DNA of 64,000 nt, from the NCBI RefSeq assembly GCF_014698145.1, contig NZ_JACJSM010000003.1:1-64000 (forward strand), read 5' to 3'. This document shows positions 1 through 64,000 of the stretch, in pieces. Position numbers and translations under genes: made by a program. How positions within the stretch are numbered: the first letter of the stretch is position 1; the number at the start of each line of letters is the position of its first letter. The notes beneath the pieces were generated by a model, which was given only the letters and a program-made list of their open reading frames with translations, was not told where the DNA came from and did no database searches. This stretch comes from Oscillatoria sp. FACHB-1406 (GTDB taxonomy: Bacteria; Cyanobacteriota; Cyanobacteriia; Cyanobacteriales; Spirulinaceae).

Positions 1-76
1 CGCATCCAATTGTCCGGCGCAATATTTGTTCTTGCTCGGAGGTTGGGTAAAAACGGTAGCGGTAGGCTTTTTCCAT
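1..76 (-). CDS. tnpB: TnpB-type transposon protein, N-terminal 25 codons only (cut by window edge)
   Basis: Reading leftwards from an ATG at 74-76, the first 25 codons give a protein beginning MEKAYRYRFYPTSEQEQILR and continuing RTIGC before the window ends. This is the typical start of the OrfB/TnpB family of IS200/IS605 and IS1341-type elements, the RNA-guided nucleases related to Cas12. Only the first part of the N-terminal helix-turn-helix-like region is visible, so intactness, the RuvC residues and the zinc finger cannot be judged. The two hairpins at 107-135 lie where the left end of such an element should be. No tnpA (Y1 transposase) is visible on this side. Confidence 0.85.
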   Translation of the reverse strand, partial: MEKAYRYRFYPTSEQEQILRRTIGC

Positions 77-96
77 GTTTCACATTGTACTATAGT

Positions 97-135
97 CTCT
101 GTAAAGCCGTGCTAGAAGCACGGGGTCTCAGACCC
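97..135. repeat. Double hairpin, probable left end of the IS200/IS605-type element
   Basis: A conserved lead (CTCTGTAAAGCCGT, 97-110) runs into a 6-bp hairpin (107-112 with 118-123, loop TAGAA). A second hairpin follows, 123-135 (GGGTC TCA GACCC), and then an AT-rich stretch. The block sits just upstream of the tnpB start, as expected for the subterminal palindromes that IS200/IS605 transposases recognise. A related block occurs at 34877-34993. It could also act as a terminator or leader structure. Confidence 0.55.
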
Positions 136-211
136 AATTTTTCGATGACGCTCGCGCCGCATCCAGCGTAAGCTAAATAGCTAGTTATTGCGATCTGAAT
201 CTATCGAAGCG

Positions 212-1072
212 ATGAAAAAATTCTTACTTGCCTTATTTATCCTGCCCTTGCTGCTTTCCTTTGCCCTGGAATCTTTTCATCCAGCGGTTTCAGAAGTAAC
301 CCATCCCCACACGACAGCAGCCTCAGAAATGGAGAACATCCATACAGAGACAGTCGAGTATCGTCAAGGAAATACCATTCTTGAAGGCTACCTTGCCTAT
401 AATCATAAGCTCGATAAGCCTAGTCCAGGCGTGATGATTGTTCACGCTTGGAAGGGTTTGGGCGAGTACGAAAAACGGCGAGCGCGTCAGCTAGCAGAAA
501 TGGGCTACGTTGCTTTTGCTGCTGATATTTATGGTAAGGGGATTCGCCCACAAAGTAATGAGGAAGCGGGCAAACAAGCGGGGATTTATCGCAGCAACCG
601 CCCGCTTCTGCGCGATCGCGCGAATGCGGGTTTACAAGTCCTGCAACAGCATCCCCTCGTCGAGGACGACAAAATCACCGCGATCGGTTACTGTTTCGGC
701 GGCGGCACTGTGCTAGAGTTGGCGCGAAGCGGTGCGCCGGTTGCGGGTGTAGTGAGTTTTCACGGCAATCTAGACACGCCTAACCCCGCCGATGCAAAAA
801 ATATTCAGGGCAAAGTTTTAGTATTGCACGGAGCGAACGATCCCCTCGTACCCCCGGCACAAGTGCAAGCATTCGTTCAAGAAATGCGCGACGCGGAAGT
901 AGACTGGCATATGACGATGTACGGTAATGCCGTTCACAGTTTCACCGAGCCGGAAGCGGGTGACGATCCGTCGAAGGGGACGGCTTATAATGCAAAGGCC
1001 GACAGACGTTCTTGGCAGGCAATGCAAGACTTTTTTAAAGAAATCTTTGAAATGCCTGCATCTAACTCCTAA
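212..1072 (+). CDS. Secreted dienelactone hydrolase family protein
   Basis: Alpha/beta hydrolase of the dienelactone hydrolase family, 286 aa. The start at ATG 212 is preferred over an upstream TTG at 188 because MKKFLLALFILPLLLSFALE makes a clean signal peptide. The nucleophile is Cys161 in GYCFGGG, and Asp210 (HGANDPLVP) and His242 (AVHSF) complete a Cys-Asp-His triad typical of the family. The likely place of action is the periplasm. Family members hydrolyse lactones and small esters; the true substrate here is unknown. The gene stands alone, with a strong hairpin 40 bases after the stop. Confidence 0.9.
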   Translation: MKKFLLALFILPLLLSFALESFHPAVSEVTHPHTTAASEMENIHTETVEYRQGNTILEGYLAYNHKLDKPSPGVMIVHAWKGLGEYEKRRARQLAEMGYVAFAADIYGKGIRPQSNEEAGKQAGIYRSNRPLLRDRANAGLQVLQQHPLVEDDKITAIGYCFGGGTVLELARSGAPVAGVVSFHGNLDTPNPADAKNIQGKVLVLHGANDPLVPPAQVQAFVQEMRDAEVDWHMTMYGNAVHSFTEPEAGDDPSKGTAYNAKADRRSWQAMQDFFKEIFEMPASNS

Positions 1073-1110
1073 TATATTGGATTGAGCAAGTACAGTTCTA
1101 TGTTCCGAGG

Positions 1111-1139
1111 ATGGCATTAGAGGAGCGTGCCTCTGCCAT
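1111..1139. terminator. Hairpin downstream of the dienelactone hydrolase gene
   Basis: ATGGC (1111-1115) pairs with GCCAT (1135-1139), and AGAGG (1119-1123) with CCTCT (1130-1134), leaving a three-base bulge. The hairpin lies 39 bases after the stop codon. There is no clear T-run, so it may work in 3'-end stabilisation rather than as a classic terminator. Confidence 0.5.
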
Positions 1140-1141
1140 TC

Positions 1142-1198
1142 TTGGCAAAGTCTGTAAAACTGAAAGTATTGATGGGTGGGCGCTGCCCACCTTGCCAA
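1142..1198. repeat. Nested inverted repeat, MITE-like palindrome
   Basis: Outer arms TTGGCAA (1142-1148) and TTGCCAA (1192-1198) enclose a perfect inner hairpin GGTGGGC GCT GCCCACC (1175-1191). It has no coding content and looks like one of the small dispersed palindromic elements frequent in cyanobacterial intergenic DNA. Confidence 0.5.
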
Positions 1199-1258
1199 AT
1201 GTCCTAAAATATGGCGTAGCGCTGTATCTTTGCTGCTGAAAGATTCAGGACTAAAAAA

Positions 1259-1627
1259 ATGATTGAATATCAAAGAAATTCAGACAATAATATTATTAAA
1301 ATTGTTGTCGAAGGTAAAATTACTGAAGAGGATTTTAATGAGGTCGTTTCTCAATTAAAAATCGATTTGGAGAAGCATTATAAATTACGGGTGCTTGAGG
1401 AAGTCCGACATTTTGAAGGGATCGATCCGATCGCACTTTGGAAAGATATCCGCTTTGGTTTCGCTCATCTCAACGATTTTACTCATGCTGCTTTGGTTGC
1501 CGATGCTATATGGATGCGATCGCTAACAGAAGCCTTCGGTTCTCTCTTTCCGAGCGGTGTCAAAGTTAAAGCTTTTGAACCCTCGCAAATTGAGGAAGCT
1601 CAAAACTGGCTGGCAAACGCTCATTGA
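1259..1627 (+). CDS. SpoIIAA-like / STAS-fold protein
   Basis: A 122-aa cytoplasmic protein matching the SpoIIAA-like family (bacterial STAS-fold proteins formerly grouped as DUF3478). Recognisable parts are the opening beta strands (VVEGKITEEDF), the central segment with DPIALWKDIRFGFAHL, and the closing VKVKAFEPSQIEEAQNWL helix. Family members are thought to bind lipids or act as regulatory modules, but no reaction is established. The ATG at 1259 follows an AGGA 10 bases upstream. It is encoded alone between the hairpins at 1111-1198 and a convergent gene. Confidence 0.8.
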   Translation: MIEYQRNSDNNIIKIVVEGKITEEDFNEVVSQLKIDLEKHYKLRVLEEVRHFEGIDPIALWKDIRFGFAHLNDFTHAALVADAIWMRSLTEAFGSLFPSGVKVKAFEPSQIEEAQNWLANAH

Positions 1628-1659
1628 AATGAAGTCCGAACCGTCAACCCGCTCGAATT

Positions 1660-2694
1660 TCACAATTTACTGTATAACAAAGTCGGATGACTAATATTTT
1701 CTAAGATTTGAACGTCAAAAAGCTCGTTGCAATGCGACTGAAATTTAATCGAACCGAGAACCTTTCCACTATCAATTTTGACAACCCAAACTGCACATTC
1801 TAAAGTTTGTGGATGTCGTTCGATGGGAAGTCCGCGAAACGTTGTACTATCGCGAATTTTTGAGAGTCCGACAAAGGCATAGCGATCGCAAAATGCTAAC
1901 CCTCGCGCAAAACCGGGAAACTCCGCCACGACATCATGCTGCCCGGTTGCCGCATCGACAATAACTAAGCGTCCTCTCCCGGAATCGAGCAACCAAAGGC
2001 GATTATCGTAAACTCGCGGAGAATGCGGCATAGAAAACCCTCGCGCTACTATCTCGCCGCTAGTAACATCGATCGCGCAACCTCCATTAATTTTATCTTT
2101 ACGCCAGCCCTCTACGGCATCGGTTGCCGCCAGCACGGTAACGTATTGAGGCTGTCCGTTAACCATTGCAATTCCGTTTAAATGGCAGCGATCTTCGGCT
2201 TCAAAACTCATTAAAAAAGGCGGTTGCCAGTCGCATTGAAGTAAAGCGTTTGTATTGATAATCGGGCAACTGTTGTCTCTCAACGTTAAGGAAAATAATG
2301 CCGAAAAACGAGTGCTGGTTAACCATAACGTTTCTTCGCCCCAAGCCACCTCACGAACGCCTAAGTCGCCCGTTACAATAGGAGGATGGGGAACAAACCA
2401 AGCCTGACAGCGTTCTGACTCGGAACCTGTCAGGCTGGAATTTTCCCACACAGAGATCGCGCTGCGAGTGCCGACGGCTAGTTTTTCTGGGGTAACGGCA
2501 ATGCCCATAACGCGATCGCTGTGGCGTACAATAGCAGTGAGTTCTCCGGCTTTCGCTCGCAGAACGATTAATTTTCCCGCTTGGTAAGCAGAAATCAATA
2601 GAGAAATCTTTAGCGCCTCCAACAATTTGGGAATGCTGGCACTATAGGTAAAAGAGAGGGGAACGGTTGGGCGATGCTGGGGTTCGGCGAACAA
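1660..2694 (-). CDS. TIGR03032-like protein (beta-propeller-like, function unknown)
   Basis: A 344-aa protein that I match to the TIGR03032/DUF4915 family by its opening (PLSFTYSASIPKLLEALKIS, then LLISAYQAGKLIVLR) and by blade-like segments such as GIAVTPEKLAVGTRSAISVW and HSPRVYDNRLWLLDSGRGRL. Family members are found mostly in cyanobacteria and proteobacteria, sometimes near tyrosine-kinase or surface polysaccharide genes; no activity is known. The start is a TTG at 2692-2694; no ATG fits the conserved N-terminus better. It diverges from the gene at 2708 with only 13 bases between start codons, so promoters must overlap the coding ends. Confidence 0.75.
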   Translation of the reverse strand: MFAEPQHRPTVPLSFTYSASIPKLLEALKISLLISAYQAGKLIVLRAKAGELTAIVRHSDRVMGIAVTPEKLAVGTRSAISVWENSSLTGSESERCQAWFVPHPPIVTGDLGVREVAWGEETLWLTSTRFSALFSLTLRDNSCPIINTNALLQCDWQPPFLMSFEAEDRCHLNGIAMVNGQPQYVTVLAATDAVEGWRKDKINGGCAIDVTSGEIVARGFSMPHSPRVYDNRLWLLDSGRGRLVIVDAATGQHDVVAEFPGFARGLAFCDRYAFVGLSKIRDSTTFRGLPIERHPQTLECAVWVVKIDSGKVLGSIKFQSHCNELFDVQILENISHPTLLYSKL

Positions 2695-2707
2695 GAGTCG
2701 TTGAGAG

Positions 2708-3136
2708 ATGAAAAAATTATATCGGCTAGCGCGTTTGAATGGGCGCGATCGCGTCCTGTTCCTACAAGCGGCTTTCTTACTCGCGATCGTTAAACTGGGA
2801 TTAACCCGGTTTTCCTTTCAAACGCTACACCGCTGGTTAGCTAAAATTTTCTCAAAATCAACGCCAAAATACGTCGTACCTGCTGAAAAAATCCTCTGGG
2901 CGGTTGAAACTGCTAGTCGCAATCTTCCCGGCGGCGCGAAATGCCTCAACCGCGCCCTCGTCGCCCAAACCTTACTCGCCCGACAAGGATACCCCGCCCG
3001 ACTCCGCATCGGCGTTGCGAAAAATGCCTGCGGACAGCTAGAAGCTCATGCTTGGGTTGAAAATGAAGAACGAATTTTAGTCGGGCGCTTGGTTGATGGC
3101 GAGCGTTTTGTTCCCCTCGCCGATTTTGAATTTTGA
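2708..3136 (+). CDS. Lasso peptide B2-like transglutaminase-fold protein (orphan)
   Basis: A 142-aa protein resembling the PF13471 family (lasso peptide biosynthesis B2, transglutaminase-like cysteine protease). The candidate catalytic Cys is Cys79 in GGAKCLNRALVAQTLLARQG, and the His is His114 in LEAHAWVENEERILVG, the spacing and context seen in B2 proteases. The first 45 residues contain a hydrophobic helix (about 17-31). In lasso clusters B2 removes the leader peptide, working with a RiPP-recognition element and an asparagine-synthetase-like cyclase. None of those genes is nearby, so the role is unclear; it may process another peptide. Confidence 0.75.
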   Translation: MKKLYRLARLNGRDRVLFLQAAFLLAIVKLGLTRFSFQTLHRWLAKIFSKSTPKYVVPAEKILWAVETASRNLPGGAKCLNRALVAQTLLARQGYPARLRIGVAKNACGQLEAHAWVENEERILVGRLVDGERFVPLADFEF

Positions 3137-3216
3137 ATAAATAGAAATTGAGCTTCTAAAAGTTAACACTTTGCGCTAAAATATTCATTATTCCCTATTT
3201 ATTGTTCGCTAATATC

Positions 3217-3606
3217 GTGACCCGAAAAGTTATTAAAACCGATCGCGCTCCTGCCCCGGTTGGTCCTTACAATCAAGCGATTGCTGCCAGCGGACAAATG
3301 ATTTTTGTTGCCGGTCAAGTTCCCTTAAATCCAGAGACTGGCGAAGTTGTCGGTGCGGGCGATATTACCCAACAAACGCAACAGGTCATGGCGAACATCG
3401 GAGCAATTCTCGAAGCGGCTGGAGCAACGTTTAAAGATGTTGTCAAAACCAGTGTTTTTTTGACCGATCTTGAAAATTTTGGGGCGATGAATCAAGTGTA
3501 TTCGCAATATTTTGACGAAGAAACAGCCCCCGCGCGTGCTTGCGTTGAAGTTCCTCGACTCCCCAAAGGAGTATGGGTTGAGATTGAATGTATAGCAGTG
3601 ATTTAA
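3217..3606 (+). CDS. ridA: RidA family enamine/imine deaminase
   Basis: A 129-aa RidA/YjgF/UK114 family protein. Members form trimers and hydrolyse reactive 2-aminoacrylate-type enamines and imines made by PLP enzymes. The family signature is complete: VGPYNQAI near the start, VAGQVPLNP, KTSVFLTDL, and the substrate-carboxylate Arg in PARACVEVPRLPKG with Glu in VEIECIAV. The GTG at 3217 (MTRKVIKTDRAPAPVG) matches the usual N-terminus better than the TTG at 3202; no Shine-Dalgarno sequence is obvious. Its stop codon lies six bases from the start of the MITE-like element at 3612. Confidence 0.92.
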   Translation: MTRKVIKTDRAPAPVGPYNQAIAASGQMIFVAGQVPLNPETGEVVGAGDITQQTQQVMANIGAILEAAGATFKDVVKTSVFLTDLENFGAMNQVYSQYFDEETAPARACVEVPRLPKGVWVEIECIAVI

Positions 3607-3611
3607 AACCT

Positions 3612-3764
3612 GCTATAGCGTTTTTCTTTGCGTGAGGTACAGTGCCAAAAATCAAATTGGTAGGGGCGCGGATTTCGAGGCGACCTCGAAATTAAACGCC
3701 GCTCCGTAGGGGCGAATGGTATTCGCCCGCTGGGTGTACCTCATCCATGTAAAAACTGCTATAT
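3612..3764. mobile_element. MITE-like element with about 30-bp terminal inverted repeats
   Basis: The left arm (about 3612-3641) and right arm (about 3735-3764) are imperfect inverted copies: TATAGC (3614-3619) against GCTATA (3758-3763), a T-run against an A-run, and a perfect TGAGGTACA (3633-3641) against TGTACCTCA (3735-3743). Inside is a 9-bp hairpin (about 3669-3689) and a second G/C-rich palindromic patch around 3709-3732. There is no open reading frame. The structure fits a non-autonomous element mobilised in trans by a DDE transposase not seen here. It fills most of the 302-bp gap between ridA and the GH1 gene; the remainder shows nothing recognisable. Confidence 0.65.
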
Positions 3765-3908
3765 ATCCGTGTCGGGGAACTGCTGACTTGCTATCTGTAA
3801 ACTCGACATTAAACTAATTTGTTGCGGTTTGAAGAACAAAGAAGGCTCTAAAAAGTCCCCTTTTAAACCACAATCCAACCTCTGCCCGTCCTGGATATAA
3901 TTGAAGAT

Positions 3909-5435
3909 ATGGAACCTAAGTCAAATTCTTTTCTGTGGGGCGTGGCGACCTCTGGCTATCAAAGCGAGGGCGGCTACAATCAACCCGGACAGCCTCAAAA
4001 TAATTGGGCGGAAATCGAACAACAAGGTAAGGTAATGCGAACGGGTGCGGCAGCAGAGTTTTGGTCGCGCTACGATGAGGATTTCCGACAGTGCGAAGCG
4101 ATGGGACTGAATGCGTTTCGTATGGGCTGGGAATGGGCGCGCATTCAACCTTCGAGCAGCAGCAGCGCGACTCCTGCCCCCGAGTTCGATTTTACAGCAC
4201 TGGATGCTTACGCCGATCGCATTGCTGCCTGCCGATCGCGCGGACTCGAACCCGTCGTCACCTTGCATCATTTTACCCATCCGGCGTGGCTGGGGAACGA
4301 CATCTGGCTGTCGGAAGCGACCCTCGAGATGTTTATCGAGTACGTCCGCACCAGCGTTTTGCACGTCAATCGCCGCTTGTGCGATCGCCATCATCAACCC
4401 CCCGTCGGCTGGTACATTACCATTAACGAACCCAACGTCCTCATTCCCAATACCCATCTCAACGGTCAATTTCCCGGCGGTACGTTGGGGACGGAAGCGA
4501 CGCTGCAAGCTTACGATCTCGTCCTCGCCGCCCACGTTCGCGCTTACCACTGCATCCGCGAGATTTATGAGGCAGAAGGTTGGCATCCGCCCCAGATTTC
4601 GCTTAATACTTATTGCAGCGATCTCTATTGGTTGGATAAGGCGATTTGGGATTTACTAGATTTGGGGGAAAAGGGAATTAAAGCGAAGGAATTTCGCGAT
4701 TATGCCGAAGAGAGCGCGAAGGAGTTAGAGGCGGCGTTGCGGGCGGCGAATTTGCCGTTTCGTCGGGATATTCCTTACCAAATCGGTCGATTTGTGCGTT
4801 GGTTGGCGCACGGATTCGGTCGTCGCGCTTTCGATGGCAAACATTTCACTCGCTATCTGAGTGAGGTGGAACGTTCTCGATATCCGCAAGTGTTTGATTA
4901 TGTCGCGATCGATTATTACGATCCATTTTTAGCCCACAGTTTTCGCCTGCCGCTGTTTTCCGACTTTGAGTTTGAAGTGAAGGATTTTCGCGGCTGGTTG
5001 ATGAGTGGGATTACCAGTAAATGGTGGGATTGGCGAACGTTACCGGAAGGACTGCATTTTTTCTGTTCGTATTATGCGAAGGCATTTCGCGATCGCGCGA
5101 TTTTAATTGCTGAGAATGGTATGGCTTTGCGCCGCAAACCGGATAATAGCATTGCAGCCCATCGGCGCGATCGCATCCGCCGCAGCGAGTTTTTGAAAGC
5201 GCATATCGAACAAATTCAGCGCTTGCTACGCGAAGGCGTTCCCCTTGCCGGTTATATGCACTGGTCGCTGACTGATAATTATGAATGGGGTTCTTATACG
5301 CCGCGTTTTGGCTTATTCTCCATCGATTTTGCCGCCGGAACCGATCGCATTGCCGAAGATCATCTCGGCGATCGTCCTGCGGAAACTTACGCTCGCCTCC
5401 TGCGCGAGACTCGAGCGGAGGGGCTGTGTCAGTAA
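3909..5435 (+). CDS. Glycoside hydrolase family 1 protein (beta-glucosidase-like)
   Basis: A 508-aa GH1 TIM-barrel enzyme without a signal peptide. The N-terminus FLWGVATSGYQSEGG is the classic GH1 start. The acid/base is Glu174 in TINEPN and the nucleophile is Glu402 in LIAENGM; HHFTHPAWL and the late HWSLTDNYEWG and RFGLFSID substrate-binding segments are also present. It should be a retaining enzyme acting on beta-glucosides or beta-galactosides in the cytosol. Plant SFR2, a galactolipid galactosyltransferase, belongs to the same family, so a glycolipid role cannot be excluded. A segment of about 100 residues after the acid/base is less typical. Monocistronic. Confidence 0.9.
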   Translation: MEPKSNSFLWGVATSGYQSEGGYNQPGQPQNNWAEIEQQGKVMRTGAAAEFWSRYDEDFRQCEAMGLNAFRMGWEWARIQPSSSSSATPAPEFDFTALDAYADRIAACRSRGLEPVVTLHHFTHPAWLGNDIWLSEATLEMFIEYVRTSVLHVNRRLCDRHHQPPVGWYITINEPNVLIPNTHLNGQFPGGTLGTEATLQAYDLVLAAHVRAYHCIREIYEAEGWHPPQISLNTYCSDLYWLDKAIWDLLDLGEKGIKAKEFRDYAEESAKELEAALRAANLPFRRDIPYQIGRFVRWLAHGFGRRAFDGKHFTRYLSEVERSRYPQVFDYVAIDYYDPFLAHSFRLPLFSDFEFEVKDFRGWLMSGITSKWWDWRTLPEGLHFFCSYYAKAFRDRAILIAENGMALRRKPDNSIAAHRRDRIRRSEFLKAHIEQIQRLLREGVPLAGYMHWSLTDNYEWGSYTPRFGLFSIDFAAGTDRIAEDHLGDRPAETYARLLRETRAEGLCQ

Positions 5436-6215
5436 GGCTGATTCGCTGGTTATTTGGGGCTATTTGTTACTCGCTTGTCCCGCCCCTCTTCTCTCCAATT
5501 ACCGATCGGGTTTTCAATGCCAAAAACAGCAACCTGTCTAGACTTGCTAAACTTTTCCTCGCTTTAATCGATCTATTTCTCAGAGCCAGCCGGAATGAAA
5601 CATTCCATCGCGTTGCTCCCATGAAATTCAGTTAGAGGAAATCGTAGCTTTCTGGTAGGTTGCTGTTTTGGAGGGTTAACAAGACAGATAGAAAAGGAAA
5701 CAGTATTTTGACCTCTTTACTAATTTGAATTAACCCGCTTTAGGGTCATCTGTCAAGGGAAGAATTTAAGCTTCTCTATTTAATCTAGCACTGTTTTTGG
5801 GGGAGCAAAATATCTGAAATTAAAGTTAATAGTAAGTGAGAGAAACGCCCTAATGAATATAAAGTTTTGTTCGATTCCGGTCGCCTAGGAAGAGAGAAAA
5901 GCTTCAAACCCCCAATCCGACAACGGATTGCAGCGCACAAAAATCCCCAAGCGATATGCGGCTTGGGGAAAGACTGTAAGCAATCGATAAGTGGTAAAGT
6001 AGCAAACCCTCGTGAAAATCTAGTGAATGATGGGCAGTTGTCAGCGATCGCTAACGTTCGCTAGCTGCTGATTTCTCCATCCTCAACTCTCGATGCTCAC
6101 CTTCCTTCCCTCACCCCCTTGCGATAGCTCCCTTCTTCCGAGAAAATGTTGGCCAACGACTAGCACGCCGTACCCCGTAGCGTGTACCCTGTACCCTGTA
6201 CCCTGTAAATCGCAT
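5436..6215. other. 780-bp gene-free region with two tight hairpins (possible structured RNA)
   Basis: No convincing gene is present; the small frames here lack any conserved look. Two strong adjacent hairpins stand out: CAATCCG ACAA CGGATTG (5913-5930) and TCCCCAAGC / GCTTGGGGA with an 8-base loop (5944-5952 with 5961-5969). A TATAAA lies at 5858-5863 but no good -35 box precedes it. The second hairpin is followed by A-rich, not T-rich, sequence on the plus strand; on the minus strand it is followed by a short T-run, so it could terminate leftward transcription. The heptamer repeat at 6183 and the 5' leader of the next gene complete the region. Confidence 0.45.
6183..6207. repeat. Heptanucleotide tandem repeat (TGTACCC), 3.6 copies
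   Basis: Three exact copies of TGTACCC (6183-6189, 6190-6196, 6197-6203) plus TGTA. A degenerate unit (GTACCCCGTA) sits a few bases upstream. It ends nine bases before the ATG at 6216, so copy-number change would alter the leader directly in front of the start. This is the short tandemly repeated repetitive class known from filamentous cyanobacteria. Confidence 0.85.
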
Positions 6216-8480
6216 ATGGGACTGACGCGGCGGCATTTTTTGCAACAAGCTGGCTTTTCACTGCTAGCCTTGGGAACGGATCTGAAACCTACGAACGTTC
6301 CCAGCAAAACAAGCAATTCTTACCTCCAAGCGCTGTCAACCCCCCGAGGTCGCAAGCTAGCACTTTTGGTTGGGATCGATCGCTACCCGTTTAGTAAAAA
6401 TCTTGCGGGTTGCTTAATGGATATCGAATTGCAGCGAGAACTATTAGTAGGGCGGTTGGGGTTTCATCGCTCAGATGTGCTGGCGTTGAGCGATCGCTCT
6501 GCAACGCGCGAAGCAATAGAAACCGCCTTCGTCGAACATTTGATCGAGCAAGCAAAGGAAGGGGATACGGTAGTTTTCCACTTCAGCGGTTACGGCAACC
6601 GAGTAAAAATGCCAGCGCTAACCGAGTCGGAATCGGAACGCTGGACGAACAGTTTATTACCCGTAGACGGACTGCTACCGACCAAAGGAGAACCGGCGAA
6701 TAACGAGTTGCTGTGGGAAACGTTAGCTTTGTTGGGGCGATCGCTAGCCACGCGCCAAGTAACCTTTGTTTTGGATACGAGCTATCGTCAAACCGGACAA
6801 TTACTGCACGGAAATTTGCGATCGCGCTCTCCGTTGGTTCCCGTCGCTGAAAGTCCCAGCCCGCAAGAATTAGCCTTTCAAACCCAGTTAAAAAGCAACC
6901 TCAAACTGTCGCAAACATTGCATCGCTCGGCAGCAACCGCGCTCTTAGCCGCCGCAGAGTCCGAAGCCGCACTGGAGGTGCAATGGGACGGATTTAACGC
7001 CGGTTTGTTCACCTATACCCTCGTCCAATCGCTTTGGGAAACGACATCTCCTAGCACGCTTTACGTGACGCTAGAACGCACGCACGATCGCATCCGCCGC
7101 ATCACCGCGCAGAACCCCCGAGCGCTGGTTCCAGAACCCTCCGAACCCTTACCCCCCACCTACTTCGTTCCAGCGGCGGAACCAATGGGAGCAGAAGGCG
7201 TAGTCCTATCCCTAGAAGATAACGATACGATAGTGCGCTTGCAACTCGCCGGGTTGCCCTCCAACGTGCTGGCCTACTATCAACCGAACTCGCGCCTGCT
7301 GCTCGATCTCCGATCGCCCTCAGAAACCTCAGACACTCCCAAAACCGTTTCCGCGCCCTCGCTCGCCATTCCCATCCAAGTGCGATCGCGCGTCGGACTG
7401 ATTGCAGCGGCAAAAGTCATGAACTCGACGCTACCGGAAGGACATTCCTTGCAGCCCGGACTCTTAGCCCGAGAACAAATCCGCATCCTACCGCGTAATG
7501 TTGGATTAATTGTGGCGCTGGCGGGGGATTTGGAACGAATCGAGCGCGTTGATGCGACGAGCGCTCTGTCAAATGTAGCGGGGATAGCTTCAGTTGGTGC
7601 GGCTGGAGAACAAATGGCTGATTGTTTATTTGGTAAGGGCGGCGCGTTGAATGCGGTAGTATCCCCACCGGAGGGCGCAGCGAATCCCGTACCGAGCGGG
7701 CGAGGATACGAACTGTTGACCATCGGGCGCATCTCCCTACCCAATACCTTGGGCGCGCCGGGAGAAGCGATTGCATCGGCAGTCGATCGCCTCAAACCGA
7801 AACTGCATACTTTACTGGCAGAGAAGTTATGGCGTTTGACCTTGAATGAAGACTCCTCGCGATTGGAAGTGCGAGTGCAGTTAATGGGGACCGAACCGCA
7901 GGCGCAACCTTGGCTCGAACGCTCCTCTAGGCGCTCGCTGCGCGTTCCGCCGCCCCAAGTTGTCCCGCTTAACGATCGAGAGCCGCAAATAACCGTCGGG
8001 ACGCGCCTTCAATACGTCATTGACAATTTTAGCGATCGCCCGGTGTACTTCCTGTTGTTCGGATTGAACGCGCGTAAAGAGCCGATCGCGCTTTATTCGA
8101 CAAAGACGATCGATAATAGCTCTAAACCGCTCCCCATCGCGATCGAACCCGGAACCCCTCTGACGCTACCGCAAAACGCTAATACCCCTTGGACGGTTCC
8201 TGATGCAGTTGGAATAACCGAATTTTACGCGATCGTTTCCATTGCTCCTTTTTCCAAAACTTTGGAAGCGCTGGCTGCTGTTCCCGATGCGCCGGGGACT
8301 GGCGAGCAATTGCGCAAGCTCCCTAACCCCGTCGAAGTTGCTCGAGCCGTTCTCCAAGATTTGCACGATGCGAGTACAGTTCCGGTTGACTGGGTAGGAA
8401 CGCCGACGGATGTTTGCGCCCTCAACGTTAACGCTTGGGCGACCTTTGATTTTGTTTATGAAGTCGTTGCTGCGGGTTGA
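6216..8480 (+). CDS. Pseudo-orthocaspase (caspase-fold protein lacking the catalytic His and Cys), twin-arginine-type signal
   Basis: A 754-aa caspase-family protein. The start at ATG 6216 gives MGLTRRHFLQQAGFSLLALG, a twin-arginine-type signal; the frame is open upstream to 6093 but only through repeat sequence. The p20-like domain runs from about residue 46 (RKLALLVGIDRYPF) to 195. The usual GHG around the catalytic His reads SGYGNRV (Tyr126), and the DxCHSG around the catalytic Cys reads DTSYRQTG (Ser189). Both catalytic residues are therefore replaced, giving the Tyr-Ser pair of cyanobacterial pseudo-orthocaspases. The long C-terminal part resembles the DUF4384-like region seen in such proteins (RLQYVIDNFSDRPVYFLLFG). 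Proteolysis is not expected; a scaffold or binding role is an inference. Confidence 0.85.
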   Translation: MGLTRRHFLQQAGFSLLALGTDLKPTNVPSKTSNSYLQALSTPRGRKLALLVGIDRYPFSKNLAGCLMDIELQRELLVGRLGFHRSDVLALSDRSATREAIETAFVEHLIEQAKEGDTVVFHFSGYGNRVKMPALTESESERWTNSLLPVDGLLPTKGEPANNELLWETLALLGRSLATRQVTFVLDTSYRQTGQLLHGNLRSRSPLVPVAESPSPQELAFQTQLKSNLKLSQTLHRSAATALLAAAESEAALEVQWDGFNAGLFTYTLVQSLWETTSPSTLYVTLERTHDRIRRITAQNPRALVPEPSEPLPPTYFVPAAEPMGAEGVVLSLEDNDTIVRLQLAGLPSNVLAYYQPNSRLLLDLRSPSETSDTPKTVSAPSLAIPIQVRSRVGLIAAAKVMNSTLPEGHSLQPGLLAREQIRILPRNVGLIVALAGDLERIERVDATSALSNVAGIASVGAAGEQMADCLFGKGGALNAVVSPPEGAANPVPSGRGYELLTIGRISLPNTLGAPGEAIASAVDRLKPKLHTLLAEKLWRLTLNEDSSRLEVRVQLMGTEPQAQPWLERSSRRSLRVPPPQVVPLNDREPQITVGTRLQYVIDNFSDRPVYFLLFGLNARKEPIALYSTKTIDNSSKPLPIAIEPGTPLTLPQNANTPWTVPDAVGITEFYAIVSIAPFSKTLEALAAVPDAPGTGEQLRKLPNPVEVARAVLQDLHDASTVPVDWVGTPTDVCALNVNAWATFDFVYEVVAAG

Positions 8481-8497
8481 GCGACGGGAGGAAGGCG

Positions 8498-8534
8498 CGG
8501 CAGATTGAGGGGTTCAATCCCCTGAAACCTGCCG
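8498..8534. terminator. Stem-loop between convergent genes
   Basis: CGGCAG (8498-8503) pairs with CTGCCG (8529-8534), and AGGGG (8508-8512) with CCCCT (8519-8523). It lies 18 bases after the orthocaspase stop and 24 bases before the convergent regulator's stop, well placed to serve both. T-runs are weak. Confidence 0.6.
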
Positions 8535-8557
8535 ATATGCTATAATTAAAGATTGGT

Positions 8558-9316
8558 TTAGCCGAAGCGATAGCCAAAGCCGCGCACGGTGACGATATAT
8601 TTGGGCTTACTGGGATCGTCTTCAAGTTTTTCGCGCAACCAGCGAATGTGTACGTCTACGGTTTTCGTGTCGCCTAAAAAATCAGCTTCCCAGATGCGAT
8701 CGATCAGGTGTTCCCGCGACCAAACCCGTCGAGGATAGCTCATAAATAGTTCGAGAAGGCGAAATTCTTTTGGGGAAAGGTTTACTTCGCGATCGCGCAC
8801 GGTTACGCGACACTCCGAGGGAAAAAGAGTAATATCTCGATATTGTAAGGTGGAAGATTGAGGCTGCGCGGTGAAACGCTGGCGGCGAAGCAACGCGCGG
8901 CAGCGAGCCACTAATTCCTGCATACTAAAGGGTTTAGTGAGGTAATCATCTGCCCCCACTTCCAAGCCCAAAACGCGATCGGTTTCGCTGGCTTTAGCAC
9001 TGAGAATTAAAATGGGTACTGTGTTGCCTTGATAGCGCAGTAAACGACAGATATCGAGACCGTTAACTTGAGGCAGCATCAGATCTAAAATTATTAAGTC
9101 GATAGGGGGAAACGCGGGTGCTGACTCAGTATTTTGATTTTGCAGCCGACTTAAGGCGGTATGGCCGTCTGCTGCTGTCACGACTTCAAACCCTTGCTCT
9201 TGAAGAGCCATTACCACCATTTCTCTAATTAATTCTTCATCTTCTACGACCAGAATTCGTGTTGTACAAGTTAATTCGTCACTCGTCGGACTCTGCGGTC
9301 TGTCAAGAGATAGCAT
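8558..9316 (-). CDS. OmpR/PhoB-family response regulator
   Basis: A 252-aa two-component response regulator. After a short N-terminal extension the receiver domain covers about residues 20-145, with acidic pocket VVEDEE, phospho-acceptor Asp78 (IILDLMLP), Ser/Thr switch in LILSAK and Lys in DDYLTKPFS. A winged-helix DNA-binding domain follows (about 158-252), with recognition-helix region TVDVHIRWLREKL and closing TVRGFGYRFG. It binds promoters as a phosphorylation-dependent dimer. No histidine kinase is adjacent, so the partner and signal are unknown; PhoB/SphR-like phosphate control is one possibility that I cannot confirm. It has an unusually long upstream region of over 600 bp. Confidence 0.93.
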   Translation of the reverse strand: MLSLDRPQSPTSDELTCTTRILVVEDEELIREMVVMALQEQGFEVVTAADGHTALSRLQNQNTESAPAFPPIDLIILDLMLPQVNGLDICRLLRYQGNTVPILILSAKASETDRVLGLEVGADDYLTKPFSMQELVARCRALLRRQRFTAQPQSSTLQYRDITLFPSECRVTVRDREVNLSPKEFRLLELFMSYPRRVWSREHLIDRIWEADFLGDTKTVDVHIRWLREKLEDDPSKPKYIVTVRGFGYRFG

Positions 9317-9949
9317 AAAAAAGCACTTAAACTAACGTTCGTGAATTGAGCTTCAATCGAGTTTTCTTCTAGCCTTCAAGGTGCCGATTAGCTCTTGCGA
9401 CGGGGCTAGAAGTTAAACTAGCTTCGTTCGGACTGGAGGCTTGCCATTCATCGCACCGCTTAACTGTACGGAACTCTGAAATGGTTGAGACAGATGCAAT
9501 TTGAGCCAAAGGATCGTACCGGATTTGCCCGGAAAAGGCTCGCGGAGATGTAAGAAAGGGCTACTATTGCGTCTCGCTCGTTACGAAGGCAAAAAGCAGG
9601 GACTCTCCAAATGTTGGCAAACTTGAGTCAAACGCCCTCCTAACGGCACGCACCAGAGTCGGGGATACAAACCCAATCGCGGGCGTAGTGCTTCCTCGTG
9701 GCTCCTAATTTTCCGGCACGAGCGCTCTTCGACCTCGTACCCCGATTTACATTCTTGAAGATTATCTCACCTGCTCGGCACAAGCAGGGTTTAGGCATGA
9801 TTTCACGGTTTCGGACAAATCTTACAACAATTTAACGTTGCTTGTCCCTAAGTTTATTATCGCCCGTCGAAGTTCGATCTGACCAATCTATCGCAAAATT
9901 ACTGGAGCTTTAGGTTGCGAGCCTTTCGAGTTTCTTCAACCTAGCCCCT
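9317..9949. other. 633-bp gene-free region upstream of the response regulator, with a hairpin
   Basis: No gene is visible on either strand. A perfect 9-bp inverted repeat, CTTCTAGCC (9366-9374) and GGCTAGAAG (9404-9412) with a 29-base loop, lies about 50-97 bases upstream of the regulator's start and would fold in its mRNA leader. A smaller hairpin (CCTGC/GCAGG) is near 9771-9789. The region probably contains the regulator's promoter and a long 5' leader, and the 3' end of the gene at 9950. Confidence 0.4.
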
Positions 9950-10438
9950 TTATGGCACGTTAATTATTGCTGTAGCCGCGATCTCTTTTCCGTCGTGCAT
10001 TAACATTTCGTGCTGGTTGGTATTGAGAGAAACTTTGATTTCATTGCGTCCCGAGGGCAGTTCGGGCAAATAATACCAGTTACTATAGAGGCGAGTCACT
10101 TTTTGTCCGTTAACGAACAGATGAGCGTGTCCTTCAACCGTGGAACTATCGATATTGACTCGTTCGGGGGCAAAGCGAAAGTTTTCGAGGCGAATTTCGA
10201 GATTCCAGCCGATTTTTTCATCGGGATGGACGATTAAATCGACGCGGGGAACGGGTTGACCGTGAGGAATGTCGCGCATCCCGTGAGAATGTTCGCTATC
10301 GCCATGATGCCCTTCTTTGTTTGTCATTTTAATCTCAGAAGCGACCAGCGCTTTCGCTTTAACTGAATCGATAAAAGTGGGAGAAACTAAAGTCGTGCTG
10401 ACCAGAATAAAAGCAGTAAAGAGGAGATTAAATTGCAT
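9950..10438 (-). CDS. Exported His-rich protein with cupredoxin-like C-terminal domain (unknown function)
   Basis: A 162-aa predicted exported protein. The ATG at 10438 (MQFNLLFTAFILVSTTLVSP) gives a signal peptide and avoids overlap with the gene upstream; an in-frame ATG at 10486 would overlap it. A His-rich linker (KEGHHGDSEHSHGMRDIPHG) is followed by a domain with WNLEIRLENFRFAPE, a GHAHLFVNGQKVTRLYSNWY segment and a final VSLNTNQHEMLMHDGKEI. The pattern suggests a beta-sandwich periplasmic metal-binding protein, and copper or another soft metal is plausible. I do not recognise a named family. The gene is 29 bases downstream of the TPR gene, so the two may be co-transcribed. Confidence 0.7.
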   Translation of the reverse strand: MQFNLLFTAFILVSTTLVSPTFIDSVKAKALVASEIKMTNKEGHHGDSEHSHGMRDIPHGQPVPRVDLIVHPDEKIGWNLEIRLENFRFAPERVNIDSSTVEGHAHLFVNGQKVTRLYSNWYYLPELPSGRNEIKVSLNTNQHEMLMHDGKEIAATAIINVP

Positions 10439-10467
10439 AAACTTAAGTTTTACAATTAAGGGTAAAA

Positions 10468-11388
10468 TTAAACAATAAGCGGCCAAAAGGAAGTTCTTCT
10501 TAATTGAAGCATGAGAGTTTTAACTCGTTCTGCGGCGGACGTTTGCCCTTGTTGGTACAAACACTGACAAGCGAGATGCAAGTCTTGGAGGGCGGCTCGA
10601 TGCTGACCGAGGCGATCGCGCGACAAGCCGCGATTGATATAGGCTGAAGCGAGATTGGGTTGATGGTACAGAGCGAGGGAAAAATCGGCGATCGCGGCTC
10701 GATATTGCTGCCGTTGCTGTTGAGTCAAGGCACGATTGTAGTAAGCCAGGGCATTCTTAGGATTAAGGCGAATTGCGAGAGAGAAGTCCGCGATCGCGCC
10801 CTCAATATTTCTCAACTGGGCCAGCGCTAAGCCGCGTTCGTTGTAAATACTGGTTAGCGTTACCGCATCGGCGGGAAAGCTTTGAGTTAAAGCGCGATTG
10901 TAATCTGCAATTGCACTTAAATAATTGCCACTGTCGAAGGCAACTAAAGCGCGATTGTAGTAAGCACGCAGATCGGAAGGTTGAAGTTGAATAACGCGAT
11001 TGTAATCCGCGATCGCCGCCTCGAAATCGCCTTGATAGTAAGCGGCTAAACCTCGGTTCAGGTAAGCTTCGCGATTGTTGGGGAAGACTTCTAGAGCGGC
11101 GGTGCAATCTTGACGCGCCCGCTCGTAATCCGATCGCTGCAAATCAGTCAAACAGCGATTGCTGCGATCGGCAGCCTGTTGCCGCTCCGACTCGAGGGCG
11201 CGCGAGAAATCAGCGAAAGCGCGATCGACATCTCCCCGTTGCATTGATTGCCCCCCCACTCGCAACCCATCCCGCACCCTGATTGAAGTTGAAAGCGTTG
11301 CCGCAGAACTCGCGGCTGGGAGAAGCGCGATCGCTATTAGCAAGATTAAGAGCAAACCCGCCATCGCTCGACCTAACTTAGCGTTCAT
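10468..11388 (-). CDS. Exported TPR-repeat protein
   Basis: About 306 aa. The start at ATG 11388 (MNAKLGRAMAGLLLILLIAIALLPAASSAA) gives a signal peptide; in-frame ATGs at 11397 and 11415 are alternatives, and the open frame to 11679 is probably not translated. After a linker, six or more 34-residue TPR units follow with the asparagine/tyrosine-rich cyanobacterial flavour: AYLNRGLAAYYQGDFEAAIA, AYYNRALVAFDSGNYLSAIA, IYNERGLALAQLRNIEGAIA, AYYNRALTQQQRQQYRAAIA, AYINRGLSRDRLGQHRAALQ. TPRs mediate protein contacts, probably in the periplasm or at the membrane. No partner can be inferred beyond the possible operon with the metal-binding-like gene at 9950. Confidence 0.85.
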   Translation of the reverse strand: MNAKLGRAMAGLLLILLIAIALLPAASSAATLSTSIRVRDGLRVGGQSMQRGDVDRAFADFSRALESERQQAADRSNRCLTDLQRSDYERARQDCTAALEVFPNNREAYLNRGLAAYYQGDFEAAIADYNRVIQLQPSDLRAYYNRALVAFDSGNYLSAIADYNRALTQSFPADAVTLTSIYNERGLALAQLRNIEGAIADFSLAIRLNPKNALAYYNRALTQQQRQQYRAAIADFSLALYHQPNLASAYINRGLSRDRLGQHRAALQDLHLACQCLYQQGQTSAAERVKTLMLQLRRTSFWPLIV

Positions 11389-11708
11389 CAGAATCATTGA
11401 GTGAGCAAACCCCATCAGCGAGGAGGTTAAAAGTTTTTCTCCCGCTCGACAACACGGCTTTATTGTCAAAGGAAGGCCCAGTTCTGTCAAAAGACGGCAC
11501 GTAATAGCGTTAGTGCTACGAGCGGGCAACTTCTCAAACAAGGCTGCGATCGCGCGCGCGATGTGGGTCTTAAAATAGGAGTATACCGAGGGTAATGGAC
11601 TGTTTTTAAACCGGGATCTCAATAAAAAGTTTATCCTCCTCGCCATCAAAAAAACGCTATAAATCCCTCGTAACGGCATGACTTACCCCTTTCCCAGCCA
11701 AAATCGCA

Positions 11709-12584
11709 ATGAACTCTGAAGAACTCTTGCAAAAGTATCGAGCGGGAGTCCGATTTTTTGGATATCTGCAACTGCGAGCGATCGACCTGAGCGGAATGAA
11801 TTTCAGCGGTGCGGACTTCATGCAAGCAGACTTCAGTCAAGCCAATTTAGTCGGTACGCACCTTACCTCCTGTACCCTTGAAGAAGCCAACCTCACCGAT
11901 GCTAACCTCGAAACCGCAGACTTACGGAGAGTCACTCTCGCGGGGGCGGATTTAATTCGAGCTAACGCCTTGTGTGCCGATTTCAGCTTAGCCGAATTAA
12001 CCGGAGCCGACTTTACGGATGCTAATCTGTGTACTGCCCGCCTGATTGGAAGCAATTTAGTCGGCGCAAAACTGACGGGGGCAATCCTCCTCGGAGCGAG
12101 CTTGATGGGAGCGAGTTTTGAGAGCGCTGATTTAAAAGGCGCAAATCTCAGTTGCAGCTATCTCTATGAAGCGGATTTAAGCACGGCGAATTTAGAAAAA
12201 GTTGCGTTAAACCGAGCGCTTTACGGACCGCATACCGTCTTTCCTGTCGGCTTCGATCCGCAAGCAGCGGGCGCGTATCCTATTATGGCGGGCGTTAACC
12301 TGTCTGGGAAAGATTTAAGCGGAACCTGTTTGCCGGGAGTCAATTTGGAGGGGGCTAATCTATCTGGGGCGGATTTAAGGAATTCAGAAATGTGCTGGGC
12401 AAATTTGCAAGGCGCAAACTTGCAGGGGGCAAACTTTACCGGGACAAATTTAAGCGGGGCGAACTTGCTGGGAGCTAAGATCGATGAGGGGTTGCTAGAT
12501 GGCGCGTATCTGTGCGGTGCGATATTGCCTGACGGACGAATGCGCGGAGTCGATTTTGGGTATTTGAAAGCGGAATGGCGCTAG
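11709..12584 (+). CDS. Pentapeptide repeat protein
   Basis: A 291-aa protein made almost entirely of A(D/N)LXX pentapeptides, for example LSGMNFSGADFMQADFSQAN and ANLQGANLQGANFTGTNLSG. These build a right-handed quadrilateral beta helix. Two repeat blocks (about residues 25-165 and 200-280) are separated by a non-repeat insert with LYGPHTVFPVGFDPQAAGAY, an insert common in cyanobacterial members. There is no signal peptide or membrane segment. Cyanobacteria carry many such proteins of unknown role. The gene converges on the TPR gene at 12593 with eight bases between stops. Confidence 0.92.
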   Translation: MNSEELLQKYRAGVRFFGYLQLRAIDLSGMNFSGADFMQADFSQANLVGTHLTSCTLEEANLTDANLETADLRRVTLAGADLIRANALCADFSLAELTGADFTDANLCTARLIGSNLVGAKLTGAILLGASLMGASFESADLKGANLSCSYLYEADLSTANLEKVALNRALYGPHTVFPVGFDPQAAGAYPIMAGVNLSGKDLSGTCLPGVNLEGANLSGADLRNSEMCWANLQGANLQGANFTGTNLSGANLLGAKIDEGLLDGAYLCGAILPDGRMRGVDFGYLKAEWR

Positions 12585-12592
12585 AGAGCGAG

Positions 12593-13441
12593 TTAAGCTG
12601 TTAGTAAACTTGCAAACCATTGATGCTGCCGTAGCTTGTTAAAACTCGGTTCCGAGCGGGCGGCTAGGGTATAGCGATCGCGGTTTAGTTCGATCGCGCG
12701 TTCTAAACTGCTAATCGTTCCGGCTAAGTCACCGTACTGCGCGTAACAGCAGGCGCGCTCGTACCACGCTAGCTCGGTTTCCGGGCGAACCGTCACTGCG
12801 TAGTGAAGGCATTGCAGGGCCGATTCAATACGTCCTAAAGCGCGTAAGATTTGTCCCTGGCGGTACAAGCTCCAATAATCCTGCGATCGCACGATTAAGG
12901 CATTTTCGTAGCAAGTCAGTGCTAATTCTAAATAACCTGCTTCTCGTAACGCATCGCCCCGACGATACCAAGCCCAGTAGTCATTGGGGTGCGCGGCTAA
13001 TAGCTTATCGTAGCAAGCGATCGCGCCATCGAACTTGCCCAGCTTTCGGAATGATTCTCCCTGACGATATCGACTCCAGTAGTCCTCTGGGCGCAGGAGC
13101 AATGCTTGCTGGAAACAAGCGATCGCCCGCTTGTAATCTTGGAGTTCTTCGAGGGCAACGCAGCCTTGATTGTACCAAGCCCAATAATCTTGAGGGCGAA
13201 GTTGGGCGGCGCGCTCGTAACTTTGGGCAGCTTGTTCGTATTGCCTTAGCGCCTCGAGGGTTAAGCCGCGCTCGTACCAAGCCGCGTAAGCCCCAGGATA
13301 ATACAACAAGGCGCGCTCGTAACTGTAGAGCGCTTCGTCGTAATCCTTCCGAAAGCGCAATAATCGCGCCTGTTGATACCAAGCCTGGTAACTATCCGGA
13401 CGACATTCTAAGGGATGATAAGTGGCGTGCCGTTGAGTCAT
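12593..13441 (-). CDS. TPR-repeat protein
   Basis: A 282-aa cytoplasmic protein of about seven TPR units with a regular W-Y signature: QAWYQQARLLRFRKDYDEAL, AAWYERGLTLEALRQYEQAA, WAWYNQGCVALEELQDYKRA, WSRYRQGESFRKLGKFDGAI, WAWYRRGDALREAGYLELAL, WSLYRQGQILRALGRIESAL and LAWYERACCYAQYGDLAGTI. The C-terminal PSFNKLRQHQWFASLL resembles the cap seen in related cyanobacterial TPR proteins. A scaffold or adaptor role is likely. Similarity between units at the protein and DNA level points to growth by internal duplication. Monocistronic, with no informative neighbours. Confidence 0.9.
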   Translation of the reverse strand: MTQRHATYHPLECRPDSYQAWYQQARLLRFRKDYDEALYSYERALLYYPGAYAAWYERGLTLEALRQYEQAAQSYERAAQLRPQDYWAWYNQGCVALEELQDYKRAIACFQQALLLRPEDYWSRYRQGESFRKLGKFDGAIACYDKLLAAHPNDYWAWYRRGDALREAGYLELALTCYENALIVRSQDYWSLYRQGQILRALGRIESALQCLHYAVTVRPETELAWYERACCYAQYGDLAGTISSLERAIELNRDRYTLAARSEPSFNKLRQHQWFASLLTA

Positions 13442-13543
13442 TGCGCACCTCGAGTTCTGCTACCTCATTATCTTAAGATTGCTAGCCGCGATCGCTATAG
13501 GTCTACAGTTGAAGCAATACCCAAGCGAGTGACTGCAAGGGTT

Positions 13544-14512
13544 TCAGATTAGCTCCTTTAAGAAAAAAGGATACCAGGGAACAGCAAGCAGAAGCTCTTC
13601 GTTGCTCGAAACGCCGCTGAGTTGCAACATTTTTTTCATTTTCTCTTCTTCTTGAAGGTAGCAGTCTGCCAGTTTCTCGACTGCTCCTTTGCGATCGAGT
13701 TTTTCCATCGATACTAAAAGGTTACTGTTCCCCTTCGCTTTATCATCTTCATAGTCCCTTAAGTCATCTGTAAATTGAGTCAGAGAGCCTAAAGAACGCA
13801 GAACTTCTTTGAAATAGCTCGATTGCTCGCGATCGAGCCGGTCTTCGACTTGAAGAAAATCAGCAATTAAACTGGTTGCTTCTGCCGAAACATGAGTCTG
13901 TTTGAGAGCAAAAATATCCTCCGTCGTTAAGTTAGCATCTTTTTCCATCAGGAAGCATTTGATTTGGCTCGATAGACTGCAAGAGACTAAGGTTTGCAAC
14001 TTAACGATCTGCTTCGGCAGGAATTGTCCCGGTTCTTCTTCTAATATCCGAGTAATTGCCATATGGACATGAAAAATAAAGCCTACCATTGAGGCATTTA
14101 TTTCGGTCTCGGTGGGATAATAGTTTTTTGATTTGGAGTAAGTAAAAGCCGAAGCAAACTTGTTCGTATCCTCAATGAAATCATCGATAATGTGAACCGA
14201 TAAGTAGTAAAGACAGAAGGCTTTTATTGCAGAAGCTCTCGCTGGAACCGAAAGTCCTAAAACTTCAGCCGCAATGATTCCATCGAGAGCGTGCAATCGG
14301 TTTTTTTCATTCAAATGAAAAGGAAACCCTGTTATCTCTTCGGCTTTTGCTAAAAAACTTAAAGAAGAATTCCATAATTCTCGAGCTTCCACCCTTAAAT
14401 AAACAAACTTAGAAATTACTTCTTCAGCAAAATAGTTCGCTATTTGCTCGCCGCGATTTTCAAGAACTAAATGAAATAGTTCCCGATACTGGGGTACTTG
14501 CTTAATTTTCAT
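13544..14512 (-). CDS. Class I isoprenoid synthase-fold protein, unassigned
   Basis: A 322-aa, largely helical protein with two acidic motifs in the positions expected for class I prenyl or terpene synthases: DDFIED at residues 110-115, and TDDLRDYEDD centred on 249-257. These motifs bind the Mg-diphosphate cluster. The second motif (TQFTDDLRDYEDDKAKGNSN) looks more like squalene/phytoene synthases or terpene cyclases than like chain-elongating GGPP synthases. There is no transit or signal sequence. The product is unknown: it could be a terpene synthase or a head-to-head condensing enzyme. It is encoded alone, 114 bases downstream of ftsH on the same strand, and its AT-richer, Lys/Glu-rich composition differs a little from its neighbours. 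Confidence 0.7.
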   Translation of the reverse strand: MKIKQVPQYRELFHLVLENRGEQIANYFAEEVISKFVYLRVEARELWNSSLSFLAKAEEITGFPFHLNEKNRLHALDGIIAAEVLGLSVPARASAIKAFCLYYLSVHIIDDFIEDTNKFASAFTYSKSKNYYPTETEINASMVGFIFHVHMAITRILEEEPGQFLPKQIVKLQTLVSCSLSSQIKCFLMEKDANLTTEDIFALKQTHVSAEATSLIADFLQVEDRLDREQSSYFKEVLRSLGSLTQFTDDLRDYEDDKAKGNSNLLVSMEKLDRKGAVEKLADCYLQEEEKMKKMLQLSGVSSNEELLLAVPWYPFFLKELI

Positions 14513-14626
14513 GTGCAGAATTGATTCGGTTTAGCTTTTACCGATCTTCTAAGATTGATATTACGATATATTGGGTCTATTCCTGCAAAAATATAGCCCA
14601 TTGAAACGCAAATTTACAATTCTTAA

Positions 14627-16486
14627 TTATTGCGAAACCGAGCGAGTGCGAGCGAGATAAGTTTGCAACGCTTCCCCTTCAATAACCTCAGTTTTCATCA
14701 GTTGCTGCGCGATCTCCTCTAACAACTCTCGATTAACTTTTAATATCTCTAACGCCTGCTCGTATGCCCGCTCGACAATTTCTTTCACTTCCACATCGAT
14801 CGCTTCTGCCGTTTTTTCACTCAGGGCGCGGCGCAAATTTCCCCCCTCATTGCCTAAAAAATTATTGGTTGGCGCGCGATCGTAAGCTAGCGGCCCTAAA
14901 ACGCGACTCATACCATAACTTGTCACCATACGCTCGGCTAAATTTGTCGCCCGTTGCAAGTCGTCCGATGCGCCCGTTGTCACCTTCCCAAAAATAATCG
15001 CTTCGGCAGCGCGCCCGCCTAACAAAGTGGCAATTTTATCGCGTAAATCTGCCTCATCAAGCAAAAAGCGATCTTCTTCGGGCATCGCTAACATATACCC
15101 CAGCGCACCGCTTCCGCGCGGAACGATAGAAATTTTCGCCACTTTCGTTCCTCCCGGCATCAAAGCGCCGACTAAAGCGTGTCCGACTTCGTGATAAGCG
15201 ACGATTTTTTTCTCCTTCTCGCTGAGAACGCGGCTTTTCCTTTCTAAACCGATAATGACTCGTTCGATCGCTTCTTTAAAATCCCTTTGCGATACCGTAG
15301 TTCGCCGCTCTCTAGCTGCTAATAAAGCCGCTTCATTGACTAAATTCGCTAAATCTGCACCGGCAAAACCGGAGGTTTGCGTCGCAATCTCTTTTAAGTT
15401 AATATCTTCTCCCAATTTAACTTTGCGCGCGTAAACTTCCAAAATTTTCAAGCGTCCGTCGAAATCCGGGCGATCGACAAGAACTTGGCGATCGAAGCGT
15501 CCCGGACGCAACAAAGCAGCATCTAAAGCTTCGGGGCGATTAGTTGCTGCTAGAACGATAACGGTAGCATCGCCTACCCCAAAACCATCCATTTCTGTAA
15601 GCAGTTGGTTGAGGGTTTGTTCCCGTTCGTCGTTGCTACCGCTCGTAGCACCGCTGTTACGAGATTTGCCGATCGCGTCTAATTCATCGATAAAAATAAT
15701 ACAAGGTGCTTTCTGTTTCGCCTGCTCGAATAAATCCCGTACCCTTGCTGCTCCTGTCCCCACAAATAGTTCGACAAATTCCGAGGCAGAGATACTAAAA
15801 AATGAGACTCCCGCTTCGCCCGCAACGGCTTTAGCTAGCAGTGTTTTTCCCGTTCCCGGCGGGCCAACTAATAATACGCCTTTAGGAATTCTCGCGCCGA
15901 TTTGGGTAAAGCGATCGGGGTTTTTTAGGAATTCGACAATTTCTTGCAGTTCGACTTTAGCTTCTTCTACGCCCGCGACATCAGCAAACGTAATTTTCTC
16001 CGATTGTCCTTCGATGTAAACTTTCGCCTTACTCTTCCCGAAGGCAAGCGATTGCTTATCTTGGGAATTTTCTCGATTGCGTAAATATTGGAACCCGCCA
16101 ACGACAATTAAGGAAGGAACGATCCAACTTAATAAGGTTCCCAACCATTTATTTTTAGGCGGCGGTGTGTAAATAAATTGAACTTTGACTCCCTGTTTTT
16201 CGAGGCGTTCGGGGAGTTCTAAATCTTCGATCGGCGGCGTTGATAACACTACACCTTGCTTACTATTTCCTTCCGGCTTCAGTTGGAAAACAATTAGGTT
16301 TTCTGAAACGCCTACCGATTCAACTTTACCCGCTTTAACTTGCAATAAGAAGAAGCTATAGGGGACGCGACGAAGTTGCGGTCGCGGTCGAACGAGGGGA
16401 TAAAGTAATACTAAACTCGCAATAATCAATAAAGATATGCCAATTTTTTTGAAGGGGAGTTGAGAAGATTTTTTTTTAATCGTCAT
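14627..16486 (-). CDS. ftsH: ATP-dependent zinc metalloprotease FtsH
   Basis: A 619-aa membrane-anchored AAA+ protease. Transmembrane helices are at about residues 15-31 and 116-133, bracketing a lumenal/periplasmic domain. The AAA module has Walker A GPPGTGKT (208-215), Walker [12 protein letters not shown] and the second region of homology [20 protein letters not shown]. The zinc site is HEVGH (432-436) with a later Asp in the protease domain. FtsH hexamers degrade damaged membrane proteins, in cyanobacteria notably photosystem II D1. Which of the usual four cyanobacterial FtsH paralogues this is cannot be settled here; the N-terminal part is less canonical than in FtsH2/FtsH3. Confidence 0.96.
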
Positions 16487-16532
16487 TTGAGTAAGTAGGA
16501 GGGTGTCAAAAAAGTGCGATCGGATTGCTTTG

Positions 16533-16589
16533 GGGCGGGTTTAGCTAAAACCCTTGCTATGAGATGAATTCAGCAGTCAAAACCCGCCC
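16533..16589. repeat. Inverted repeat between mtfA-like gene and ftsH
   Basis: A perfect 10-bp inverted repeat, GGGCGGGTTT (16533-16542) and AAACCCGCCC (16580-16589), with a 37-base loop. It separates the two same-strand genes and may end transcription from the upstream one, or be a dispersed palindrome. Confidence 0.55.
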
Positions 16590-16657
16590 TCTTTAAGTTA
16601 AGGTTATTTTCGTCAACCTACTTAACGGGTTGAGAAGATCGAGAAAAAATCAGGCAA

Positions 16658-17512
16658 TTAGAATGCAGCCTTGAAATGCGTTTCTAGCCAAAAACTAGGA
16701 TCCAGTTTATAGTAAGATTTTAGCTCCTCGTAAAGTTCGGGATGTGCTGCTTTTAAAGCATTGGGCTTTTCAAAGAAAGTTTCTGTCGCTACCGCAAAAA
16801 ATTCGGCAGGATTAGTAGCACCGTACTCATCGATCGCGGTTTTCTGTCCCCGCTCGACTTGGGAACACAGTTGACGATATTCGCGACTTAAAACTTTTGA
16901 CCATTGGGAGTAGGCAGCTTTATTTTCTAAGGTGGGTACGCCGTTAGCAGCGCCGTTTTCTTGGTCGAGTTGGTGGGCGAATTCATGTAAAATAACATGA
17001 TGTCCATCTTGCCAGTGAAGGCGATCTCGTTCGATATGTTCCCAGGACAGAACCACCAGTCCTTTTTGCCAAGATTCGCCACTTTTGGCTTCTACACTTT
17101 CGAGGTAGGAATCTCCGAAAGGAGAAATAGAGGGCGAGAGAAAAGCAGTTGGGTAAACAAAAATATCTTTTAAGGGAGCGAAGTAGTCGGCGCGCTCGTG
17201 AAGTAAGAGCAAACAAGCCGGAGAGGCGATCGCGAGTTTGATTTCATCCGTTATTTGCAAGCCGTTACAGCCAATAAAGTTTTTTTCAGCTAAAAAGACT
17301 TGAATGTAGCTTTGGAGTTTTCTTTTTAGAGGTTCAGGCAAGCATTGATACAGCGGAAAGCGATCTTCAAGGATGGCAATCCAGTAAGGGGGAAATATTT
17401 TTCGCTTTAGCCGTTCTCTGCGTCGGTATCTTAAGAAAGCTTGCCCCCAAATTCCCGCGATCGCAAGGCAAATTGCTAACACAACAATCAAAAACTTTAG
17501 CTCATTGCTCAT
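16658..17512 (-). CDS. mtfA: MtfA-like zinc peptidase (M90 family)
   Basis: A 284-aa protein of the M90/MtfA family. The start at ATG 17512 (MSNELKFLIVVLAICLAIAG) is backed by a strong GGAGGA just upstream and gives an N-terminal membrane anchor (about residues 6-26). The zinc motif is HEFAHQLD (176-183), with a downstream Glu in PAEFFAVATETFFEKP as third ligand region. In E. coli MtfA is a zinc aminopeptidase that also binds the regulator Mlc; the cyanobacterial substrate is unknown. The gene lies 58 bases downstream of mutM on the same strand, so the two may share a transcript. Confidence 0.88.
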   Translation of the reverse strand: MSNELKFLIVVLAICLAIAGIWGQAFLRYRRRERLKRKIFPPYWIAILEDRFPLYQCLPEPLKRKLQSYIQVFLAEKNFIGCNGLQITDEIKLAIASPACLLLLHERADYFAPLKDIFVYPTAFLSPSISPFGDSYLESVEAKSGESWQKGLVVLSWEHIERDRLHWQDGHHVILHEFAHQLDQENGAANGVPTLENKAAYSQWSKVLSREYRQLCSQVERGQKTAIDEYGATNPAEFFAVATETFFEKPNALKAAHPELYEELKSYYKLDPSFWLETHFKAAF

Positions 17513-17570
17513 GTTCCTCCTTCTAGACTTAGAATTCCCATTGCTGGTCGCAAAATCGAGAATTCTGTCT

Positions 17571-18407
17571 TTAATTTTGGCACTGCGGACAATAATGCGT
17601 CGAGCGTCCGGCAAGTTTCAGACGTTCGATAGGCGTTTGGCAGCGGCGACAAGGTTGGCGCGTGCGTCCATAGACCCATGCTACACCGCCATAGTTGCCG
17701 TTGACTCCGAGCGGATTAAGAAAATCGCTAAAGGTCGTGCCGCCTTTGTCAATAGAAGTTTGCAAAACTTCAATAATAGCGCGGTGGAGGTGTTGGAGTT
17801 GTTGGGGGGAAAGGCGAGATGCGATCGCGTCGGGACGAATTCCGCTTAAAAACAGGGCTTCATCGGCATAAATATTCCCCAATCCAGCAAGAACGCTTTG
17901 ATCGAGGAGGGCAGTTTTAATCGGACGCTGGCTTTTTCTAAGTTTCTCAGCCAAATAGTCGGGGGTAAATTCCGCGCTGAAGGGTTCGACTCCCAATGTT
18001 TGCAACCCCGCAATAATTGCTTCGGGTGGAAAGTGGGGCGGAACCCACCACATTTTGCCGAAGGTGCGCGTATCGACAAAGCGCAATTCTTGCCCCTGGT
18101 TAAAAAAGAGGCGAACGCGAGCGTGTTTCTGGAGGGGTGCAGTTTGTTTCGTCCACAATAACTGCCCCGTCATCCGCAGGTGAACGCCCAACCAACCGCC
18201 CTCGGGCTGGAGTTCGGCGAGTAAATATTTACCGCGTCGATGCCATCGCGCGATTGTAACTCCCGTCACTCCAGCTAAAAAAGATGTAATGGAATCGGGA
18301 TAGGCGATAGTACGGGGTAATAAGACTTCACCGCCCGCGATCGCGCGATCGCGCGTTAACTCGTTTAAACCCCGACAAACAGTTTCAACTTCGGGCAATT
18401 CGGGCAT
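17571..18407 (-). CDS. mutM: Formamidopyrimidine-DNA glycosylase
   Basis: A 278-aa Fpg/MutM, which excises 8-oxoguanine and formamidopyrimidines and cuts the abasic strand by beta,delta-elimination. The N-terminus MPELPEVETVCRGL supplies the catalytic Pro2 and Glu3. The DNA-binding helix-two-turns-helix region (LLDQSVLAGLGNIYADEALF) and a C-terminal zinc finger with four Cys (CRRCQTP ... YCPQCQN) are intact. Full family length. It starts eight bases after the stop of the Crp-family gene, on the same strand, so a three-gene unit (Crp-family regulator, mutM, mtfA) is plausible. Confidence 0.97.
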   Translation of the reverse strand: MPELPEVETVCRGLNELTRDRAIAGGEVLLPRTIAYPDSITSFLAGVTGVTIARWHRRGKYLLAELQPEGGWLGVHLRMTGQLLWTKQTAPLQKHARVRLFFNQGQELRFVDTRTFGKMWWVPPHFPPEAIIAGLQTLGVEPFSAEFTPDYLAEKLRKSQRPIKTALLDQSVLAGLGNIYADEALFLSGIRPDAIASRLSPQQLQHLHRAIIEVLQTSIDKGGTTFSDFLNPLGVNGNYGGVAWVYGRTRQPCRRCQTPIERLKLAGRSTHYCPQCQN

Positions 18408-18415
18408 AACTGAAG

Positions 18416-19132
18416 TTAAACGTCCGAAACGCTCGTTTCCGGTTTATTAATTTGTGCTGAATGGGGCAAACAAATTAAATTATCCCCCTCTACTAAAACC
18501 AATCCTTGCTGCCGCAGTTTGCCCATTAGACGAGTCACCGTCACCCGCGTCGAACCGATGGCGCTGCCAATTTGTGCGTGCGTGAGCGAGTAAGGCAAAC
18601 AGTAACCTTGCTCGGTAGATTCGCCGTATTCTTCGACTAACAGCGTAATAAATCCGAGCAGGCGATCGATGGTGCGCCGCTGTCCGAGGGTACTCAACCA
18701 CAACAATTTGCGCTGGTGTTGATAGCGAAAAGCATCTAAAACTTCTTTACGAAAATGCGGCCAATTGTCGAGATCGTGCCAATACATCCAAATCACCGAT
18801 GTTTGTTCGGTGTGGGCGTAGGCTTGCAGAGCGAAGGGCGATTGGGCGACAATTTCAAAGGGGTATCCCGCGCCAACAAAACCCAAGAAAGCGTCTTCAA
18901 CGACGGATGTAGCGGTTTCCTCTTCACCGTCATCCACCGCAGCGCTCAACTGCGAAGTCCCAACGAGGCGCACGGCACCGCGCTGAACGAGGTAGAGTAA
19001 GCCCGGTCTTGCGGGGACGCGCTCGTCTTTGGCAAAGGCGCGATCGCGGTAGTGAGCTTGCGCCCAATCGATGATCCGTTGCCACGTCAAGAAAGGTCTA
19101 GATGCATCTGTTGGAGACGATGAGGACTGCAT
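18416..19132 (-). CDS. Crp/Fnr-family transcription regulator
   Basis: About 238 aa from ATG 19132; the frame extends to a GTG at 19147, but that would overlap the divergent gene at 19141. An N-terminal cyclic-nucleotide-binding-like beta roll (LLYLVQRGAVRLVGTSQ ... AFLGFVGAGYPFEIVA), a long dimer helix (FRYQHQRKLLWLSTLGQR) and a C-terminal winged helix (LTHAQIGSAIGSTRVTVTRL) are recognisable. The phosphate-binding cassette of true cAMP receptors is not evident, and an acidic insertion (VDDGEEETATSV) interrupts the roll, so the effector is unknown. The recognition helix GSTRVTVTR is close to that of NtcA. It lies upstream of mutM and may be co-transcribed with it. Confidence 0.88.
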   Translation of the reverse strand: MQSSSSPTDASRPFLTWQRIIDWAQAHYRDRAFAKDERVPARPGLLYLVQRGAVRLVGTSQLSAAVDDGEEETATSVVEDAFLGFVGAGYPFEIVAQSPFALQAYAHTEQTSVIWMYWHDLDNWPHFRKEVLDAFRYQHQRKLLWLSTLGQRRTIDRLLGFITLLVEEYGESTEQGYCLPYSLTHAQIGSAIGSTRVTVTRLMGKLRQQGLVLVEGDNLICLPHSAQINKPETSVSDV

Positions 19133-19140
19133 AGGCGAAA

Positions 19141-20025
19141 ATGCCACTTAAGGATCGAGCCTTATCTAGAGAACATCCTATACAAGGTATCAAACAATAC
19201 GCGCTTTTTGGTATTTCTATTCAGAGTTTTAGACAATTGCATTCCATTCAACAAGAGCTTCAGCAATACTTATCTGTGTTCCTCATCCAGAATGCGATCG
19301 CACCGGGACGCATCGCGTTATACCGCCTCGATCGCCGGTCTGGAATTGCCTATCGCAGCGCGCTTTCGCTAGAACTTGCCGCTCGCGAGGGGGAATCGGC
19401 TGACGCGATCGCCCGAAAACTATGCGCTCGTTTCGTTGAAAATGCGGACAATTGTCCCTTTATCGGGCGTGCCATTGAGGGAGGATTACTGGAATTTCAG
19501 TTGCGCGATCGCAATCTGGCTGAGTGGTTGCAGAAATGGCTCGAAGGAGAGGGGGAGAGGGGGAGAGAGGGAGAGGGAGAGAGGGGGTTGATTGCTTCTG
19601 TCTTTCCGGTGCAGTATGCGCGGGCGCGCTGCTGTTCGTTATTGCGATCGGGGCATCGAGATAAGATTATCGAGTTTGAAGCATCGAAAGGACGATGGCT
19701 GCATCCTCAGCCCATTCCCTGGCTAACTTCGGCTGAGAATGGCGCAACCCTAAGCTTGCAGCATCCCGCCGAACAGCAATTAATCTGGCGGTTGACGGAA
19801 GTGGCGGATGTGCTTGCGGGAGTCTCGAATGCGAATTGTCTCAAACTCGCTTTATCCTTAAGCGAAGCCCTATTAGAGTGCGATCGCGCTTGCCGTATTT
19901 GGGGCGAAGTCAAACGGGATGCCCCTGATTTAGCGATCGCTCGCCTCGGACTACTCGCGGCAACTCGCACCGCGATCGACTGTCTTTTGAACGAGATAGG
20001 CATCCCACCTTTAACAGAACTTTAA
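19141..20025 (+). CDS. DALR anticodon-binding-domain protein (ArgRS-like, no catalytic domain)
   Basis: A 294-aa protein related to the C-terminal half of arginyl-tRNA synthetase. FPVQYARARCCSLLR matches the ArgRS segment just before its anticodon-binding domain, and the C-terminal helical DALR domain (LIWRLTEVADVL ... GLLAATRTAIDCLLNEIG) is present. The HIGH and KMSKS aminoacylation motifs are absent, so it should bind tRNA or a tRNA-like partner without charging it. The central GEGERGREGEGERG is low-complexity, encoded by a purine-only run at about 19550-19590, and is probably a local insertion. The start is the ATG at 19141, nine bases from the divergent regulator's start. Confidence 0.82.
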   Translation: MPLKDRALSREHPIQGIKQYALFGISIQSFRQLHSIQQELQQYLSVFLIQNAIAPGRIALYRLDRRSGIAYRSALSLELAAREGESADAIARKLCARFVENADNCPFIGRAIEGGLLEFQLRDRNLAEWLQKWLEGEGERGREGEGERGLIASVFPVQYARARCCSLLRSGHRDKIIEFEASKGRWLHPQPIPWLTSAENGATLSLQHPAEQQLIWRLTEVADVLAGVSNANCLKLALSLSEALLECDRACRIWGEVKRDAPDLAIARLGLLAATRTAIDCLLNEIGIPPLTEL

Positions 20026-20060
20026 AATTAGTCCCAGTTTTTTTTATTTCAAAAAAAGAC

Positions 20061-20089
20061 TTGACACCCCTCAAAATAGCGATTATATT
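20061..20089 (+). promoter_or_regulatory. Near-consensus sigma-70-type promoter
   Basis: TTGACA (20061-20066), a 17-base spacer, then TATATT (20084-20089). This is the best promoter match in the window and is not followed by an open reading frame, which points to a non-coding transcript starting near 20096. Confidence 0.8.
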
Positions 20090-20095
20090 CTGGAG

Positions 20096-20190
20096 GTGTG
20101 AGGAGCGAACCAGTGAGGGAACCGAGACGAAACACGGCAAGTCGTCGGTTCTCTTTCTGATCTTAGGGGTTTTTGAGTTTTTGCTCGCTT
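20096..20190 (+). ncRNA. Candidate small RNA, Yfr2-like
   Basis: Downstream of the strong promoter, the predicted RNA begins close to GGTGTGAGGAGCG and folds into a long hairpin. GAGGGAACCGA (20115-20125) pairs with TCGGTTCTCTTTC (20145-20157, two G-U pairs), and GAC (20126-20128) pairs with GTC (20141-20143). The 12-base loop GAAACACGGCAA carries a GAAACA core. The cyanobacterial Yfr2 family shows an unpaired GGAAACA in such a loop, so the resemblance is suggestive. A T-rich tract (20170-20182) may end the transcript. The length is an estimate. The rest of the gap to 20548 shows nothing recognisable. Confidence 0.5.
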
Positions 20191-20548
20191 CCGCGATGAG
20201 GATTTCAAAGCAAAAGAATACCTAGGCACGGTGGAAGCCAAGATCGGAACAGCTTTTTTGGAGCGAGCTTACATCTGATAGTCAGGGGGTAATGTAAGCG
20301 TCATCCGCAGTTTAGGTTCCTTCAGCGGAACGATAGGGGCTGGAAAAGCACTAACCGGAAAACTAAAACAAATAATGCTTGCCTGACCAACGGCTTGAAA
20401 TGCCTCGAAATATTGTTCGGAGTATTTAAACATCAGTCGTATTTTCCAAACTCATTACGTTGAGATTAGCCGCTATTGATGGCGTGCAGATGTTGATCTT
20501 ATGGCAATCGTTTGTCAACGATCGAGAAATTGCCCGATCGATCGCGAT

Positions 20549-21250
20549 TCAACTGTCTTCAAACTTATAGCCCACGCCCACTACAGTTTTAATAAAGCTT
20601 GGATTCGCTGCATCGGGTTCGACTTTTTTGCGCAACCGTCGAATATGCGTATCGACGACTCGTTCGTCGCCAAAAAAATCGTTCCCCCAAAGTTTATCGA
20701 TCAATTGGGTACGACTCCAAACGCGACCGGGCGAAGCAATCATCGTAGCGAGCAAGTTAAATTCTAAAGTGGTTAAATCGAGCGGTTCTGCGGTGTCTTC
20801 CTCGAGGGAACGAGAGGCAATATGCTTGTCGAGATCGAGAGTGAAATGTTGAGTTTGTAAGATTTGACTCTGCTCGCTTTGGCGCAAACTACGTCGCAGC
20901 AAGGCACGCACGCGGGCGACGAGTTCTCTCGGGGAGAAGGGTTTGACGAGGTAGTCGTCTGCGCCGGTGGAAAGTCCGATGACGCGATCGATTTCTTCGC
21001 CCCGGGCGGTAAGCATGAGGATATAAGGATCTTTAATATTGGACTTCTGACGAATGCGCGTGCAGACTTCTAACCCATCCAATCCCGGCAACATGAGATC
21101 GAGAATAATTAAGTCGGGTTGCAGGTTTTGGAACGTTTCTAGGGCATTAAGTCCATCGCGATCGATATGGCAAGAAAATCCTTCGCGTTCGAGGGTTTTC
21201 TGAATGAGGGTAGCGATTTCGGGTTCGTCTTCAACAATTAAGATATTCAT
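20549..21250 (-). CDS. OmpR/PhoB-family response regulator
   Basis: A 233-aa response regulator with a receiver domain at residues 1-120 (VEDEPE acidic pocket, phospho-acceptor Asp51 in LIILDLMLPG, Lys in DDYLVKPFS) and a winged-helix domain at about 135-233 ending VVGVGYKFED. The segment RIRQKSNIKDPYILMLTARG is a conserved variant found in a cyanobacterial subgroup. No histidine kinase gene is adjacent. It differs clearly from the regulator at 8558 (different linker and recognition helix, VVDTHIRRLRKKV), so the two are not recent duplicates. The upstream gap to the ferredoxin-like gene is short (91 bases). Confidence 0.93.
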   Translation of the reverse strand: MNILIVEDEPEIATLIQKTLEREGFSCHIDRDGLNALETFQNLQPDLIILDLMLPGLDGLEVCTRIRQKSNIKDPYILMLTARGEEIDRVIGLSTGADDYLVKPFSPRELVARVRALLRRSLRQSEQSQILQTQHFTLDLDKHIASRSLEEDTAEPLDLTTLEFNLLATMIASPGRVWSRTQLIDKLWGNDFFGDERVVDTHIRRLRKKVEPDAANPSFIKTVVGVGYKFEDS

Positions 21251-21341
21251 TCGAGAGCGCTCACAACACGCACTGGACGCTACAGCGTTGACGATCGCTC
21301 GTGTGCAGTTCTCGCGCCCTCTTTATCAATTTTAAGGGGCA

Positions 21342-21968
21342 TTAGCTCTGATATGCGCCGACTAAGGTTCGAGTTGCGGTGGGGGTTTCTTGACGCTCGC
21401 GGCAATGTTTGTCCAGGAGGGCAGGAATTTCGCGGGGGGCGATCTTAGTGTAATGAGTTTTATCGGGCATAACGACGAGGTTAGGACCTTTTTTGCATTG
21501 TTTGAGGCAGCCCGTCATTTTGACTTCCACACTATCTTCTAAACCGTAATCGCGAAGGTAGCGCGCGATCGCTCCACACACGGCCTCTCCACCCTGCTTG
21601 GCACAATCTGATTTTTTACAAACCAAAATTTTGGTTTTGGGGGTTTCCGCTTTCACGCTTCGCGCTTGGGGAACGCAGGCGGGAGTTTCGGGCGCACTCG
21701 GTGCTGGAATTCGTTGCACAAAATCAGCTTTTAGCTGACTTTGACCCGTTTTTTTACAAATTTTTTTGCGTCCGACGATCTCGAGCCAACATCCGGGAAC
21801 AAGGGCGGAATCTAGCGTTTTTCTGGCTTGCTTGGAGAGTTTTACCCAGTGTTCTCGTCCCGAGAGAACGACGCGCAAATATTTGACTTTAAATTTGTCT
21901 TGAACGATGAAGTCGAGCAATTGTCCGGTGCAAGCAAACTGCAATCTCTCTGCTTCCGCTGTCAACAT
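21342..21968 (-). CDS. Thioredoxin-like [2Fe-2S] ferredoxin-domain protein
   Basis: A 208-aa two-part protein. Residues 1-90 form a beta-rich, possibly OB-fold-like domain (LLDFIVQDKFKVKYLRVVLS ... CWLEIVGRKKICKKTGQ). After a Pro-rich linker, residues about 110-190 form a thioredoxin-like ferredoxin domain with four candidate cluster ligands: CKKSDCAKQGG and, about 35 residues later, GCLKQCKKGPNLVVMP. This fold occurs in the NuoE/HoxE family and as a free (2Fe-2S) ferredoxin. An electron-transfer or cluster-sensing role is likely; the partner is unknown. It precedes the response regulator at 20549 on the same strand. Confidence 0.85.
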   Translation of the reverse strand: MLTAEAERLQFACTGQLLDFIVQDKFKVKYLRVVLSGREHWVKLSKQARKTLDSALVPGCWLEIVGRKKICKKTGQSQLKADFVQRIPAPSAPETPACVPQARSVKAETPKTKILVCKKSDCAKQGGEAVCGAIARYLRDYGLEDSVEVKMTGCLKQCKKGPNLVVMPDKTHYTKIAPREIPALLDKHCRERQETPTATRTLVGAYQS

Positions 21969-22007
21969 TTTTTCTAAGCCTCCTTGAGATTAATTGTCAA
22001 TTCTTAT

Positions 22008-22253
22008 CTACGATTGTTCCCAGCAACGCTCGAGCCGAGTTCGTAACTCGCGATCGCTCGCTGTTAAGTTGCGGATGACGCACCAGAGTTGAATTGCGAT
22101 ATAGCTATTGCGAACCTCGATTCGCAACGGCTTGCTAGCAGCGCACCGACAGGGAATATCGAGTTCCTGCAAGCGGCGATAAATTTGCCAGCGTTCCCTG
22201 CCTCGCAATTCTACGATTTGCGGGGAATGCAGTTCAGAATGTAGGGAATTCAT
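22008..22253 (-). CDS. Small conserved protein of unknown function
   Basis: An 81-aa protein, basic and soluble, with LRGRERWQIYRRLQELDIPC, CRCAASKPLRIEV and a C-terminal helix ASDRELRTRLERCWEQ. It looks like one of the short conserved cyanobacterial proteins of unknown role. The ATG at 22253 is the only good start. It lies 39 bases upstream of the ferredoxin-domain gene on the same strand, so co-transcription is likely. No domain or active site can be named. Confidence 0.65.
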   Translation of the reverse strand: MNSLHSELHSPQIVELRGRERWQIYRRLQELDIPCRCAASKPLRIEVRNSYIAIQLWCVIRNLTASDRELRTRLERCWEQS

Positions 22254-22606
22254 GCTTTAAAAGCGTAATTCAGCCGTTTCTATTAAATATTGCAAGAGCA
22301 ATTCTTTGCGGGAATGGCAATCCTTGCACGAGCATTGCCTCTAAAACCCAAGAACTTCTTGATTAACCTACTTTGAGTATAACGGTAAATAGTAATTATT
22401 CGCAATAAAAACGAAAAAAATTTTTGTTTTTTTGACATACCATTTTTAGCAATCTTTGTCAAGCTTAAAACTCAAACGAGTCTAAACTAGCGATCGCGCG
22501 AAATCTTCTCACCTTAACTGAGGGGAGGAAAATTCAAGCATCGCAGGCTCGAACCCGAGTTTTTTTAGGGGGAGAAAAAGATAGCACCCTGCCGAGAAGC
22601 GGCTAA
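22254..22606. other. 353-bp gap; possible small RNA on plus strand near 22480-22566
   Basis: No gene is seen. A short hairpin, GCTCG AACC CGAGT, ends directly in a run of seven T (22560-22566), which looks like a rho-independent terminator on the plus strand although no plus-strand gene precedes it. TTGACA occurs at 22433-22438 without a matching -10 box. The remainder is AT-rich, with runs of A and T around 22410-22440. Confidence 0.3.
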
Positions 22607-23899
22607 CTAACGCGAGGAATTTCCGGCTTGCACGCCGCGTCGGAGTAAAACTTGCTGATTGAGAACTTCGAGCGCCTTGACAAATTGAGGGTCTTTTCCC
22701 GTACCAATCCCATCGCGATCTAGCTGTAATGCTTTGCGTTGCTCGTCGCTCAACTCAAAGACGACATCGGGCGGAATCCCTTCCTTATTAATATCGCGAC
22801 CGCTCGGAGTCAGGTACTTCGCAATTGTCACTGCCAAACCCGAACCATCCCCTAGGCGGCGCACGGACTGAACTAACCCCTTACCAAATGTTTGCGTTCC
22901 CACCAAAACCGCCCGTTTATTATCCTGAAGCGCGCCTGAAAGAATTTCGCTAGCACTCGCCGACCCACCATCGACAAGAATCACCAAAGGTTTATCGGTG
23001 AGAGCGCGACTGGTCGCTTGCTCTCGGTCTACTTCGCCTTCGCGGTTGACAGTGGAGACTATCGCGCCTTCCTTAAGCCACATCCGAGCAATTTCCACGC
23101 TCGCGTAGAGCAATCCGCCCGGATTAGAGCGCAAATCGAGAACGTAGCCCACGACATTTTCCTGCTCGAACTTCTCGATCGCGCTGCGCATTTCAGCCGC
23201 AGCATTCGCGCTAAATTGGTTGAGGCGAATATAACCCACCTCGCCCAAATCTGTTTTTTCGGCCCGAGCGCGTACCGGATGAATTTCGATGCGTTTGCGA
23301 GTAATCGGGTAGTCAATTTCGCGAGTGCCGCGTTTAATCGTCAGGGTCACTTTTGTCCCTTCTTCTCCGCGAATCTTGTTAACCGCATCGTTAACATCCA
23401 TCCCCTTCGTATCGGTTCCGTCAATTTTGACGATGAGGTCGCGGGCTAAAACCCCCGCCGCGTAAGCGGGACTGTCTTCTATCGGCGCGATGACAATTAA
23501 GCGATCGCTCTCTTCATCCTTAGCAATCTGAATTCCGACTCCCGTCAGTTCTCCCGACGTATCGATCTGCATACTCTTAAATTCATCGGGATTCATGAAG
23601 CGCGTGTAGGGGTCTTCCAACTTGCCGAGCATTTCCCGAATCGCGTCGTAAGCTTCTTGTTGATTGCCGTAGTTCTTATTTAAATATTCATTCCGAATCC
23701 CTCGCCAGTCTACTTGATTGAAAGTTCCGTCAACGTACTGACGATTGACAATCTGCCAAACCTCATCAACTAATTCTTTAGGGCTTTCGCTAAAGAAGGC
23801 TTGACTTTGCGAAAGATGAAGTCCTGCTCCCGTAACCGCGACAGTTGTTAAAACTAGAGCCGTCGCGCCGAGAACCAATCCGCGTTTTGGATTCACCAT
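22607..23899 (-). CDS. Carboxyl-terminal processing protease (S41 family)
   Basis: A 430-aa serine protease of the CtpA/CtpB/CtpC type. An N-terminal signal or anchor (residues 8-30) is followed by the tail-binding PDZ domain (about 112-195, GELTGVGIQIAKDE). The catalytic Ser-Lys dyad is Ser315 in GGSASASEI and Lys340 in TQTFGKGLVQ. These enzymes act in the periplasm or thylakoid lumen; CtpA trims the D1 precursor of photosystem II, while CtpB and CtpC have other targets. I cannot decide which paralogue this is from sequence alone. Monocistronic and divergent from the binding-protein gene at 24128. Confidence 0.94.
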   Translation of the reverse strand: MVNPKRGLVLGATALVLTTVAVTGAGLHLSQSQAFFSESPKELVDEVWQIVNRQYVDGTFNQVDWRGIRNEYLNKNYGNQQEAYDAIREMLGKLEDPYTRFMNPDEFKSMQIDTSGELTGVGIQIAKDEESDRLIVIAPIEDSPAYAAGVLARDLIVKIDGTDTKGMDVNDAVNKIRGEEGTKVTLTIKRGTREIDYPITRKRIEIHPVRARAEKTDLGEVGYIRLNQFSANAAAEMRSAIEKFEQENVVGYVLDLRSNPGGLLYASVEIARMWLKEGAIVSTVNREGEVDREQATSRALTDKPLVILVDGGSASASEILSGALQDNKRAVLVGTQTFGKGLVQSVRRLGDGSGLAVTIAKYLTPSGRDINKEGIPPDVVFELSDEQRKALQLDRDGIGTGKDPQFVKALEVLNQQVLLRRGVQAGNSSR

Positions 23900-24127
23900 A
23901 TTACTACTATTTAAGCCAACGGGAAAGACAATTGTAGAGATTGCCTAAGTCTCACTTTAACACAGGATTATGGCGACTGAGGAGCGAGCAACGGTTGTGT
24001 CTCCCCCAGCCTTTGATGGTTTAAGCGCCCTGTTAGCGTTTGTTAAAACTTAGGGATAGACTCTCTTCATCCAACTCACGTTAGATTAATATCGATTGTT
24101 CGATGTCCCTTTGTCCCCGATTTTGAG

Positions 24128-25543
24128 ATGACTCAAAGAAATGAAACGCCAGCTTTAATCCTTGCCCTTTTAATCACGCTTGCTCTCCTCGGCGGTGGAT
24201 TTTGGCTGTTTAAAAATCAGTTTGCGACTGGGGGGGGCAGAGAGAGTAACAACTCTATTCTTAACAGAGGAAATGGCTCTGCTACGAGCGAGCGGCAGAG
24301 TTTAGGCGAGAAGATTTTGCTGGCTGCCGATACAACACCGCAGAAGCAAGCGGGGGTGGAAGCGCTGGCGAAGGGCGATGTTGAGGGCGCGATCGCACAA
24401 TTCCAGGCCTCCCTCAAAGCCAAAGCCAACGACCCGGAAACCTTAATCTACCTCAATAATGCCAAAGCCACCAACCGCAATCCCTTTAAAATTGCCGTTT
24501 CGGTTCCCATTGGCGGCAATCTCGACATTGCCAAAGAAATCCTGCGCGGCGTTGCCCAAGCCCAAAACGAAATCAATCAGGCGGGCGGAATTAATAATAG
24601 TCTGTTGCAAGTCGAAATTACCAACGACGACAATAAGCCAGAAATAGCCGCAGAACTCGCGCGCGCGTTCGTTAAGGATGAGAAAATTTTAGCTGTTGTC
24701 GGTCACAACTCCAGCAACGCTTCCCTCGCCGCTGCCCCAGAATACGAAAAAGGGAAACTGGTTATGATTTCTCCAACCAGCGATGCGAAAGCCCTTGCCG
24801 AAGCTGGCGATTACATCTTTCGGACTATTCCCAGCATCCGCTTTCAAGCTGACTCCCTATCTCGCTACGCCGTCAAACAGGGCAACCTTCGCAATATCGC
24901 CATCTGTATCGATTCGCAGGCGCAGTATAGCAGTTCGTTGAAAGAGGAATTCACTTCTGCGATGTTTGCCGATGGGGGACGAATCGCGCCGACGAATTGC
25001 GATTTTGCGGCTCCTGATTTTAATCCGAGTACGATAATGTCGAAGGCGATTAGTAATGGGGCGGATGGACTGTTGCTCGTTCCTAGTGTCAATCGGCTGA
25101 ATGTCGCGATCGCGCTAGCTAAAGAAAATCAGCGCCGTTTGGCTTTGTTCGGCAGTTCTGCCCTGTATACCTTTGAGACGTTGAAACAAGGACAGGCCAA
25201 CGCGAATGGCATGGTTTTAGCCGTTCCCTGGAATCCCGAAGCCTTTCCGGGCAATCCCTTCACCGAGCGAGCGACGCGACTGTGGGGAGGGCAGGTGAAT
25301 TGGCGCAGTGCTTTGGCTTACGATGCGATGCAGGCAATTATTGCCGGGTTAAAGCAGGGAGGAACGAGTCGCGAGGGTTTAAAAAACGCGATCGCATCCC
25401 CCGATTTTTCGGCGCAGGGGGCCACCGGAGCGATTCAATTTCTTCCCTCGGGCGATCGCAACGGTGCAGCAATTTTAGTCGAAGTCAAACCGGGGAGTAA
25501 ATCGGGGACGGGTTATGATTTTGTTCCCCTACCGCCGTCTTAA
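24128..25543 (+). CDS. Periplasmic binding protein of the branched-chain amino acid (LivJ) type
   Basis: A 471-aa protein anchored by an N-terminal membrane helix (about 8-29). Residues about 60-120 include a TPR-like helical pair (VEALAKGDVEGAIAQFQASL), and the rest is a type I periplasmic-binding fold (KIAVSVPIGGNLDIAKEILR, VVGHNSSNASLAAAPEYEKG, ALFGSSALYTFETLKQG). Such proteins bind amino acids or amides for ABC transporters or act as sensor domains. No transporter permease or ATPase genes are near, so a sensory or orphan role is possible. It is separated by 145 bases from gshA. Confidence 0.88.
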   Translation: MTQRNETPALILALLITLALLGGGFWLFKNQFATGGGRESNNSILNRGNGSATSERQSLGEKILLAADTTPQKQAGVEALAKGDVEGAIAQFQASLKAKANDPETLIYLNNAKATNRNPFKIAVSVPIGGNLDIAKEILRGVAQAQNEINQAGGINNSLLQVEITNDDNKPEIAAELARAFVKDEKILAVVGHNSSNASLAAAPEYEKGKLVMISPTSDAKALAEAGDYIFRTIPSIRFQADSLSRYAVKQGNLRNIAICIDSQAQYSSSLKEEFTSAMFADGGRIAPTNCDFAAPDFNPSTIMSKAISNGADGLLLVPSVNRLNVAIALAKENQRRLALFGSSALYTFETLKQGQANANGMVLAVPWNPEAFPGNPFTERATRLWGGQVNWRSALAYDAMQAIIAGLKQGGTSREGLKNAIASPDFSAQGATGAIQFLPSGDRNGAAILVEVKPGSKSGTGYDFVPLPPS

Positions 25544-25688
25544 GTTGATTGGGCATGACTCCCGGCTCGATCGAGTCCGGAAAGCCAATTGTTTTCAGTA
25601 GCACAGTTTAATGCCGAACTGGAGCGCGTGCTGTCTATCCAGCTACAGAAAGACGATAATAAACAAAAGCTCGCAAAAGGAAACAACC

Positions 25689-26834
25689 GTGCTGCTATCC
25701 AAAGGCTTTGAAATCGAAATCTACACCGGGACTCGTCAAGGCGAGATTGTCGGCCTCTCGGATCGGATCGTCCAAAATTTAAAAGGTCCCTTCGTGCGCG
25801 AACCCGACAGTCGCAACGTCGAATATACGACCGCACCCTTCTCCTGTTACGATCGCCTGTTGTGTGCTATCCTTCGTCCCCGCCAGCAACTTAGGGCTTA
25901 CCTCCAGCGCATCGGCGACTATACCCTCATTCCCGGCAGTACGCTTTCCCTAGGCGGGAGCGATCGCTTTTGGCGCTCCGACCCCAACAACCCTTACCAT
26001 ACCTACATCGAGCAAACCTATCATACCAAAGTCGTTACTGCCAGCATTCATATTAATATCGGCATCAGCAACCCCGAAGATTTGATCCGCGCTTGTCGTC
26101 TCGTGCGCCTTGAAGCCCCGCTCTACCTGGCTCTGAGCGCTTCCTCTCCCTTCCTCGACAGCCAACCCACCGGCTACCATTCCACCCGCTGGGGAGTCTT
26201 CCCGAAAACTCCTACCGAAGTTCCCCTCTTTGAAAGTCACGCCCACTTCATTCGCTGGACGGAAGAACAGTTAAAATTGGGGACGATGCAGAATGTGCGC
26301 CATCTTTGGTCTTCGGTACGTCCGAACGGCGATCGCCGCCCCTACAACCTCAATCGCTTGGAACTGCGCATCTGCGATCTTGTGACCGATCCGATCGCGC
26401 TCCTGGCGATTACCGCTCTGTTGGAAGCACGCCTGATTCAAATGCTCGCAGATCCAAATCTCGATCCGCTCGAGCTCAGTCCCTATACTCCAGCCGAACT
26501 GGCTGCCCTCAGCGATCGCAACGAGGATGCAGCCGCTCGCTATAGCTTGGATGCCCCCCTGCAACACTGGCAGGACAACCGCACTCTTCTGGCGCGCGAC
26601 TGGATTGCTCAATTGTACGAACAAGTGTATCCCGTTGCCAAACAGCGCGGTTTTAGCTGTTTTCTCTCTCCGTTGCAAAAAATTCTTCGCGAGGGAAATA
26701 CCGCGCAAAAATGGTTGGGACAGCATCAAGCCGGTTTAACCCCCCAGCAAGTTCTCGTACAAGCCATCCAAGCGGCGGAAGAGCGAGAGAAAGAACTTGA
26801 AAATAAATTATTGTGCGAATCGATTGCCCCCTGA
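25689..26834 (+). CDS. gshA: Glutamate--cysteine ligase, cyanobacterial type
   Basis: A 381-aa enzyme catalysing the first step of glutathione synthesis (ATP, glutamate and cysteine to gamma-glutamylcysteine). The cyanobacterial group is recognised by LLSKGFEIEIYTGTRQGEIV at the start, REPDSRNVEYTTAPF, TLSLGGSDRFWRSDP and ASIHINIGI. The GTG at 25689 fits the conserved N-terminus and has AAAGGA seven bases upstream; the frame is open back to 25611 but without conserved sequence. The trmL gene follows after seven bases, so they form a two-gene operon. The partner gshB is not in the window. Confidence 0.92.
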   Translation: MLLSKGFEIEIYTGTRQGEIVGLSDRIVQNLKGPFVREPDSRNVEYTTAPFSCYDRLLCAILRPRQQLRAYLQRIGDYTLIPGSTLSLGGSDRFWRSDPNNPYHTYIEQTYHTKVVTASIHINIGISNPEDLIRACRLVRLEAPLYLALSASSPFLDSQPTGYHSTRWGVFPKTPTEVPLFESHAHFIRWTEEQLKLGTMQNVRHLWSSVRPNGDRRPYNLNRLELRICDLVTDPIALLAITALLEARLIQMLADPNLDPLELSPYTPAELAALSDRNEDAAARYSLDAPLQHWQDNRTLLARDWIAQLYEQVYPVAKQRGFSCFLSPLQKILREGNTAQKWLGQHQAGLTPQQVLVQAIQAAEEREKELENKLLCESIAP

Positions 26835-26841
26835 AGCGAAC

Positions 26842-27360
26842 GTGAAACCAGCCCATCAACTTAGCCCCCCCCAAGACAATCAACTGCGGATCGTTCTCGT
26901 CGAACCGTTGATTCCCCCAAATACGGGAAATGTCGCTCGGACTTGTGCGGCGACGGATACAGCGTTGCATTTAGTCGGCCCTTTGGGGTTTGAAATTAGC
27001 GATCGCCATCTCAAACGCGCTGGATTGGACTACTGGCCTTATGTCAAACTGCACGTCCACGAGAATATCGACGAATTTTACACCTTCCAACAAGCTCGAG
27101 GTGGGCGACTGATTGGTTTTAGTACGACGGGAGCCAGTAATTACGCGCAATTTCAATTCCAAACTGATGATTGGTTGCTTTTTGGCAGCGAAACCCGAGG
27201 TTTATCTTCCGAAATTTTACGGGCTTGTCAGGCCACAGTTTATATTCCGATGTCGCAAAAAAATGTCCGCAGTCTTAATCTTTCCGTGAGCGCTGCCCTC
27301 GGGCTGTTTGAAGCCAGACGACAACTCAACCACTTCTCTTCAATTCATCCGAATTTTTGA
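26842..27360 (+). CDS. trmL: tRNA (cytidine(34)-2'-O)-methyltransferase TrmL
   Basis: A 172-aa SPOUT methyltransferase that methylates the ribose at the wobble position of certain leucine tRNAs, using S-adenosylmethionine. Motifs of the trefoil-knot family are complete: VLVEPLIPPNTGNVARTCAA near the N-terminus, GFEISDRHLKRAGLDYW, LLFGSETRGLS and MSQKNVRSLNLSVSAALGLF. The GTG at 26842 avoids overlap with gshA and leaves a short extra N-terminus (VKPAHQLSPPQDNQ). Translation is probably coupled to gshA. Confidence 0.95.
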   Translation: MKPAHQLSPPQDNQLRIVLVEPLIPPNTGNVARTCAATDTALHLVGPLGFEISDRHLKRAGLDYWPYVKLHVHENIDEFYTFQQARGGRLIGFSTTGASNYAQFQFQTDDWLLFGSETRGLSSEILRACQATVYIPMSQKNVRSLNLSVSAALGLFEARRQLNHFSSIHPNF

Positions 27361-28085
27361 TACTTTTGAAGGGCGCGTTCAAAAAAAATCATAAATTCAA
27401 AGCGGTCTCGAATTTTCCTTCACCGCAAAAAACACTCTAGGGCTTAAATAGCAAGAGATTACAGCAACGTCCTCAAAAATTTTGGCTCTATCCTGTTCGC
27501 GTCCGAGTCAGTCGTATATAGATACGAGCGAGCCTTTGAGCGCAGACTCTAGCCCTAGAGGAGTCTCGGTCAACTTAACCCCCAAACAGCGCTAGATACG
27601 GGGTTATTGATGGAAAAAGTTGATTCTATGGAGGTTAAAAATAAGGTTGCCTTTTCTTTGGTCTTGCCGGTTGGCTTTAGCCCGATTTAAGGAACGATAG
27701 AACTTCTAGATAAGAATTTTCTATCAAATGTGGCGGTGAAGGAGGGCAAAGCAGGCTAGACTAGATTGTCTCCCTTTTTAGGGGAGCGATCTCATAGCAA
27801 TCGGGGATTACTAAAGCCTGAAGTTAGCGATAAAGTGGCTTTTAGACCTCTGTTGAGAACCGTTCAAATCGGGTTTTAAAATCGCCAGATTGCTCGAACT
27901 TCGGGTGCATTCCTCTAAAACAAATTAAGGCGACCAAAGGCTGGAATCCCGTACAGATAAGGGTTTAATTCGATTAAAAAGTTTTTTTAATAGAGATAGC
28001 TCTTGTCTAAATCGAAAAACCAGAGTAACCTAGCCTAGGTTAGACGTTAGCCCAACTTGACTGTCAACGATCTAGATCGGACTTA
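27361..28085. other. 725-bp gene-free region with a 17-bp palindrome before the M23 gene
   Basis: No gene is visible. A perfect palindrome TAACCTAG C CTAGGTTA (28026-28042) sits 43 bases before the next start codon and could be an operator or leader hairpin. A smaller hairpin (AGACTC/GAGTCT around TCTAG/CTAGA, 27544-27566) lies nearer trmL. Because c-di-AMP (ydaO-type) riboswitches often precede M23 peptidases in cyanobacteria, I looked for their conserved segments and did not find them. Confidence 0.4.
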
Positions 28086-30398
28086 ATGAGTGACCCGTGT
28101 CACCTTGCAAGCCAGAGGCTCCAAGCTAGCGCTCGCACGCAAGACAGTCTATTGCTCATTACAGACACTTTAGGAGGTCGTTTGAAACGCTCACTCACAC
28201 CCAAAGTTCAACTCGTTCCCCCCTGCCAGACAGACCCGATCGATTTGTCTTTACTACTAGCCAATGGTGCTGCGGCAACCGTTAAACCGATCGCCAACGA
28301 AGGTCGTCGAGTCCGTCCTTCGACGTTACTCAGTTTAGCAGCAATTTCGATGGGCGCGACTGCGGGAGTTCTATTCCCTCATGCCACTGACAAAGCCAAT
28401 GCAGCGGAAGCCACTCTTCCGCAAGGCCCCCTCCCCGCAGAAGCAACGAATAACCCTTATCAAGCCGTCTCCCAAACGGAAGTTCCTCAAGCCGTTGCTA
28501 GCTTAGATGAAAGTCAAGCCCTAGCTGCCGAGCGTCTTAATGAAATCCAAACCAAAGTTCCCGCAGCGGTTTCAACCTTAGCCCGTCTGCCAGAAACAAC
28601 CCCGACCGAGAGTTCTAACGCCAGTGCCTCTTTTCCGGCTGTCGTCGAACTCAAGCAAGGAGCCTTAAGCCGACCTGAAACAGCCCTCGATTCAGGAACG
28701 ACCGTCGCCAATAAAAAACACAGTAAAGTCGTTTTCGCGCAACTCAACGAACCCGCGAAAAACAGTGAAGATTTAGAAACATCACCGACTGCATCTACTT
28801 CTGTATCCTCCGATCCCGCGATCGCAACTCCCTCAGCCAACGCGGAGTCCTCAGCGAGCGTGCAACCTCGAGCCATTCTCCCCACCGTACCAACAGAAGT
28901 TGCTAGAACGCCGGGGTTTGTGGATGCTAGTGCGAATAACGAAGCCATTTCTATCCCCGTACCGCCACCCGAAACGGAGTTGAAGGGAGCCGAACAGCCG
29001 GTTTTGATTCCCGTACCGCCGTCGCAAACCAGCGTCGCTCGCGCGGAAAATTCCTCCCGACCGGTTGAAGCTCAATCCTCCTCCAAGGCCTCCGAACCCG
29101 AACTGATTGCGCCGGAAGCCGCCACCGCTAGCAGCCCTCGCGGTGAAGTCAGCTACAAAGTCCAATCGGGCGATACGATTGATGCCATTGCTTTACGCTA
29201 CGGCGTATCTCGCTCCGAAATCGTTCGACTCAACGGTTTGGAGAATCCGCACTCCCTTCAAATCGCTCAAGAACTCAGAATCCCTCAGCCGCAATCGCTG
29301 CGTCCGAATGGAGAACGCTACGAGACAGTCATTCCCGGTCTCGAGATCGTACCGCGCGAAACGCCGAGTGCTGCGGCTAAGACCCCTCAGCAACTTCCCG
29401 CAATTGTGGCGGAAAATCGTCCCAGTACGGTAGTTCCGACCGAATCCGCCATTGCCTCTAGCCCCAAACCGCTAGAGTCGGTTCGCCCCCAGCCAACCGA
29501 ATCCATTGCTGTTTCGACAACCTCCAATGCGGAATCCCAAGGCGGCAGCACTTCAGAAGAAAGCACCGTCGTCAATGCTTCGCCCAACCCTTACATCGAG
29601 CGATTAAAAGCCGATATTATGCGGATGCGCGAAGAATACCGCACGAATAACGCAGCGAACGCTACCGTCCCTACCGCGAGTCGCAATACCGCCACCCTTG
29701 TTGCCGATGCAACTCCGGTTCCCGCTGTTAACCCCGAATGGCAAGATCGCTCTCAGCGCTCGGAGAGTGCCGAGACGGGCGCTAATGCCCTCCAAGTTTA
29801 CAGCGTTCGGGTTCAAGACAATCGCAATCCGGTAGCTAAAAGCACGCAAGCGGTAGAAGCTAACGCCATCGAGCCGCAAACTTCCACCCAGATTGCGATC
29901 GCGCCGGTTCCCCCCGTCGAGTACAACCCCAACACTCGCCCCCAAACCGGAATCCAGGTTGCACCGGAATTACCGCCCCTCTCCCCGGATCGCTATTTAC
30001 CCGATAGACCGGCTCAATTTAACGGCTATATGTGGCCGGCAGCCGGTGTACTGACTTCGGGTTACGGTCCCCGTTGGGGTCGGATGCACCGAGGGATCGA
30101 TATTGCCGGCCCGACCGGAACCCCCATTTTCGCGGCGGCAAGCGGCGAAGTCGTAAGCGCAGGCTGGAATTCTGGCGGCTACGGCAACATGGTCGATATC
30201 CGTCACGCCGACGGCAGCGTGACCCGTTATGCCCACAACAGCAAACTCCTCGTCCGCAAAGGACAATGGGTCGAGCAGGGCGAGCGCATCTCCTTAATGG
30301 GCAGTACCGGTAATAGTACCGGTCCTCACCTGCACTTTGAAGTCCACCCCGGTGGTGGTAGTGCGGTGAACCCCATCGCTTACCTGCCTTCTCGTTAG
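28086..30398 (+). CDS. LysM and M23 peptidase domain cell-wall protein
   Basis: A 770-aa peptidoglycan hydrolase-type protein. A membrane helix follows a cytoplasmic N-terminus (about residues 78-98, LLSLAAISMGATAGVLF). A long low-complexity linker rich in Ala, Pro, Ser, Thr and Glu (100-350) leads to one LysM domain (about 355-400, YKVQSGDTIDAIALRYGVSR). After a second linker comes an M23 (LytM) domain at the C-terminus with zinc ligands in HRGIDIA and HLHFEVHPGG. It is expected to cleave peptide cross-links or to regulate amidases, like NlpD/EnvC, during division. A strong terminator follows. Confidence 0.93.
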   Translation: MSDPCHLASQRLQASARTQDSLLLITDTLGGRLKRSLTPKVQLVPPCQTDPIDLSLLLANGAAATVKPIANEGRRVRPSTLLSLAAISMGATAGVLFPHATDKANAAEATLPQGPLPAEATNNPYQAVSQTEVPQAVASLDESQALAAERLNEIQTKVPAAVSTLARLPETTPTESSNASASFPAVVELKQGALSRPETALDSGTTVANKKHSKVVFAQLNEPAKNSEDLETSPTASTSVSSDPAIATPSANAESSASVQPRAILPTVPTEVARTPGFVDASANNEAISIPVPPPETELKGAEQPVLIPVPPSQTSVARAENSSRPVEAQSSSKASEPELIAPEAATASSPRGEVSYKVQSGDTIDAIALRYGVSRSEIVRLNGLENPHSLQIAQELRIPQPQSLRPNGERYETVIPGLEIVPRETPSAAAKTPQQLPAIVAENRPSTVVPTESAIASSPKPLESVRPQPTESIAVSTTSNAESQGGSTSEESTVVNASPNPYIERLKADIMRMREEYRTNNAANATVPTASRNTATLVADATPVPAVNPEWQDRSQRSESAETGANALQVYSVRVQDNRNPVAKSTQAVEANAIEPQTSTQIAIAPVPPVEYNPNTRPQTGIQVAPELPPLSPDRYLPDRPAQFNGYMWPAAGVLTSGYGPRWGRMHRGIDIAGPTGTPIFAAASGEVVSAGWNSGGYGNMVDIRHADGSVTRYAHNSKLLVRKGQWVEQGERISLMGSTGNSTGPHLHFEVHPGGGSAVNPIAYLPSR

Positions 30399-30448
30399 GT
30401 TGGAATGCCTCGAATTATGAAAAATAACTAAAAGTTCAATTAGTTCGC

Positions 30449-30483
30449 TCGGGGAAGAATGCCAGTTTTTCCCCGATTTTTTT
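30449..30483 (+). terminator. Rho-independent terminator
   Basis: An eight-base stem TCGGGGAA (30449-30456) and TTCCCCGA (30469-30476) with a 12-base loop is followed by seven T (30477-30483). It lies 50 bases after the M23 gene's stop. Confidence 0.9.
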
Positions 30484-30542
30484 GTCAAAAAAAAGTGGAA
30501 AAGTAGATTTATTTGCGCTATAATAGCTAAGCACTAAATAAC

Positions 30543-30616
30543 GGCTCAGTAGCTCAGTAGGTCAGAGCAGGGGACTCATAAGCCCAAGGTCGTTGGTTCA
30601 AATCCGACCTGAGCCA
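30543..30616 (+). tRNA. trnM: tRNA-Met (CAT anticodon), elongator type
   Basis: A 74-base tRNA. The acceptor stem GGCTCAG (30543-30549) pairs with CTGAGCC (30609-30615), with discriminator A30616. D arm GCTC/GAGC, anticodon loop CTCATAA, and T arm GTTGG TTCAAAT CCGAC are clear. CCA is not encoded. The anticodon stem GGGGA/GCCCA shows non-Watson-Crick pairs at both ends. The long acceptor and no C1-A72-type mismatch argue for elongator rather than initiator; the isoleucine CAT tRNA is a less likely alternative. TATAAT at 30519-30524 is a good -10 box. Confidence 0.95.
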
Positions 30617-30681
30617 TGTTCGATATACAATTTGTCTTCCGCTTAAACGGAGAAAACAGTTAGCTTATCGGCTTCGTTTCG

Positions 30682-31548
30682 CTATTTTTTGGAAGCATCT
30701 TCGGGAAATAGACGCTCCCAGTCCTGTTGGAAACTGCCGCCGCGTTCGGAATTGATTCGCAACCACTTTCGCCCTTCTTGGTCAATCATTTCGTAAGAAA
30801 GCGGGGTTGTTGCTTTCAGGAACGATTCGCCTTTGGTTGCTAACGTTTGGGGAGGTTCTCCAGCCATTAAGGTTTTGAGCGCTTCGAGGCGTTTGGGAAC
30901 GGCAGGATGGCTATCGCTATCCCGCAGCGAATCGGGCAGTCGGGAGAGGAGGTTGAATCCGCGCTCGCATCCAGAGGCATCGAATCCCGCACTCGTCGCG
31001 TAACGATATCCCCACGCATCCGCTTCGAGTTCTTGCGCGCGCCGCAATTCTGCCGATTGTTCCTCGTACTTTTGCACGTCCTCTTGATTATCGCTATCGA
31101 GTCCTTCTCGCCATTCCGAAGCCCGAGCGGTGAAAACTGCTGAATGCTTGTTAATATGGTGAGCCATTTCGTGACCGACAACGCAAGCGAGGGCAGAAAC
31201 ATCGCCCGCCATGCGATCGAGCAAGCCAAAGGAAATAACCATCAAATTTTCTTCAGTGGCGTAGGCATCCATCTCGTCGGCTTCGCCGATGGAGACGCGC
31301 CAAGGATACTCATCGAGATTATTTGCCCGTGCCATCCGTTCCACGATGCGATAGAGAATGTAAAGGTCTTCGGGTAGCTTAGCTTTTGCTTCCTCATAAA
31401 CCGTTGCAAACTTCGCTTCTTGGGGTAATTCGGATGTAGGCGCGGGGGAAGAATCCTCTTTTGCTAAAGCCGGTAAGCTTGCATAAGGCGAAACGGTTAA
31501 AGCGCATAAGGCTAAAACAGTAGTGCGGTGTAAGAGATTAGTTAGCAC
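30682..31548 (-). CDS. M48 family metalloprotease, exported
   Basis: A 288-aa zinc protease with a signal peptide (MLTNLLHRTTVLALCALTVS ... ALA). The zinc motif is HEMAHHINKH, and the third ligand Glu is in RAQELEADAWGYRYA. FDASGCERGFNLLSRLPD and DSHPAVPKRLEAL are typical of BepA/LoiP-like periplasmic M48 proteins, which take part in outer-membrane protein quality control. The start codon is GTG at 31548. It stands alone, with a 123-base gap before the cupin gene's end on the same strand. Confidence 0.92.
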   Translation of the reverse strand: MLTNLLHRTTVLALCALTVSPYASLPALAKEDSSPAPTSELPQEAKFATVYEEAKAKLPEDLYILYRIVERMARANNLDEYPWRVSIGEADEMDAYATEENLMVISFGLLDRMAGDVSALACVVGHEMAHHINKHSAVFTARASEWREGLDSDNQEDVQKYEEQSAELRRAQELEADAWGYRYATSAGFDASGCERGFNLLSRLPDSLRDSDSHPAVPKRLEALKTLMAGEPPQTLATKGESFLKATTPLSYEMIDQEGRKWLRINSERGGSFQQDWERLFPEDASKK

Positions 31549-31671
31549 GATCGGTTCGGGGTTTGAATGGGGTTTGATTCAGGTGCAATTCTTCCTTGCG
31601 ATCGCTACAATCACCGATTCGCCTTTTTCGGAATTTTGAACCTAACGTTAAGAAATGTTTACAGTTCGAGT

Positions 31672-32007
31672 TTAAACTTGCAGCCCAAAGTACGTTAAAA
31701 CCAATTCCACTCGACCGCTGTTAACGACTTCATGGATTTCATTGGGTTCGACGGCAATGCAAGTTCCCGGTGAAAGGATATGAGCTATACCATTAATATA
31801 GATTGTTCCCTCACCGGCTTCGACAAAAAACACTTCGCAGATATCCGTATGAGCGTGCGCGGCGGCTATACTTCCGATCGGAAAGCGGGCTCGGGCAAAG
31901 TGGGTCAAGTGAGGAATTTCGCCCGATCGCAACATCACTTTTTTGAGGATTTCTGGGTTGTGGGAAACGGCTTCTTCAGCTAATTTATCGAGGTTTGCTT
32001 GTTTCAT
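31672..32007 (-). CDS. Small cupin-domain protein
   Basis: A 111-aa single-domain cupin. Cupin motif 1 is read as HAHTDICEVFFVEAGEG and motif 2 as PNEIHEVVN, giving the His, His, Glu, His set that binds a metal such as Fe, Mn or Zn. Small cupins of this type act as isomerases, dioxygenases or sensors; the substrate is unknown. An N-terminal helix (LDKLAEEAVSHNPEILKKVM) precedes the barrel. No operon partner is evident. Confidence 0.88.
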   Translation of the reverse strand: MKQANLDKLAEEAVSHNPEILKKVMLRSGEIPHLTHFARARFPIGSIAAAHAHTDICEVFFVEAGEGTIYINGIAHILSPGTCIAVEPNEIHEVVNSGRVELVLTYFGLQV

Positions 32008-32045
32008 ACACTTGACGTGAAATCCTGGAAACCGGCTACAACATT

Positions 32046-32110
32046 AAAAACCGAGTTTTGGATTAAAAATCTAGCGATCGAATCCAGACTTTCCAAGAAA
32101 CTCGGTTTTT
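32046..32110. terminator. 13-bp inverted repeat, probable terminator
   Basis: AAAAACCGAGTTT (32046-32058) and AAACTCGGTTTTT (32098-32110) are perfect inverted copies around a 39-base loop that itself contains TGGATT/AATCCA. A-runs on one side and T-runs on the other make it symmetric. It lies downstream of the 32154 gene and upstream of the cupin gene. This palindrome type is frequent in cyanobacterial intergenic DNA. Confidence 0.65.
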
Positions 32111-32153
32111 CTTAACTTAAAGCGATCTGTCCGATTAAACGGCTAGCAATGCG

Positions 32154-33044
32154 TTAAATTTCCGCAACTGCCCGCTCGATTAAGCTACGGGTTAAGCTTT
32201 GAATTCCGGTATGTTCGTAGTAGTTAGTAGACATATCCAGAAACGCCGCTAGATAATCTAAATTATCGTCCGAAAAATCGATGAAACTTTTCATTGGACC
32301 GGCAACTTTCTGAGGAGTTAATCCGCGCGAGGCGACTAGATCGCTCATCCAGCCTTTAACGGAGTCAAAACTTTCTCCGATGAAAGCGAGTTTGCCGGGG
32401 GTAGAATTGCCGGGAATCGAATCGTTAATTTGTTTGAACGCCTCGTTACTTTCCAGTTCTTGGGGACTAAGCATACCAAGATTGGAAGAGACTTTGCGGA
32501 TAAAGTCCGGTCCGAGCGGAATCAAGCCATCAAAACAAACTAAAGCAGCCATCCGCATCAAAGAAGGCCCGGTATAGTTGTTAACTAAGGAAGCGACGAA
32601 ATCGCCGATGCTATCGCCGGGAATGCCATTAACTTGACAGAAAGCGAGGATTTCGACGACAAGCTTCAAACTTAAATCGAGGGTTTGCAGTTTGTCGGCT
32701 TTGGGGGTAATGCGGTTGAGGAAACCCAATAAGCCGATCTTTTCGCCGACTTTATTCGCGAGGGCAACTTTACCAATCGTGCTGCCAGTGCTGTCGATGG
32801 TTTGATAGAGCCAGAGAGCGCGTTGGTAGCCTTCGGATTTGTCGTTAAATAGGTAAACAGCGCGATCGCCGATCGCTTGAATCATCGACTCATCCGTTTC
32901 GCCAGTAATGGCACGGATGCTATTCTCAAATCCGACTAAATTTTCCCACTCACCGGGAACTACCCAGTCGAGAGATTTGAGGGAAAATATGGTCAAGTTA
33001 TTGGTGGGAAGTTCGTCCACCAACTGAAAAATCGGTTTGCTCAT
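32154..33044 (-). CDS. Protein of unknown function, helical
   Basis: A 296-aa soluble, mainly helical protein that I do not recognise. Notable segments are FSLKSLDWVVPGEWENLVGF near the start, AVYLFNDKSEGYQRALWLYQ, LDLSLKLVVEILAFCQVNGI, GDFVASLVNNYTGPSLMRMA and LDYLAAFLDMSTNYYEHTGI near the end. There is no signal peptide, membrane helix or known catalytic motif. It begins 36 bases downstream of a lipoprotein gene on the same strand, so both are probably one transcript ended by the inverted repeat at 32046. The pair may act together at the membrane, but that is inference. Confidence 0.75.
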   Translation of the reverse strand: MSKPIFQLVDELPTNNLTIFSLKSLDWVVPGEWENLVGFENSIRAITGETDESMIQAIGDRAVYLFNDKSEGYQRALWLYQTIDSTGSTIGKVALANKVGEKIGLLGFLNRITPKADKLQTLDLSLKLVVEILAFCQVNGIPGDSIGDFVASLVNNYTGPSLMRMAALVCFDGLIPLGPDFIRKVSSNLGMLSPQELESNEAFKQINDSIPGNSTPGKLAFIGESFDSVKGWMSDLVASRGLTPQKVAGPMKSFIDFSDDNLDYLAAFLDMSTNYYEHTGIQSLTRSLIERAVAEI

Positions 33045-33080
33045 CGGGATTTTTAGATTGTTAAATTGAGGAACGATTGA

Positions 33081-33593
33081 CTACTTTAAACCGGCTAAGC
33101 CTGACAGATTGAATTTACCCAGCCAAGCTCTGCGATCGCTTTCCTTAAACGCCGGATCGCGCGACAGAACTTTCACTTGGTAGCGATTATTAACCAAAAC
33201 AGCCGTCGCCGTACTGCCTTGATTGGCTGCCGGATAGCCGCTAACTTTATCAATGCCGCTGTTCTGAAACTTAGCAGCCGCTCCCGGAACGCTACTAATA
33301 TCAGAAATGGCGAGTTTTGCCACTTCTTTACCGCCCTTTTTCAGCGCCGCTTCAGCAAAGCCTTTTTTCTCTTGGGTGTAAATGACTTGGTAGCCGCTTC
33401 CAGACTTGGGGAAAAACTTATTAAATTTCCCGCCCGCCGTCGCCTTGTCCGAGACAGCATCCACCTTTTTCTGGGTGCTTTCTTTCTGCGCTTGGTCGAA
33501 GCGAGAAGGAGGAGCCTTCGTACAAGCGGTGGTACTTAACAGCAACAGCGCTGATAACAAAAAAGATAAAACGATTTTTTGAGTTCGTTGCAT
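33081..33593 (-). CDS. Lipoprotein of unknown function
   Basis: A 170-aa predicted lipoprotein. The signal MQRTQKIVLSFLLSALLLLS ends in the lipobox LSTTAC (Cys24). The mature part is Lys-rich and small, with GGKFNKFFPKSGSGYQVIYT, a KEVAKLAISDISSVPGAAAK segment and AVLVNNRYQVKVLSRDP. It is not recognised as a named family, though similar small lipoproteins occur across cyanobacteria. It is the first gene of a probable two-gene operon with the unknown protein at 32154. Confidence 0.78.
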   Translation of the reverse strand: MQRTQKIVLSFLLSALLLLSTTACTKAPPSRFDQAQKESTQKKVDAVSDKATAGGKFNKFFPKSGSGYQVIYTQEKKGFAEAALKKGGKEVAKLAISDISSVPGAAAKFQNSGIDKVSGYPAANQGSTATAVLVNNRYQVKVLSRDPAFKESDRRAWLGKFNLSGLAGLK

Positions 33594-33722
33594 TATCGCG
33601 AAAAGCCTCCTAGAGCCAAATACGATACTTCTTAATGGAGTTTAGATCGAACCGCCATCAAATCAATCTAGTTTACACGCTTGGGGAAAAAACGACTTCG
33701 ACCTAGAGGGCGCGATCGCCTG

Positions 33723-34535
33723 CTATGGGGCGCTTGCAGGCAGTACGGGGCAGTTTCTAGCCTGGAGTGCCGTACCGAGGGTACAACCGTTGGGATTTTT
33801 CTCGAAAAGGGTGGGAAGATCGAGGGCAAACGTTTCTTTCTGAGATTCGCCAACTGCGATCTTAAACTTGCTACCTTGCTGCCATGCAAAGCTATCGAGT
33901 TGGGGGCGACGTTGGTCGAGTTCGATGTTGACGGTTTTCTCGCCCGCTTGTAAATCGATCGCGTGCAGCCAATAGGCTCCTTCTAATGTACTGGTTAGAA
34001 GAGCATAACGTCCGTCGGGCGACCATTGCACCCAGTCTTCGACGGCATATTTGGCAGCAGGCGGTCGAAAGACTTGACCCCGGGCGCGATCGACTAAATA
34101 TAAAGCCCAGCAGAGTCCCGGTTCGCCCGGTAGACTTTCGCAAGCGCGGAAAAAGGTAAAGTTGCCGGAGGGGGAAGAAGGGGAAATAGTCAAGCTTTTG
34201 GCGTAAGTTATGGAACCATCGCTACTGCCGCTGACCATAATTTTATCGAGCAAAACTTTATCCCCAACTTTAAGGTTGCCTTCTTTGCCGAAGTTCAACC
34301 CTTCGACTTCTTGACCGGGAACAATTGCCGTCCATTTTCCGTTAACTGGGGGTGTAACGGGTGTCGAAGTTGCGTCTGTTTGGGGGGTTTCTGGGGCGGG
34401 AGAGGCGGTTGCTGTCGGATTTGGATCGTTTTGACCTGCTGGGGGGCTGGTGGTGCAGCCCGCGATTAAACTGCTTGATAGCGCGATCGCGAGCCAGAAT
34501 CCACTCCAGTTAGGGCGGCAAGTTTTGAGTGACAT
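33723..34535 (-). CDS. Lipoprotein of unknown function with beta-propeller-like segments
   Basis: About 270 aa from ATG 34535. The signal MSLKTCRPNWSGFWLAIALS ends in the lipobox LIAGC. A Pro/Thr/Ala-rich linker (about residues 30-65) leads to a domain with WTAIVPGQEVEGLNFGKEGN and then WSPDGRYALLTSTLEGAYWL, the latter like a TolB/WD40 propeller blade. The C-terminus has GCTLGTALQARNCPV with two Cys that could form a disulfide in the periplasm. Function is unknown. It is monocistronic as far as visible. Confidence 0.72.
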   Translation of the reverse strand: MSLKTCRPNWSGFWLAIALSSSLIAGCTTSPPAGQNDPNPTATASPAPETPQTDATSTPVTPPVNGKWTAIVPGQEVEGLNFGKEGNLKVGDKVLLDKIMVSGSSDGSITYAKSLTISPSSPSGNFTFFRACESLPGEPGLCWALYLVDRARGQVFRPPAAKYAVEDWVQWSPDGRYALLTSTLEGAYWLHAIDLQAGEKTVNIELDQRRPQLDSFAWQQGSKFKIAVGESQKETFALDLPTLFEKNPNGCTLGTALQARNCPVLPASAP

Positions 34536-34876
34536 GATGATAAGTTGCGTTAAACACTTACGCAAAAAGACGGAGGCGATCGGCGCGAGTTCCGCCTTAA
34601 TCCTGACTTCAGCAGGTGTACCGCTACAAATCTAAAGCTTCCGGATGCTTTTAAGTGATGGATGAATGCTCTTGCTAACAATGTGGGAATTAATAAAAAT
34701 AGAGGCGCTAGCCTTGTTTGCTGCTAACCTTTCATTGGTTATTGATGCTCATCCAGATTCATCGTCTCTTTTGACATCCCCACTGCCCTAGAAGGTGGCG
34801 TTACTCCTAATTTTTCTGCGCCGCTATTCTATGACTAGGCTTCGCTTATTGTGAGTCATTGACGATTTCTATCCGA
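34536..34876. other. 341-bp gap, no gene seen
   Basis: No gene or strong structure is recognised. The stretch contains the promoter side of the lipoprotein gene and precedes the IS-end-like block at 34877. The short frames here do not look coding. Confidence 0.4.
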
Positions 34877-34993
34877 CTCTGTAAAGCCGTCCTTAAAGCA
34901 ATGCACGCTCGCGATCGCGCCTAAGTCTCAATTATCGAACTTCAGTCGAATGCTTGTCTGAGTGCCTGCCGAACTGGACGGGGTTTTAAACCC
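34877..34993. repeat. Second copy of the IS200/IS605 left-end-like block, with enlarged loop
   Basis: The 14-mer CTCTGTAAAGCCGT (34877-34890) matches 97-110 exactly. CCGTCC (34887-34892) pairs with GGACGG (34976-34981), here with an 83-base loop instead of five bases, and GGGTTTTAAACCC (34981-34993) forms the second hairpin. No tnpB follows. It ends ten bases before the start codon of the glycosyltransferase gene, so it forms that gene's leader. It is probably the remnant or non-autonomous derivative of an IS element. Confidence 0.5.
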
Positions 34994-35003
34994 AAAACTT
35001 TTG

Positions 35004-36233
35004 ATGAAAATTCTGCTCTATTCCTACAACTATTACCCCGAACCGATTGGCATTGCCCCTTTAATGACCGATCTTGCAGAAGGGCTAGTCAAGCGGGGGC
35101 ATCAGGTGCGCGTCGTTACCGCAGTGCCTTGGTATCCTAAGAGCGAAATTTATGAGGAATATCGCGGCAAACTCTATGTCACTGAAGAGCGTAACGGTGT
35201 AAAAATTCATCGCTGCTACGTCCGTTCTAGCCCGAAGCGCAGTTTCCTCAACCGCGCCCTCTTTGAAATCAGTTTTGCAAGTTTGAGTTTTATCCAAGCC
35301 TTGGGGGGTTGGCGGCCGGATCTACTCATTTTCACGGTTCCGGGATTGCCGGTGGGCTACCCCGCAACGTTGTTGAGCAAGATTTACGGCTGTCCGACGA
35401 TCTTAAACCTCCAAGATATTTTGCCGGATGCAGCCGTTCATGTGGGGTTAATTAGCGGTAAAAAGGCGATTCGGGTTTTTGAAGCGATCGAACGGTTTAA
35501 TTATCGCGCAGCCGATAAAATTACCGTCATTGCAGAAGGATTCCGCGATAACCTCCTAGCTAAGGGCGTACCCGCCGATAAAATCGTCCTCATTCCCAAT
35601 TGGGTGGATACGAACTTTATTAAACCGCTGCCGCGAGATGAGAATGAGTTTCGCCGCCAAAACAACCTCGAAGGTAAGTTTGTCGTCCTCTATTCGGGGA
35701 ACATCGCGCTAACGCAAGGTTTGGAAACGGTTATCGATGCAGCCAAGTACCTTGCGGATTATCCGGAGATTGCAATTGTTATTGTCGGCGAGGAAAAAGC
35801 CCTAGCCAGACTTGAAGACTATTGCCAGCAACAAGGCGCGACGAATGTAACGTTGCGCCCGTTCCAACCGCGCGAAAAACTTCCTGAAATGCTAGCGGCT
35901 GCTGATGTCGGGTTAGTCGTGCAGAAGAAAAATGTTATTGCTTTTAATATGCCCTCAAAAATTCAGGTGTTGTTGGCGAGTGGGCGGGCGATTATTGCTT
36001 CGGTTCCGGCGACGGGAACGGCGGCAAAAGCGATCGCAACTTCCGGCGGCGGTTTAGTGGTAGCGCCTGAAGATCCCAAGGCGTTAGCCGAAGCGATTTT
36101 GGAGTTATACCAGGATCCCGAGCGATCGCGAACTTTGGGTGAAAAGAGTCGCCAGCACGCCCTGGAAAACTATGCCTTTGAAGAAGCGCTCGATCGCTAC
36201 GAACAATTATTTGCTCGCATGGTGAAGTCTTGA
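35004..36233 (+). CDS. WcaI-like family 4 glycosyltransferase
   Basis: A 409-aa GT-B fold glycosyltransferase of the GT4 type close to colanic-acid WcaI. The start at ATG 35004 (MKILLYSYNYYPEPIGIAPL) matches the family; the frame extends upstream only through the IS-end-like block. Typical segments are WYPKSEIYEEYRGKLYVTEE, TILNLQDILPDAAVHVGLIS, VLYSGNIALTQGLETVIDAA and the nucleotide-sugar region with AFNMPSKIQVLLASGRAIIA and the Glu-rich EDPKALAEAILELY. It probably adds a fucose-like or other sugar to a lipid carrier during exopolysaccharide synthesis. No other polysaccharide genes are adjacent. Confidence 0.9.
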   Translation: MKILLYSYNYYPEPIGIAPLMTDLAEGLVKRGHQVRVVTAVPWYPKSEIYEEYRGKLYVTEERNGVKIHRCYVRSSPKRSFLNRALFEISFASLSFIQALGGWRPDLLIFTVPGLPVGYPATLLSKIYGCPTILNLQDILPDAAVHVGLISGKKAIRVFEAIERFNYRAADKITVIAEGFRDNLLAKGVPADKIVLIPNWVDTNFIKPLPRDENEFRRQNNLEGKFVVLYSGNIALTQGLETVIDAAKYLADYPEIAIVIVGEEKALARLEDYCQQQGATNVTLRPFQPREKLPEMLAAADVGLVVQKKNVIAFNMPSKIQVLLASGRAIIASVPATGTAAKAIATSGGGLVVAPEDPKALAEAILELYQDPERSRTLGEKSRQHALENYAFEEALDRYEQLFARMVKS

Positions 36234-36551
36234 GGGAAGAAAAGAGTTTACCGAAAATTCAACAAATTGACCGGAAGCTTGTTGTTTTTGTTAAACTTAT
36301 CCGTATTAACTGGGGAGTTTGGTACAGTTTGACTCGAAGCGCAGATGTTTAAGACTGTAATAATACTGGATTAAGTCTCGATTCGAGCGATGACCCGTTG
36401 CTTCGCGGATCCCTGCGGGATCGCAAGTCTCTCCTAGGAGAGTTTAATCTATACCGATACCGGGGTCTCTATCGAACATTCGCCTGCAAGCCCTTCGCTC
36501 GGCGCAGTAGCCACTATTCAATTTTCTAACTTACTGTCAGCAAGAGTGCTT
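36234..36551. other. 318-bp gap with a 14-bp perfect palindrome
   Basis: No gene is seen. CTCTCCTAGGAGAG (36429-36442) is a perfect palindrome and follows a hairpin GATCCC TGC GGGATC (about 36408-36422). Both lie 110-145 bases upstream of the HD-like gene and could be regulatory or dispersed repeats. Confidence 0.4.
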
Positions 36552-38725
<2,174 letters not shown>

Positions 38726-38810
38726 TTAATCCCAATACCGCAATTCTGCTCTCGGAATTGTACACTATCGCGATCGACAGTTATCGAGTTGGGAGATTGG
38801 GGGACGGGGT

Positions 38811-38847
38811 GACATAATTGATAATGGACAATTGACAATTGACAACG
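38811..38847. repeat. Heptanucleotide repeats (AATTGAC/AATTGAT type)
   Basis: The stretch contains consecutive units of the kind AATTGAT, AATGGAC, AATTGAC, AATTGAC. A second, degenerate heptamer series (ACGAATT, ACGAACT, ACAAATT) is at about 38904-38924. Both lie between fabG and trxA, where only the trxA promoter would otherwise be expected. Confidence 0.75.
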
Positions 38848-39002
38848 TTGAGACAGCGAGAGGTCGAACGGTTCGCCCGAAGCTTGTTTCCCCGCTACCG
38901 AATGACGAATTACGAACTACAAATTACCCGCGCGATCGCGTTAAATTGATAAACATATTGCCCAAAAGTTTTAGTTCCCCTCAACCCATTACATTTACCG
39001 TT

Positions 39003-39320
39003 ATGGCTGTTAAAAAGCAATTTTCCAGTTTTGCCGAACTGCTCGCTAACGCTGAAGTCCCCGTTCTGGTTGATTTTTATGCGACTTGGTGCGGCCCGTG
39101 TCAAATGATGGCTCCCATTCTCGAGCAGGTGAACGCGCAAATGAACAATCAATTGCAGATTGTCAAGATCGACACTGATAAATACCCGCGCCTCGCAACG
39201 CAATACCAGATTCAAGCATTGCCGACGCTCGTTTTGTTCCGAAACGGTCAGCCCGTCGATCGCATTGAAGGCGTTCTGCAAGCGCCCGATTTAGTTCAGC
39301 GCTTGCGTTCTTTGATGTAG
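39003..39320 (+). CDS. trxA: Thioredoxin
   Basis: A 105-aa thioredoxin with active site WCGPC (Cys30 and Cys33), cis-Pro in ALPTLVLF and the buried Asp in VDFYATWCGP. It reduces disulfides of target proteins using electrons from ferredoxin- or NADPH-thioredoxin reductase. The ATG at 39003 fits the family; the frame extends upstream through non-conserved repeat DNA. Cyanobacteria have m-, x- and y-type relatives, and I cannot assign the type here. The end is 18 bases from a convergent gene. Confidence 0.93.
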   Translation: MAVKKQFSSFAELLANAEVPVLVDFYATWCGPCQMMAPILEQVNAQMNNQLQIVKIDTDKYPRLATQYQIQALPTLVLFRNGQPVDRIEGVLQAPDLVQRLRSLM

Positions 39321-39338
39321 CGTTCTACTCGTAGTCCG

Positions 39339-39695
39339 TTATTCGTCTTCCTCATCTTCGCTCGAATCCGGGTCGAGTTCCCAACGATGCTCGTCGCGGG
39401 CTTCGAGTTTGTCCCTCATCCTGATTGTCTCGGAGTCGGAGAGTTCTACGCCGACCGCATGAGCGTTTTCATCGACGTTACTCTGGTCGGGCGTAGGAGC
39501 AGAACCGCCGATTGCTTCTTCGCCCGAAACTTCAGCTAAGTAAGAATTGTCATCAATATCGCCGCCGGTCAGGTCGTCTTCGTTCCCTAACGCTGCTTCG
39601 GAGACTCCGAGCAGTTCGACCATTTCAAGACGGCTCTCGGCGATGATGTCTGGATCGTTATCGGCGTTAATGTTGCGATCGCTGCTCTGATTCAT
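39339..39695 (-). CDS. Acidic protein of unknown function (DUF6335-like)
   Basis: A 118-aa, strongly acidic soluble protein. Segments AESRLEMVELLGVSEAALGN, DDLTGGDIDDNSYLAEVSGE, EAIGGSAPTPDQSNVDE and the closing ELDPDSSEDEEDE match the DUF6335 group of short cyanobacterial proteins. No activity is known. It is followed after 126 bases by the membrane-protein gene on the same strand upstream, so the two could be linked, but both may have their own promoters. Confidence 0.75.
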   Translation of the reverse strand: MNQSSDRNINADNDPDIIAESRLEMVELLGVSEAALGNEDDLTGGDIDDNSYLAEVSGEEAIGGSAPTPDQSNVDENAHAVGVELSDSETIRMRDKLEARDEHRWELDPDSSEDEEDE

Positions 39696-39821
39696 AAAAA
39701 AACGGGGTCTAAAAGCTTTACCCTTCTAGGAATGTTGTGCGGGGTGCTACTTCTACTGTACCGCAGAGCGGGGAATAGCGCGCGCGACCTCTGAAGTCAG
39801 CAAGAAGCTCGCACGCTGCTG

Positions 39822-40448
39822 TTAGTCCACTCGAACAACGCGAGGTTTCGTTGCCCCAACTGACGAACCTGCCATCGCTGCCACTAAACCGAGCAACGAT
39901 CCGAGCAAGAACGACCAAGCGGCTTTCGCTGCATCGCCTGCTGCATTTTGAGCTTGTTGAACGGTGGGACTGGGAACGGCATTCGGGTCAATTCCGCCAG
40001 ATTCTTGCACTTGATTGATGACTTCTCCAGCATTAGCCGCGATCGCGCCAAAGGTTCCGGAAACGCCCATTGCTAACAACCAAGAGCCTAATGCTAACGT
40101 CGTCGCCCAGAGAATTGCACCGTTGAGCAGTGCTGTTTTACTGTTCATCGGACCGCTGGTTTTTCCTGCCACCCAACCGCCGATAAAGAGCGAGAGTAAT
40201 AAACTGATAATCGCCCAAATTCCGACACCAATTCCAACTGCGCCCGCGTCTGTTCCTGTCGCACCGGCCGTTAAGCCCAGCCCGCCACCTAAAGCACTCA
40301 GCACTAATTGCGTTGCGATCGCGATGACGAGACCGGCTACAATCGGTCCCCAACGCACGCGATCGTGGTAATCAAAAACCGAACTCGCAACCGCAGGCTG
40401 AGCAACAGTTTCAGCGTAAGGTTCTCTCGGTGGTTCAACATAAGTCAT
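39822..40448 (-). CDS. Four-helix membrane protein of unknown function
   Basis: A 208-aa integral membrane protein. Predicted helices are at about residues 33-56 (VRWGPIVAGLVIAIATQLVL), 68-92, 108-130 (AILWATTLALGSWLLAMGV) and 172-192, with Gly-rich packing stretches. The N-terminus is a soluble Pro-rich tail and the C-terminus ends in a short basic tail. Related small membrane proteins in cyanobacteria and proteobacteria have no known role; a stress-related function is sometimes assumed. Its upstream region contains the set of overlapping hairpins at 40558-40607. Confidence 0.72.
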   Translation of the reverse strand: MTYVEPPREPYAETVAQPAVASSVFDYHDRVRWGPIVAGLVIAIATQLVLSALGGGLGLTAGATGTDAGAVGIGVGIWAIISLLLSLFIGGWVAGKTSGPMNSKTALLNGAILWATTLALGSWLLAMGVSGTFGAIAANAGEVINQVQESGGIDPNAVPSPTVQQAQNAAGDAAKAAWSFLLGSLLGLVAAMAGSSVGATKPRVVRVD

Positions 40449-40891
40449 TAGACATCTCCTTTTTTCTTCTCAGTTTTGAGAAAATTTTTCTTAAATTTGT
40501 AAAGATCTATTCAATCTCGAGCGTTTATTATATAGGCGTTTATCCTCTAGCTGCCCTTCTATCAGTTGATAGAAAAATAAGTTTTTCTATCTCATCCAAA
40601 AGATAGATGTAATTTTATTACTTATGTTAAAAATACGAAATAAAGCAGTTTGAATGAAACAGAGAGAAAAACCCGGTACTTTAAAAACTAAGACTCTCGA
40701 TTCTTAATCAATTATCCAATTGAAGTAAAGTTAATGATGAAATCGGGAAAATCTGCTGTAATTTTGCAGAAATTTTCAATCTAATCGCTACAATCCTAAA
40801 GATAACCAACTCGACTTCAAACCCCTATTCATTTTCCCTCAAAAAATATTGCTCCTATCTTTAAGATCGGGAATATCAGGAGAAACCCAAC
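40449..40891. other. 443-bp divergent intergenic region with overlapping hairpins
   Basis: Divergent promoter region. Three hairpins share arms: TCTATCA/TGATAGA (40558-40573), a perfect 10-bp GATAGAAAAA TAAG TTTTTCTATC (40568-40591), and TCTATCT/AGATAGA (40586-40607). Only some can form at once, as in an attenuator. For the leftward gene they lie 110-160 bases upstream of the start. A good AGGAG precedes the rightward gene. Confidence 0.5.
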
Positions 40892-41827
40892 ATGATTGAC
40901 AATTTACACCGTTCCCTACCCCCCATCGCCTTAATCAGCGCAACGCTTTGTCTCGTCTGTGCTTCCCCCAGTCCAGCAGCGGCTGGATTTCCCGACGTAC
41001 CCGCCGATTACTGGGCAAGTCCGTTTATTGAAGTCCTCAATCAACAGGGCATTGTAACCGGCTACCTCGATGGAACTTACAGACCCCAAAAAGCCCTCAA
41101 TCGCGATGAGTTCGCGGCGATTATTCGTCAAGCCTTCAATCGCGAGCCGATCCGAAATATCGAAAGCGGCAGTTCTTTTCAAGATGTCCCGAAAGGCTAT
41201 TGGGCGGCTGCGCCAATTGAAGAAGCCTATCAAACCGGTTTTATGAAAAGCTTGGCCAACAATACCTTTAAGCCCAAAACTGAGATAACCAAATCAGAAG
41301 CGCTAGTGGCTTTAGCTGAAGGTCTGAATTTGACTTACGCAAATACTGCCGCTGCACCACCGGGCGTACCCGCTCCCATCGCTGCCCCTCCTGCTGCCGT
41401 TGTTCCCCAGAAGCGGCGGCGTGTTGCTAAAAATAATCTGGCGTTTCCTTTGGCGATGACAGCGCTGATGCAGTCTTTCATTCGCCCTGCTGTTGCCGCT
41501 GTCCCACCGCGGCCAGTCCCTCAAGCTACGCCGAAAGCGGCTGTCCTCAATGCTGCTCCTCGCCCGCCCGTTACGGCACGGGAATATTTGGAAAAACATT
41601 ACGAAGATGCCGATAAAGTTCCCGCAGAGGCGGTCAATGCAGTGGCAGCCGTAACGCAGGCCGGAATTTCGGTCAATCATCCCGATGTAAGACGATTGGA
41701 ACCGGCAGGAATTCTCGATCGCGGCACGGCGGCTGCTTTAATCCATCAAGCCCTTGTTTCTAAAAGTAAGTTGCCACCTCTGGATGCTAATAATCCTGCT
41801 AAACAGTACGTGGTGAAAACGCCCTAA
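40892..41827 (+). CDS. Exported S-layer homology (SLH) domain protein
   Basis: A 311-aa exported protein with signal peptide (residues about 1-32). Two clear SLH modules follow: FPDVPADYWASPFIEVLNQQ (about 33-85) and FQDVPKGYWAAAPIEEAYQT (about 98-150). A Pro/Ala-rich linker and a degenerate third SLH-like segment (YEDADKVPAEAVNAVAAVTQ) close the protein. SLH modules bind pyruvylated wall polymers; in cyanobacteria they also occur in outer-membrane porins, but the beta barrel is missing here. It could tether the outer membrane or surface layers to the wall. Convergent with ndhD4, stops overlapping by three bases. Confidence 0.88.
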   Translation: MIDNLHRSLPPIALISATLCLVCASPSPAAAGFPDVPADYWASPFIEVLNQQGIVTGYLDGTYRPQKALNRDEFAAIIRQAFNREPIRNIESGSSFQDVPKGYWAAAPIEEAYQTGFMKSLANNTFKPKTEITKSEALVALAEGLNLTYANTAAAPPGVPAPIAAPPAAVVPQKRRRVAKNNLAFPLAMTALMQSFIRPAVAAVPPRPVPQATPKAAVLNAAPRPPVTAREYLEKHYEDADKVPAEAVNAVAAVTQAGISVNHPDVRRLEPAGILDRGTAAALIHQALVSKSKLPPLDANNPAKQYVVKTP

Positions 41828-43332
41828 TGCAAAGTCTTCATTGCTGAAAGCGATTGGCTTTGAGACACTCGCAACTCCGGACTAATAATTAAGGCAGCGG
41901 TTTGAGTTTCGCTCCACCTTACCATCCAACTCGGTTGTAACCCAAAGATAATGATAAAAACGGCGAGAATAATGGGCGGAAAGCGATCGCTCCAATCAAC
42001 GCGAGGCAGTTGCCCCAATTCCGGGGTGAGACGGCCGAAAAAGACTTTATTGACCATTAACAGGAAATAAACAGCGGTTAAACCGGTTCCGACCATGCAC
42101 AGTAGCGTCGGAATCGGGAAGAGGGGAAAACTGCTGCGAAAGACGAGGAATTCGGCAATAAACCCGATCATTCCCGGCAGTCCCGCACTCGCCATCACGC
42201 CTAAAATCGTCAGCGAACCAATCAAGGGTAAACCGCGTTCGGGATTGAGTAAGCCGACGAGATAGTTAACATCGCGGCTGCCAGTTTTTTTGTAAACTAC
42301 GCCGACGACGAGGAAGAGAAGCGCAGAAATTAAGCCGTGACCGATCATTTGGCAAACGGCGGCTTCCAAGCTGAGGGGGGTAGTGGCGGTGGCGGCGAGG
42401 AGGATATAGGACATATGCGCGATCGAGGAGTAGGCAACGACCTTTTTCATATCCTGTTGCGCGATCGCGGCAAACGCACCGTATAGAGCGCTAATCGCGG
42501 CTAAATAGGCTAAATAGGGTGCGAGGACGACCCAAGCATCTAAAAACATACCCACGCCAAACCTTAATAAACCGTAGGTTCCCAGTTTCAATAACACTCC
42601 CGCCAGTAGTACAGAAATTGGCGTTGAGGCTTCGACGTGCGCGTCGGGAAGCCAGGTATGGAAGGGAAAGATGGGAATCTTAATAAATAATCCGAGCAGC
42701 AAGGGGACGAGCAAAAGGATTTGTTGGCTCAGGGGAAGGACTTGTGCGGCGAGGGGTTTGTAGTCGAAGTTGGGCGCGCCCGTCAGCCAAACGACTCCTA
42801 AAAACGAGATTAGGACGAAAAAGCCAGAAATGGAGGTATAGATCAGGAACTTCATGGCTGCGTAACCGCGCCGTCCTCCTCCCCAAATCGCAATCAGGAA
42901 GTAAAGGGGAATCAGTTCGAGTTCGTAGAACAGAAAAAATAGGAGCAAATCTTGAGCCAGGAAAGCACCCGCAGCCCCTGCATGGAGGAGAAGGAGTAGG
43001 GCGTAGTAAAAGCGTTGGCGCGGTAGGGCGGGACTGCTGCTGTAGATTGCGATCGGAGTGAGGAAACTATTGAGGAAGATCAGCGGTAAGGACAGACCGT
43101 CGAGACCGAGATGGTAATTGAGGCCCAACCCGGCTATCCAAGGTAGATATTCAGTGAATTGGGTTTGTGTTTGTTGGGGGTCGAAGCGAAAGCCGAGATA
43201 AAGCGTCCACAGGAACAAGCCGCCGGAAATCGCTAAAGCAATTCGGCGCGCTTGCTTTCCCTGCTCATCTTGAGGCCAACAACCGATCGCGATCGCGCCG
43301 AGTACGGGAATCCAGATTAAGGCACTGAGCAT
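41824..43332 (-). CDS. ndhD4: NDH-1 subunit D4 (CO2-uptake NDH-1MS' complex)
   Basis: A 502-aa proton-pumping membrane subunit of the NuoM/NdhD family with about 14 helices. FFLFYELELIPLYFLIAIWG, the Lys in PIFPFHTWLPDAHVEASTPI and SSIAHMSYILLAA are typical. The ATG at 43332 is chosen; the upstream in-frame extension is heptamer repeat. Assignment to the D4 type rests on its place directly after ndhF and opposite ccmK2, an arrangement known from other beta-cyanobacteria. The NDH-1MS' complex with NdhF4 and CupB drives constitutive, low-affinity hydration of CO2 to bicarbonate on thylakoids. cupB is not in the window. Confidence 0.88.
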   Translation of the reverse strand: MLSALIWIPVLGAIAIGCWPQDEQGKQARRIALAISGGLFLWTLYLGFRFDPQQTQTQFTEYLPWIAGLGLNYHLGLDGLSLPLIFLNSFLTPIAIYSSSPALPRQRFYYALLLLLHAGAAGAFLAQDLLLFFLFYELELIPLYFLIAIWGGGRRGYAAMKFLIYTSISGFFVLISFLGVVWLTGAPNFDYKPLAAQVLPLSQQILLLVPLLLGLFIKIPIFPFHTWLPDAHVEASTPISVLLAGVLLKLGTYGLLRFGVGMFLDAWVVLAPYLAYLAAISALYGAFAAIAQQDMKKVVAYSSIAHMSYILLAATATTPLSLEAAVCQMIGHGLISALLFLVVGVVYKKTGSRDVNYLVGLLNPERGLPLIGSLTILGVMASAGLPGMIGFIAEFLVFRSSFPLFPIPTLLCMVGTGLTAVYFLLMVNKVFFGRLTPELGQLPRVDWSDRFPPIILAVFIIIFGLQPSWMVRWSETQTAALIISPELRVSQSQSLSAMKTLH

Positions 43333-43383
43333 AATTGAGAATAGATAATTGACAATTGACAGTTGATAACTCGCAACTGACAA
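43333..43383. repeat. Heptanucleotide repeats filling the ndhF4-ndhD4 gap
   Basis: The whole 51-base space between the ndhF4 stop and the ndhD4 start is built of AATTGAC/AATTGAT-like heptamers and variants (AATTGAG, AATAGAT, AATTGAC, AATTGAC, AGTTGAT, then GCAACTGACAACT). It extends the ndhD4 frame upstream artificially. Confidence 0.8.
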
Positions 43384-45282
43384 CTAAGGGCCGAAAGCCG
43401 ACGACCAATAGGCAGAAATTGCCGCCCACTGTCCGCTGAAGAGTAAGCCGAAGAGCAAAGCGACGCTGGCAACGATGGTCAAAACGTAAAACTGCGACTG
43501 ACCGGAGACATTATATTTCAGAGCATTGCCGCTGAAAATTGCCGCCAAACCGACGAAGTTCACTAAGCCATCGACGATATAGCGATCGAGCCACGCTGTA
43601 AATCTCGAGAAGAGCGACACGGCAAGGACGACAGTCACACCATAAATGCGCTCGATGTATAAATCGTAAGCGAAAAGGTCTTGCAGCAATCGCCAATACT
43701 TTTGCGTCGGCCTTGCCCAAGCGCGGTGTAACTCCATCTTTAAGCCGATCGCGAAGCCAATGGCGCTAAACGCAACTAACAGCGGCATCGCCAAGGGAAC
43801 GACGGCTTGTTCGACTCCGAAGAAGGGCGCAGTAGAACTTAACCATAGCGACCAACGTTGGGGAATCATGAAGTCGAGGAGGGTAACGATTGTTAGGGAA
43901 ACCATCGGCACGGCCATCGGCCAAGGAGATTCAACCACTCGTCGCGTCTTCATTTGCGATTCGCCTAAGAAGACTAAGCGAAAGACCCGCGTTAAGTTAA
44001 TCGCACTGAGGAAGTTCACCAAGCAGAGGATTCCCAGTAGCCAGCCAGAGACTTGCCAAGACCCATTAAACCAGCGATTCAGCGTCCAGAACATTCCCAA
44101 GGGCAGTAGCGTAATTAAACCGGCAGACCCGACTGCAAACGCTGTCGTCGTGGCGGGCATTCGCGACCACAGGCCGCCCATTTCGGTAATGTTTTGATTG
44201 CTGGTGTTAAAGATGATCGAGCCAATGCTCATAAATAGGAGCGCTTTTGCGATCGCGTGGGAGAATAGCAGTAAGAAAGCGATATCGACATGGCCCAAGC
44301 CAACGGCAATGAAAACGAGGCCGAGATAGGCGCTCGTCGAGTGGGAAAGAGTACGCTTGATATCGATCTGCGCGATCGCCATTAACGATGCTGCGATCGC
44401 GGTTGTTGTGCCGATGATAATTAAAGCCGTCGAAGACACGGGCGACAGCGAAAACACCGGTTGCAACTTAATCAGCACGTAAGCGCCCGCCGACACCACG
44501 ATCGAATTCCGTAAAATTCCCGCCGGATTCGGCCCCTCCATTGCTTCATCCAGCCACAAATTCAGCGGAAACTGAGCGCATTTTCCCGTCGGCCCTGCAA
44601 TCAACGAAAGCCCCAATAGCGCCGCTGTCAGGGGCGGTAGCGGTGCTGTTGCCGCCCACTCCTCGAGTTGAGAAAAACTCAAACCCTGCCCGTAGCTCGA
44701 AAGCGCCACCACCCCCATCAATAAAATAATATCGCCCACCCGCTTCGTTAAAAACGCATCGCGAGCCGCCGTCACGACTAAGGGTTGCGCATACCAGAAC
44801 CCCACTAAGAGATACGTTGAAAGCGTTAGAGTTTCGAGTAAACCGTAAGTGAGTAATAGTGAATCGCTAATCGTGACTCCCGACAGTGCTGCTTCAAATA
44901 AGCCCATCAAGCCGTAAAAACGCCCCAAAGACCAATCTTTTTCCATGTATCCGAGGGCATAAATTTGAGCCAGCAAGCTAATGCCTGCCACGCCTTCCAT
45001 CGCACCCAAACTCACGGGCGACAATTCGATCGCCAGAGTTAAATCTAAGTCCGCAACTTGCAACCAGTGCAAAACAATTTTCTGCGGCTGTTGACCCCAA
45101 CTCACCCAAAAAACGATCGAACCGTGGATAAACGCCAGCACGGTCATGAACAGATTAATGTAAGCTGCCGGTCTCGGCCCGGTTTTGCGGACAAATCCCG
45201 CCGACCAGGGTAGCGTGATTGCGGCTCCAATTACCCCGTAGAACGGAATAAACCAACTATTGTGCAAAAGCCATTCACTCAT
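43384..45282 (-). CDS. ndhF4: NDH-1 subunit F4 (CO2-uptake NDH-1MS' complex)
   Basis: A 632-aa subunit of the NuoL/NdhF family with about 15 predicted helices and a C-terminal lateral-helix region (WRLLQDLFAYDLYIERIYGV). Conserved pieces are MEGVAGISLLAQIYALGYME, GPTGKCAQFPLNLWLDEAME (with the key Lys replaced or shifted relative to respiratory NdhF1), and HSTSAYLGLVFIAVGLG. The start is ATG 45282; a TTG at 45285 is the longer option. The short length and position next to ndhD and the ccm operon fit NdhF4 rather than respiratory NdhF1. It is transcribed away from ccmK2 with a 523-base shared upstream region. Confidence 0.88.
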   Translation of the reverse strand: MSEWLLHNSWFIPFYGVIGAAITLPWSAGFVRKTGPRPAAYINLFMTVLAFIHGSIVFWVSWGQQPQKIVLHWLQVADLDLTLAIELSPVSLGAMEGVAGISLLAQIYALGYMEKDWSLGRFYGLMGLFEAALSGVTISDSLLLTYGLLETLTLSTYLLVGFWYAQPLVVTAARDAFLTKRVGDIILLMGVVALSSYGQGLSFSQLEEWAATAPLPPLTAALLGLSLIAGPTGKCAQFPLNLWLDEAMEGPNPAGILRNSIVVSAGAYVLIKLQPVFSLSPVSSTALIIIGTTTAIAASLMAIAQIDIKRTLSHSTSAYLGLVFIAVGLGHVDIAFLLLFSHAIAKALLFMSIGSIIFNTSNQNITEMGGLWSRMPATTTAFAVGSAGLITLLPLGMFWTLNRWFNGSWQVSGWLLGILCLVNFLSAINLTRVFRLVFLGESQMKTRRVVESPWPMAVPMVSLTIVTLLDFMIPQRWSLWLSSTAPFFGVEQAVVPLAMPLLVAFSAIGFAIGLKMELHRAWARPTQKYWRLLQDLFAYDLYIERIYGVTVVLAVSLFSRFTAWLDRYIVDGLVNFVGLAAIFSGNALKYNVSGQSQFYVLTIVASVALLFGLLFSGQWAAISAYWSSAFGP

Positions 45283-45805
45283 CAACGTCGCTCTTCAAAT
45301 AAAAATCTCGCCTCGGGAAGGGCTGCCAACGTACCCGACCTGCCGCATCCTCAAAAAATTTTTGGGATATCTCTGGGTCCCTAACCAACATGATAAAGAG
45401 ATTATAAAACACTGTGACCTCCCCTACAGCCTCCCTTGTTTTTTGAGAAACGACCCCCTCCGTTCCTTAGATTAATTTTTGTTAACACAACCATTTGAAA
45501 AAATCATAAAGTCTTATATTGTCAAAGGAACAAAGGTTATCTATGCTTATTTTTAGAATGAAAAATTAATGTCGATGTCCCCGTCGAAGTAACGCTCCTG
45601 GTCGGTATTCTAGGTCGCCAAACGGGGAATACTGACAGAGCAGGAATTCATTTTACATTGGGAACTCAAACCCAGCCGCTCGCCTGCCTCTGCTTAAGAA
45701 AGCAGAAAAATCGAGCCGAGACAAATAAGAGCGGACTCTCGTTCGATTATGATTTTTTGAGAGCGTCACAGCGCTGTGTTCGCTTGGATTCATGGAGTTT
45801 AAAAA
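45283..45805. other. 523-bp divergent promoter region of ndhF4 and the ccm operon
   Basis: No gene is present; a short plus-strand frame (45658-45909) only overlaps ccmK2. The region must hold both promoters. AT-rich stretches around 45460-45560 (with TATATT near 45515) are the best promoter candidates, but I cannot fix a -35/-10 pair. GGAG at 45794-45797 serves as ribosome binding site for ccmK2. LysR-type regulators (CcmR/CmpR) control such genes in other cyanobacteria; no binding site is claimed here. Confidence 0.5.
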
Positions 45806-46117
45806 ATGTCAATTGCAGTAGGAATGGTAGAGACTTTAGGCTTTCCCGCCGTTGTGGAAGCCGCCGATGCGATGGTAAAAGCCGCTCGCGTCACCTTAGT
45901 CGGTTATGAGAAAATCGGTACGGGCCGAGTGACAGTGATCGTGCGCGGCGATGTGTCGGAAGTTCAGGCTTCCGTCGCTGCGGGAATTGAAAATGTTAAG
46001 CGCGTATCGGGCGGAGAAGTTCTCTCTCATCACATCATCGCTCGCCCCCACGAAAACTTAGAATACGTTCTGCCGATTCGCTACACCGAAGAAGTAGAAC
46101 AGTTTCGAGCGTATTAA
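45806..46117 (+). CDS. ccmK2: Carboxysome shell protein CcmK2
   Basis: A 103-aa single-domain BMC shell protein whose hexamers tile the carboxysome facets. It starts [20 protein letters not shown], has the pore segment [18 protein letters not shown] and ends [12 protein letters not shown]. Length and ending match CcmK2. It differs from the next gene mainly at a handful of positions and at the C-terminus, showing tandem duplication with possible gene conversion. First gene of ccmK2-ccmK1-ccmL-ccmM-ccmN. A hairpin in the following gap may adjust expression of downstream genes. Confidence 0.97.
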
Positions 46118-46125
46118 TGCGAGAG

Positions 46126-46152
46126 GTATAGAGGGCATACTTCCCTCTATAC
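46126..46152 (+). promoter_or_regulatory. Perfect 10-bp hairpin between ccmK2 and ccmK1
   Basis: GTATAGAGGG (46126-46135) pairs with CCCTCTATAC (46143-46152) across a seven-base loop, nine bases after the ccmK2 stop. There is no T-run, so it probably acts as an mRNA processing or stability element or partial attenuator, raising the yield of ccmK2 over later genes. Confidence 0.7.
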
Positions 46153-46188
46153 ATCTGAGTATCCCTGAAAACTTAGGAGAAAGAAAAA

Positions 46189-46527
46189 ATGTCAATTGCA
46201 GTAGGAATGGTAGAGACTTTGGGCTTTCCTGCCGTTGTGGAAGCCGCCGATGCGATGGTGAAAGCCGCTCGCGTCACCTTAGTCGGCTACGAAAAAATTG
46301 GTACGGGCAGAGTGACGGTGATCGTGCGGGGAGATGTGTCGGAAGTCCAGGCTTCCGTCTCTGCGGGAATCGAAAACGCCAAGCGCGTTTCGGGCGGTCA
46401 AGTTCTCTCTCATCACATCATCGCCCGCCCCCACGAAAACTTAGAATACGTTCTGCCGATTCGCTATACCGAAGCGGTCGAACAATTCCGGGAAAGCGTC
46501 AATCCTCGACCGATCCAAAGACGGTAA
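46189..46527 (+). CDS. ccmK1: Carboxysome shell protein CcmK1
   Basis: A 112-aa BMC shell protein nearly identical to CcmK2 over the first 98 residues (visible changes: Ala to Ser, Val to Ala, Glu to Gln, Glu to Ala). It carries an extra C-terminal tail [13 protein letters not shown], the feature that separates CcmK1 from CcmK2. It forms hexamers, probably mixed with CcmK2. A good ribosome binding site (AGGAG) precedes the ATG. ccmL follows after 14 bases. Confidence 0.96.
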
Positions 46528-46541
46528 GGCATAGAATATCG

Positions 46542-46856
46542 ATGCAAATTGCCATCGTTCGCGGCACAGTCGTTAGCAGTCACAAGCTTCCCGGGATGAC
46601 AGGAGTGAAATTGCTCCTGGTTCAATTTGTTGACGAACAAGGGCAGTTATTGCCTCGGTATGAGGTAGCAGCGGATCGGGTGGGTGCTGGTGCGGACGAA
46701 TGGGTTCTCGTCAGTCGTCGCGCGGTTGCGCCTTACCCGGAAGAAAGCGATCTACGTCCGATCGATGCAACAGTTGTCGGAATTATCGATACGGTTTCGG
46801 TCAATAACGACCTACTTTATAGCAAACGAGAAGAACCTCGCTATCGCTTAATGTAA
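46542..46856 (+). CDS. ccmL: Carboxysome vertex protein CcmL
   Basis: A 104-aa EutN/CcmL-fold protein forming the pentamers that cap the 12 shell vertices. Typical segments are MQIAIVRGTVVSSHKLPGM, KLLLVQFVDEQG, VAADRVGAGADEWVLVSRR and ATVVGIIDTVSVNN. Full length. It sits between ccmK1 and ccmM in the usual order. Confidence 0.97.
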   Translation: MQIAIVRGTVVSSHKLPGMTGVKLLLVQFVDEQGQLLPRYEVAADRVGAGADEWVLVSRRAVAPYPEESDLRPIDATVVGIIDTVSVNNDLLYSKREEPRYRLM

Positions 46857-46974
46857 ATCTAGGTGAATGAGTTGCGTGCGTCGGAAGCCCCCGGCGACGA
46901 GAGGCGAAAGTGACAACTTTGAAGTCGCCCGCAAATTCGACAACGCACGATTAATTTTAGGAGGAATATTGAGA

Positions 46975-49365
46975 ATGGCGGTCCGCACTAAAGCGGCTCC
47001 CCCGACTCCTGGGTCGAGAAGTTCAGCCGAGCCAAAACTTAATGAATCGGCTTGCGTTCATACCTCCTGTGATTTGATTGGAGATGTGCGCGTGGGTGCC
47101 GATGTGCTTATCGCGCCCGGTACTTCGATTCGCGCTGATGAAGGCTTTCCGTTTTTTATTGGCGACGGGACGAACATTCAAGATGGAGTCGTCATTCACG
47201 GGCTGGAACAAGGTCGAGTCATCGGCGATGACGGAAATAACTATTCTGCATGGATAGGTAAGAATACTTGCATTACCCATTTGGTCTTAGTTCACGGGCC
47301 GGCTTACGTTGGGGACGACTGCTTTATTGGCTTTCGCTCCACCGTTTTTAATGCAAGGGTCGGAAACGGCAGCATCGTGATGATGCACGCCCTGATTCAA
47401 GATGTGGAAATTCCGGCAGGTCGATATGTACCTTCCGGTTCTGTGATTACCAATCAACAACAGGCGGATCGCCTGCCCGAAGTGCAGGAAGTCGATCGCG
47501 CCTTTGTCCGTCACGTTGCGGAAATCAATGAAGCCCTGCGCGCGGGGTATCGTTGTGCGGAAGCCCCAGCCAGCCACCGGGCTTTTTCGGGGCAGTCCGG
47601 GTTGAAAAAAAGCGCGCGAAACGGCTCTGAATTTGGAGCCGATCTTGGTGTAGAACGCAAGGCAGCGTCCGAAAGAAAAATGAGTTTGAATGCAGAAACA
47701 GTAGAACAGGTGCGCTCGCTCCTGAATCAAGGCTACAAAGTCGGCACGGAAGTTGCCGACAAGCGACGCTTTAAAACGGGTTCTTGGTTGAGCGGACCTT
47801 CCTTACAAGGTCGCGATAACCAAGTTTTAGCAGATTTAGAAGCTTGTCTGAGCGAGCATGAAGGGCAGTACGTTCGCTTGGTCGGCATCGACCCGAAAGC
47901 AAAAACTCGCGTGCTGGAAAGTATTGTCCAGCGTCCCGGCGAGTCGAGCAACGGTCGCGTCTCAGTTGCGAAGAAAGCTCCAGCCCCCTCCATGTCGGTC
48001 TCAAATGGCAGCAATGGTAACAGCAGCATCACTCCTAGCCAAATCGCTACCGGCAATTTGGACGAAAACGTGCGATCGCTCCTGACCAGCGGTTATAAGG
48101 TGGGAATCGAACACGCCGATAAGCGCCGCTTTAAAACCGGCTCTTGGTTAGTCGGTCCGACATTCGACGGAACCCAGACCCACCAAGATAAAGTGCTGGC
48201 AGGTGTTGAAAATTGCTTGCGCGAGTTTGAAGGAGAATACGTGCGATTGGTGGGGATTGACCCGCGCGCTCGCATTCGCGTCTCGGAAACGATTATTCAG
48301 CGTCCCGGCGAAACAGCTAGCACTAAAAATCACCTTCCTGTGGTTGCCCGCCCGAGTAGCAATGGCTCGGTCGGCAACCGCGTCTCGGCGAACGGCGATT
48401 TGGAAGAAAACGTGCGATCGCTGCTGGCGAGCGGTTATAAAGTCGGTCTTGAATATGCGGACAAGCGCCGTTTTAAAACCGGTTCTTGGTTAGTCGGCTC
48501 GACCTTTGACGGCACGCAAACTCACCAAGACCGCGTTCTGTCTGAAATTTACGCTTCTTTGCGCGAATATGAGGGACAATACGTGCGATTGGTGGGGATT
48601 GACCCGCGCGCTCGCATTCGCGTCTCGGAAACGATTATTCAGCGTCCCGGAGAAGCGAGCAACGGCAATAATAGTAAGGCTTCTGCCCCTTCGCGCTCGA
48701 CGAGCAGCTACAGCAGCAACGCCGCCAGCAGCGGTTTGAGTTCTGAAATCGTCGAACAAGTACGCTCGCTATTGCGAGGTGGCTACCGCGTCGGTACGGA
48801 ACACGCTTCCTCGCGTCGGTTTAAGACGGGTTCTTGGCAATCTTGCCCCGCGATCGAATCTCAGAACGAAGCGCAAGTGCTGGCTGAGTTAGAAGCTTGT
48901 TTGAGCGACCACCAAGGCGAATACGTTCGCATCATTGGTATCGATACTCAGACTAAACGCCGCGTTGTCGAAACAATTATTCAGCGTCCCGGCGACTCGG
49001 CTTCAGCTTCGACTAAGCACAGTTCCGCTCCGGCGAATGCAGCTAAAGGTTTCGGTCAATCGGCCGCAAGCTACCAAAGTTCGCGATCGACAGCCGCGAA
49101 TACTCGTTTGGAAGCTGAAGTGGTAGACCAAGTACGGGCGCTATTAAAAGGCGGATTTACGATTGGCACCGAACACGCCGACAAGCGTCGGTTTAAGACG
49201 GGTTCCTGGCACATCTGTTCTCCGATTGAATCCAAACAGGAATCGGAAGTGCTGGCGAAATTGGAAGCTTGCATTAAGGAGCATCCAGGAGAATACGTGC
49301 GCTTGTTGGGAATTGACTCGCACGCGAAGCGGCGGGTGTTAGAGCAAGTGATTCAACGTCCGTGA
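46975..49365 (+). CDS. ccmM: Carboxysome assembly protein CcmM with five RbcS-like modules
   Basis: A 796-aa scaffold that links RuBisCO to the shell. Residues 1-205 are a gamma-carbonic anhydrase-like left-handed beta helix with zinc ligands His75, His102 and His107. Five RbcS-like (SSUL) modules begin near residues 236, 362, 476, 588 and 712, each with RRFKTGSW and a YVR(L/I)(V/I/L)GID core, joined by Ser/Asn/Ala-rich linkers. Three to four modules are usual. Paired Cys of the redox type occur only in modules 4 and 5. Cys194 of the oxidative switch is present but position 200 is Ser. An internal ATG at 47680 before module 1 could produce the short, modules-only form. The start at ATG 46975 follows GGAGGA. 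A 73-bp block (48236-48308 and 48578-48650) is identical between modules 2 and 3. Confidence 0.97.
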
Positions 49366-49439
49366 AGCGCGCTGGCGAGATAGCGAAGGGGATTAGAGAT
49401 TGCCCTTCGCCCTCGCTCGCTGTTTATTTTTCTGATGCT

Positions 49440-50054
49440 ATGCCTTTGCAACCTTTGCAATTTATTGAAACCGCTTACGTGCAAGTTAGCGGCGACGTGA
49501 CCATTCATCCGAGCGTCGCGATCGCGCCAGGAACTATTTTGCGAGCGGCTCCCGATAGCCGAATTGTGATTAAAAGCGGCGTTTGCATCGGTATGGGCGT
49601 TGTGCTAAGTGCTTGTGGCGGTGCGATCGAAATTGAAACGGGAGCCAGTCTCGGTCCGGGAGTTTTAATAGTGGGCAGGGGAAAGATCGGCGCGAATGCC
49701 TGCATCGGTGGCGTGACAACAATTTTTAATGCTTCGGTCGAGCCGATGCAGATCGTACCCGCTGGGTCGATTATCGGGGATACTTCTAGAACCCTCGATG
49801 CAGAAGTTAGCATCCCAGCACCCGAAGCGATCGTTGAAGGCAAAAGACCGTCGGAAATTCCGGTTGAGTCTGCCCCTGAAGCGGTCGAACCGCCTGCTGC
49901 ATCGTCACCCGCCGAGGAACCGCCCGCCTCGATCGCGCCAAAACCACCAGGAACGCCAGTTTACGGTCAGATCCACGTCAATCAATTGCTCTACACGATC
50001 TTTCCGAAGGGCAATTCTATCAATCGCCCCTCATCTGATGGAACTGAATCTTAA
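49440..50054 (+). CDS. ccmN: Carboxysome assembly protein CcmN
   Basis: A 204-aa protein that bridges CcmM to the CcmK shell. Residues about 15-125 form hexapeptide repeats of a left-handed beta helix (IHPSVAIAPGTILRAAPDSR, GASLGPGVLIVGRGKIGANA). A Pro/Ala-rich linker leads to the C-terminal encapsulation peptide (GTPVYGQIHVNQLLYTIFP), an amphipathic helix that contacts CcmK. ATG 49440 is preferred; an upstream GTG at 49362 would overlap the ccmM stop. Last gene of the ccm set, 559 bases before rbcL. Confidence 0.95.
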   Translation: MPLQPLQFIETAYVQVSGDVTIHPSVAIAPGTILRAAPDSRIVIKSGVCIGMGVVLSACGGAIEIETGASLGPGVLIVGRGKIGANACIGGVTTIFNASVEPMQIVPAGSIIGDTSRTLDAEVSIPAPEAIVEGKRPSEIPVESAPEAVEPPAASSPAEEPPASIAPKPPGTPVYGQIHVNQLLYTIFPKGNSINRPSSDGTES

Positions 50055-50613
50055 GGAATCTCTATCTTTGAACGGTATTGTTGTTGGTTGAAATCTCACT
50101 TATTCTTTAACGGTTTGAGTGGGAGAGTCGAGGGAGTTATCGAGTTAAAAGAAAATCGGCAAGCGATCGCTATTGAACGAGGGTTAAAACTGATAAAACC
50201 AATTTTTTGAAAAAATTAATTTAATTCTAAGTTAATCGTACTGTAAAGACGGAACAGTGAAACTTTTGGGAAGTTTTTGTTCGTTTTTGCCACTTTAGTT
50301 TGGCGAAATATTTCTTTACAATACGAAACTTTTTCCTTTAAAAAATTAATAGAATTTAAAACTAAAGATAGAAGGAAACTTGTAAAAAAAGTGCGATCTA
50401 AAAACTTAAGTTTGTGTTAAAATGAAGAGCGAAATTTCAGATCGTCGAGATTCAGGTTGACTCTCAGTTTGAAGAAGCTGGCTAGAGGTTCGGGCATTCC
50501 GCAATCATTGAAAGATGAGGCTCGCCCCATTCCAAGGCAAGATTGCAGCACCCCCAGACGAGTTAAACCGCGATCGATCGAGCCAAAGGCAGTTATAAGG
50601 AGAGATTGAGGAA
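50055..50613. other. 559-bp region upstream of rbcL
   Basis: No gene is seen. The region should hold the main rbcLXS promoter and a long leader; it is AT-rich up to about 50430, then GC-richer. AAGGAGAGA (50598-50606) is the likely rbcL ribosome binding site. No clear terminator for ccmN was found, so read-through from ccm into rbc is possible. Confidence 0.5.
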
Positions 50614-52032
50614 ATGGTACAAGCCAAATCATCAGCAGGGTTTAAGGCCGGGGTACAAGACTACCGCCTGACCTACTATATGCCGGAGTACACGCCCAAG
50701 GACACAGACCTCCTGGCTTGCTTCCGCGTCACCCCCCAACCCGGCGTACCCCCCGAAGAAGCGTGCGCGGCGGTAGCGGCTGAGTCTTCGACCGGAACTT
50801 GGACGACCGTTTGGACGGATGGATTGACCGACCTCGATCGCTATAAAGGTCGTTGCTATGACATCGAACCCGTTCCCAACGAAGATAATCAATATTTTTG
50901 CTTCATCGCTTATCCTTTAGATCTATTTGAAGAAGGATCCGTCACCAACATCCTCACCTCCTTGGTGGGGAACGTCTTCGGCTTCAAAGCCCTGCGCGCT
51001 CTTCGTTTAGAAGACATCCGCGTTCCCGTCGCTTTGATCAAAACTTTCCAAGGACCGCCCCACGGGATTACCGTCGAGCGCGACAAATTGAACAAATACG
51101 GTCGTCCTTTACTCGGCTGTACGATTAAGCCCAAACTGGGTCTGTCGGCGAAGAACTACGGACGCGCCGTTTACGAATGCTTGCGCGGCGGTTTGGACTT
51201 CACCAAAGACGACGAAAACATCAACTCTCAGCCGTTCATGCGCTGGCGCGATCGTTTCCTCTTCGTCCAAGAAGCGATCGAGAAAGCTCAAGCTGAAACC
51301 AACGAAATCAAAGGTCACTACCTCAACGTTACCGCTGGAACCGCTGAAGAAGCCCTCAAACGGGCAGAATTCGCTGCTGAAATCAAAACCCCGATTATCA
51401 TGCACGACTTCTTCACCGGCGGCTACACCATCAACACCTCGCTGGCGAAGTTCTGCCGCGACAACGGACTGCTGCTGCACATCCACCGCGCTATGCACGC
51501 TGTCGTTGACCGTCAGAAAAACCACGGGATTCACTTCCGCGTGTTAGCCAAGTGCTTGCGCCTCTCCGGCGGCGACCACTTACACTCCGGAACCGTCGTC
51601 GGTAAACTGGAAGGCGAACGCGGCATCACGATGGGTTTTGTTGACCTGATGCGCGAAGACTACGTGGAAGAAGATCGCGCTCGCGGTATTTTCTTCACCC
51701 AAGACTACGCTTCCCTCCCCGGCACCATGCCCGTAGCTTCCGGCGGTATTCACGTATGGCATATGCCCGCCTTGGTGGAAATCTTCGGCGACGACTCCTG
51801 CTTGCAATTCGGCGGCGGAACCCTCGGACACCCCTGGGGTAACGCTCCCGGCGCAACCGCTAACCGCGTCGCTCTCGAAGCTTGCGTTCAAGCCCGCAAC
51901 GAAGGCCGCAACCTGGCTCGCGAAGGCAACGACGTTATCCGCGAAGCTTGCCGCTGGTCGCCGGAACTGGCTGCTGCTTGCGAACTGTGGAAGGAAATCA
52001 AGTTCGAGTTCGAGGCAATGGATACGCTCTAA
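50614..52032 (+). CDS. rbcL: RuBisCO large subunit, form IB
   Basis: A 472-aa large subunit that fixes CO2 onto ribulose-1,5-bisphosphate. Active-site pieces are intact: TIKPKLGLS with the catalytic Lys, [13 protein letters not shown] with the carbamylated Lys and metal-binding Asp/Glu, HIHRAMHA, and loop 6 [14 protein letters not shown]. Length and N-terminus [19 protein letters not shown] are typical of beta-cyanobacteria. It is the first gene of rbcL-rbcX-rbcS, directly after the ccm operon. A hairpin after its stop may limit read-through to rbcX. Confidence 0.99.
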
Positions 52033-52046
52033 TCAAGCCATCGAAG

Positions 52047-52090
52047 GGGCAAAAAGTAAAAAGCAATACTGTTTTTCTTACCTTTTGCCC
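52047..52090 (+). promoter_or_regulatory. Long stem-loop between rbcL and rbcX
   Basis: GGGCAAAAAGTAAAAA (52047-52062) pairs with TTTTTCTTACCTTTTGCCC (52072-52090) with one mismatch and one bulge. It begins 14 bases after the rbcL stop. It contains a T-run inside the 3' arm and could reduce transcription of rbcX and rbcS relative to rbcL, or protect the rbcL 3' end. Confidence 0.7.
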
Positions 52091-52127
52091 GTTTACTGGC
52101 TAAAACGTCTGGGGAGGGCAGGTCAGT

Positions 52128-52523
52128 ATGGATTCTAAGCAAGTTGCAAAAGATACGGCCAAGTTTTTGCAGAATTATCTGACCTACCAAGCCGTTAAAG
52201 TCATCGTCCAGCAGTTATCGGAGACCAATCCTCCGGAAGCGATTTGGTTGAGTCGATACTCGGCTAGTAAGTTGGAGGATGCCGAAGCTTACATCCAGGG
52301 GTTGATGTTGGAGCGAAAAGATTTAGTCCTGCGAATTTTGACCGTGCGCGAACATTTGGGCGAAGCCGTCTTAGATTTTCTGCCTGCAATGGTCAAGCTA
52401 GGGATTAAGGATGCGAATATGCAGCACCGCCGCCAACTCTTGGAACGCCTCACCCAGACTCCAGAATTAGAGTCAACCGCCTCGGAATCGGAAAGCGATC
52501 CGACCGTGCCGCAAGATGAGTAG
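52128..52523 (+). CDS. rbcX: RuBisCO assembly chaperone RbcX
   Basis: A 131-aa helical chaperone that dimerises and clamps the C-terminal tail of RbcL during assembly of the large-subunit octamer. Conserved pieces are DTAKFLQNYLTYQAVKVIV, the groove-forming QLSETNPPEAIWLSRYSA, and LMLERKDLVLRILTVREHL. The C-terminal 25 residues are an acidic Ser/Thr-rich tail. The position between rbcL and rbcS is the usual one. Confidence 0.97.
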   Translation: MDSKQVAKDTAKFLQNYLTYQAVKVIVQQLSETNPPEAIWLSRYSASKLEDAEAYIQGLMLERKDLVLRILTVREHLGEAVLDFLPAMVKLGIKDANMQHRRQLLERLTQTPELESTASESESDPTVPQDE

Positions 52524-52585
52524 GGACATCTTAAATAATTCTGCCCTACACGATAGACCCTTCAATTATTACTTCCAAACAAACG

Positions 52586-52921
52586 ATGAAGACTTTACCT
52601 AAAGAGCCGCGTTACGAAACCCTTTCTTATTTACCCCCTTTAACCGACCAACAAATCGCTCGTCAGATTCAATATATGTTGGATCAAGGTTTTATTCCGG
52701 CGGTTGAATTTGAGAAGAATCCGAAACCTAACGATCACCACTGGACGCTGTGGAAGCTGCCTTTATTCAGTGCTAACTCACCTCAAGACGTTCTTAGCGA
52801 AGTGCGCGAATGCCGTCAAGAGTATTCCGATTCTTATATCCGCGTAATCGGATTTGACAATATCAAACAGTGCCAAACGATGAGTTTCATCGTTTACAAG
52901 CCGAACTCTAGCCGTTACTAA
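52586..52921 (+). CDS. rbcS: RuBisCO small subunit
   Basis: A 111-aa small subunit. It starts [20 protein letters not shown] and has the conserved Y-M-L segment [40 protein letters not shown], and [19 protein letters not shown]. The CcmM modules at 46975 mimic this fold and bind RuBisCO between large-subunit dimers. Last gene of rbcLXS. Confidence 0.98.
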
Positions 52922-52983
52922 GTCGGCTATTTGTTGGGGTTCCGACGGGCATTGTAATGCTCGATAAGGAATAGATATTATCT

Positions 52984-53008
52984 AGGGGCATAGCGGTGCT
53001 ATGCTCCT
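52984..53008 (+). terminator. Hairpin downstream of rbcS
   Basis: An 11-bp stem with one G-T pair: AGGGGCATAGC (52984-52994) and GCTATGCTCCT (52998-53008), loop GGT. It lies 62 bases after the rbcS stop, with no strong T-run. Confidence 0.6.
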
Positions 53009-53099
53009 TACTTGTATGCGTATTCTTATTCTTATAGGTTGCTTGCAGGAGCGCCGCTCTCGCGCTACAACTGAATTACAACTTTAAGGGATTGTCGCA

Positions 53100-53447
53100 A
53101 TGAGTGAAGATAAGCGTAGCCGGATGACAAAATGGTGGCATCGAGGAACGTTCGTTTTTATGGTGCTTTCCTTGATTATTTCAGCGCTATTGCTCGTTCT
53201 CTTTATTTTTGGAATTCCGGGGACGCAGAATGATTATGCTAGGGGTTGGAATCTGGGTTTTACGACGCTTTATTGGTATTGTATTGGTTGCTTGAGTTTG
53301 CTAGGGATTAATGGCATTTCAGCCCTAATTTTGAAAGGTTTTTTTCCGACAGTGCGTCGGGTAACGATGTTTGTTTTTTGGTTGTTTTTTGGTTACTCTG
53401 CTTTTAATTTCTGTCGAGCATTTTTAATCATTTTCTCAGCGTCTTAG
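53100..53447 (+). CDS. Small membrane protein of unknown function
   Basis: A 115-aa protein with three predicted membrane helices at about residues 17-40 (TFVFMVLSLIISALLLVLFI), 52-76 and 88-112 (VTMFVFWLFFGYSAFNFCRA). A short charged N-terminus (MSEDKRSRMTKWWHRG) faces one side. I do not recognise the family. It follows rbcS on the same strand after 178 bases that include a hairpin, so it probably has its own promoter. A possible link to photosynthesis is only positional. Confidence 0.65.
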   Translation: MSEDKRSRMTKWWHRGTFVFMVLSLIISALLLVLFIFGIPGTQNDYARGWNLGFTTLYWYCIGCLSLLGINGISALILKGFFPTVRRVTMFVFWLFFGYSAFNFCRAFLIIFSAS

Positions 53448-53532
53448 TTTGAATTAATGATGTTGCTCTTATCTCTAAGAATGCCCCGGCATTTAAGCAT
53501 AGAGTGCTGTATAATTAAACTCGATCGCACGA

Positions 53533-53557
53533 GTAGGGTAGGTTTTGTCTACCCTAC
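53533..53557. terminator. Bidirectional-type hairpin between convergent genes
   Basis: A perfect 9-bp stem GTAGGGTAG (53533-53541) and CTACCCTAC (53549-53557) with loop GTTTTGT. It lies between the convergent membrane-protein gene and glgA. Confidence 0.6.
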
Positions 53558-53603
53558 AACAGAGCGAGCTTAGTAAAGCGATTGTAAATCCCGCTAAGTT
53601 GCC

Positions 53604-55022
53604 CTAGCTACTCGCAACTAAGACTTCGTTACTAATCGTTTCTTCGGGTGGCAAACCGAGAATTTCTGCATACATTTTGATGTATTCTGCCGCCGATTTT
53701 TCCCAGCTAAAGTCTTGCTGCATTCCTCGTTTTTGTAGTTCTACCCATCGATCTTTGTAGCGGAAACCTTCGATCGCTTTTACCATACAAGTATAGAAGT
53801 CGAGGGGTTCGTAGCGATCGAAGCAATACCCGGTTCCTGCGTTATTCATCGGTTCGTGGTAGGAAACGGTATCGACTAAACCGCCGGTACGCCGCACGAT
53901 GGGAACGCAACCGTAACGCATGGCAAGCATTTGGCTGATTCCGCAGGGTTCAAAACGGGAGGGCATTAGGAACGCATCGCAACCGGAGTAAACGCGGCGC
54001 GACAGTGCTTCGTTGTAGAGTAGTTGCACGGACATCCGCCCGGGGAAGCGAGAGGCCATTTGCCACAGTTGGGTTTCGTAGTAGCGATCGCCCGCGCCGA
54101 GTAGAATGAATTGGGAGTCGGTATAAGCGAGGAAGCGATCGAGGATTTGTAGGAGTAAATCGATACCTTTTTGCTCGACTAAACGGGTGACAATCCCGGT
54201 TAAAAAGGTGCTTTTGTTGACTTCTAAACCGACTTCTTCTTGCAGCGCAATTTTGTTGGCGGAGCGTTTTTCAAGGGTATCGGCGGTAAAGTTTTGAGCG
54301 ATGAAGCGATCGCGTTCTGGGTTGTAACTCTCGACATCGATTCCGTTGACAATCCCTCGCATTTTACCGCTAATAAAGCGCAGCAAACCGTCCAATTCTT
54401 CCCCGTAGGCAGGAGTTTGGATTTGTTGGGCGTAGGTGGGCGAAACGGTGTTAACGCGATCGGCAAATTGTACCGCTGCTGCCATCACATTATGCCCCTG
54501 CATATACCACGGACACCACGTCATTTGCTCCAAACGACCGCGCCACGGCCCCTGATACGCTAAGTTATGAATGGTAAAAACGGTGCCGATATCCGAGGTT
54601 TCGTGCATCCAAACGGGAATCATTCCAGTGTGCCAATCGTGACAGTGAATAAGTTGCGGTTTCCAATAATTCCACGCAAATTCTGCTGCCCCGTTGGAGA
54701 ATAAAACGAATCTCCAGTCTTCGTCTTCGCCTCCATAAATTCGCCGCCCTGAAAAAGCGAGATGTCCGAAAAGATACAGCGGTACGTCGGTTCCAGGCAG
54801 TTGGGTTTCGTACACGGCAAACTGCTGAAACATGGCAGTTCCCCACCAAATCGGTTCTTTAGGAATCTCAATTTTGTCTGCCATGAAGCCGTAATAAGGC
54901 ATGAAGATGCGAACGTCATGCCCCATTTTCTTTAATACTTTTGGTAGCGAGCCGACTACATCTCCCATTCCACCGACTTTCGCCAAAGGAGCGACTTCGG
55001 CGGAGACAAATAATATGCGCAT
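53604..55022 (-). CDS. glgA: Glycogen synthase GlgA (first of two)
   Basis: A 472-aa GT5-family enzyme that extends alpha-1,4-glucan from ADP-glucose. The N-terminal [16 protein letters not shown] (K-x-G-G ADP-glucose loop), [26 protein letters not shown], and [19 protein letters not shown] with the catalytic Glu are complete. The sequence is of the more conserved cyanobacterial type ([19 protein letters not shown]). A second, divergent synthase lies at 59329. In cyanobacteria the two isoforms make chains of different length distribution. Monocistronic. Confidence 0.97.
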
Positions 55023-55074
55023 ACTGGTTCAGCGTTCCCGTAACGTCCTTGTCCAGTTTACAGCCCTGTTTGGG

Positions 55075-55102
55075 AAATTAAAAATTAAAAATTAAAAATT
55101 AA
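55075..55102. repeat. Heptanucleotide tandem repeat (AAATTAA), four exact copies
   Basis: Four perfect units of AAATTAA run from 55075 to 55102, 53 bases upstream of the glgA start and thus within its promoter or leader. Copy-number change could shift promoter spacing. Confidence 0.9.
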
Positions 55103-55252
55103 AGGCAAAATACTTGTGAAAAGGAAAAAAGTTGTCGCGACTCAGTTCTTATGTACTAACTGATGAAAGGATTTTTTGAGTGAGAAGAACAGCCCGAAAA
55201 TAAATTTTGGACTGTTCTTAACGCAGGCAACAGGTTGAGCAATTATCGCACC

Positions 55253-56974
55253 TTAAATTTCGCGATCGCAACCAAATTTATCCCGGATGTGGGTATTAAA
55301 ATATTGTCCCACTGAGGGCGTTTCTTTCAACTCTTTATAAACTTCGGCGGGAACGTCATTATATTTATACGTTCCTCCCCGCTCGAACGTTACCCGCAAG
55401 ATTTTTTTTTCAGCATCGTAGTCTACTGCATGAATCGCAGTGCTGGTATTCTTTAAGAGCGGGAAGGCAATGACATCGCGAATGCTAGCTGCATTGGTTA
55501 ATAGCATAACGACGCGATCGATGCCAATTCCCAAACCTCCGGTTGGGGGCATTCCATACTCTAACGCCGCCAAGAAATCTTCATCGACACCTTGCGCTTC
55601 TAAGTCTCCGGCTGCCTTTCTTTCTGCTTGTAATTCTAACCGTTCTCGCTGCTCGATCGGATCGGTTAATTCCGAAAAACTATTCGCCATTTCGCGCCCG
55701 GTGACGTATAACTCGAAGCGTTCGACTAATCCTTTTTTGCTGCGGTGGGGTTTAGCGAGGGGAGAAATTTCGACGGGAAAATCGAGGACAAAGGTGGGTT
55801 GAATCAGACTTGCTTCTACTTTTTGCTCGAAGCATTCATTCAACAGCTTACCTATCGTTTGGCAATCATCGGAAATTTCAACGCCAGCTTCTTTTACCGC
55901 CGTTTTAGCAGCAGCAAAATCGGCAAATTGCTCGAAATCTAACCCTGTAGCTTCTTGCACTAATTCGTGCATGGTTGCCCGCCGCCAAGGGGGAGTTAAA
56001 TCGATTTCTTCCCCTTGATATTCTACTTTTAACGCCCCTAATACTTCCTGCGCTGCCGTTACGATTAACTGTTCTGTCAGCGCCATCATATCGCTGTAAT
56101 CGGCGTAAGCTTGATAAATTTCAATCGAGGTAAATTCGGGATTGTGTCGCGTTGAAATTCCTTCGTTGCGGAAAATGCGCCCCAACTCGAAAACCTTTTC
56201 AAATCCGCCAACAATTAAACGCTTTAAATGGAGTTCTGTGGCAATCCGCAGATACAAGTCCATCTGCAAGGTATTGTGGTAGGTAATGAAAGGGCGCGCA
56301 TCCGCACCGCCCGCTTCGCTTTGCAGCACGGGCGTTTCGATTTCAATGAATCCTTGTTCGTCTAAATAGCGACGAATGGAAGCGGTAATTTTAGCGCGAC
56401 GGCGAAAGGTTTCGCGCACGTCGGGATTAACAATTAAGTCAACGTAGCGCTGGCGATAGCGCTTTTCGGTATCTGTTAAACCGTGCCATTTGTCGGGGAG
56501 AGGGAGGAGGGATTTAGTCAGGATGGCGTAGTCGTTAACGTAGACGGAAAGTTCGCCTTTTTCGGTACGCTTAATCGTGCCTTTTGCGCCTAAGATATCG
56601 CCGACATCGGTAAGTTTTGTGAGGTTTTTAAAGGCATTGGCGAGGTCGGACATTTTGGCATCAATGCGCTTTTTGTCGAGGTAAAGCTGAATCGTACTGG
56701 TTTCATCTCGAAGCTCGAAGAAGGCGAGTTTGCCGAAAACGCGCCGCGCCATAATCCGTCCCGCGATCGCGACTTCTACTTCGACTTCTTCACCGCTGGG
56801 AAGATCGGCATATTTTTCTTGCAGTTGGGCGGCAGTATGAGTGGATTCCCATTGATAGGCGTAGGGGTTCAATCCCAAAGATTTAATTTGCTCGACTTTC
56901 TCCAATCTTGTAGCGCGAATATCTTCTAAAGTTGAGGCGTGTTGCGATTCGGGTTGAGATGGATTCGAGGACAT
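55253..56974 (-). CDS. lysS: Lysyl-tRNA synthetase (class II) with C-terminal KTSC domain
   Basis: A 573-aa class II LysRS. An N-terminal OB-fold anticodon-binding domain (about 60-170) precedes the catalytic core with motif 1 ([20 protein letters not shown]), motif 2 ([20 protein letters not shown]) and motif 3 ([14 protein letters not shown]). About 60 extra residues follow the core: [20 protein letters not shown], then [16 protein letters not shown] and a GCDREI end, which is the KTSC domain, named for its presence at LysRS C-termini. Its role is not established. Monocistronic; the 3' end is 230 bases from glgA's start. Confidence 0.96.
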
Positions 56975-57172
56975 ATTGTTTGAGATTTAAGAATTGACTT
57001 TGCTGCCAACAGTTCGAGCGAACTCTCTTTTCTCTATTATACAAGATAGTGCGACATTTTTCTAGGGTTAAATTGCTTTAAAGCTATGCCTAATCAAGAA
57101 ATCGGAGACGAGCATAGCATGGTTCTGTAGCGGCGGTGAAATGAACAACCCCATTGTTCGAGAAAAGTCACT
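56975..57172. other. Upstream region of lysS, no gene seen
   Basis: AT-rich stretch with a likely lysS promoter (ATTATAC near 57036). Together with the xisH/xisI remnant and the palindrome it makes up the 595-base gene-free gap between lysS and the Uma2 gene. Confidence 0.4.
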
Positions 57173-57386
57173 TTAGCTTGCTGCCGGTTCTCCCGTACCA
57201 AGCTCTGTATACTGCCGAACTTCCGGCTCGTGAAATGCCAAAATAATATCTTGTTTCGGAACGCCCATTTCTACCAGTCGATGGAAAGAAAGTTGCATAA
57301 ATCGACTGACGCACGGCTAAATAAAGTTCGCGATCGGGTTCTATTTTTTTCAGTGCATCCCGATAGTTAAGGCATTGTCCTAAGAG
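57173..57386 (-). pseudogene. Collapsed xisH/xisI remnant
   Basis: Reading leftwards from 57386, one frame gives LLGQCLNYRDALKKIEPDRE and then LYLAVRQSIYATFF, the recognisable C-terminal half of XisH. After a one-base frame change near 57310 the sequence continues as RLVEMGVPKQDIILAFHEPE and VRQYTEL before the stop at 57173, which is the C-terminus of XisI. XisH and XisI are normally encoded by adjacent genes, so an internal deletion seems to have joined the end of xisH to the end of xisI, and the 5' part of xisH is also gone. They were first described as factors for heterocyst DNA excision in Anabaena and resemble restriction-type or toxin-antitoxin pairs. Confidence 0.75.
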
Positions 57387-57414
57387 ACTATTTGTAAACC
57401 TTTTTTAATCAGAT

Positions 57415-57446
57415 CTGTAGAGACGTTGTATACAACATCTCTACAG
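57415..57446. repeat. 32-bp palindrome, copy 1
   Basis: Arms CTGTAGAGACGTTGTA (57415-57430) and TACAACATCTCTACAG (57431-57446) are inverted copies with one mismatch in 16. The same left arm recurs at 58224 on the other side of the Uma2 gene. Confidence 0.85.
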
Positions 57447-57569
57447 TCCAACCATAGGGTAGGTAGTCGCAGATGTAATATTCTCACCCGTTTTTTTCTA
57501 ACACAGTTCTTACGACATCATGAAAGCGATCTTTTCCCATGTAAAAGTTTCCTCGCAATTTCTAAAAAA

Positions 57570-58154
57570 TTAGACTTTACCGGCTTCTAATACTTGTGCT
57601 GCGGTGAGTTTTAAGCCTGGAAAAGTCGTAGAAGCGATCGCGTCGTTGCCCTGAAACGCCGTTTCTTCGTAGAATCCATCCACTAAAATCAAGACTGTCA
57701 CTTTAGCGCGATGGGGGTCAACAATCCAGTATTCAGGGATTCCTCGTGCGGCATATTCCGATCGCTTGTAGCGGTAGTCCCGATCCTCGTTCGCTTTACC
57801 GGGAGAAACAACTTCAACCACTAAAGCTGGCGGTGGCATATCCGAAGTAATGGTTGCGCGTTTGCCATCAATCGCGGCGAAAAGTTCCTCGGTTAAAAGC
57901 ATTAAATCGGGCAGTCGAACGCGGGAACGATTGCCACTGACGACAATTTCTGTATCTTTGCAACAAATCAAATAAATAGGAACGAGTTTGAGGAATTCTG
58001 AGAGGAGATAAATTGCAATCCGGTTATTTAAATTGGATTCTGGAGGTATTGGTACTAACTCTCCATCGATAAGTTCGTAGGGGGTATCCGTACCGTCGTC
58101 ATAAGCGAGGTATTCTTCTAAGGTGAACCTTTTTGTTACGGTTGTGGCTGTCAT
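57570..58154 (-). CDS. Uma2-family protein (PD-(D/E)XK nuclease fold)
   Basis: A 194-aa Uma2/DUF820 protein, a family with a restriction-endonuclease-like fold and many paralogues in cyanobacteria. [20 protein letters not shown] at the start, the PDLMLL motif, [20 protein letters not shown] and [18 protein letters not shown] are typical; the Asp and Glu in PD and VVEV with the Lys in YKR could form the nuclease centre. The biological role is unknown. The gene is flanked by two copies of the same palindrome and by the xisH/xisI remnant, suggesting an acquired patch between lysS and cysQ. Confidence 0.92.
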
Positions 58155-58223
58155 CGCGATCGCCCCTTAAAACGACTGTAGACTCAATTATATCGTCCAG
58201 TCTCGTCCCTCATTTTTTGTGGA

Positions 58224-58248
58224 CTGTAGAGACGTTGTATACAACGTC
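58224..58248. repeat. Palindrome, copy 2 (right arm truncated)
   Basis: The left arm CTGTAGAGACGTTGTA (58224-58239) is identical to copy 1. The right arm follows as TACAACGTC and then departs from the palindrome at about 58249. Confidence 0.8.
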
Positions 58249-58398
58249 CTTGCGGTTGCTAGCGTTTCACACCCACGACAACCGCATTACATTCCCAAAA
58301 TCCGGTGTTATACTTGCGCTAATTTACAAAAAGAGCAATGGGTCATTACTAACGACCCTCTAAAGTTTAAGTTTGGTAGCATCAACTTTAGGGACGAC

Positions 58399-59301
58399 TT
58401 ACGCTGACGTTGCGTCAATTTCGCTCAAAAGTTGAGTTGCGAGCGCGTATAATTCTTCATGGCAGCGCCCGTTACTCGCCATCAAACCTCCCCATTGCGA
58501 CGCATCGCCGCTGTTATAAATTAAGTCTTCTCCCTCGAAGCTGGTAAATTTTCCGCCTGCTTCAGTGAGAATAAGTTCGGGGGCGGCAAAGTCCCAATCT
58601 TTGGGTGCAGTTTTACCGGAAAGGGAGATATAAACGTCGCAGTTGCCATCAACAATGGTAGAAATTTTACCGCCAACGCTGCCCATAAAATGTCGTTCTT
58701 TAAAGGGCATTCGTTCGAGCATTGTATTCAGGCGTTTGTCGCGGTGGCTGCGACTGGCTATCATTGAGAGATATTCAATTTTAGCGCGATCGCTAACCGA
58801 TATCTGCTTTGGGCTGCCGTCCCGCATTTCGACATAACTCCCTTGTCCTTTGGTGGCAAAATAGAGTTTATCCGCTTCGGGAATGCCGACAATCGCAACC
58901 ATCGGTCTTCCCTGATAGGCAAGGGCAATATGAAGGGCATATTCGCCCGTTTTATCGATAAAATCCCGCGTACCGTCGAGAGGATCGATAATCCAAACCC
59001 AATCTTTTTCAATCGCACCTTTTTGATAGGTTTCCTCGCTAAGATAGCCGAAATCGACTTCTTTAAAGGCAGCTTGTAACTGCTCGAGGATGTAATGGTT
59101 GGCAGCGAGATCTGCTGCGGTGACGGGGCCGTCTTTTTTATCTTTGACCTCTAGGGATGGCGAACCCGCTTCGCCCCGATAGTAGGCCCGAAGAATATCG
59201 ATCGCGCCCCAACCGATTTTACGCGCGATCGCGGTAATCTCGGTTAGAGCTTCCGGTTGATTTTCGTTTAAAGATTCGATTCTCAATTGTCCATTATCCA
59301 T
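58399..59301 (-). CDS. cysQ: 3'(2'),5'-bisphosphate nucleotidase CysQ-like (inositol monophosphatase family)
   Basis: About 300 aa from ATG 59301. It is a Mg-dependent phosphatase of the inositol monophosphatase fold. Metal-site motifs are SEET, DPLDGTRDFI and WDFAAPELILTEAGG. CysQ removes the 3'-phosphate from PAP and PAPS formed in sulfate assimilation. The first dozen residues (MDNGQLRIESLN) are encoded by heptamer repeats, so the natural start may have been altered by repeat invasion; conserved sequence begins near ITAIARKIGWGA. The next gene, glgA2, ends 27 bases upstream. Confidence 0.88.
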   Translation of the reverse strand: MDNGQLRIESLNENQPEALTEITAIARKIGWGAIDILRAYYRGEAGSPSLEVKDKKDGPVTAADLAANHYILEQLQAAFKEVDFGYLSEETYQKGAIEKDWVWIIDPLDGTRDFIDKTGEYALHIALAYQGRPMVAIVGIPEADKLYFATKGQGSYVEMRDGSPKQISVSDRAKIEYLSMIASRSHRDKRLNTMLERMPFKERHFMGSVGGKISTIVDGNCDVYISLSGKTAPKDWDFAAPELILTEAGGKFTSFEGEDLIYNSGDASQWGGLMASNGRCHEELYALATQLLSEIDATSA

Positions 59302-59333
59302 TGTCAATTATCAATTATCAATTACCAATCATT
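59283..59333. repeat. Heptanucleotide repeats at the cysQ start / glgA end
   Basis: Successive CAATTGT, CCATTAT, CCATTGT, CAATTAT, CAATTAT, CAATTAC, CAATCAT units (minus strand AATTGAT/AATTGAC family). They fill the gap between the two genes and run into both coding ends. Confidence 0.8.
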
Positions 59334-60807
59334 CTTTGTGTCGAATTCGCTCGTACAACTCATCGTACTCATCGCCGGGATTCGTCCAAGAATAATCGCA
59401 TTGCATCCCTTGAATCGCTAAATTTCGGAACAATTGCGGATTTTGATAATACAAATCGAAAGCCCGTCCTAATGCCGATTCTAAGGCGTAACTATCGTTT
59501 TCGTAAAAGACAAAACCATTCCGTTTCTCGACGGGGTGTTCTTGGTCGTAATCCCAGTCAAAAATCGTGTTCAACAACCCGCCAACCCCGCGCACCACAG
59601 GAACCATACCGTAGCGCAAACCAATCGTTTGCGTCAGCCCGCAAGGTTCGTAATTACTGGGAACAACAATCATATCCGCCCCGGCATAAATCAGGTGCGA
59701 AAGTTCTTCATTGAAGCCCAATTCGATATGACAATCGGGATTACTATTCAAGAACTCTTTTTCGTGGCGGAACCAACTATCAATTCCCGGTTCGGTTGCC
59801 GACCCCAACAGCACGAACTGCGCCCCCCTCTCAAGGGCGTAATACATCGCATGATGAACTAAATGTACGCCTTTTTGATGGTCGAGACGACCGATAAAAG
59901 CAACGAGGGGTTTTTCGGGGGCATCGCGTAGCAATAACCGTTCGCGCAGGGCTTTTTTGTTGAGAGACTTGCTATCGAAATCATCATAGCTGTATGGGTG
60001 AGGCACGTAGCGATCGCTCTCCGGATTCCAGACCTCATAATCAATCCCGTTGAGAATGCCGCTAAACTTGTAGTGGTGCAGCCCCAAAGTCGGTTGCAGC
60101 CCGCACCCCACCGAAGTAAAGCGCGCCTCCCACGCATGATGCGGCGAAACCGTATTGACGTGGTTGGAATAAACAATGCCGCCCTTCATGAAATTAATGG
60201 CATTGTGGTTATTATCCCGCAAGCGTTCCGGGCTGTAATAATAGGCATCGTTATTTAACCCCGTTGCCCGCAAGGTTTGTTCGCTCCATACGCCCTGATG
60301 TCCGAAATTGTGAATCGTGTAGCAAATCCGTTGATTCGCCATTCCGTGCCACTTATAAATCTCATACAGCAGCACCGGGATTAACCCCGTTTGCCAATCG
60401 TGACAGTGAATGATATCCGGGCGTTTATTGCTGGCGTGCAAAAACTCAATCGCCGCCCTGCTAAAAAAGGCGAAGCGGATTTGGTCGTCGTTCTCGCCGT
60501 AGTAACGACCGCGATTAAAGAAATTATCTTGGGAGTGGGGTTGAATGAAGAAACACAACCGTCCGTGAACCCAACCGCAGTATACCGAGCAGTGAACCGC
60601 GCTATCGTACCAAGGAACCCACAAATTTAGGTAGGCATCGTGCAACCCCCAGATATGGTCGTACCTCATGCAATCGTACATGGGCAGGATCAATTCAACG
60701 CAATGACCCCGGCTTTCCATTTCACGACTCAATCCGTAAACCACGTCGCCTAACCCGCCAGCTTTGATAACGGGGGCGCATTCCGATGCAATTTGTACGA
60801 TGTACAT
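59329..60807 (-). CDS. glgA2: Glycogen synthase GlgA (second isoform)
   Basis: A 492-aa GT5-family starch/glycogen synthase, clearly different from the one at 53604. The ADP-glucose loop reads KAGGLGDVVYGLSREMESRG, followed by HCHDWQTGLIPVLLYEIYKW, NGIDYEVWNPESDRYVP, AFIGRLDHQKGVHLVHHAMY and PSNYEPCGLTQTIGLRYG with the catalytic Glu. This matches the second cyanobacterial isoform (GlgA2 by the Synechocystis convention; naming varies between species). The insertion YDHIWGLHDAYLNLWVPWYD is typical of this group. It precedes cysQ on the same strand with a 27-base gap of repeats. Confidence 0.95.
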   Translation of the reverse strand: MYIVQIASECAPVIKAGGLGDVVYGLSREMESRGHCVELILPMYDCMRYDHIWGLHDAYLNLWVPWYDSAVHCSVYCGWVHGRLCFFIQPHSQDNFFNRGRYYGENDDQIRFAFFSRAAIEFLHASNKRPDIIHCHDWQTGLIPVLLYEIYKWHGMANQRICYTIHNFGHQGVWSEQTLRATGLNNDAYYYSPERLRDNNHNAINFMKGGIVYSNHVNTVSPHHAWEARFTSVGCGLQPTLGLHHYKFSGILNGIDYEVWNPESDRYVPHPYSYDDFDSKSLNKKALRERLLLRDAPEKPLVAFIGRLDHQKGVHLVHHAMYYALERGAQFVLLGSATEPGIDSWFRHEKEFLNSNPDCHIELGFNEELSHLIYAGADMIVVPSNYEPCGLTQTIGLRYGMVPVVRGVGGLLNTIFDWDYDQEHPVEKRNGFVFYENDSYALESALGRAFDLYYQNPQLFRNLAIQGMQCDYSWTNPGDEYDELYERIRHKE

Positions 60808-60979
60808 AAATTTTTTGAGTCAAACAACAAACTGACTTTTCTTAAGCGCTTTGCTCGAGCAAATTTTGATAATTAAGGGAGCATTATCGCGCTATCGGGG
60901 TCAAATTGTAAAGAGATGTTAACTCTGTCGAGCCGCAACGCGCTTGCGGGCGAGGTTCGGGGTTAGCTCTCAGACGAAT

Positions 60980-61801
60980 TTAGCACGAGCCTCGATAAAT
61001 CCGCTCGGCTTGCTCGGCAGATAGCCACGTCCCCGCCGAAGAACCATTGTTGGGCGATCGCGACGATTCCGATGGCATGGGACAAGCAGCCGCCTTCGGT
61101 TTATAATGCTCGGGTATTGGTTCGAGGGAACTCAGTTGGGCGCGATCGCTTAATAACGCTTCTGGGTCGAGCGCTTCTAAGGGACTCGAAGGCGCAGTGT
61201 AAGCATGGCGCACTGGGTCATAGGCATAAACCGACCCAGTATTAATGTGGTAAACCCAAGCGTGCAGCGAAAGTTTGGCTTGGCGAATGCGCGAGTGAAC
61301 GATGGGATAAGTCCGCAAATTTTCAATTTGAGTGAGAACGTTTTCTGCGGTGGTAATATCGAGCAGTTCGTCCCCTTCGACGGTTGAATAATTTTCCTTA
61401 ATGAGGCGGCGAGTCGCTTCGCCTTGCTTTAGCCACTCGTAGACTAAAGGCATTTTTTCTTCTAACTCGTTCAACTTCAACAGACCTTTCATCGCCCCGC
61501 AGTTTGAGTGACCGCAAACAATAATCTGTTGGATGTTCAGTGCTTGCAGGGCGTATTCGAGCGCCGCCCCTTCGCCGCCGTTGGTTGCGCCATAAGGCGG
61601 AATCATATTGCCCGCATTGCGAATGACGAAAAGTTCGCCCACTTCAGCATTGACAATCAGGTTAGGATCGACGCGAGAGTCAGAGCAAGTAATGAAGAGA
61701 ACCCGAGGACTTTGCCCTTGAGCGAGTTGACCGAATAGTTCTTGGTGGCTGCAAAAATAACTGGTTTGGAACTTACGCAAGCCTTTGATTAACTTTTCCA
61801 T
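60980..61801 (-). CDS. ccaA: Carboxysomal beta-carbonic anhydrase CcaA
   Basis: A 273-aa beta-class carbonic anhydrase. Zinc ligands and active-site pair are Cys39, Asp41, Arg43 (CSDSR), His98 and Cys101 (HSNC). A C-terminal extension of about 70 residues ends LSAEQAERIYRGSC, closely matching the tail of Synechocystis CcaA (IcfA), which recruits the enzyme to CcmM inside the carboxysome. The start is ATG 61801 (MEKLIKGLRKFQ); the longer frame to 61837 lacks conservation. It converts bicarbonate to CO2 for RuBisCO. It is about 8 kb from rbcS, outside the ccm operon. Confidence 0.94.
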   Translation of the reverse strand: MEKLIKGLRKFQTSYFCSHQELFGQLAQGQSPRVLFITCSDSRVDPNLIVNAEVGELFVIRNAGNMIPPYGATNGGEGAALEYALQALNIQQIIVCGHSNCGAMKGLLKLNELEEKMPLVYEWLKQGEATRRLIKENYSTVEGDELLDITTAENVLTQIENLRTYPIVHSRIRQAKLSLHAWVYHINTGSVYAYDPVRHAYTAPSSPLEALDPEALLSDRAQLSSLEPIPEHYKPKAAACPMPSESSRSPNNGSSAGTWLSAEQAERIYRGSC

Positions 61802-62105
61802 AAGACTGGGGGGTGTCTGAGAAATGCTTCGCAACATCTAATCATATCAAGTCCTGTTGCTTAACATGAGGCGATGTCAGCGGTTGGTGAAAACGGAGTA
61901 CGATCTAAAATCCGGTTGAATGACCTAAGTTAAGGCTGACGGAGGGACGGCGCTTCGACTTCGCTCAGCGTAACAGGGGACTGGGTGACGGGGAGATGTT
62001 TTTAAGTAATAGGCGATTTTGCGGATATTATATGACGGGATCGAAAATCCGATAGTGTCGTGGCAAGGCTCGATATTTAGGTTTTACATCGAACTCGCAT
62101 CGGTC
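61802..62105. other. 304-bp gap, no gene seen
   Basis: It holds the ccaA upstream region and the 3' side of the hydrolase gene. A short inverted patch (CGCTTCGACTTCGCTCAGCG, about 61951-61970) resembles a common dispersed cyanobacterial motif. Nothing else is recognised. Confidence 0.4.
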
Positions 62106-63821
62106 TTATTTTCCTTCTTCTAAAGAATTGGTTCTGCCCCCCAACTTCTCGATCTCTGCTTGCACTTCTGGGGGCAATTCTCGCACGAGGCGAAACTCAA
62201 AACGTTTTGTCGAGACACTTTCGGCATATTCTGGCGTAAGGAAGATTGCTGAGTTGTCTGCTTCGTCGGTTAACTGTGCAACCATCCCCAGCGCGATCGC
62301 TTTGAGATAGTTGCGAACGTCGTAGGCGGCAAAACCGACGACTTCTCCGCCGGAATAGGGCGTTTCGGGTTGACCGGCTTGGTCGGTGGTCGTAATCGGA
62401 TCCTTGACGCTGAGGTGCGTCCCGCCGAGAGCGCCTACCAACCATTTTGGGGCATTGAGATGGGTGAAGGGGATAATTTGCTCGGCTAGCGCGGGCGTGG
62501 TTTTATCGGCGGATTCCGCCCAGAGTAAGGTCGGAATTTTGATTTGCGCCAGTCCGGTGTCGCCAAACAGGAGTGAAGCGCTCGGAGAGAGGGCGATAAC
62601 GGCTTTGACGCGATCGTCTCGCAGTTGGTAGCGGTTTTGGGGTAAGTCTCGAACGACGCACTGGGCAGCAATTCCTAAGTTACCGGCTAAGAGGTTTTGG
62701 TCTTGGCAGCGCTGTTTGAGGGTTTCGAGTTGCAGTTCGCCCCCAGCAATCGAAAGAGCGGTTGCACCGCCCAAGGAGTAACCGACGACTAAGACGTTTT
62801 GGGTGTTGAGTTTGCCGTTCAAGGTTTCTGAGTTTTGGTTGAGGCGCGCGAGTTCGTCGAGGACAAAACTGAGATCGCGCGGACGCTCTAAGAGTTCTTC
62901 CCCCGATAGAAGTTTGCCTTCCTGCATGAGGGAGGCGAGACGAGCGAGGTAAGCGGGATCGGTATCGAACAGGGAACCGCTGGGTTTGTTGAGAACTTGG
63001 CGCAGGTGGGCTTCGTTGCTACCGGGATGTTCGGGGACGGCGACGACGTAACCGTGGGAGGCGAGGTGTTCGGCGAGGTAGGTGAGTTCGCGTTCGACGG
63101 AGAAGAGTCCGTGGGTGAAGAGGATGAGGGGTTTGCGATCGCTGGCGGCGGCGGGAAGGTAGAGTTTGAGGGGGATATCGCGATCGCGCTTTGCGTCGTA
63201 GAGTTGCAGGTTTTGGGTAGTGACTTGCTCGGTTCCGCGCTGGGTGGGATCGAAGGGGAGGTCTAAGTCGGGGCGATTGGGCGAGCGTTGGGGAGAGATG
63301 GAGAGTAAAAAGGCCTGCGTTTGCCAAAAGGGAGCGTTGAAGATTTGGAGGGTGTTAAAGGCGAGATCGAGGTCGAGAACGAGGTCTTCTTGGGGGTAGG
63401 CTTCGAGAAAGCCGACGATGGAGAGATCGGCGTTGCGAACGGCGGAAATTAGGATTCTTTTGAAGAAGAAGTATTCGATCGCGCCGTCTTTTTCGGCAAC
63501 TTTCGCGATCGCTTTTACCACTCGTTCGCCGAGATCGGTTTCTAGGAAGTCTGCCATGCGATCGGGCGAAATCGGCAATTTGGCACGTAGGGCGGCTAAG
63601 GCGCGATCGCGTTGCTGCGGCGATAACCCTCCCGCAATCCGCTCCAAACTCGGAGACAATTCCCCGCTTTGAGCTAAATCGGCAATTTCCTTGACTTTAA
63701 CGACTTCTTGTGAATCTCCCCGACGCAGAACGATTTGTTCCGCCGCCCGCACGGGTGAGTTGCTCAAACTGAAGGCGGTTAATGCGCCCAGAATCCAGAG
63801 ATGACGATGTTGCTTTGGCAT
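62106..63821 (-). CDS. Exported alpha/beta hydrolase with N-terminal DUF1400-type domain
   Basis: A 571-aa exported protein. A signal peptide (MPKQHRHLWILGALTAFSLS ... RAAE) precedes an N-terminal helical domain (about 30-180, LSPSLERIAGGLSPQQRDRA ... DFLETDLGERVVKAIA) of the DUF1400 type found mostly in cyanobacteria. The alpha/beta hydrolase domain (about 215-500) has the oxyanion segment LFTHGLFSVERELTYLAEHL, the nucleophile elbow GYSLGG and a late His in LGGTHLSV, similar to platelet-activating-factor acetylhydrolases and dienelactone hydrolases. A periplasmic esterase or lipase is likely; the substrate is unknown. Monocistronic. The 179 bases after it hold its promoter side, with nothing else recognised. 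Confidence 0.9.
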   Translation of the reverse strand: MPKQHRHLWILGALTAFSLSNSPVRAAEQIVLRRGDSQEVVKVKEIADLAQSGELSPSLERIAGGLSPQQRDRALAALRAKLPISPDRMADFLETDLGERVVKAIAKVAEKDGAIEYFFFKRILISAVRNADLSIVGFLEAYPQEDLVLDLDLAFNTLQIFNAPFWQTQAFLLSISPQRSPNRPDLDLPFDPTQRGTEQVTTQNLQLYDAKRDRDIPLKLYLPAAASDRKPLILFTHGLFSVERELTYLAEHLASHGYVVAVPEHPGSNEAHLRQVLNKPSGSLFDTDPAYLARLASLMQEGKLLSGEELLERPRDLSFVLDELARLNQNSETLNGKLNTQNVLVVGYSLGGATALSIAGGELQLETLKQRCQDQNLLAGNLGIAAQCVVRDLPQNRYQLRDDRVKAVIALSPSASLLFGDTGLAQIKIPTLLWAESADKTTPALAEQIIPFTHLNAPKWLVGALGGTHLSVKDPITTTDQAGQPETPYSGGEVVGFAAYDVRNYLKAIALGMVAQLTDEADNSAIFLTPEYAESVSTKRFEFRLVRELPPEVQAEIEKLGGRTNSLEEGK

Positions 63822-64000
63822 TTGCTTTGCTTCTCCCTCAATCCACCGCGCCTTTATTGTGGCACGTCCGCGCGATCGAATCTATTAAATTAAAGCTTAA
63901 AACCTCACAAACGGGGCTTCTCCCTAGCCATTCTCGTTCTCTTCTCGATAAACTTATAAAATTCGCTCAACCCTTATTTTTTTGAGATGAAATATTGGAA

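Follow-up and report, generated by a model that had tools for sequence, protein, structure and literature searches.

The Yfr2 family of cyanobacterial small RNAs (sRNAs) was reportedly surveyed by Gierga et al. in 2009. Its members, among them Yfr2a–c of Synechocystis and Yfr2–5 of Prochlorococcus, have in common an independent promoter, an abundant short transcript, a GUGUGAGGAG-type unpaired 5′ motif, a 12-nt loop starting with GAAACA, and a bulge at −4. Of these, the conserved unpaired 5′ end, the 12-nt loop and the bulge come from the description of the family in PMC2662882 (Voss et al. 2009); yfr2 genes are said there and by Lambrecht et al. (2019; PMC6778093) to be multi-copy, with unconserved loci. 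Yfr2 relieved repression by Yfr1 in an E. coli reporter system, and 302 mRNAs were assigned to Yfr2 as bait by CRAFD-Seq in Prochlorococcus (PMC6778093); in Nostoc, Yfr2 bound Yfr1 in vitro (PMC6974561). Yfr1 (RF01116) is likewise a conserved cyanobacterial sRNA, but it is the predicted partner of the RNA described here, not its relative.

The DNA analyzed here (the window) is a stretch of 64,000 nucleotides from Oscillatoria sp. FACHB-1406, comprising positions 1 to 64,000 of contig NZ_JACJSM010000003.1. We consider it highly probable that the window contains a stand-alone Yfr2 (Cyano-1) sRNA gene of about 69 nt with its own sigma-70-type promoter, and that the 5′ end of the RNA most likely acts as a decoy for Yfr1. 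The features of the locus and of the related loci elsewhere in the genome are collected in Table 1.

Table 1. Positions of the Yfr2-family RNA, its parts, its neighbors and related RNAs of the same genome
Feature	Position	Strand	Basis or remark
CRP/FNR-family regulator gene	18416-19147	-	Conserved neighbor in many relatives
DALR anticodon-binding-domain protein gene	19141..20025	+	Upstream conserved neighbor
-35 promoter element TTGACA	20061..20066	+	Sequence scan; kept in orthologues
-10 promoter element TATATT	20084..20089	+	Sequence scan; kept in orthologues
Yfr2-family sRNA, conserved extent	20096..20164	+	RF01701, 34.4 bits at 20092-20159; subgroup model R1, 95.1 bits at 20096-20164; conservation profile
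Single-stranded 5′ motif GUGUGAGGAG	20096..20105	+	Exact complement of Yfr1 core CUCCUCACAC
GAAC, kept in subgroup	20107..20110	+	Complementary to GUUC just upstream of Yfr1 core
Bulged stem	20111..20159	+	20111-20113/20157-20159, 20115-20125/20145-20155, 20126-20128/20141-20143
12-nt apical loop GAAACACGGCAA	20129..20140	+	Fold; orthologue alignment
OmpR-type response regulator gene	20549..21250	-	Convergent; occupies place of HAD-type gene of many relatives
Yfr1	G000:C3:98353-98415	-	RF01116, 61 bits; single copy in genome
Second Yfr2	G000:C1:264650-264723		RF01701, 52.5 bits, above cut-off

We infer the exact ends of the RNA. The 5′ end is predicted at 20095–20096, and the sequence from 20096 reads GUGUGAGGAGCGAACCAGUGAGGGAACCGAGACGAAACACGGCAAGUCGUCGGUUCUCUUUCUGAUCUU. 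Because the hairpin has no clear U-run behind it, the 3′ end is uncertain; it was put near 20160–20165, because conservation in the orthologue profile falls about 19 nt past the bulged G20144. The conserved RNA stops near 20164, whereas the preliminary description had carried the feature on to 20190. When folded alone, the conserved extent gave an unpaired 15-nt 5′ end followed by a hairpin (minimum free energy −24.1 kcal/mol), and the folding energy of the hairpin was only modestly better than that of shuffled sequences (z −1.8). As first described, there is a long hairpin, and its loop contains GAAACA; the GGAAACA named in that description as the family hallmark is literally absent, the loop reading CGAAACA. 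The bulged G20144 lies four positions from the loop, after the three pairs GAC/GUC. Two other pairings were rejected. A fold taken to 20195 paired the 5′ motif with downstream sequence, whereas the conserved extent alone left the motif free; pairing of the 5′ GAACC with GGUUC in the stem was discarded since orthologues alter the stem (for example to CACCG/CGGUG) and leave GAACC unaltered.

Conservation, whose absence would have counted against the preliminary description, was evident from BLASTN with 20020–20290, which matched 47 of the 59 related genomes with best E values of 1e-20 to 1e-28; nearly all of these matches spanned little beyond the RNA, with identities of up to 96%. In an alignment of 43 copies, 97.1% of the cells were paired in the structure, and compensatory changes were found at 8 of the 17 pairs. 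The covariation score was 0.298, compared with 0.131 for shuffled alignments; slid structures did not exceed 0.103. Conservation of the RNA is far above chance. Among the 43 orthologues the 5′ motif was near-invariant, as were, almost completely, the loop and inner stem; the outer stem covaried freely, whereas the inner stem did not, and spacer lengths differed by 1–2 nt.

The 5′ motif is exactly complementary to the core of the Yfr1 that the genome encodes on the same contig, at a distance of 78 kb and, by our own reading, beside a thioredoxin gene. This complementarity is the strongest Yfr2 hallmark of the RNA and was absent from the preliminary description. Because Yfr1 reads GUUCACUCCUCACACC in 44 of the 45 relatives examined, the GAAC of the subgroup can extend the duplex by four pairs beyond a single C-A mismatch, which lies at 20106 between the core duplex and the GAAC/GUUC pairs. 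The computed energy of binding to Yfr1 was −20.4 kcal/mol, compared with a mean of −6.4 (sd 2.5) once the partner was shuffled. Predicted binding fell to −10.4 kcal/mol on average when the 10-nt motif alone was shuffled and to −17.8 when GAAC was changed; replacing C20106 by U, which turns the mismatch into a pair, gave −24.6. The mismatch is conserved even though U is predicted to pair better, and therefore maximal affinity for Yfr1 is not what selection kept; a role of the mismatch in nuclease protection is speculation.

Our proposal is that the RNA would be transcribed from its own sigma-70-type promoter, that its unpaired 5′ end would most likely pair with the complementary core of Yfr1, and that sequestration of Yfr1 would relieve repression of the targets of Yfr1; for the 12-nt loop, contact with a protein or with additional mRNAs is possible. 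That structure and promoter are conserved, that the RNA belongs to the family and that the genome also encodes Yfr1, with which strong pairing is predicted, was computed or read from the sequence; a decoy function of the window RNA is most likely by analogy with other Yfr2 RNAs, from Prochlorococcus and Nostoc.

The near-invariance of the loop and inner stem exceeds what a plain decoy needs, and covariation is free in the outer stem and absent from the inner one. These observations, and the 302 mRNAs recovered with Yfr2 as bait, favor an alternative in which an RNA of Yfr2 architecture has its main job elsewhere: the loop and inner stem would bind particular mRNAs or a protein, and the role of the 5′ motif would be secondary. 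Against it, the 5′ motif ranks beside them as most conserved and matches the Yfr1 of the same genomes; we regard this alternative as possible but rather unlikely.

The promoter reported in the preliminary description, TTGACA-17-TATATT (20061–20089), is present, with 11 of 12 consensus matches and a 17-nt spacer. As a single site it was not above chance in a scan at a looser threshold (1 found, 2.9 expected). The best −35/−10 pair averaged 9.85 of 12 matches over the upstream regions of orthologues, of which 150 non-identical ones were compared, and 6.5 in shuffled sequences; the spacer was usually 17 nt, with 6–7 nt between the −10 element and the RNA start. The promoter is therefore conserved among orthologues, and, as had also been noted, no gene follows it: the window has no same-strand gene downstream of the RNA, the next gene being the convergent one on the minus strand. 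Orthologues also have an A-tract/T-tract (AAAA-TTTT-like) in common at −60 to −40, 5′ of the −35 box (about 20036–20060 in the window), which could serve as an UP element, as the site of a regulator, or as the terminator of the upstream gene.

Neighboring genes were counted at named loci with enough flank, using one protein query each and a distance limit, so that the counts are lower bounds: the DALR-domain gene lay immediately upstream on the same strand at at least 66 of 99 loci, and a convergent HAD-type gene lay downstream at at least 52 of 96. The CRP-family gene was found further upstream at many loci. In the window, the NCBIfam PtrA and NtcA models match the CRP/FNR-family regulator well below their cut-offs, and the DALR-domain gene contains an in-frame, low-complexity GGAGAG-type repeat (19546–19590) encoding a Glu/Arg/Gly-rich stretch.

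This arrangement bears on whether the RNA could be the 3′ UTR or terminator of the DALR-domain gene, or the leader of a downstream gene. The RNA starts about 70 nt past the stop codon of that gene, on the same strand and in a conserved arrangement, and Yfr2b and Yfr2c of Synechocystis share their start site with a downstream gene (PMC2662882). However, the RNA has its own conserved promoter between it and the DALR-domain gene, about one-third of the named loci have the RNA with no detectable DALR gene, and the window offers no downstream same-strand gene to lead. A UTR or leader is accordingly a very improbable explanation.

Membership in the Yfr2 family was examined with covariance models. 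The Rfam model RF01701 (Cyano-1, Yfr2 family) spans the window RNA from one end to the other with a score of 34.4 bits (E 4.7e-4). The gathering score, which is a curation threshold and not a biological trait, is higher, at 41 bits; at default Rfam cut-offs, a tRNA was the sole match in the window. A covariance-model search had been suggested in the preliminary description. Copies in relatives scored about 33–46 bits, and because 11 of them pass the cut-off, at 41.4–46.0 bits, the shortfall of the window copy reflects the coverage of the model and not missing family features. Conversely, R1, a covariance model built from this subgroup alone, detected canonical Yfr2 copies with E values of about 1e-7 to 1e-11. 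All three published features, the unpaired 5′ motif, the 12-nt GAAACA loop and the bulge at −4, were found in the window RNA, and it was placed in the Yfr2 family for that reason. A Yfr2a primer (PMC2662882) reads back as CGAAACATGGCAAGACTCC, giving the loop GAAACATGGCAA, one base off the window loop. Between the two possibilities left by the preliminary description, a divergent Yfr2 member or a separate RNA, the cross-detection by RF01701 and R1, the relatives above the cut-off, the shared architecture and orthology support the former and rule against the latter. Six viral contigs fit a loose Yfr2 pattern, but none matched RF01701 at its cut-off or R1, and they were set aside as chance hits.

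A chance or convergent resemblance to Yfr2 in an unrelated sRNA would fit with the score of the window copy under the Rfam cut-off and with the clean separation of the subgroup from other Yfr2 copies in score; it has almost no probability, given that relatives' copies exceed the cut-off, that each model finds the members of the other, and that the 5′ motif, 12-nt loop and bulge position are all those of Yfr2. A short protein-coding gene is practically out of the question: a 54-amino-acid open reading frame can be read from TTG at 20061, but that TTG is part of the −35 box, the stem varies in a compensatory and not a codon-like manner, and spacers differ by 1–2 nt among orthologues.

Within the family, the window RNA belongs to a distinguishable subgroup. 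R1 scores from 386 genomes of the phylum split in two: copies of this type lie at about 74–99 bits, and the remaining Yfr2 copies lie below about 64. The subgroup differs from other Yfr2 RNAs in the pairs that close the loop, which are GAC/GUC where the others have GUC/GAC, and in a conserved GCGAACCAG behind the 5′ motif, a near-fixed inner stem sequence, the lack of a clear U-tract following the stem, frequently conserved neighbors, and scores often below the Rfam cut-off. The source genome has one copy of each type; its second Yfr2 has the same architecture and an identical 12-nt loop, but its 5′ motif continues GAGGAAUAG, and its spacer, stem and locus are different. Computed binding to Yfr1 was slightly better for the subgroup than for the other type (means of −19.7 and −18.4), and better in 14 of 17 genomes with both (Wilcoxon p 0.02, n=17 genomes that are not independent). 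Carriers among the matches listed include Nostoc, Microcystis, Calothrix, Moorena, Leptolyngbya, Gloeomargarita and an uncultured Thermosynechococcus. Comparison of the BLASTN and RF01701 tables showed that 17 of the 59 relatives have no Yfr2 above the Rfam cut-off, and that the subgroup is present in all 17. Two genomes (G028 and G055) have the RNA in tandem, and in another (G008) a degenerate second copy lies downstream (loci L043, L045 and L002), which suggests local duplication of this Yfr2 type. One contig binned as Candidatus Gracilibacteria (L106, JAAUUT010000080.1) has an exact match to this cyanobacterial RNA and is probably a mis-binned cyanobacterial contig.

The subgroup is mostly single-copy, widespread in the class, near-fixed in sequence and often syntenic, and it looks old. 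It is an exception to the unconserved yfr2 loci described in PMC6778093 and PMC2662882; new relative to those papers are the mostly single-copy subgroup, its often conserved neighbors, and the GAAC that faces a nearly invariant GUUC in Yfr1. Tentatively, and as a less than even prospect, this could be a distinct, anciently fixed Yfr2 paralogue class that, at a frequently conserved position, carries the core Yfr1-decoy function in many cyanobacteria while other Yfr2 copies come and go, by way of a bipartite duplex (10 bp and 4 bp, parted by a conserved mismatch) that may shield the pair from nuclease cleavage.

The window RNA is real, though an ordinary representative of an sRNA family that was already known; it is of specialist interest and not a new kind of system. 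A default Rfam cut-off overlooks Yfr2 entirely in the 17 genomes noted above. Yfr2 matters as the counter to Yfr1, a near-universal cyanobacterial sRNA, and the subgroup, as the only detectable Yfr2 in many genomes, provides a defined gene to delete where it is alone.
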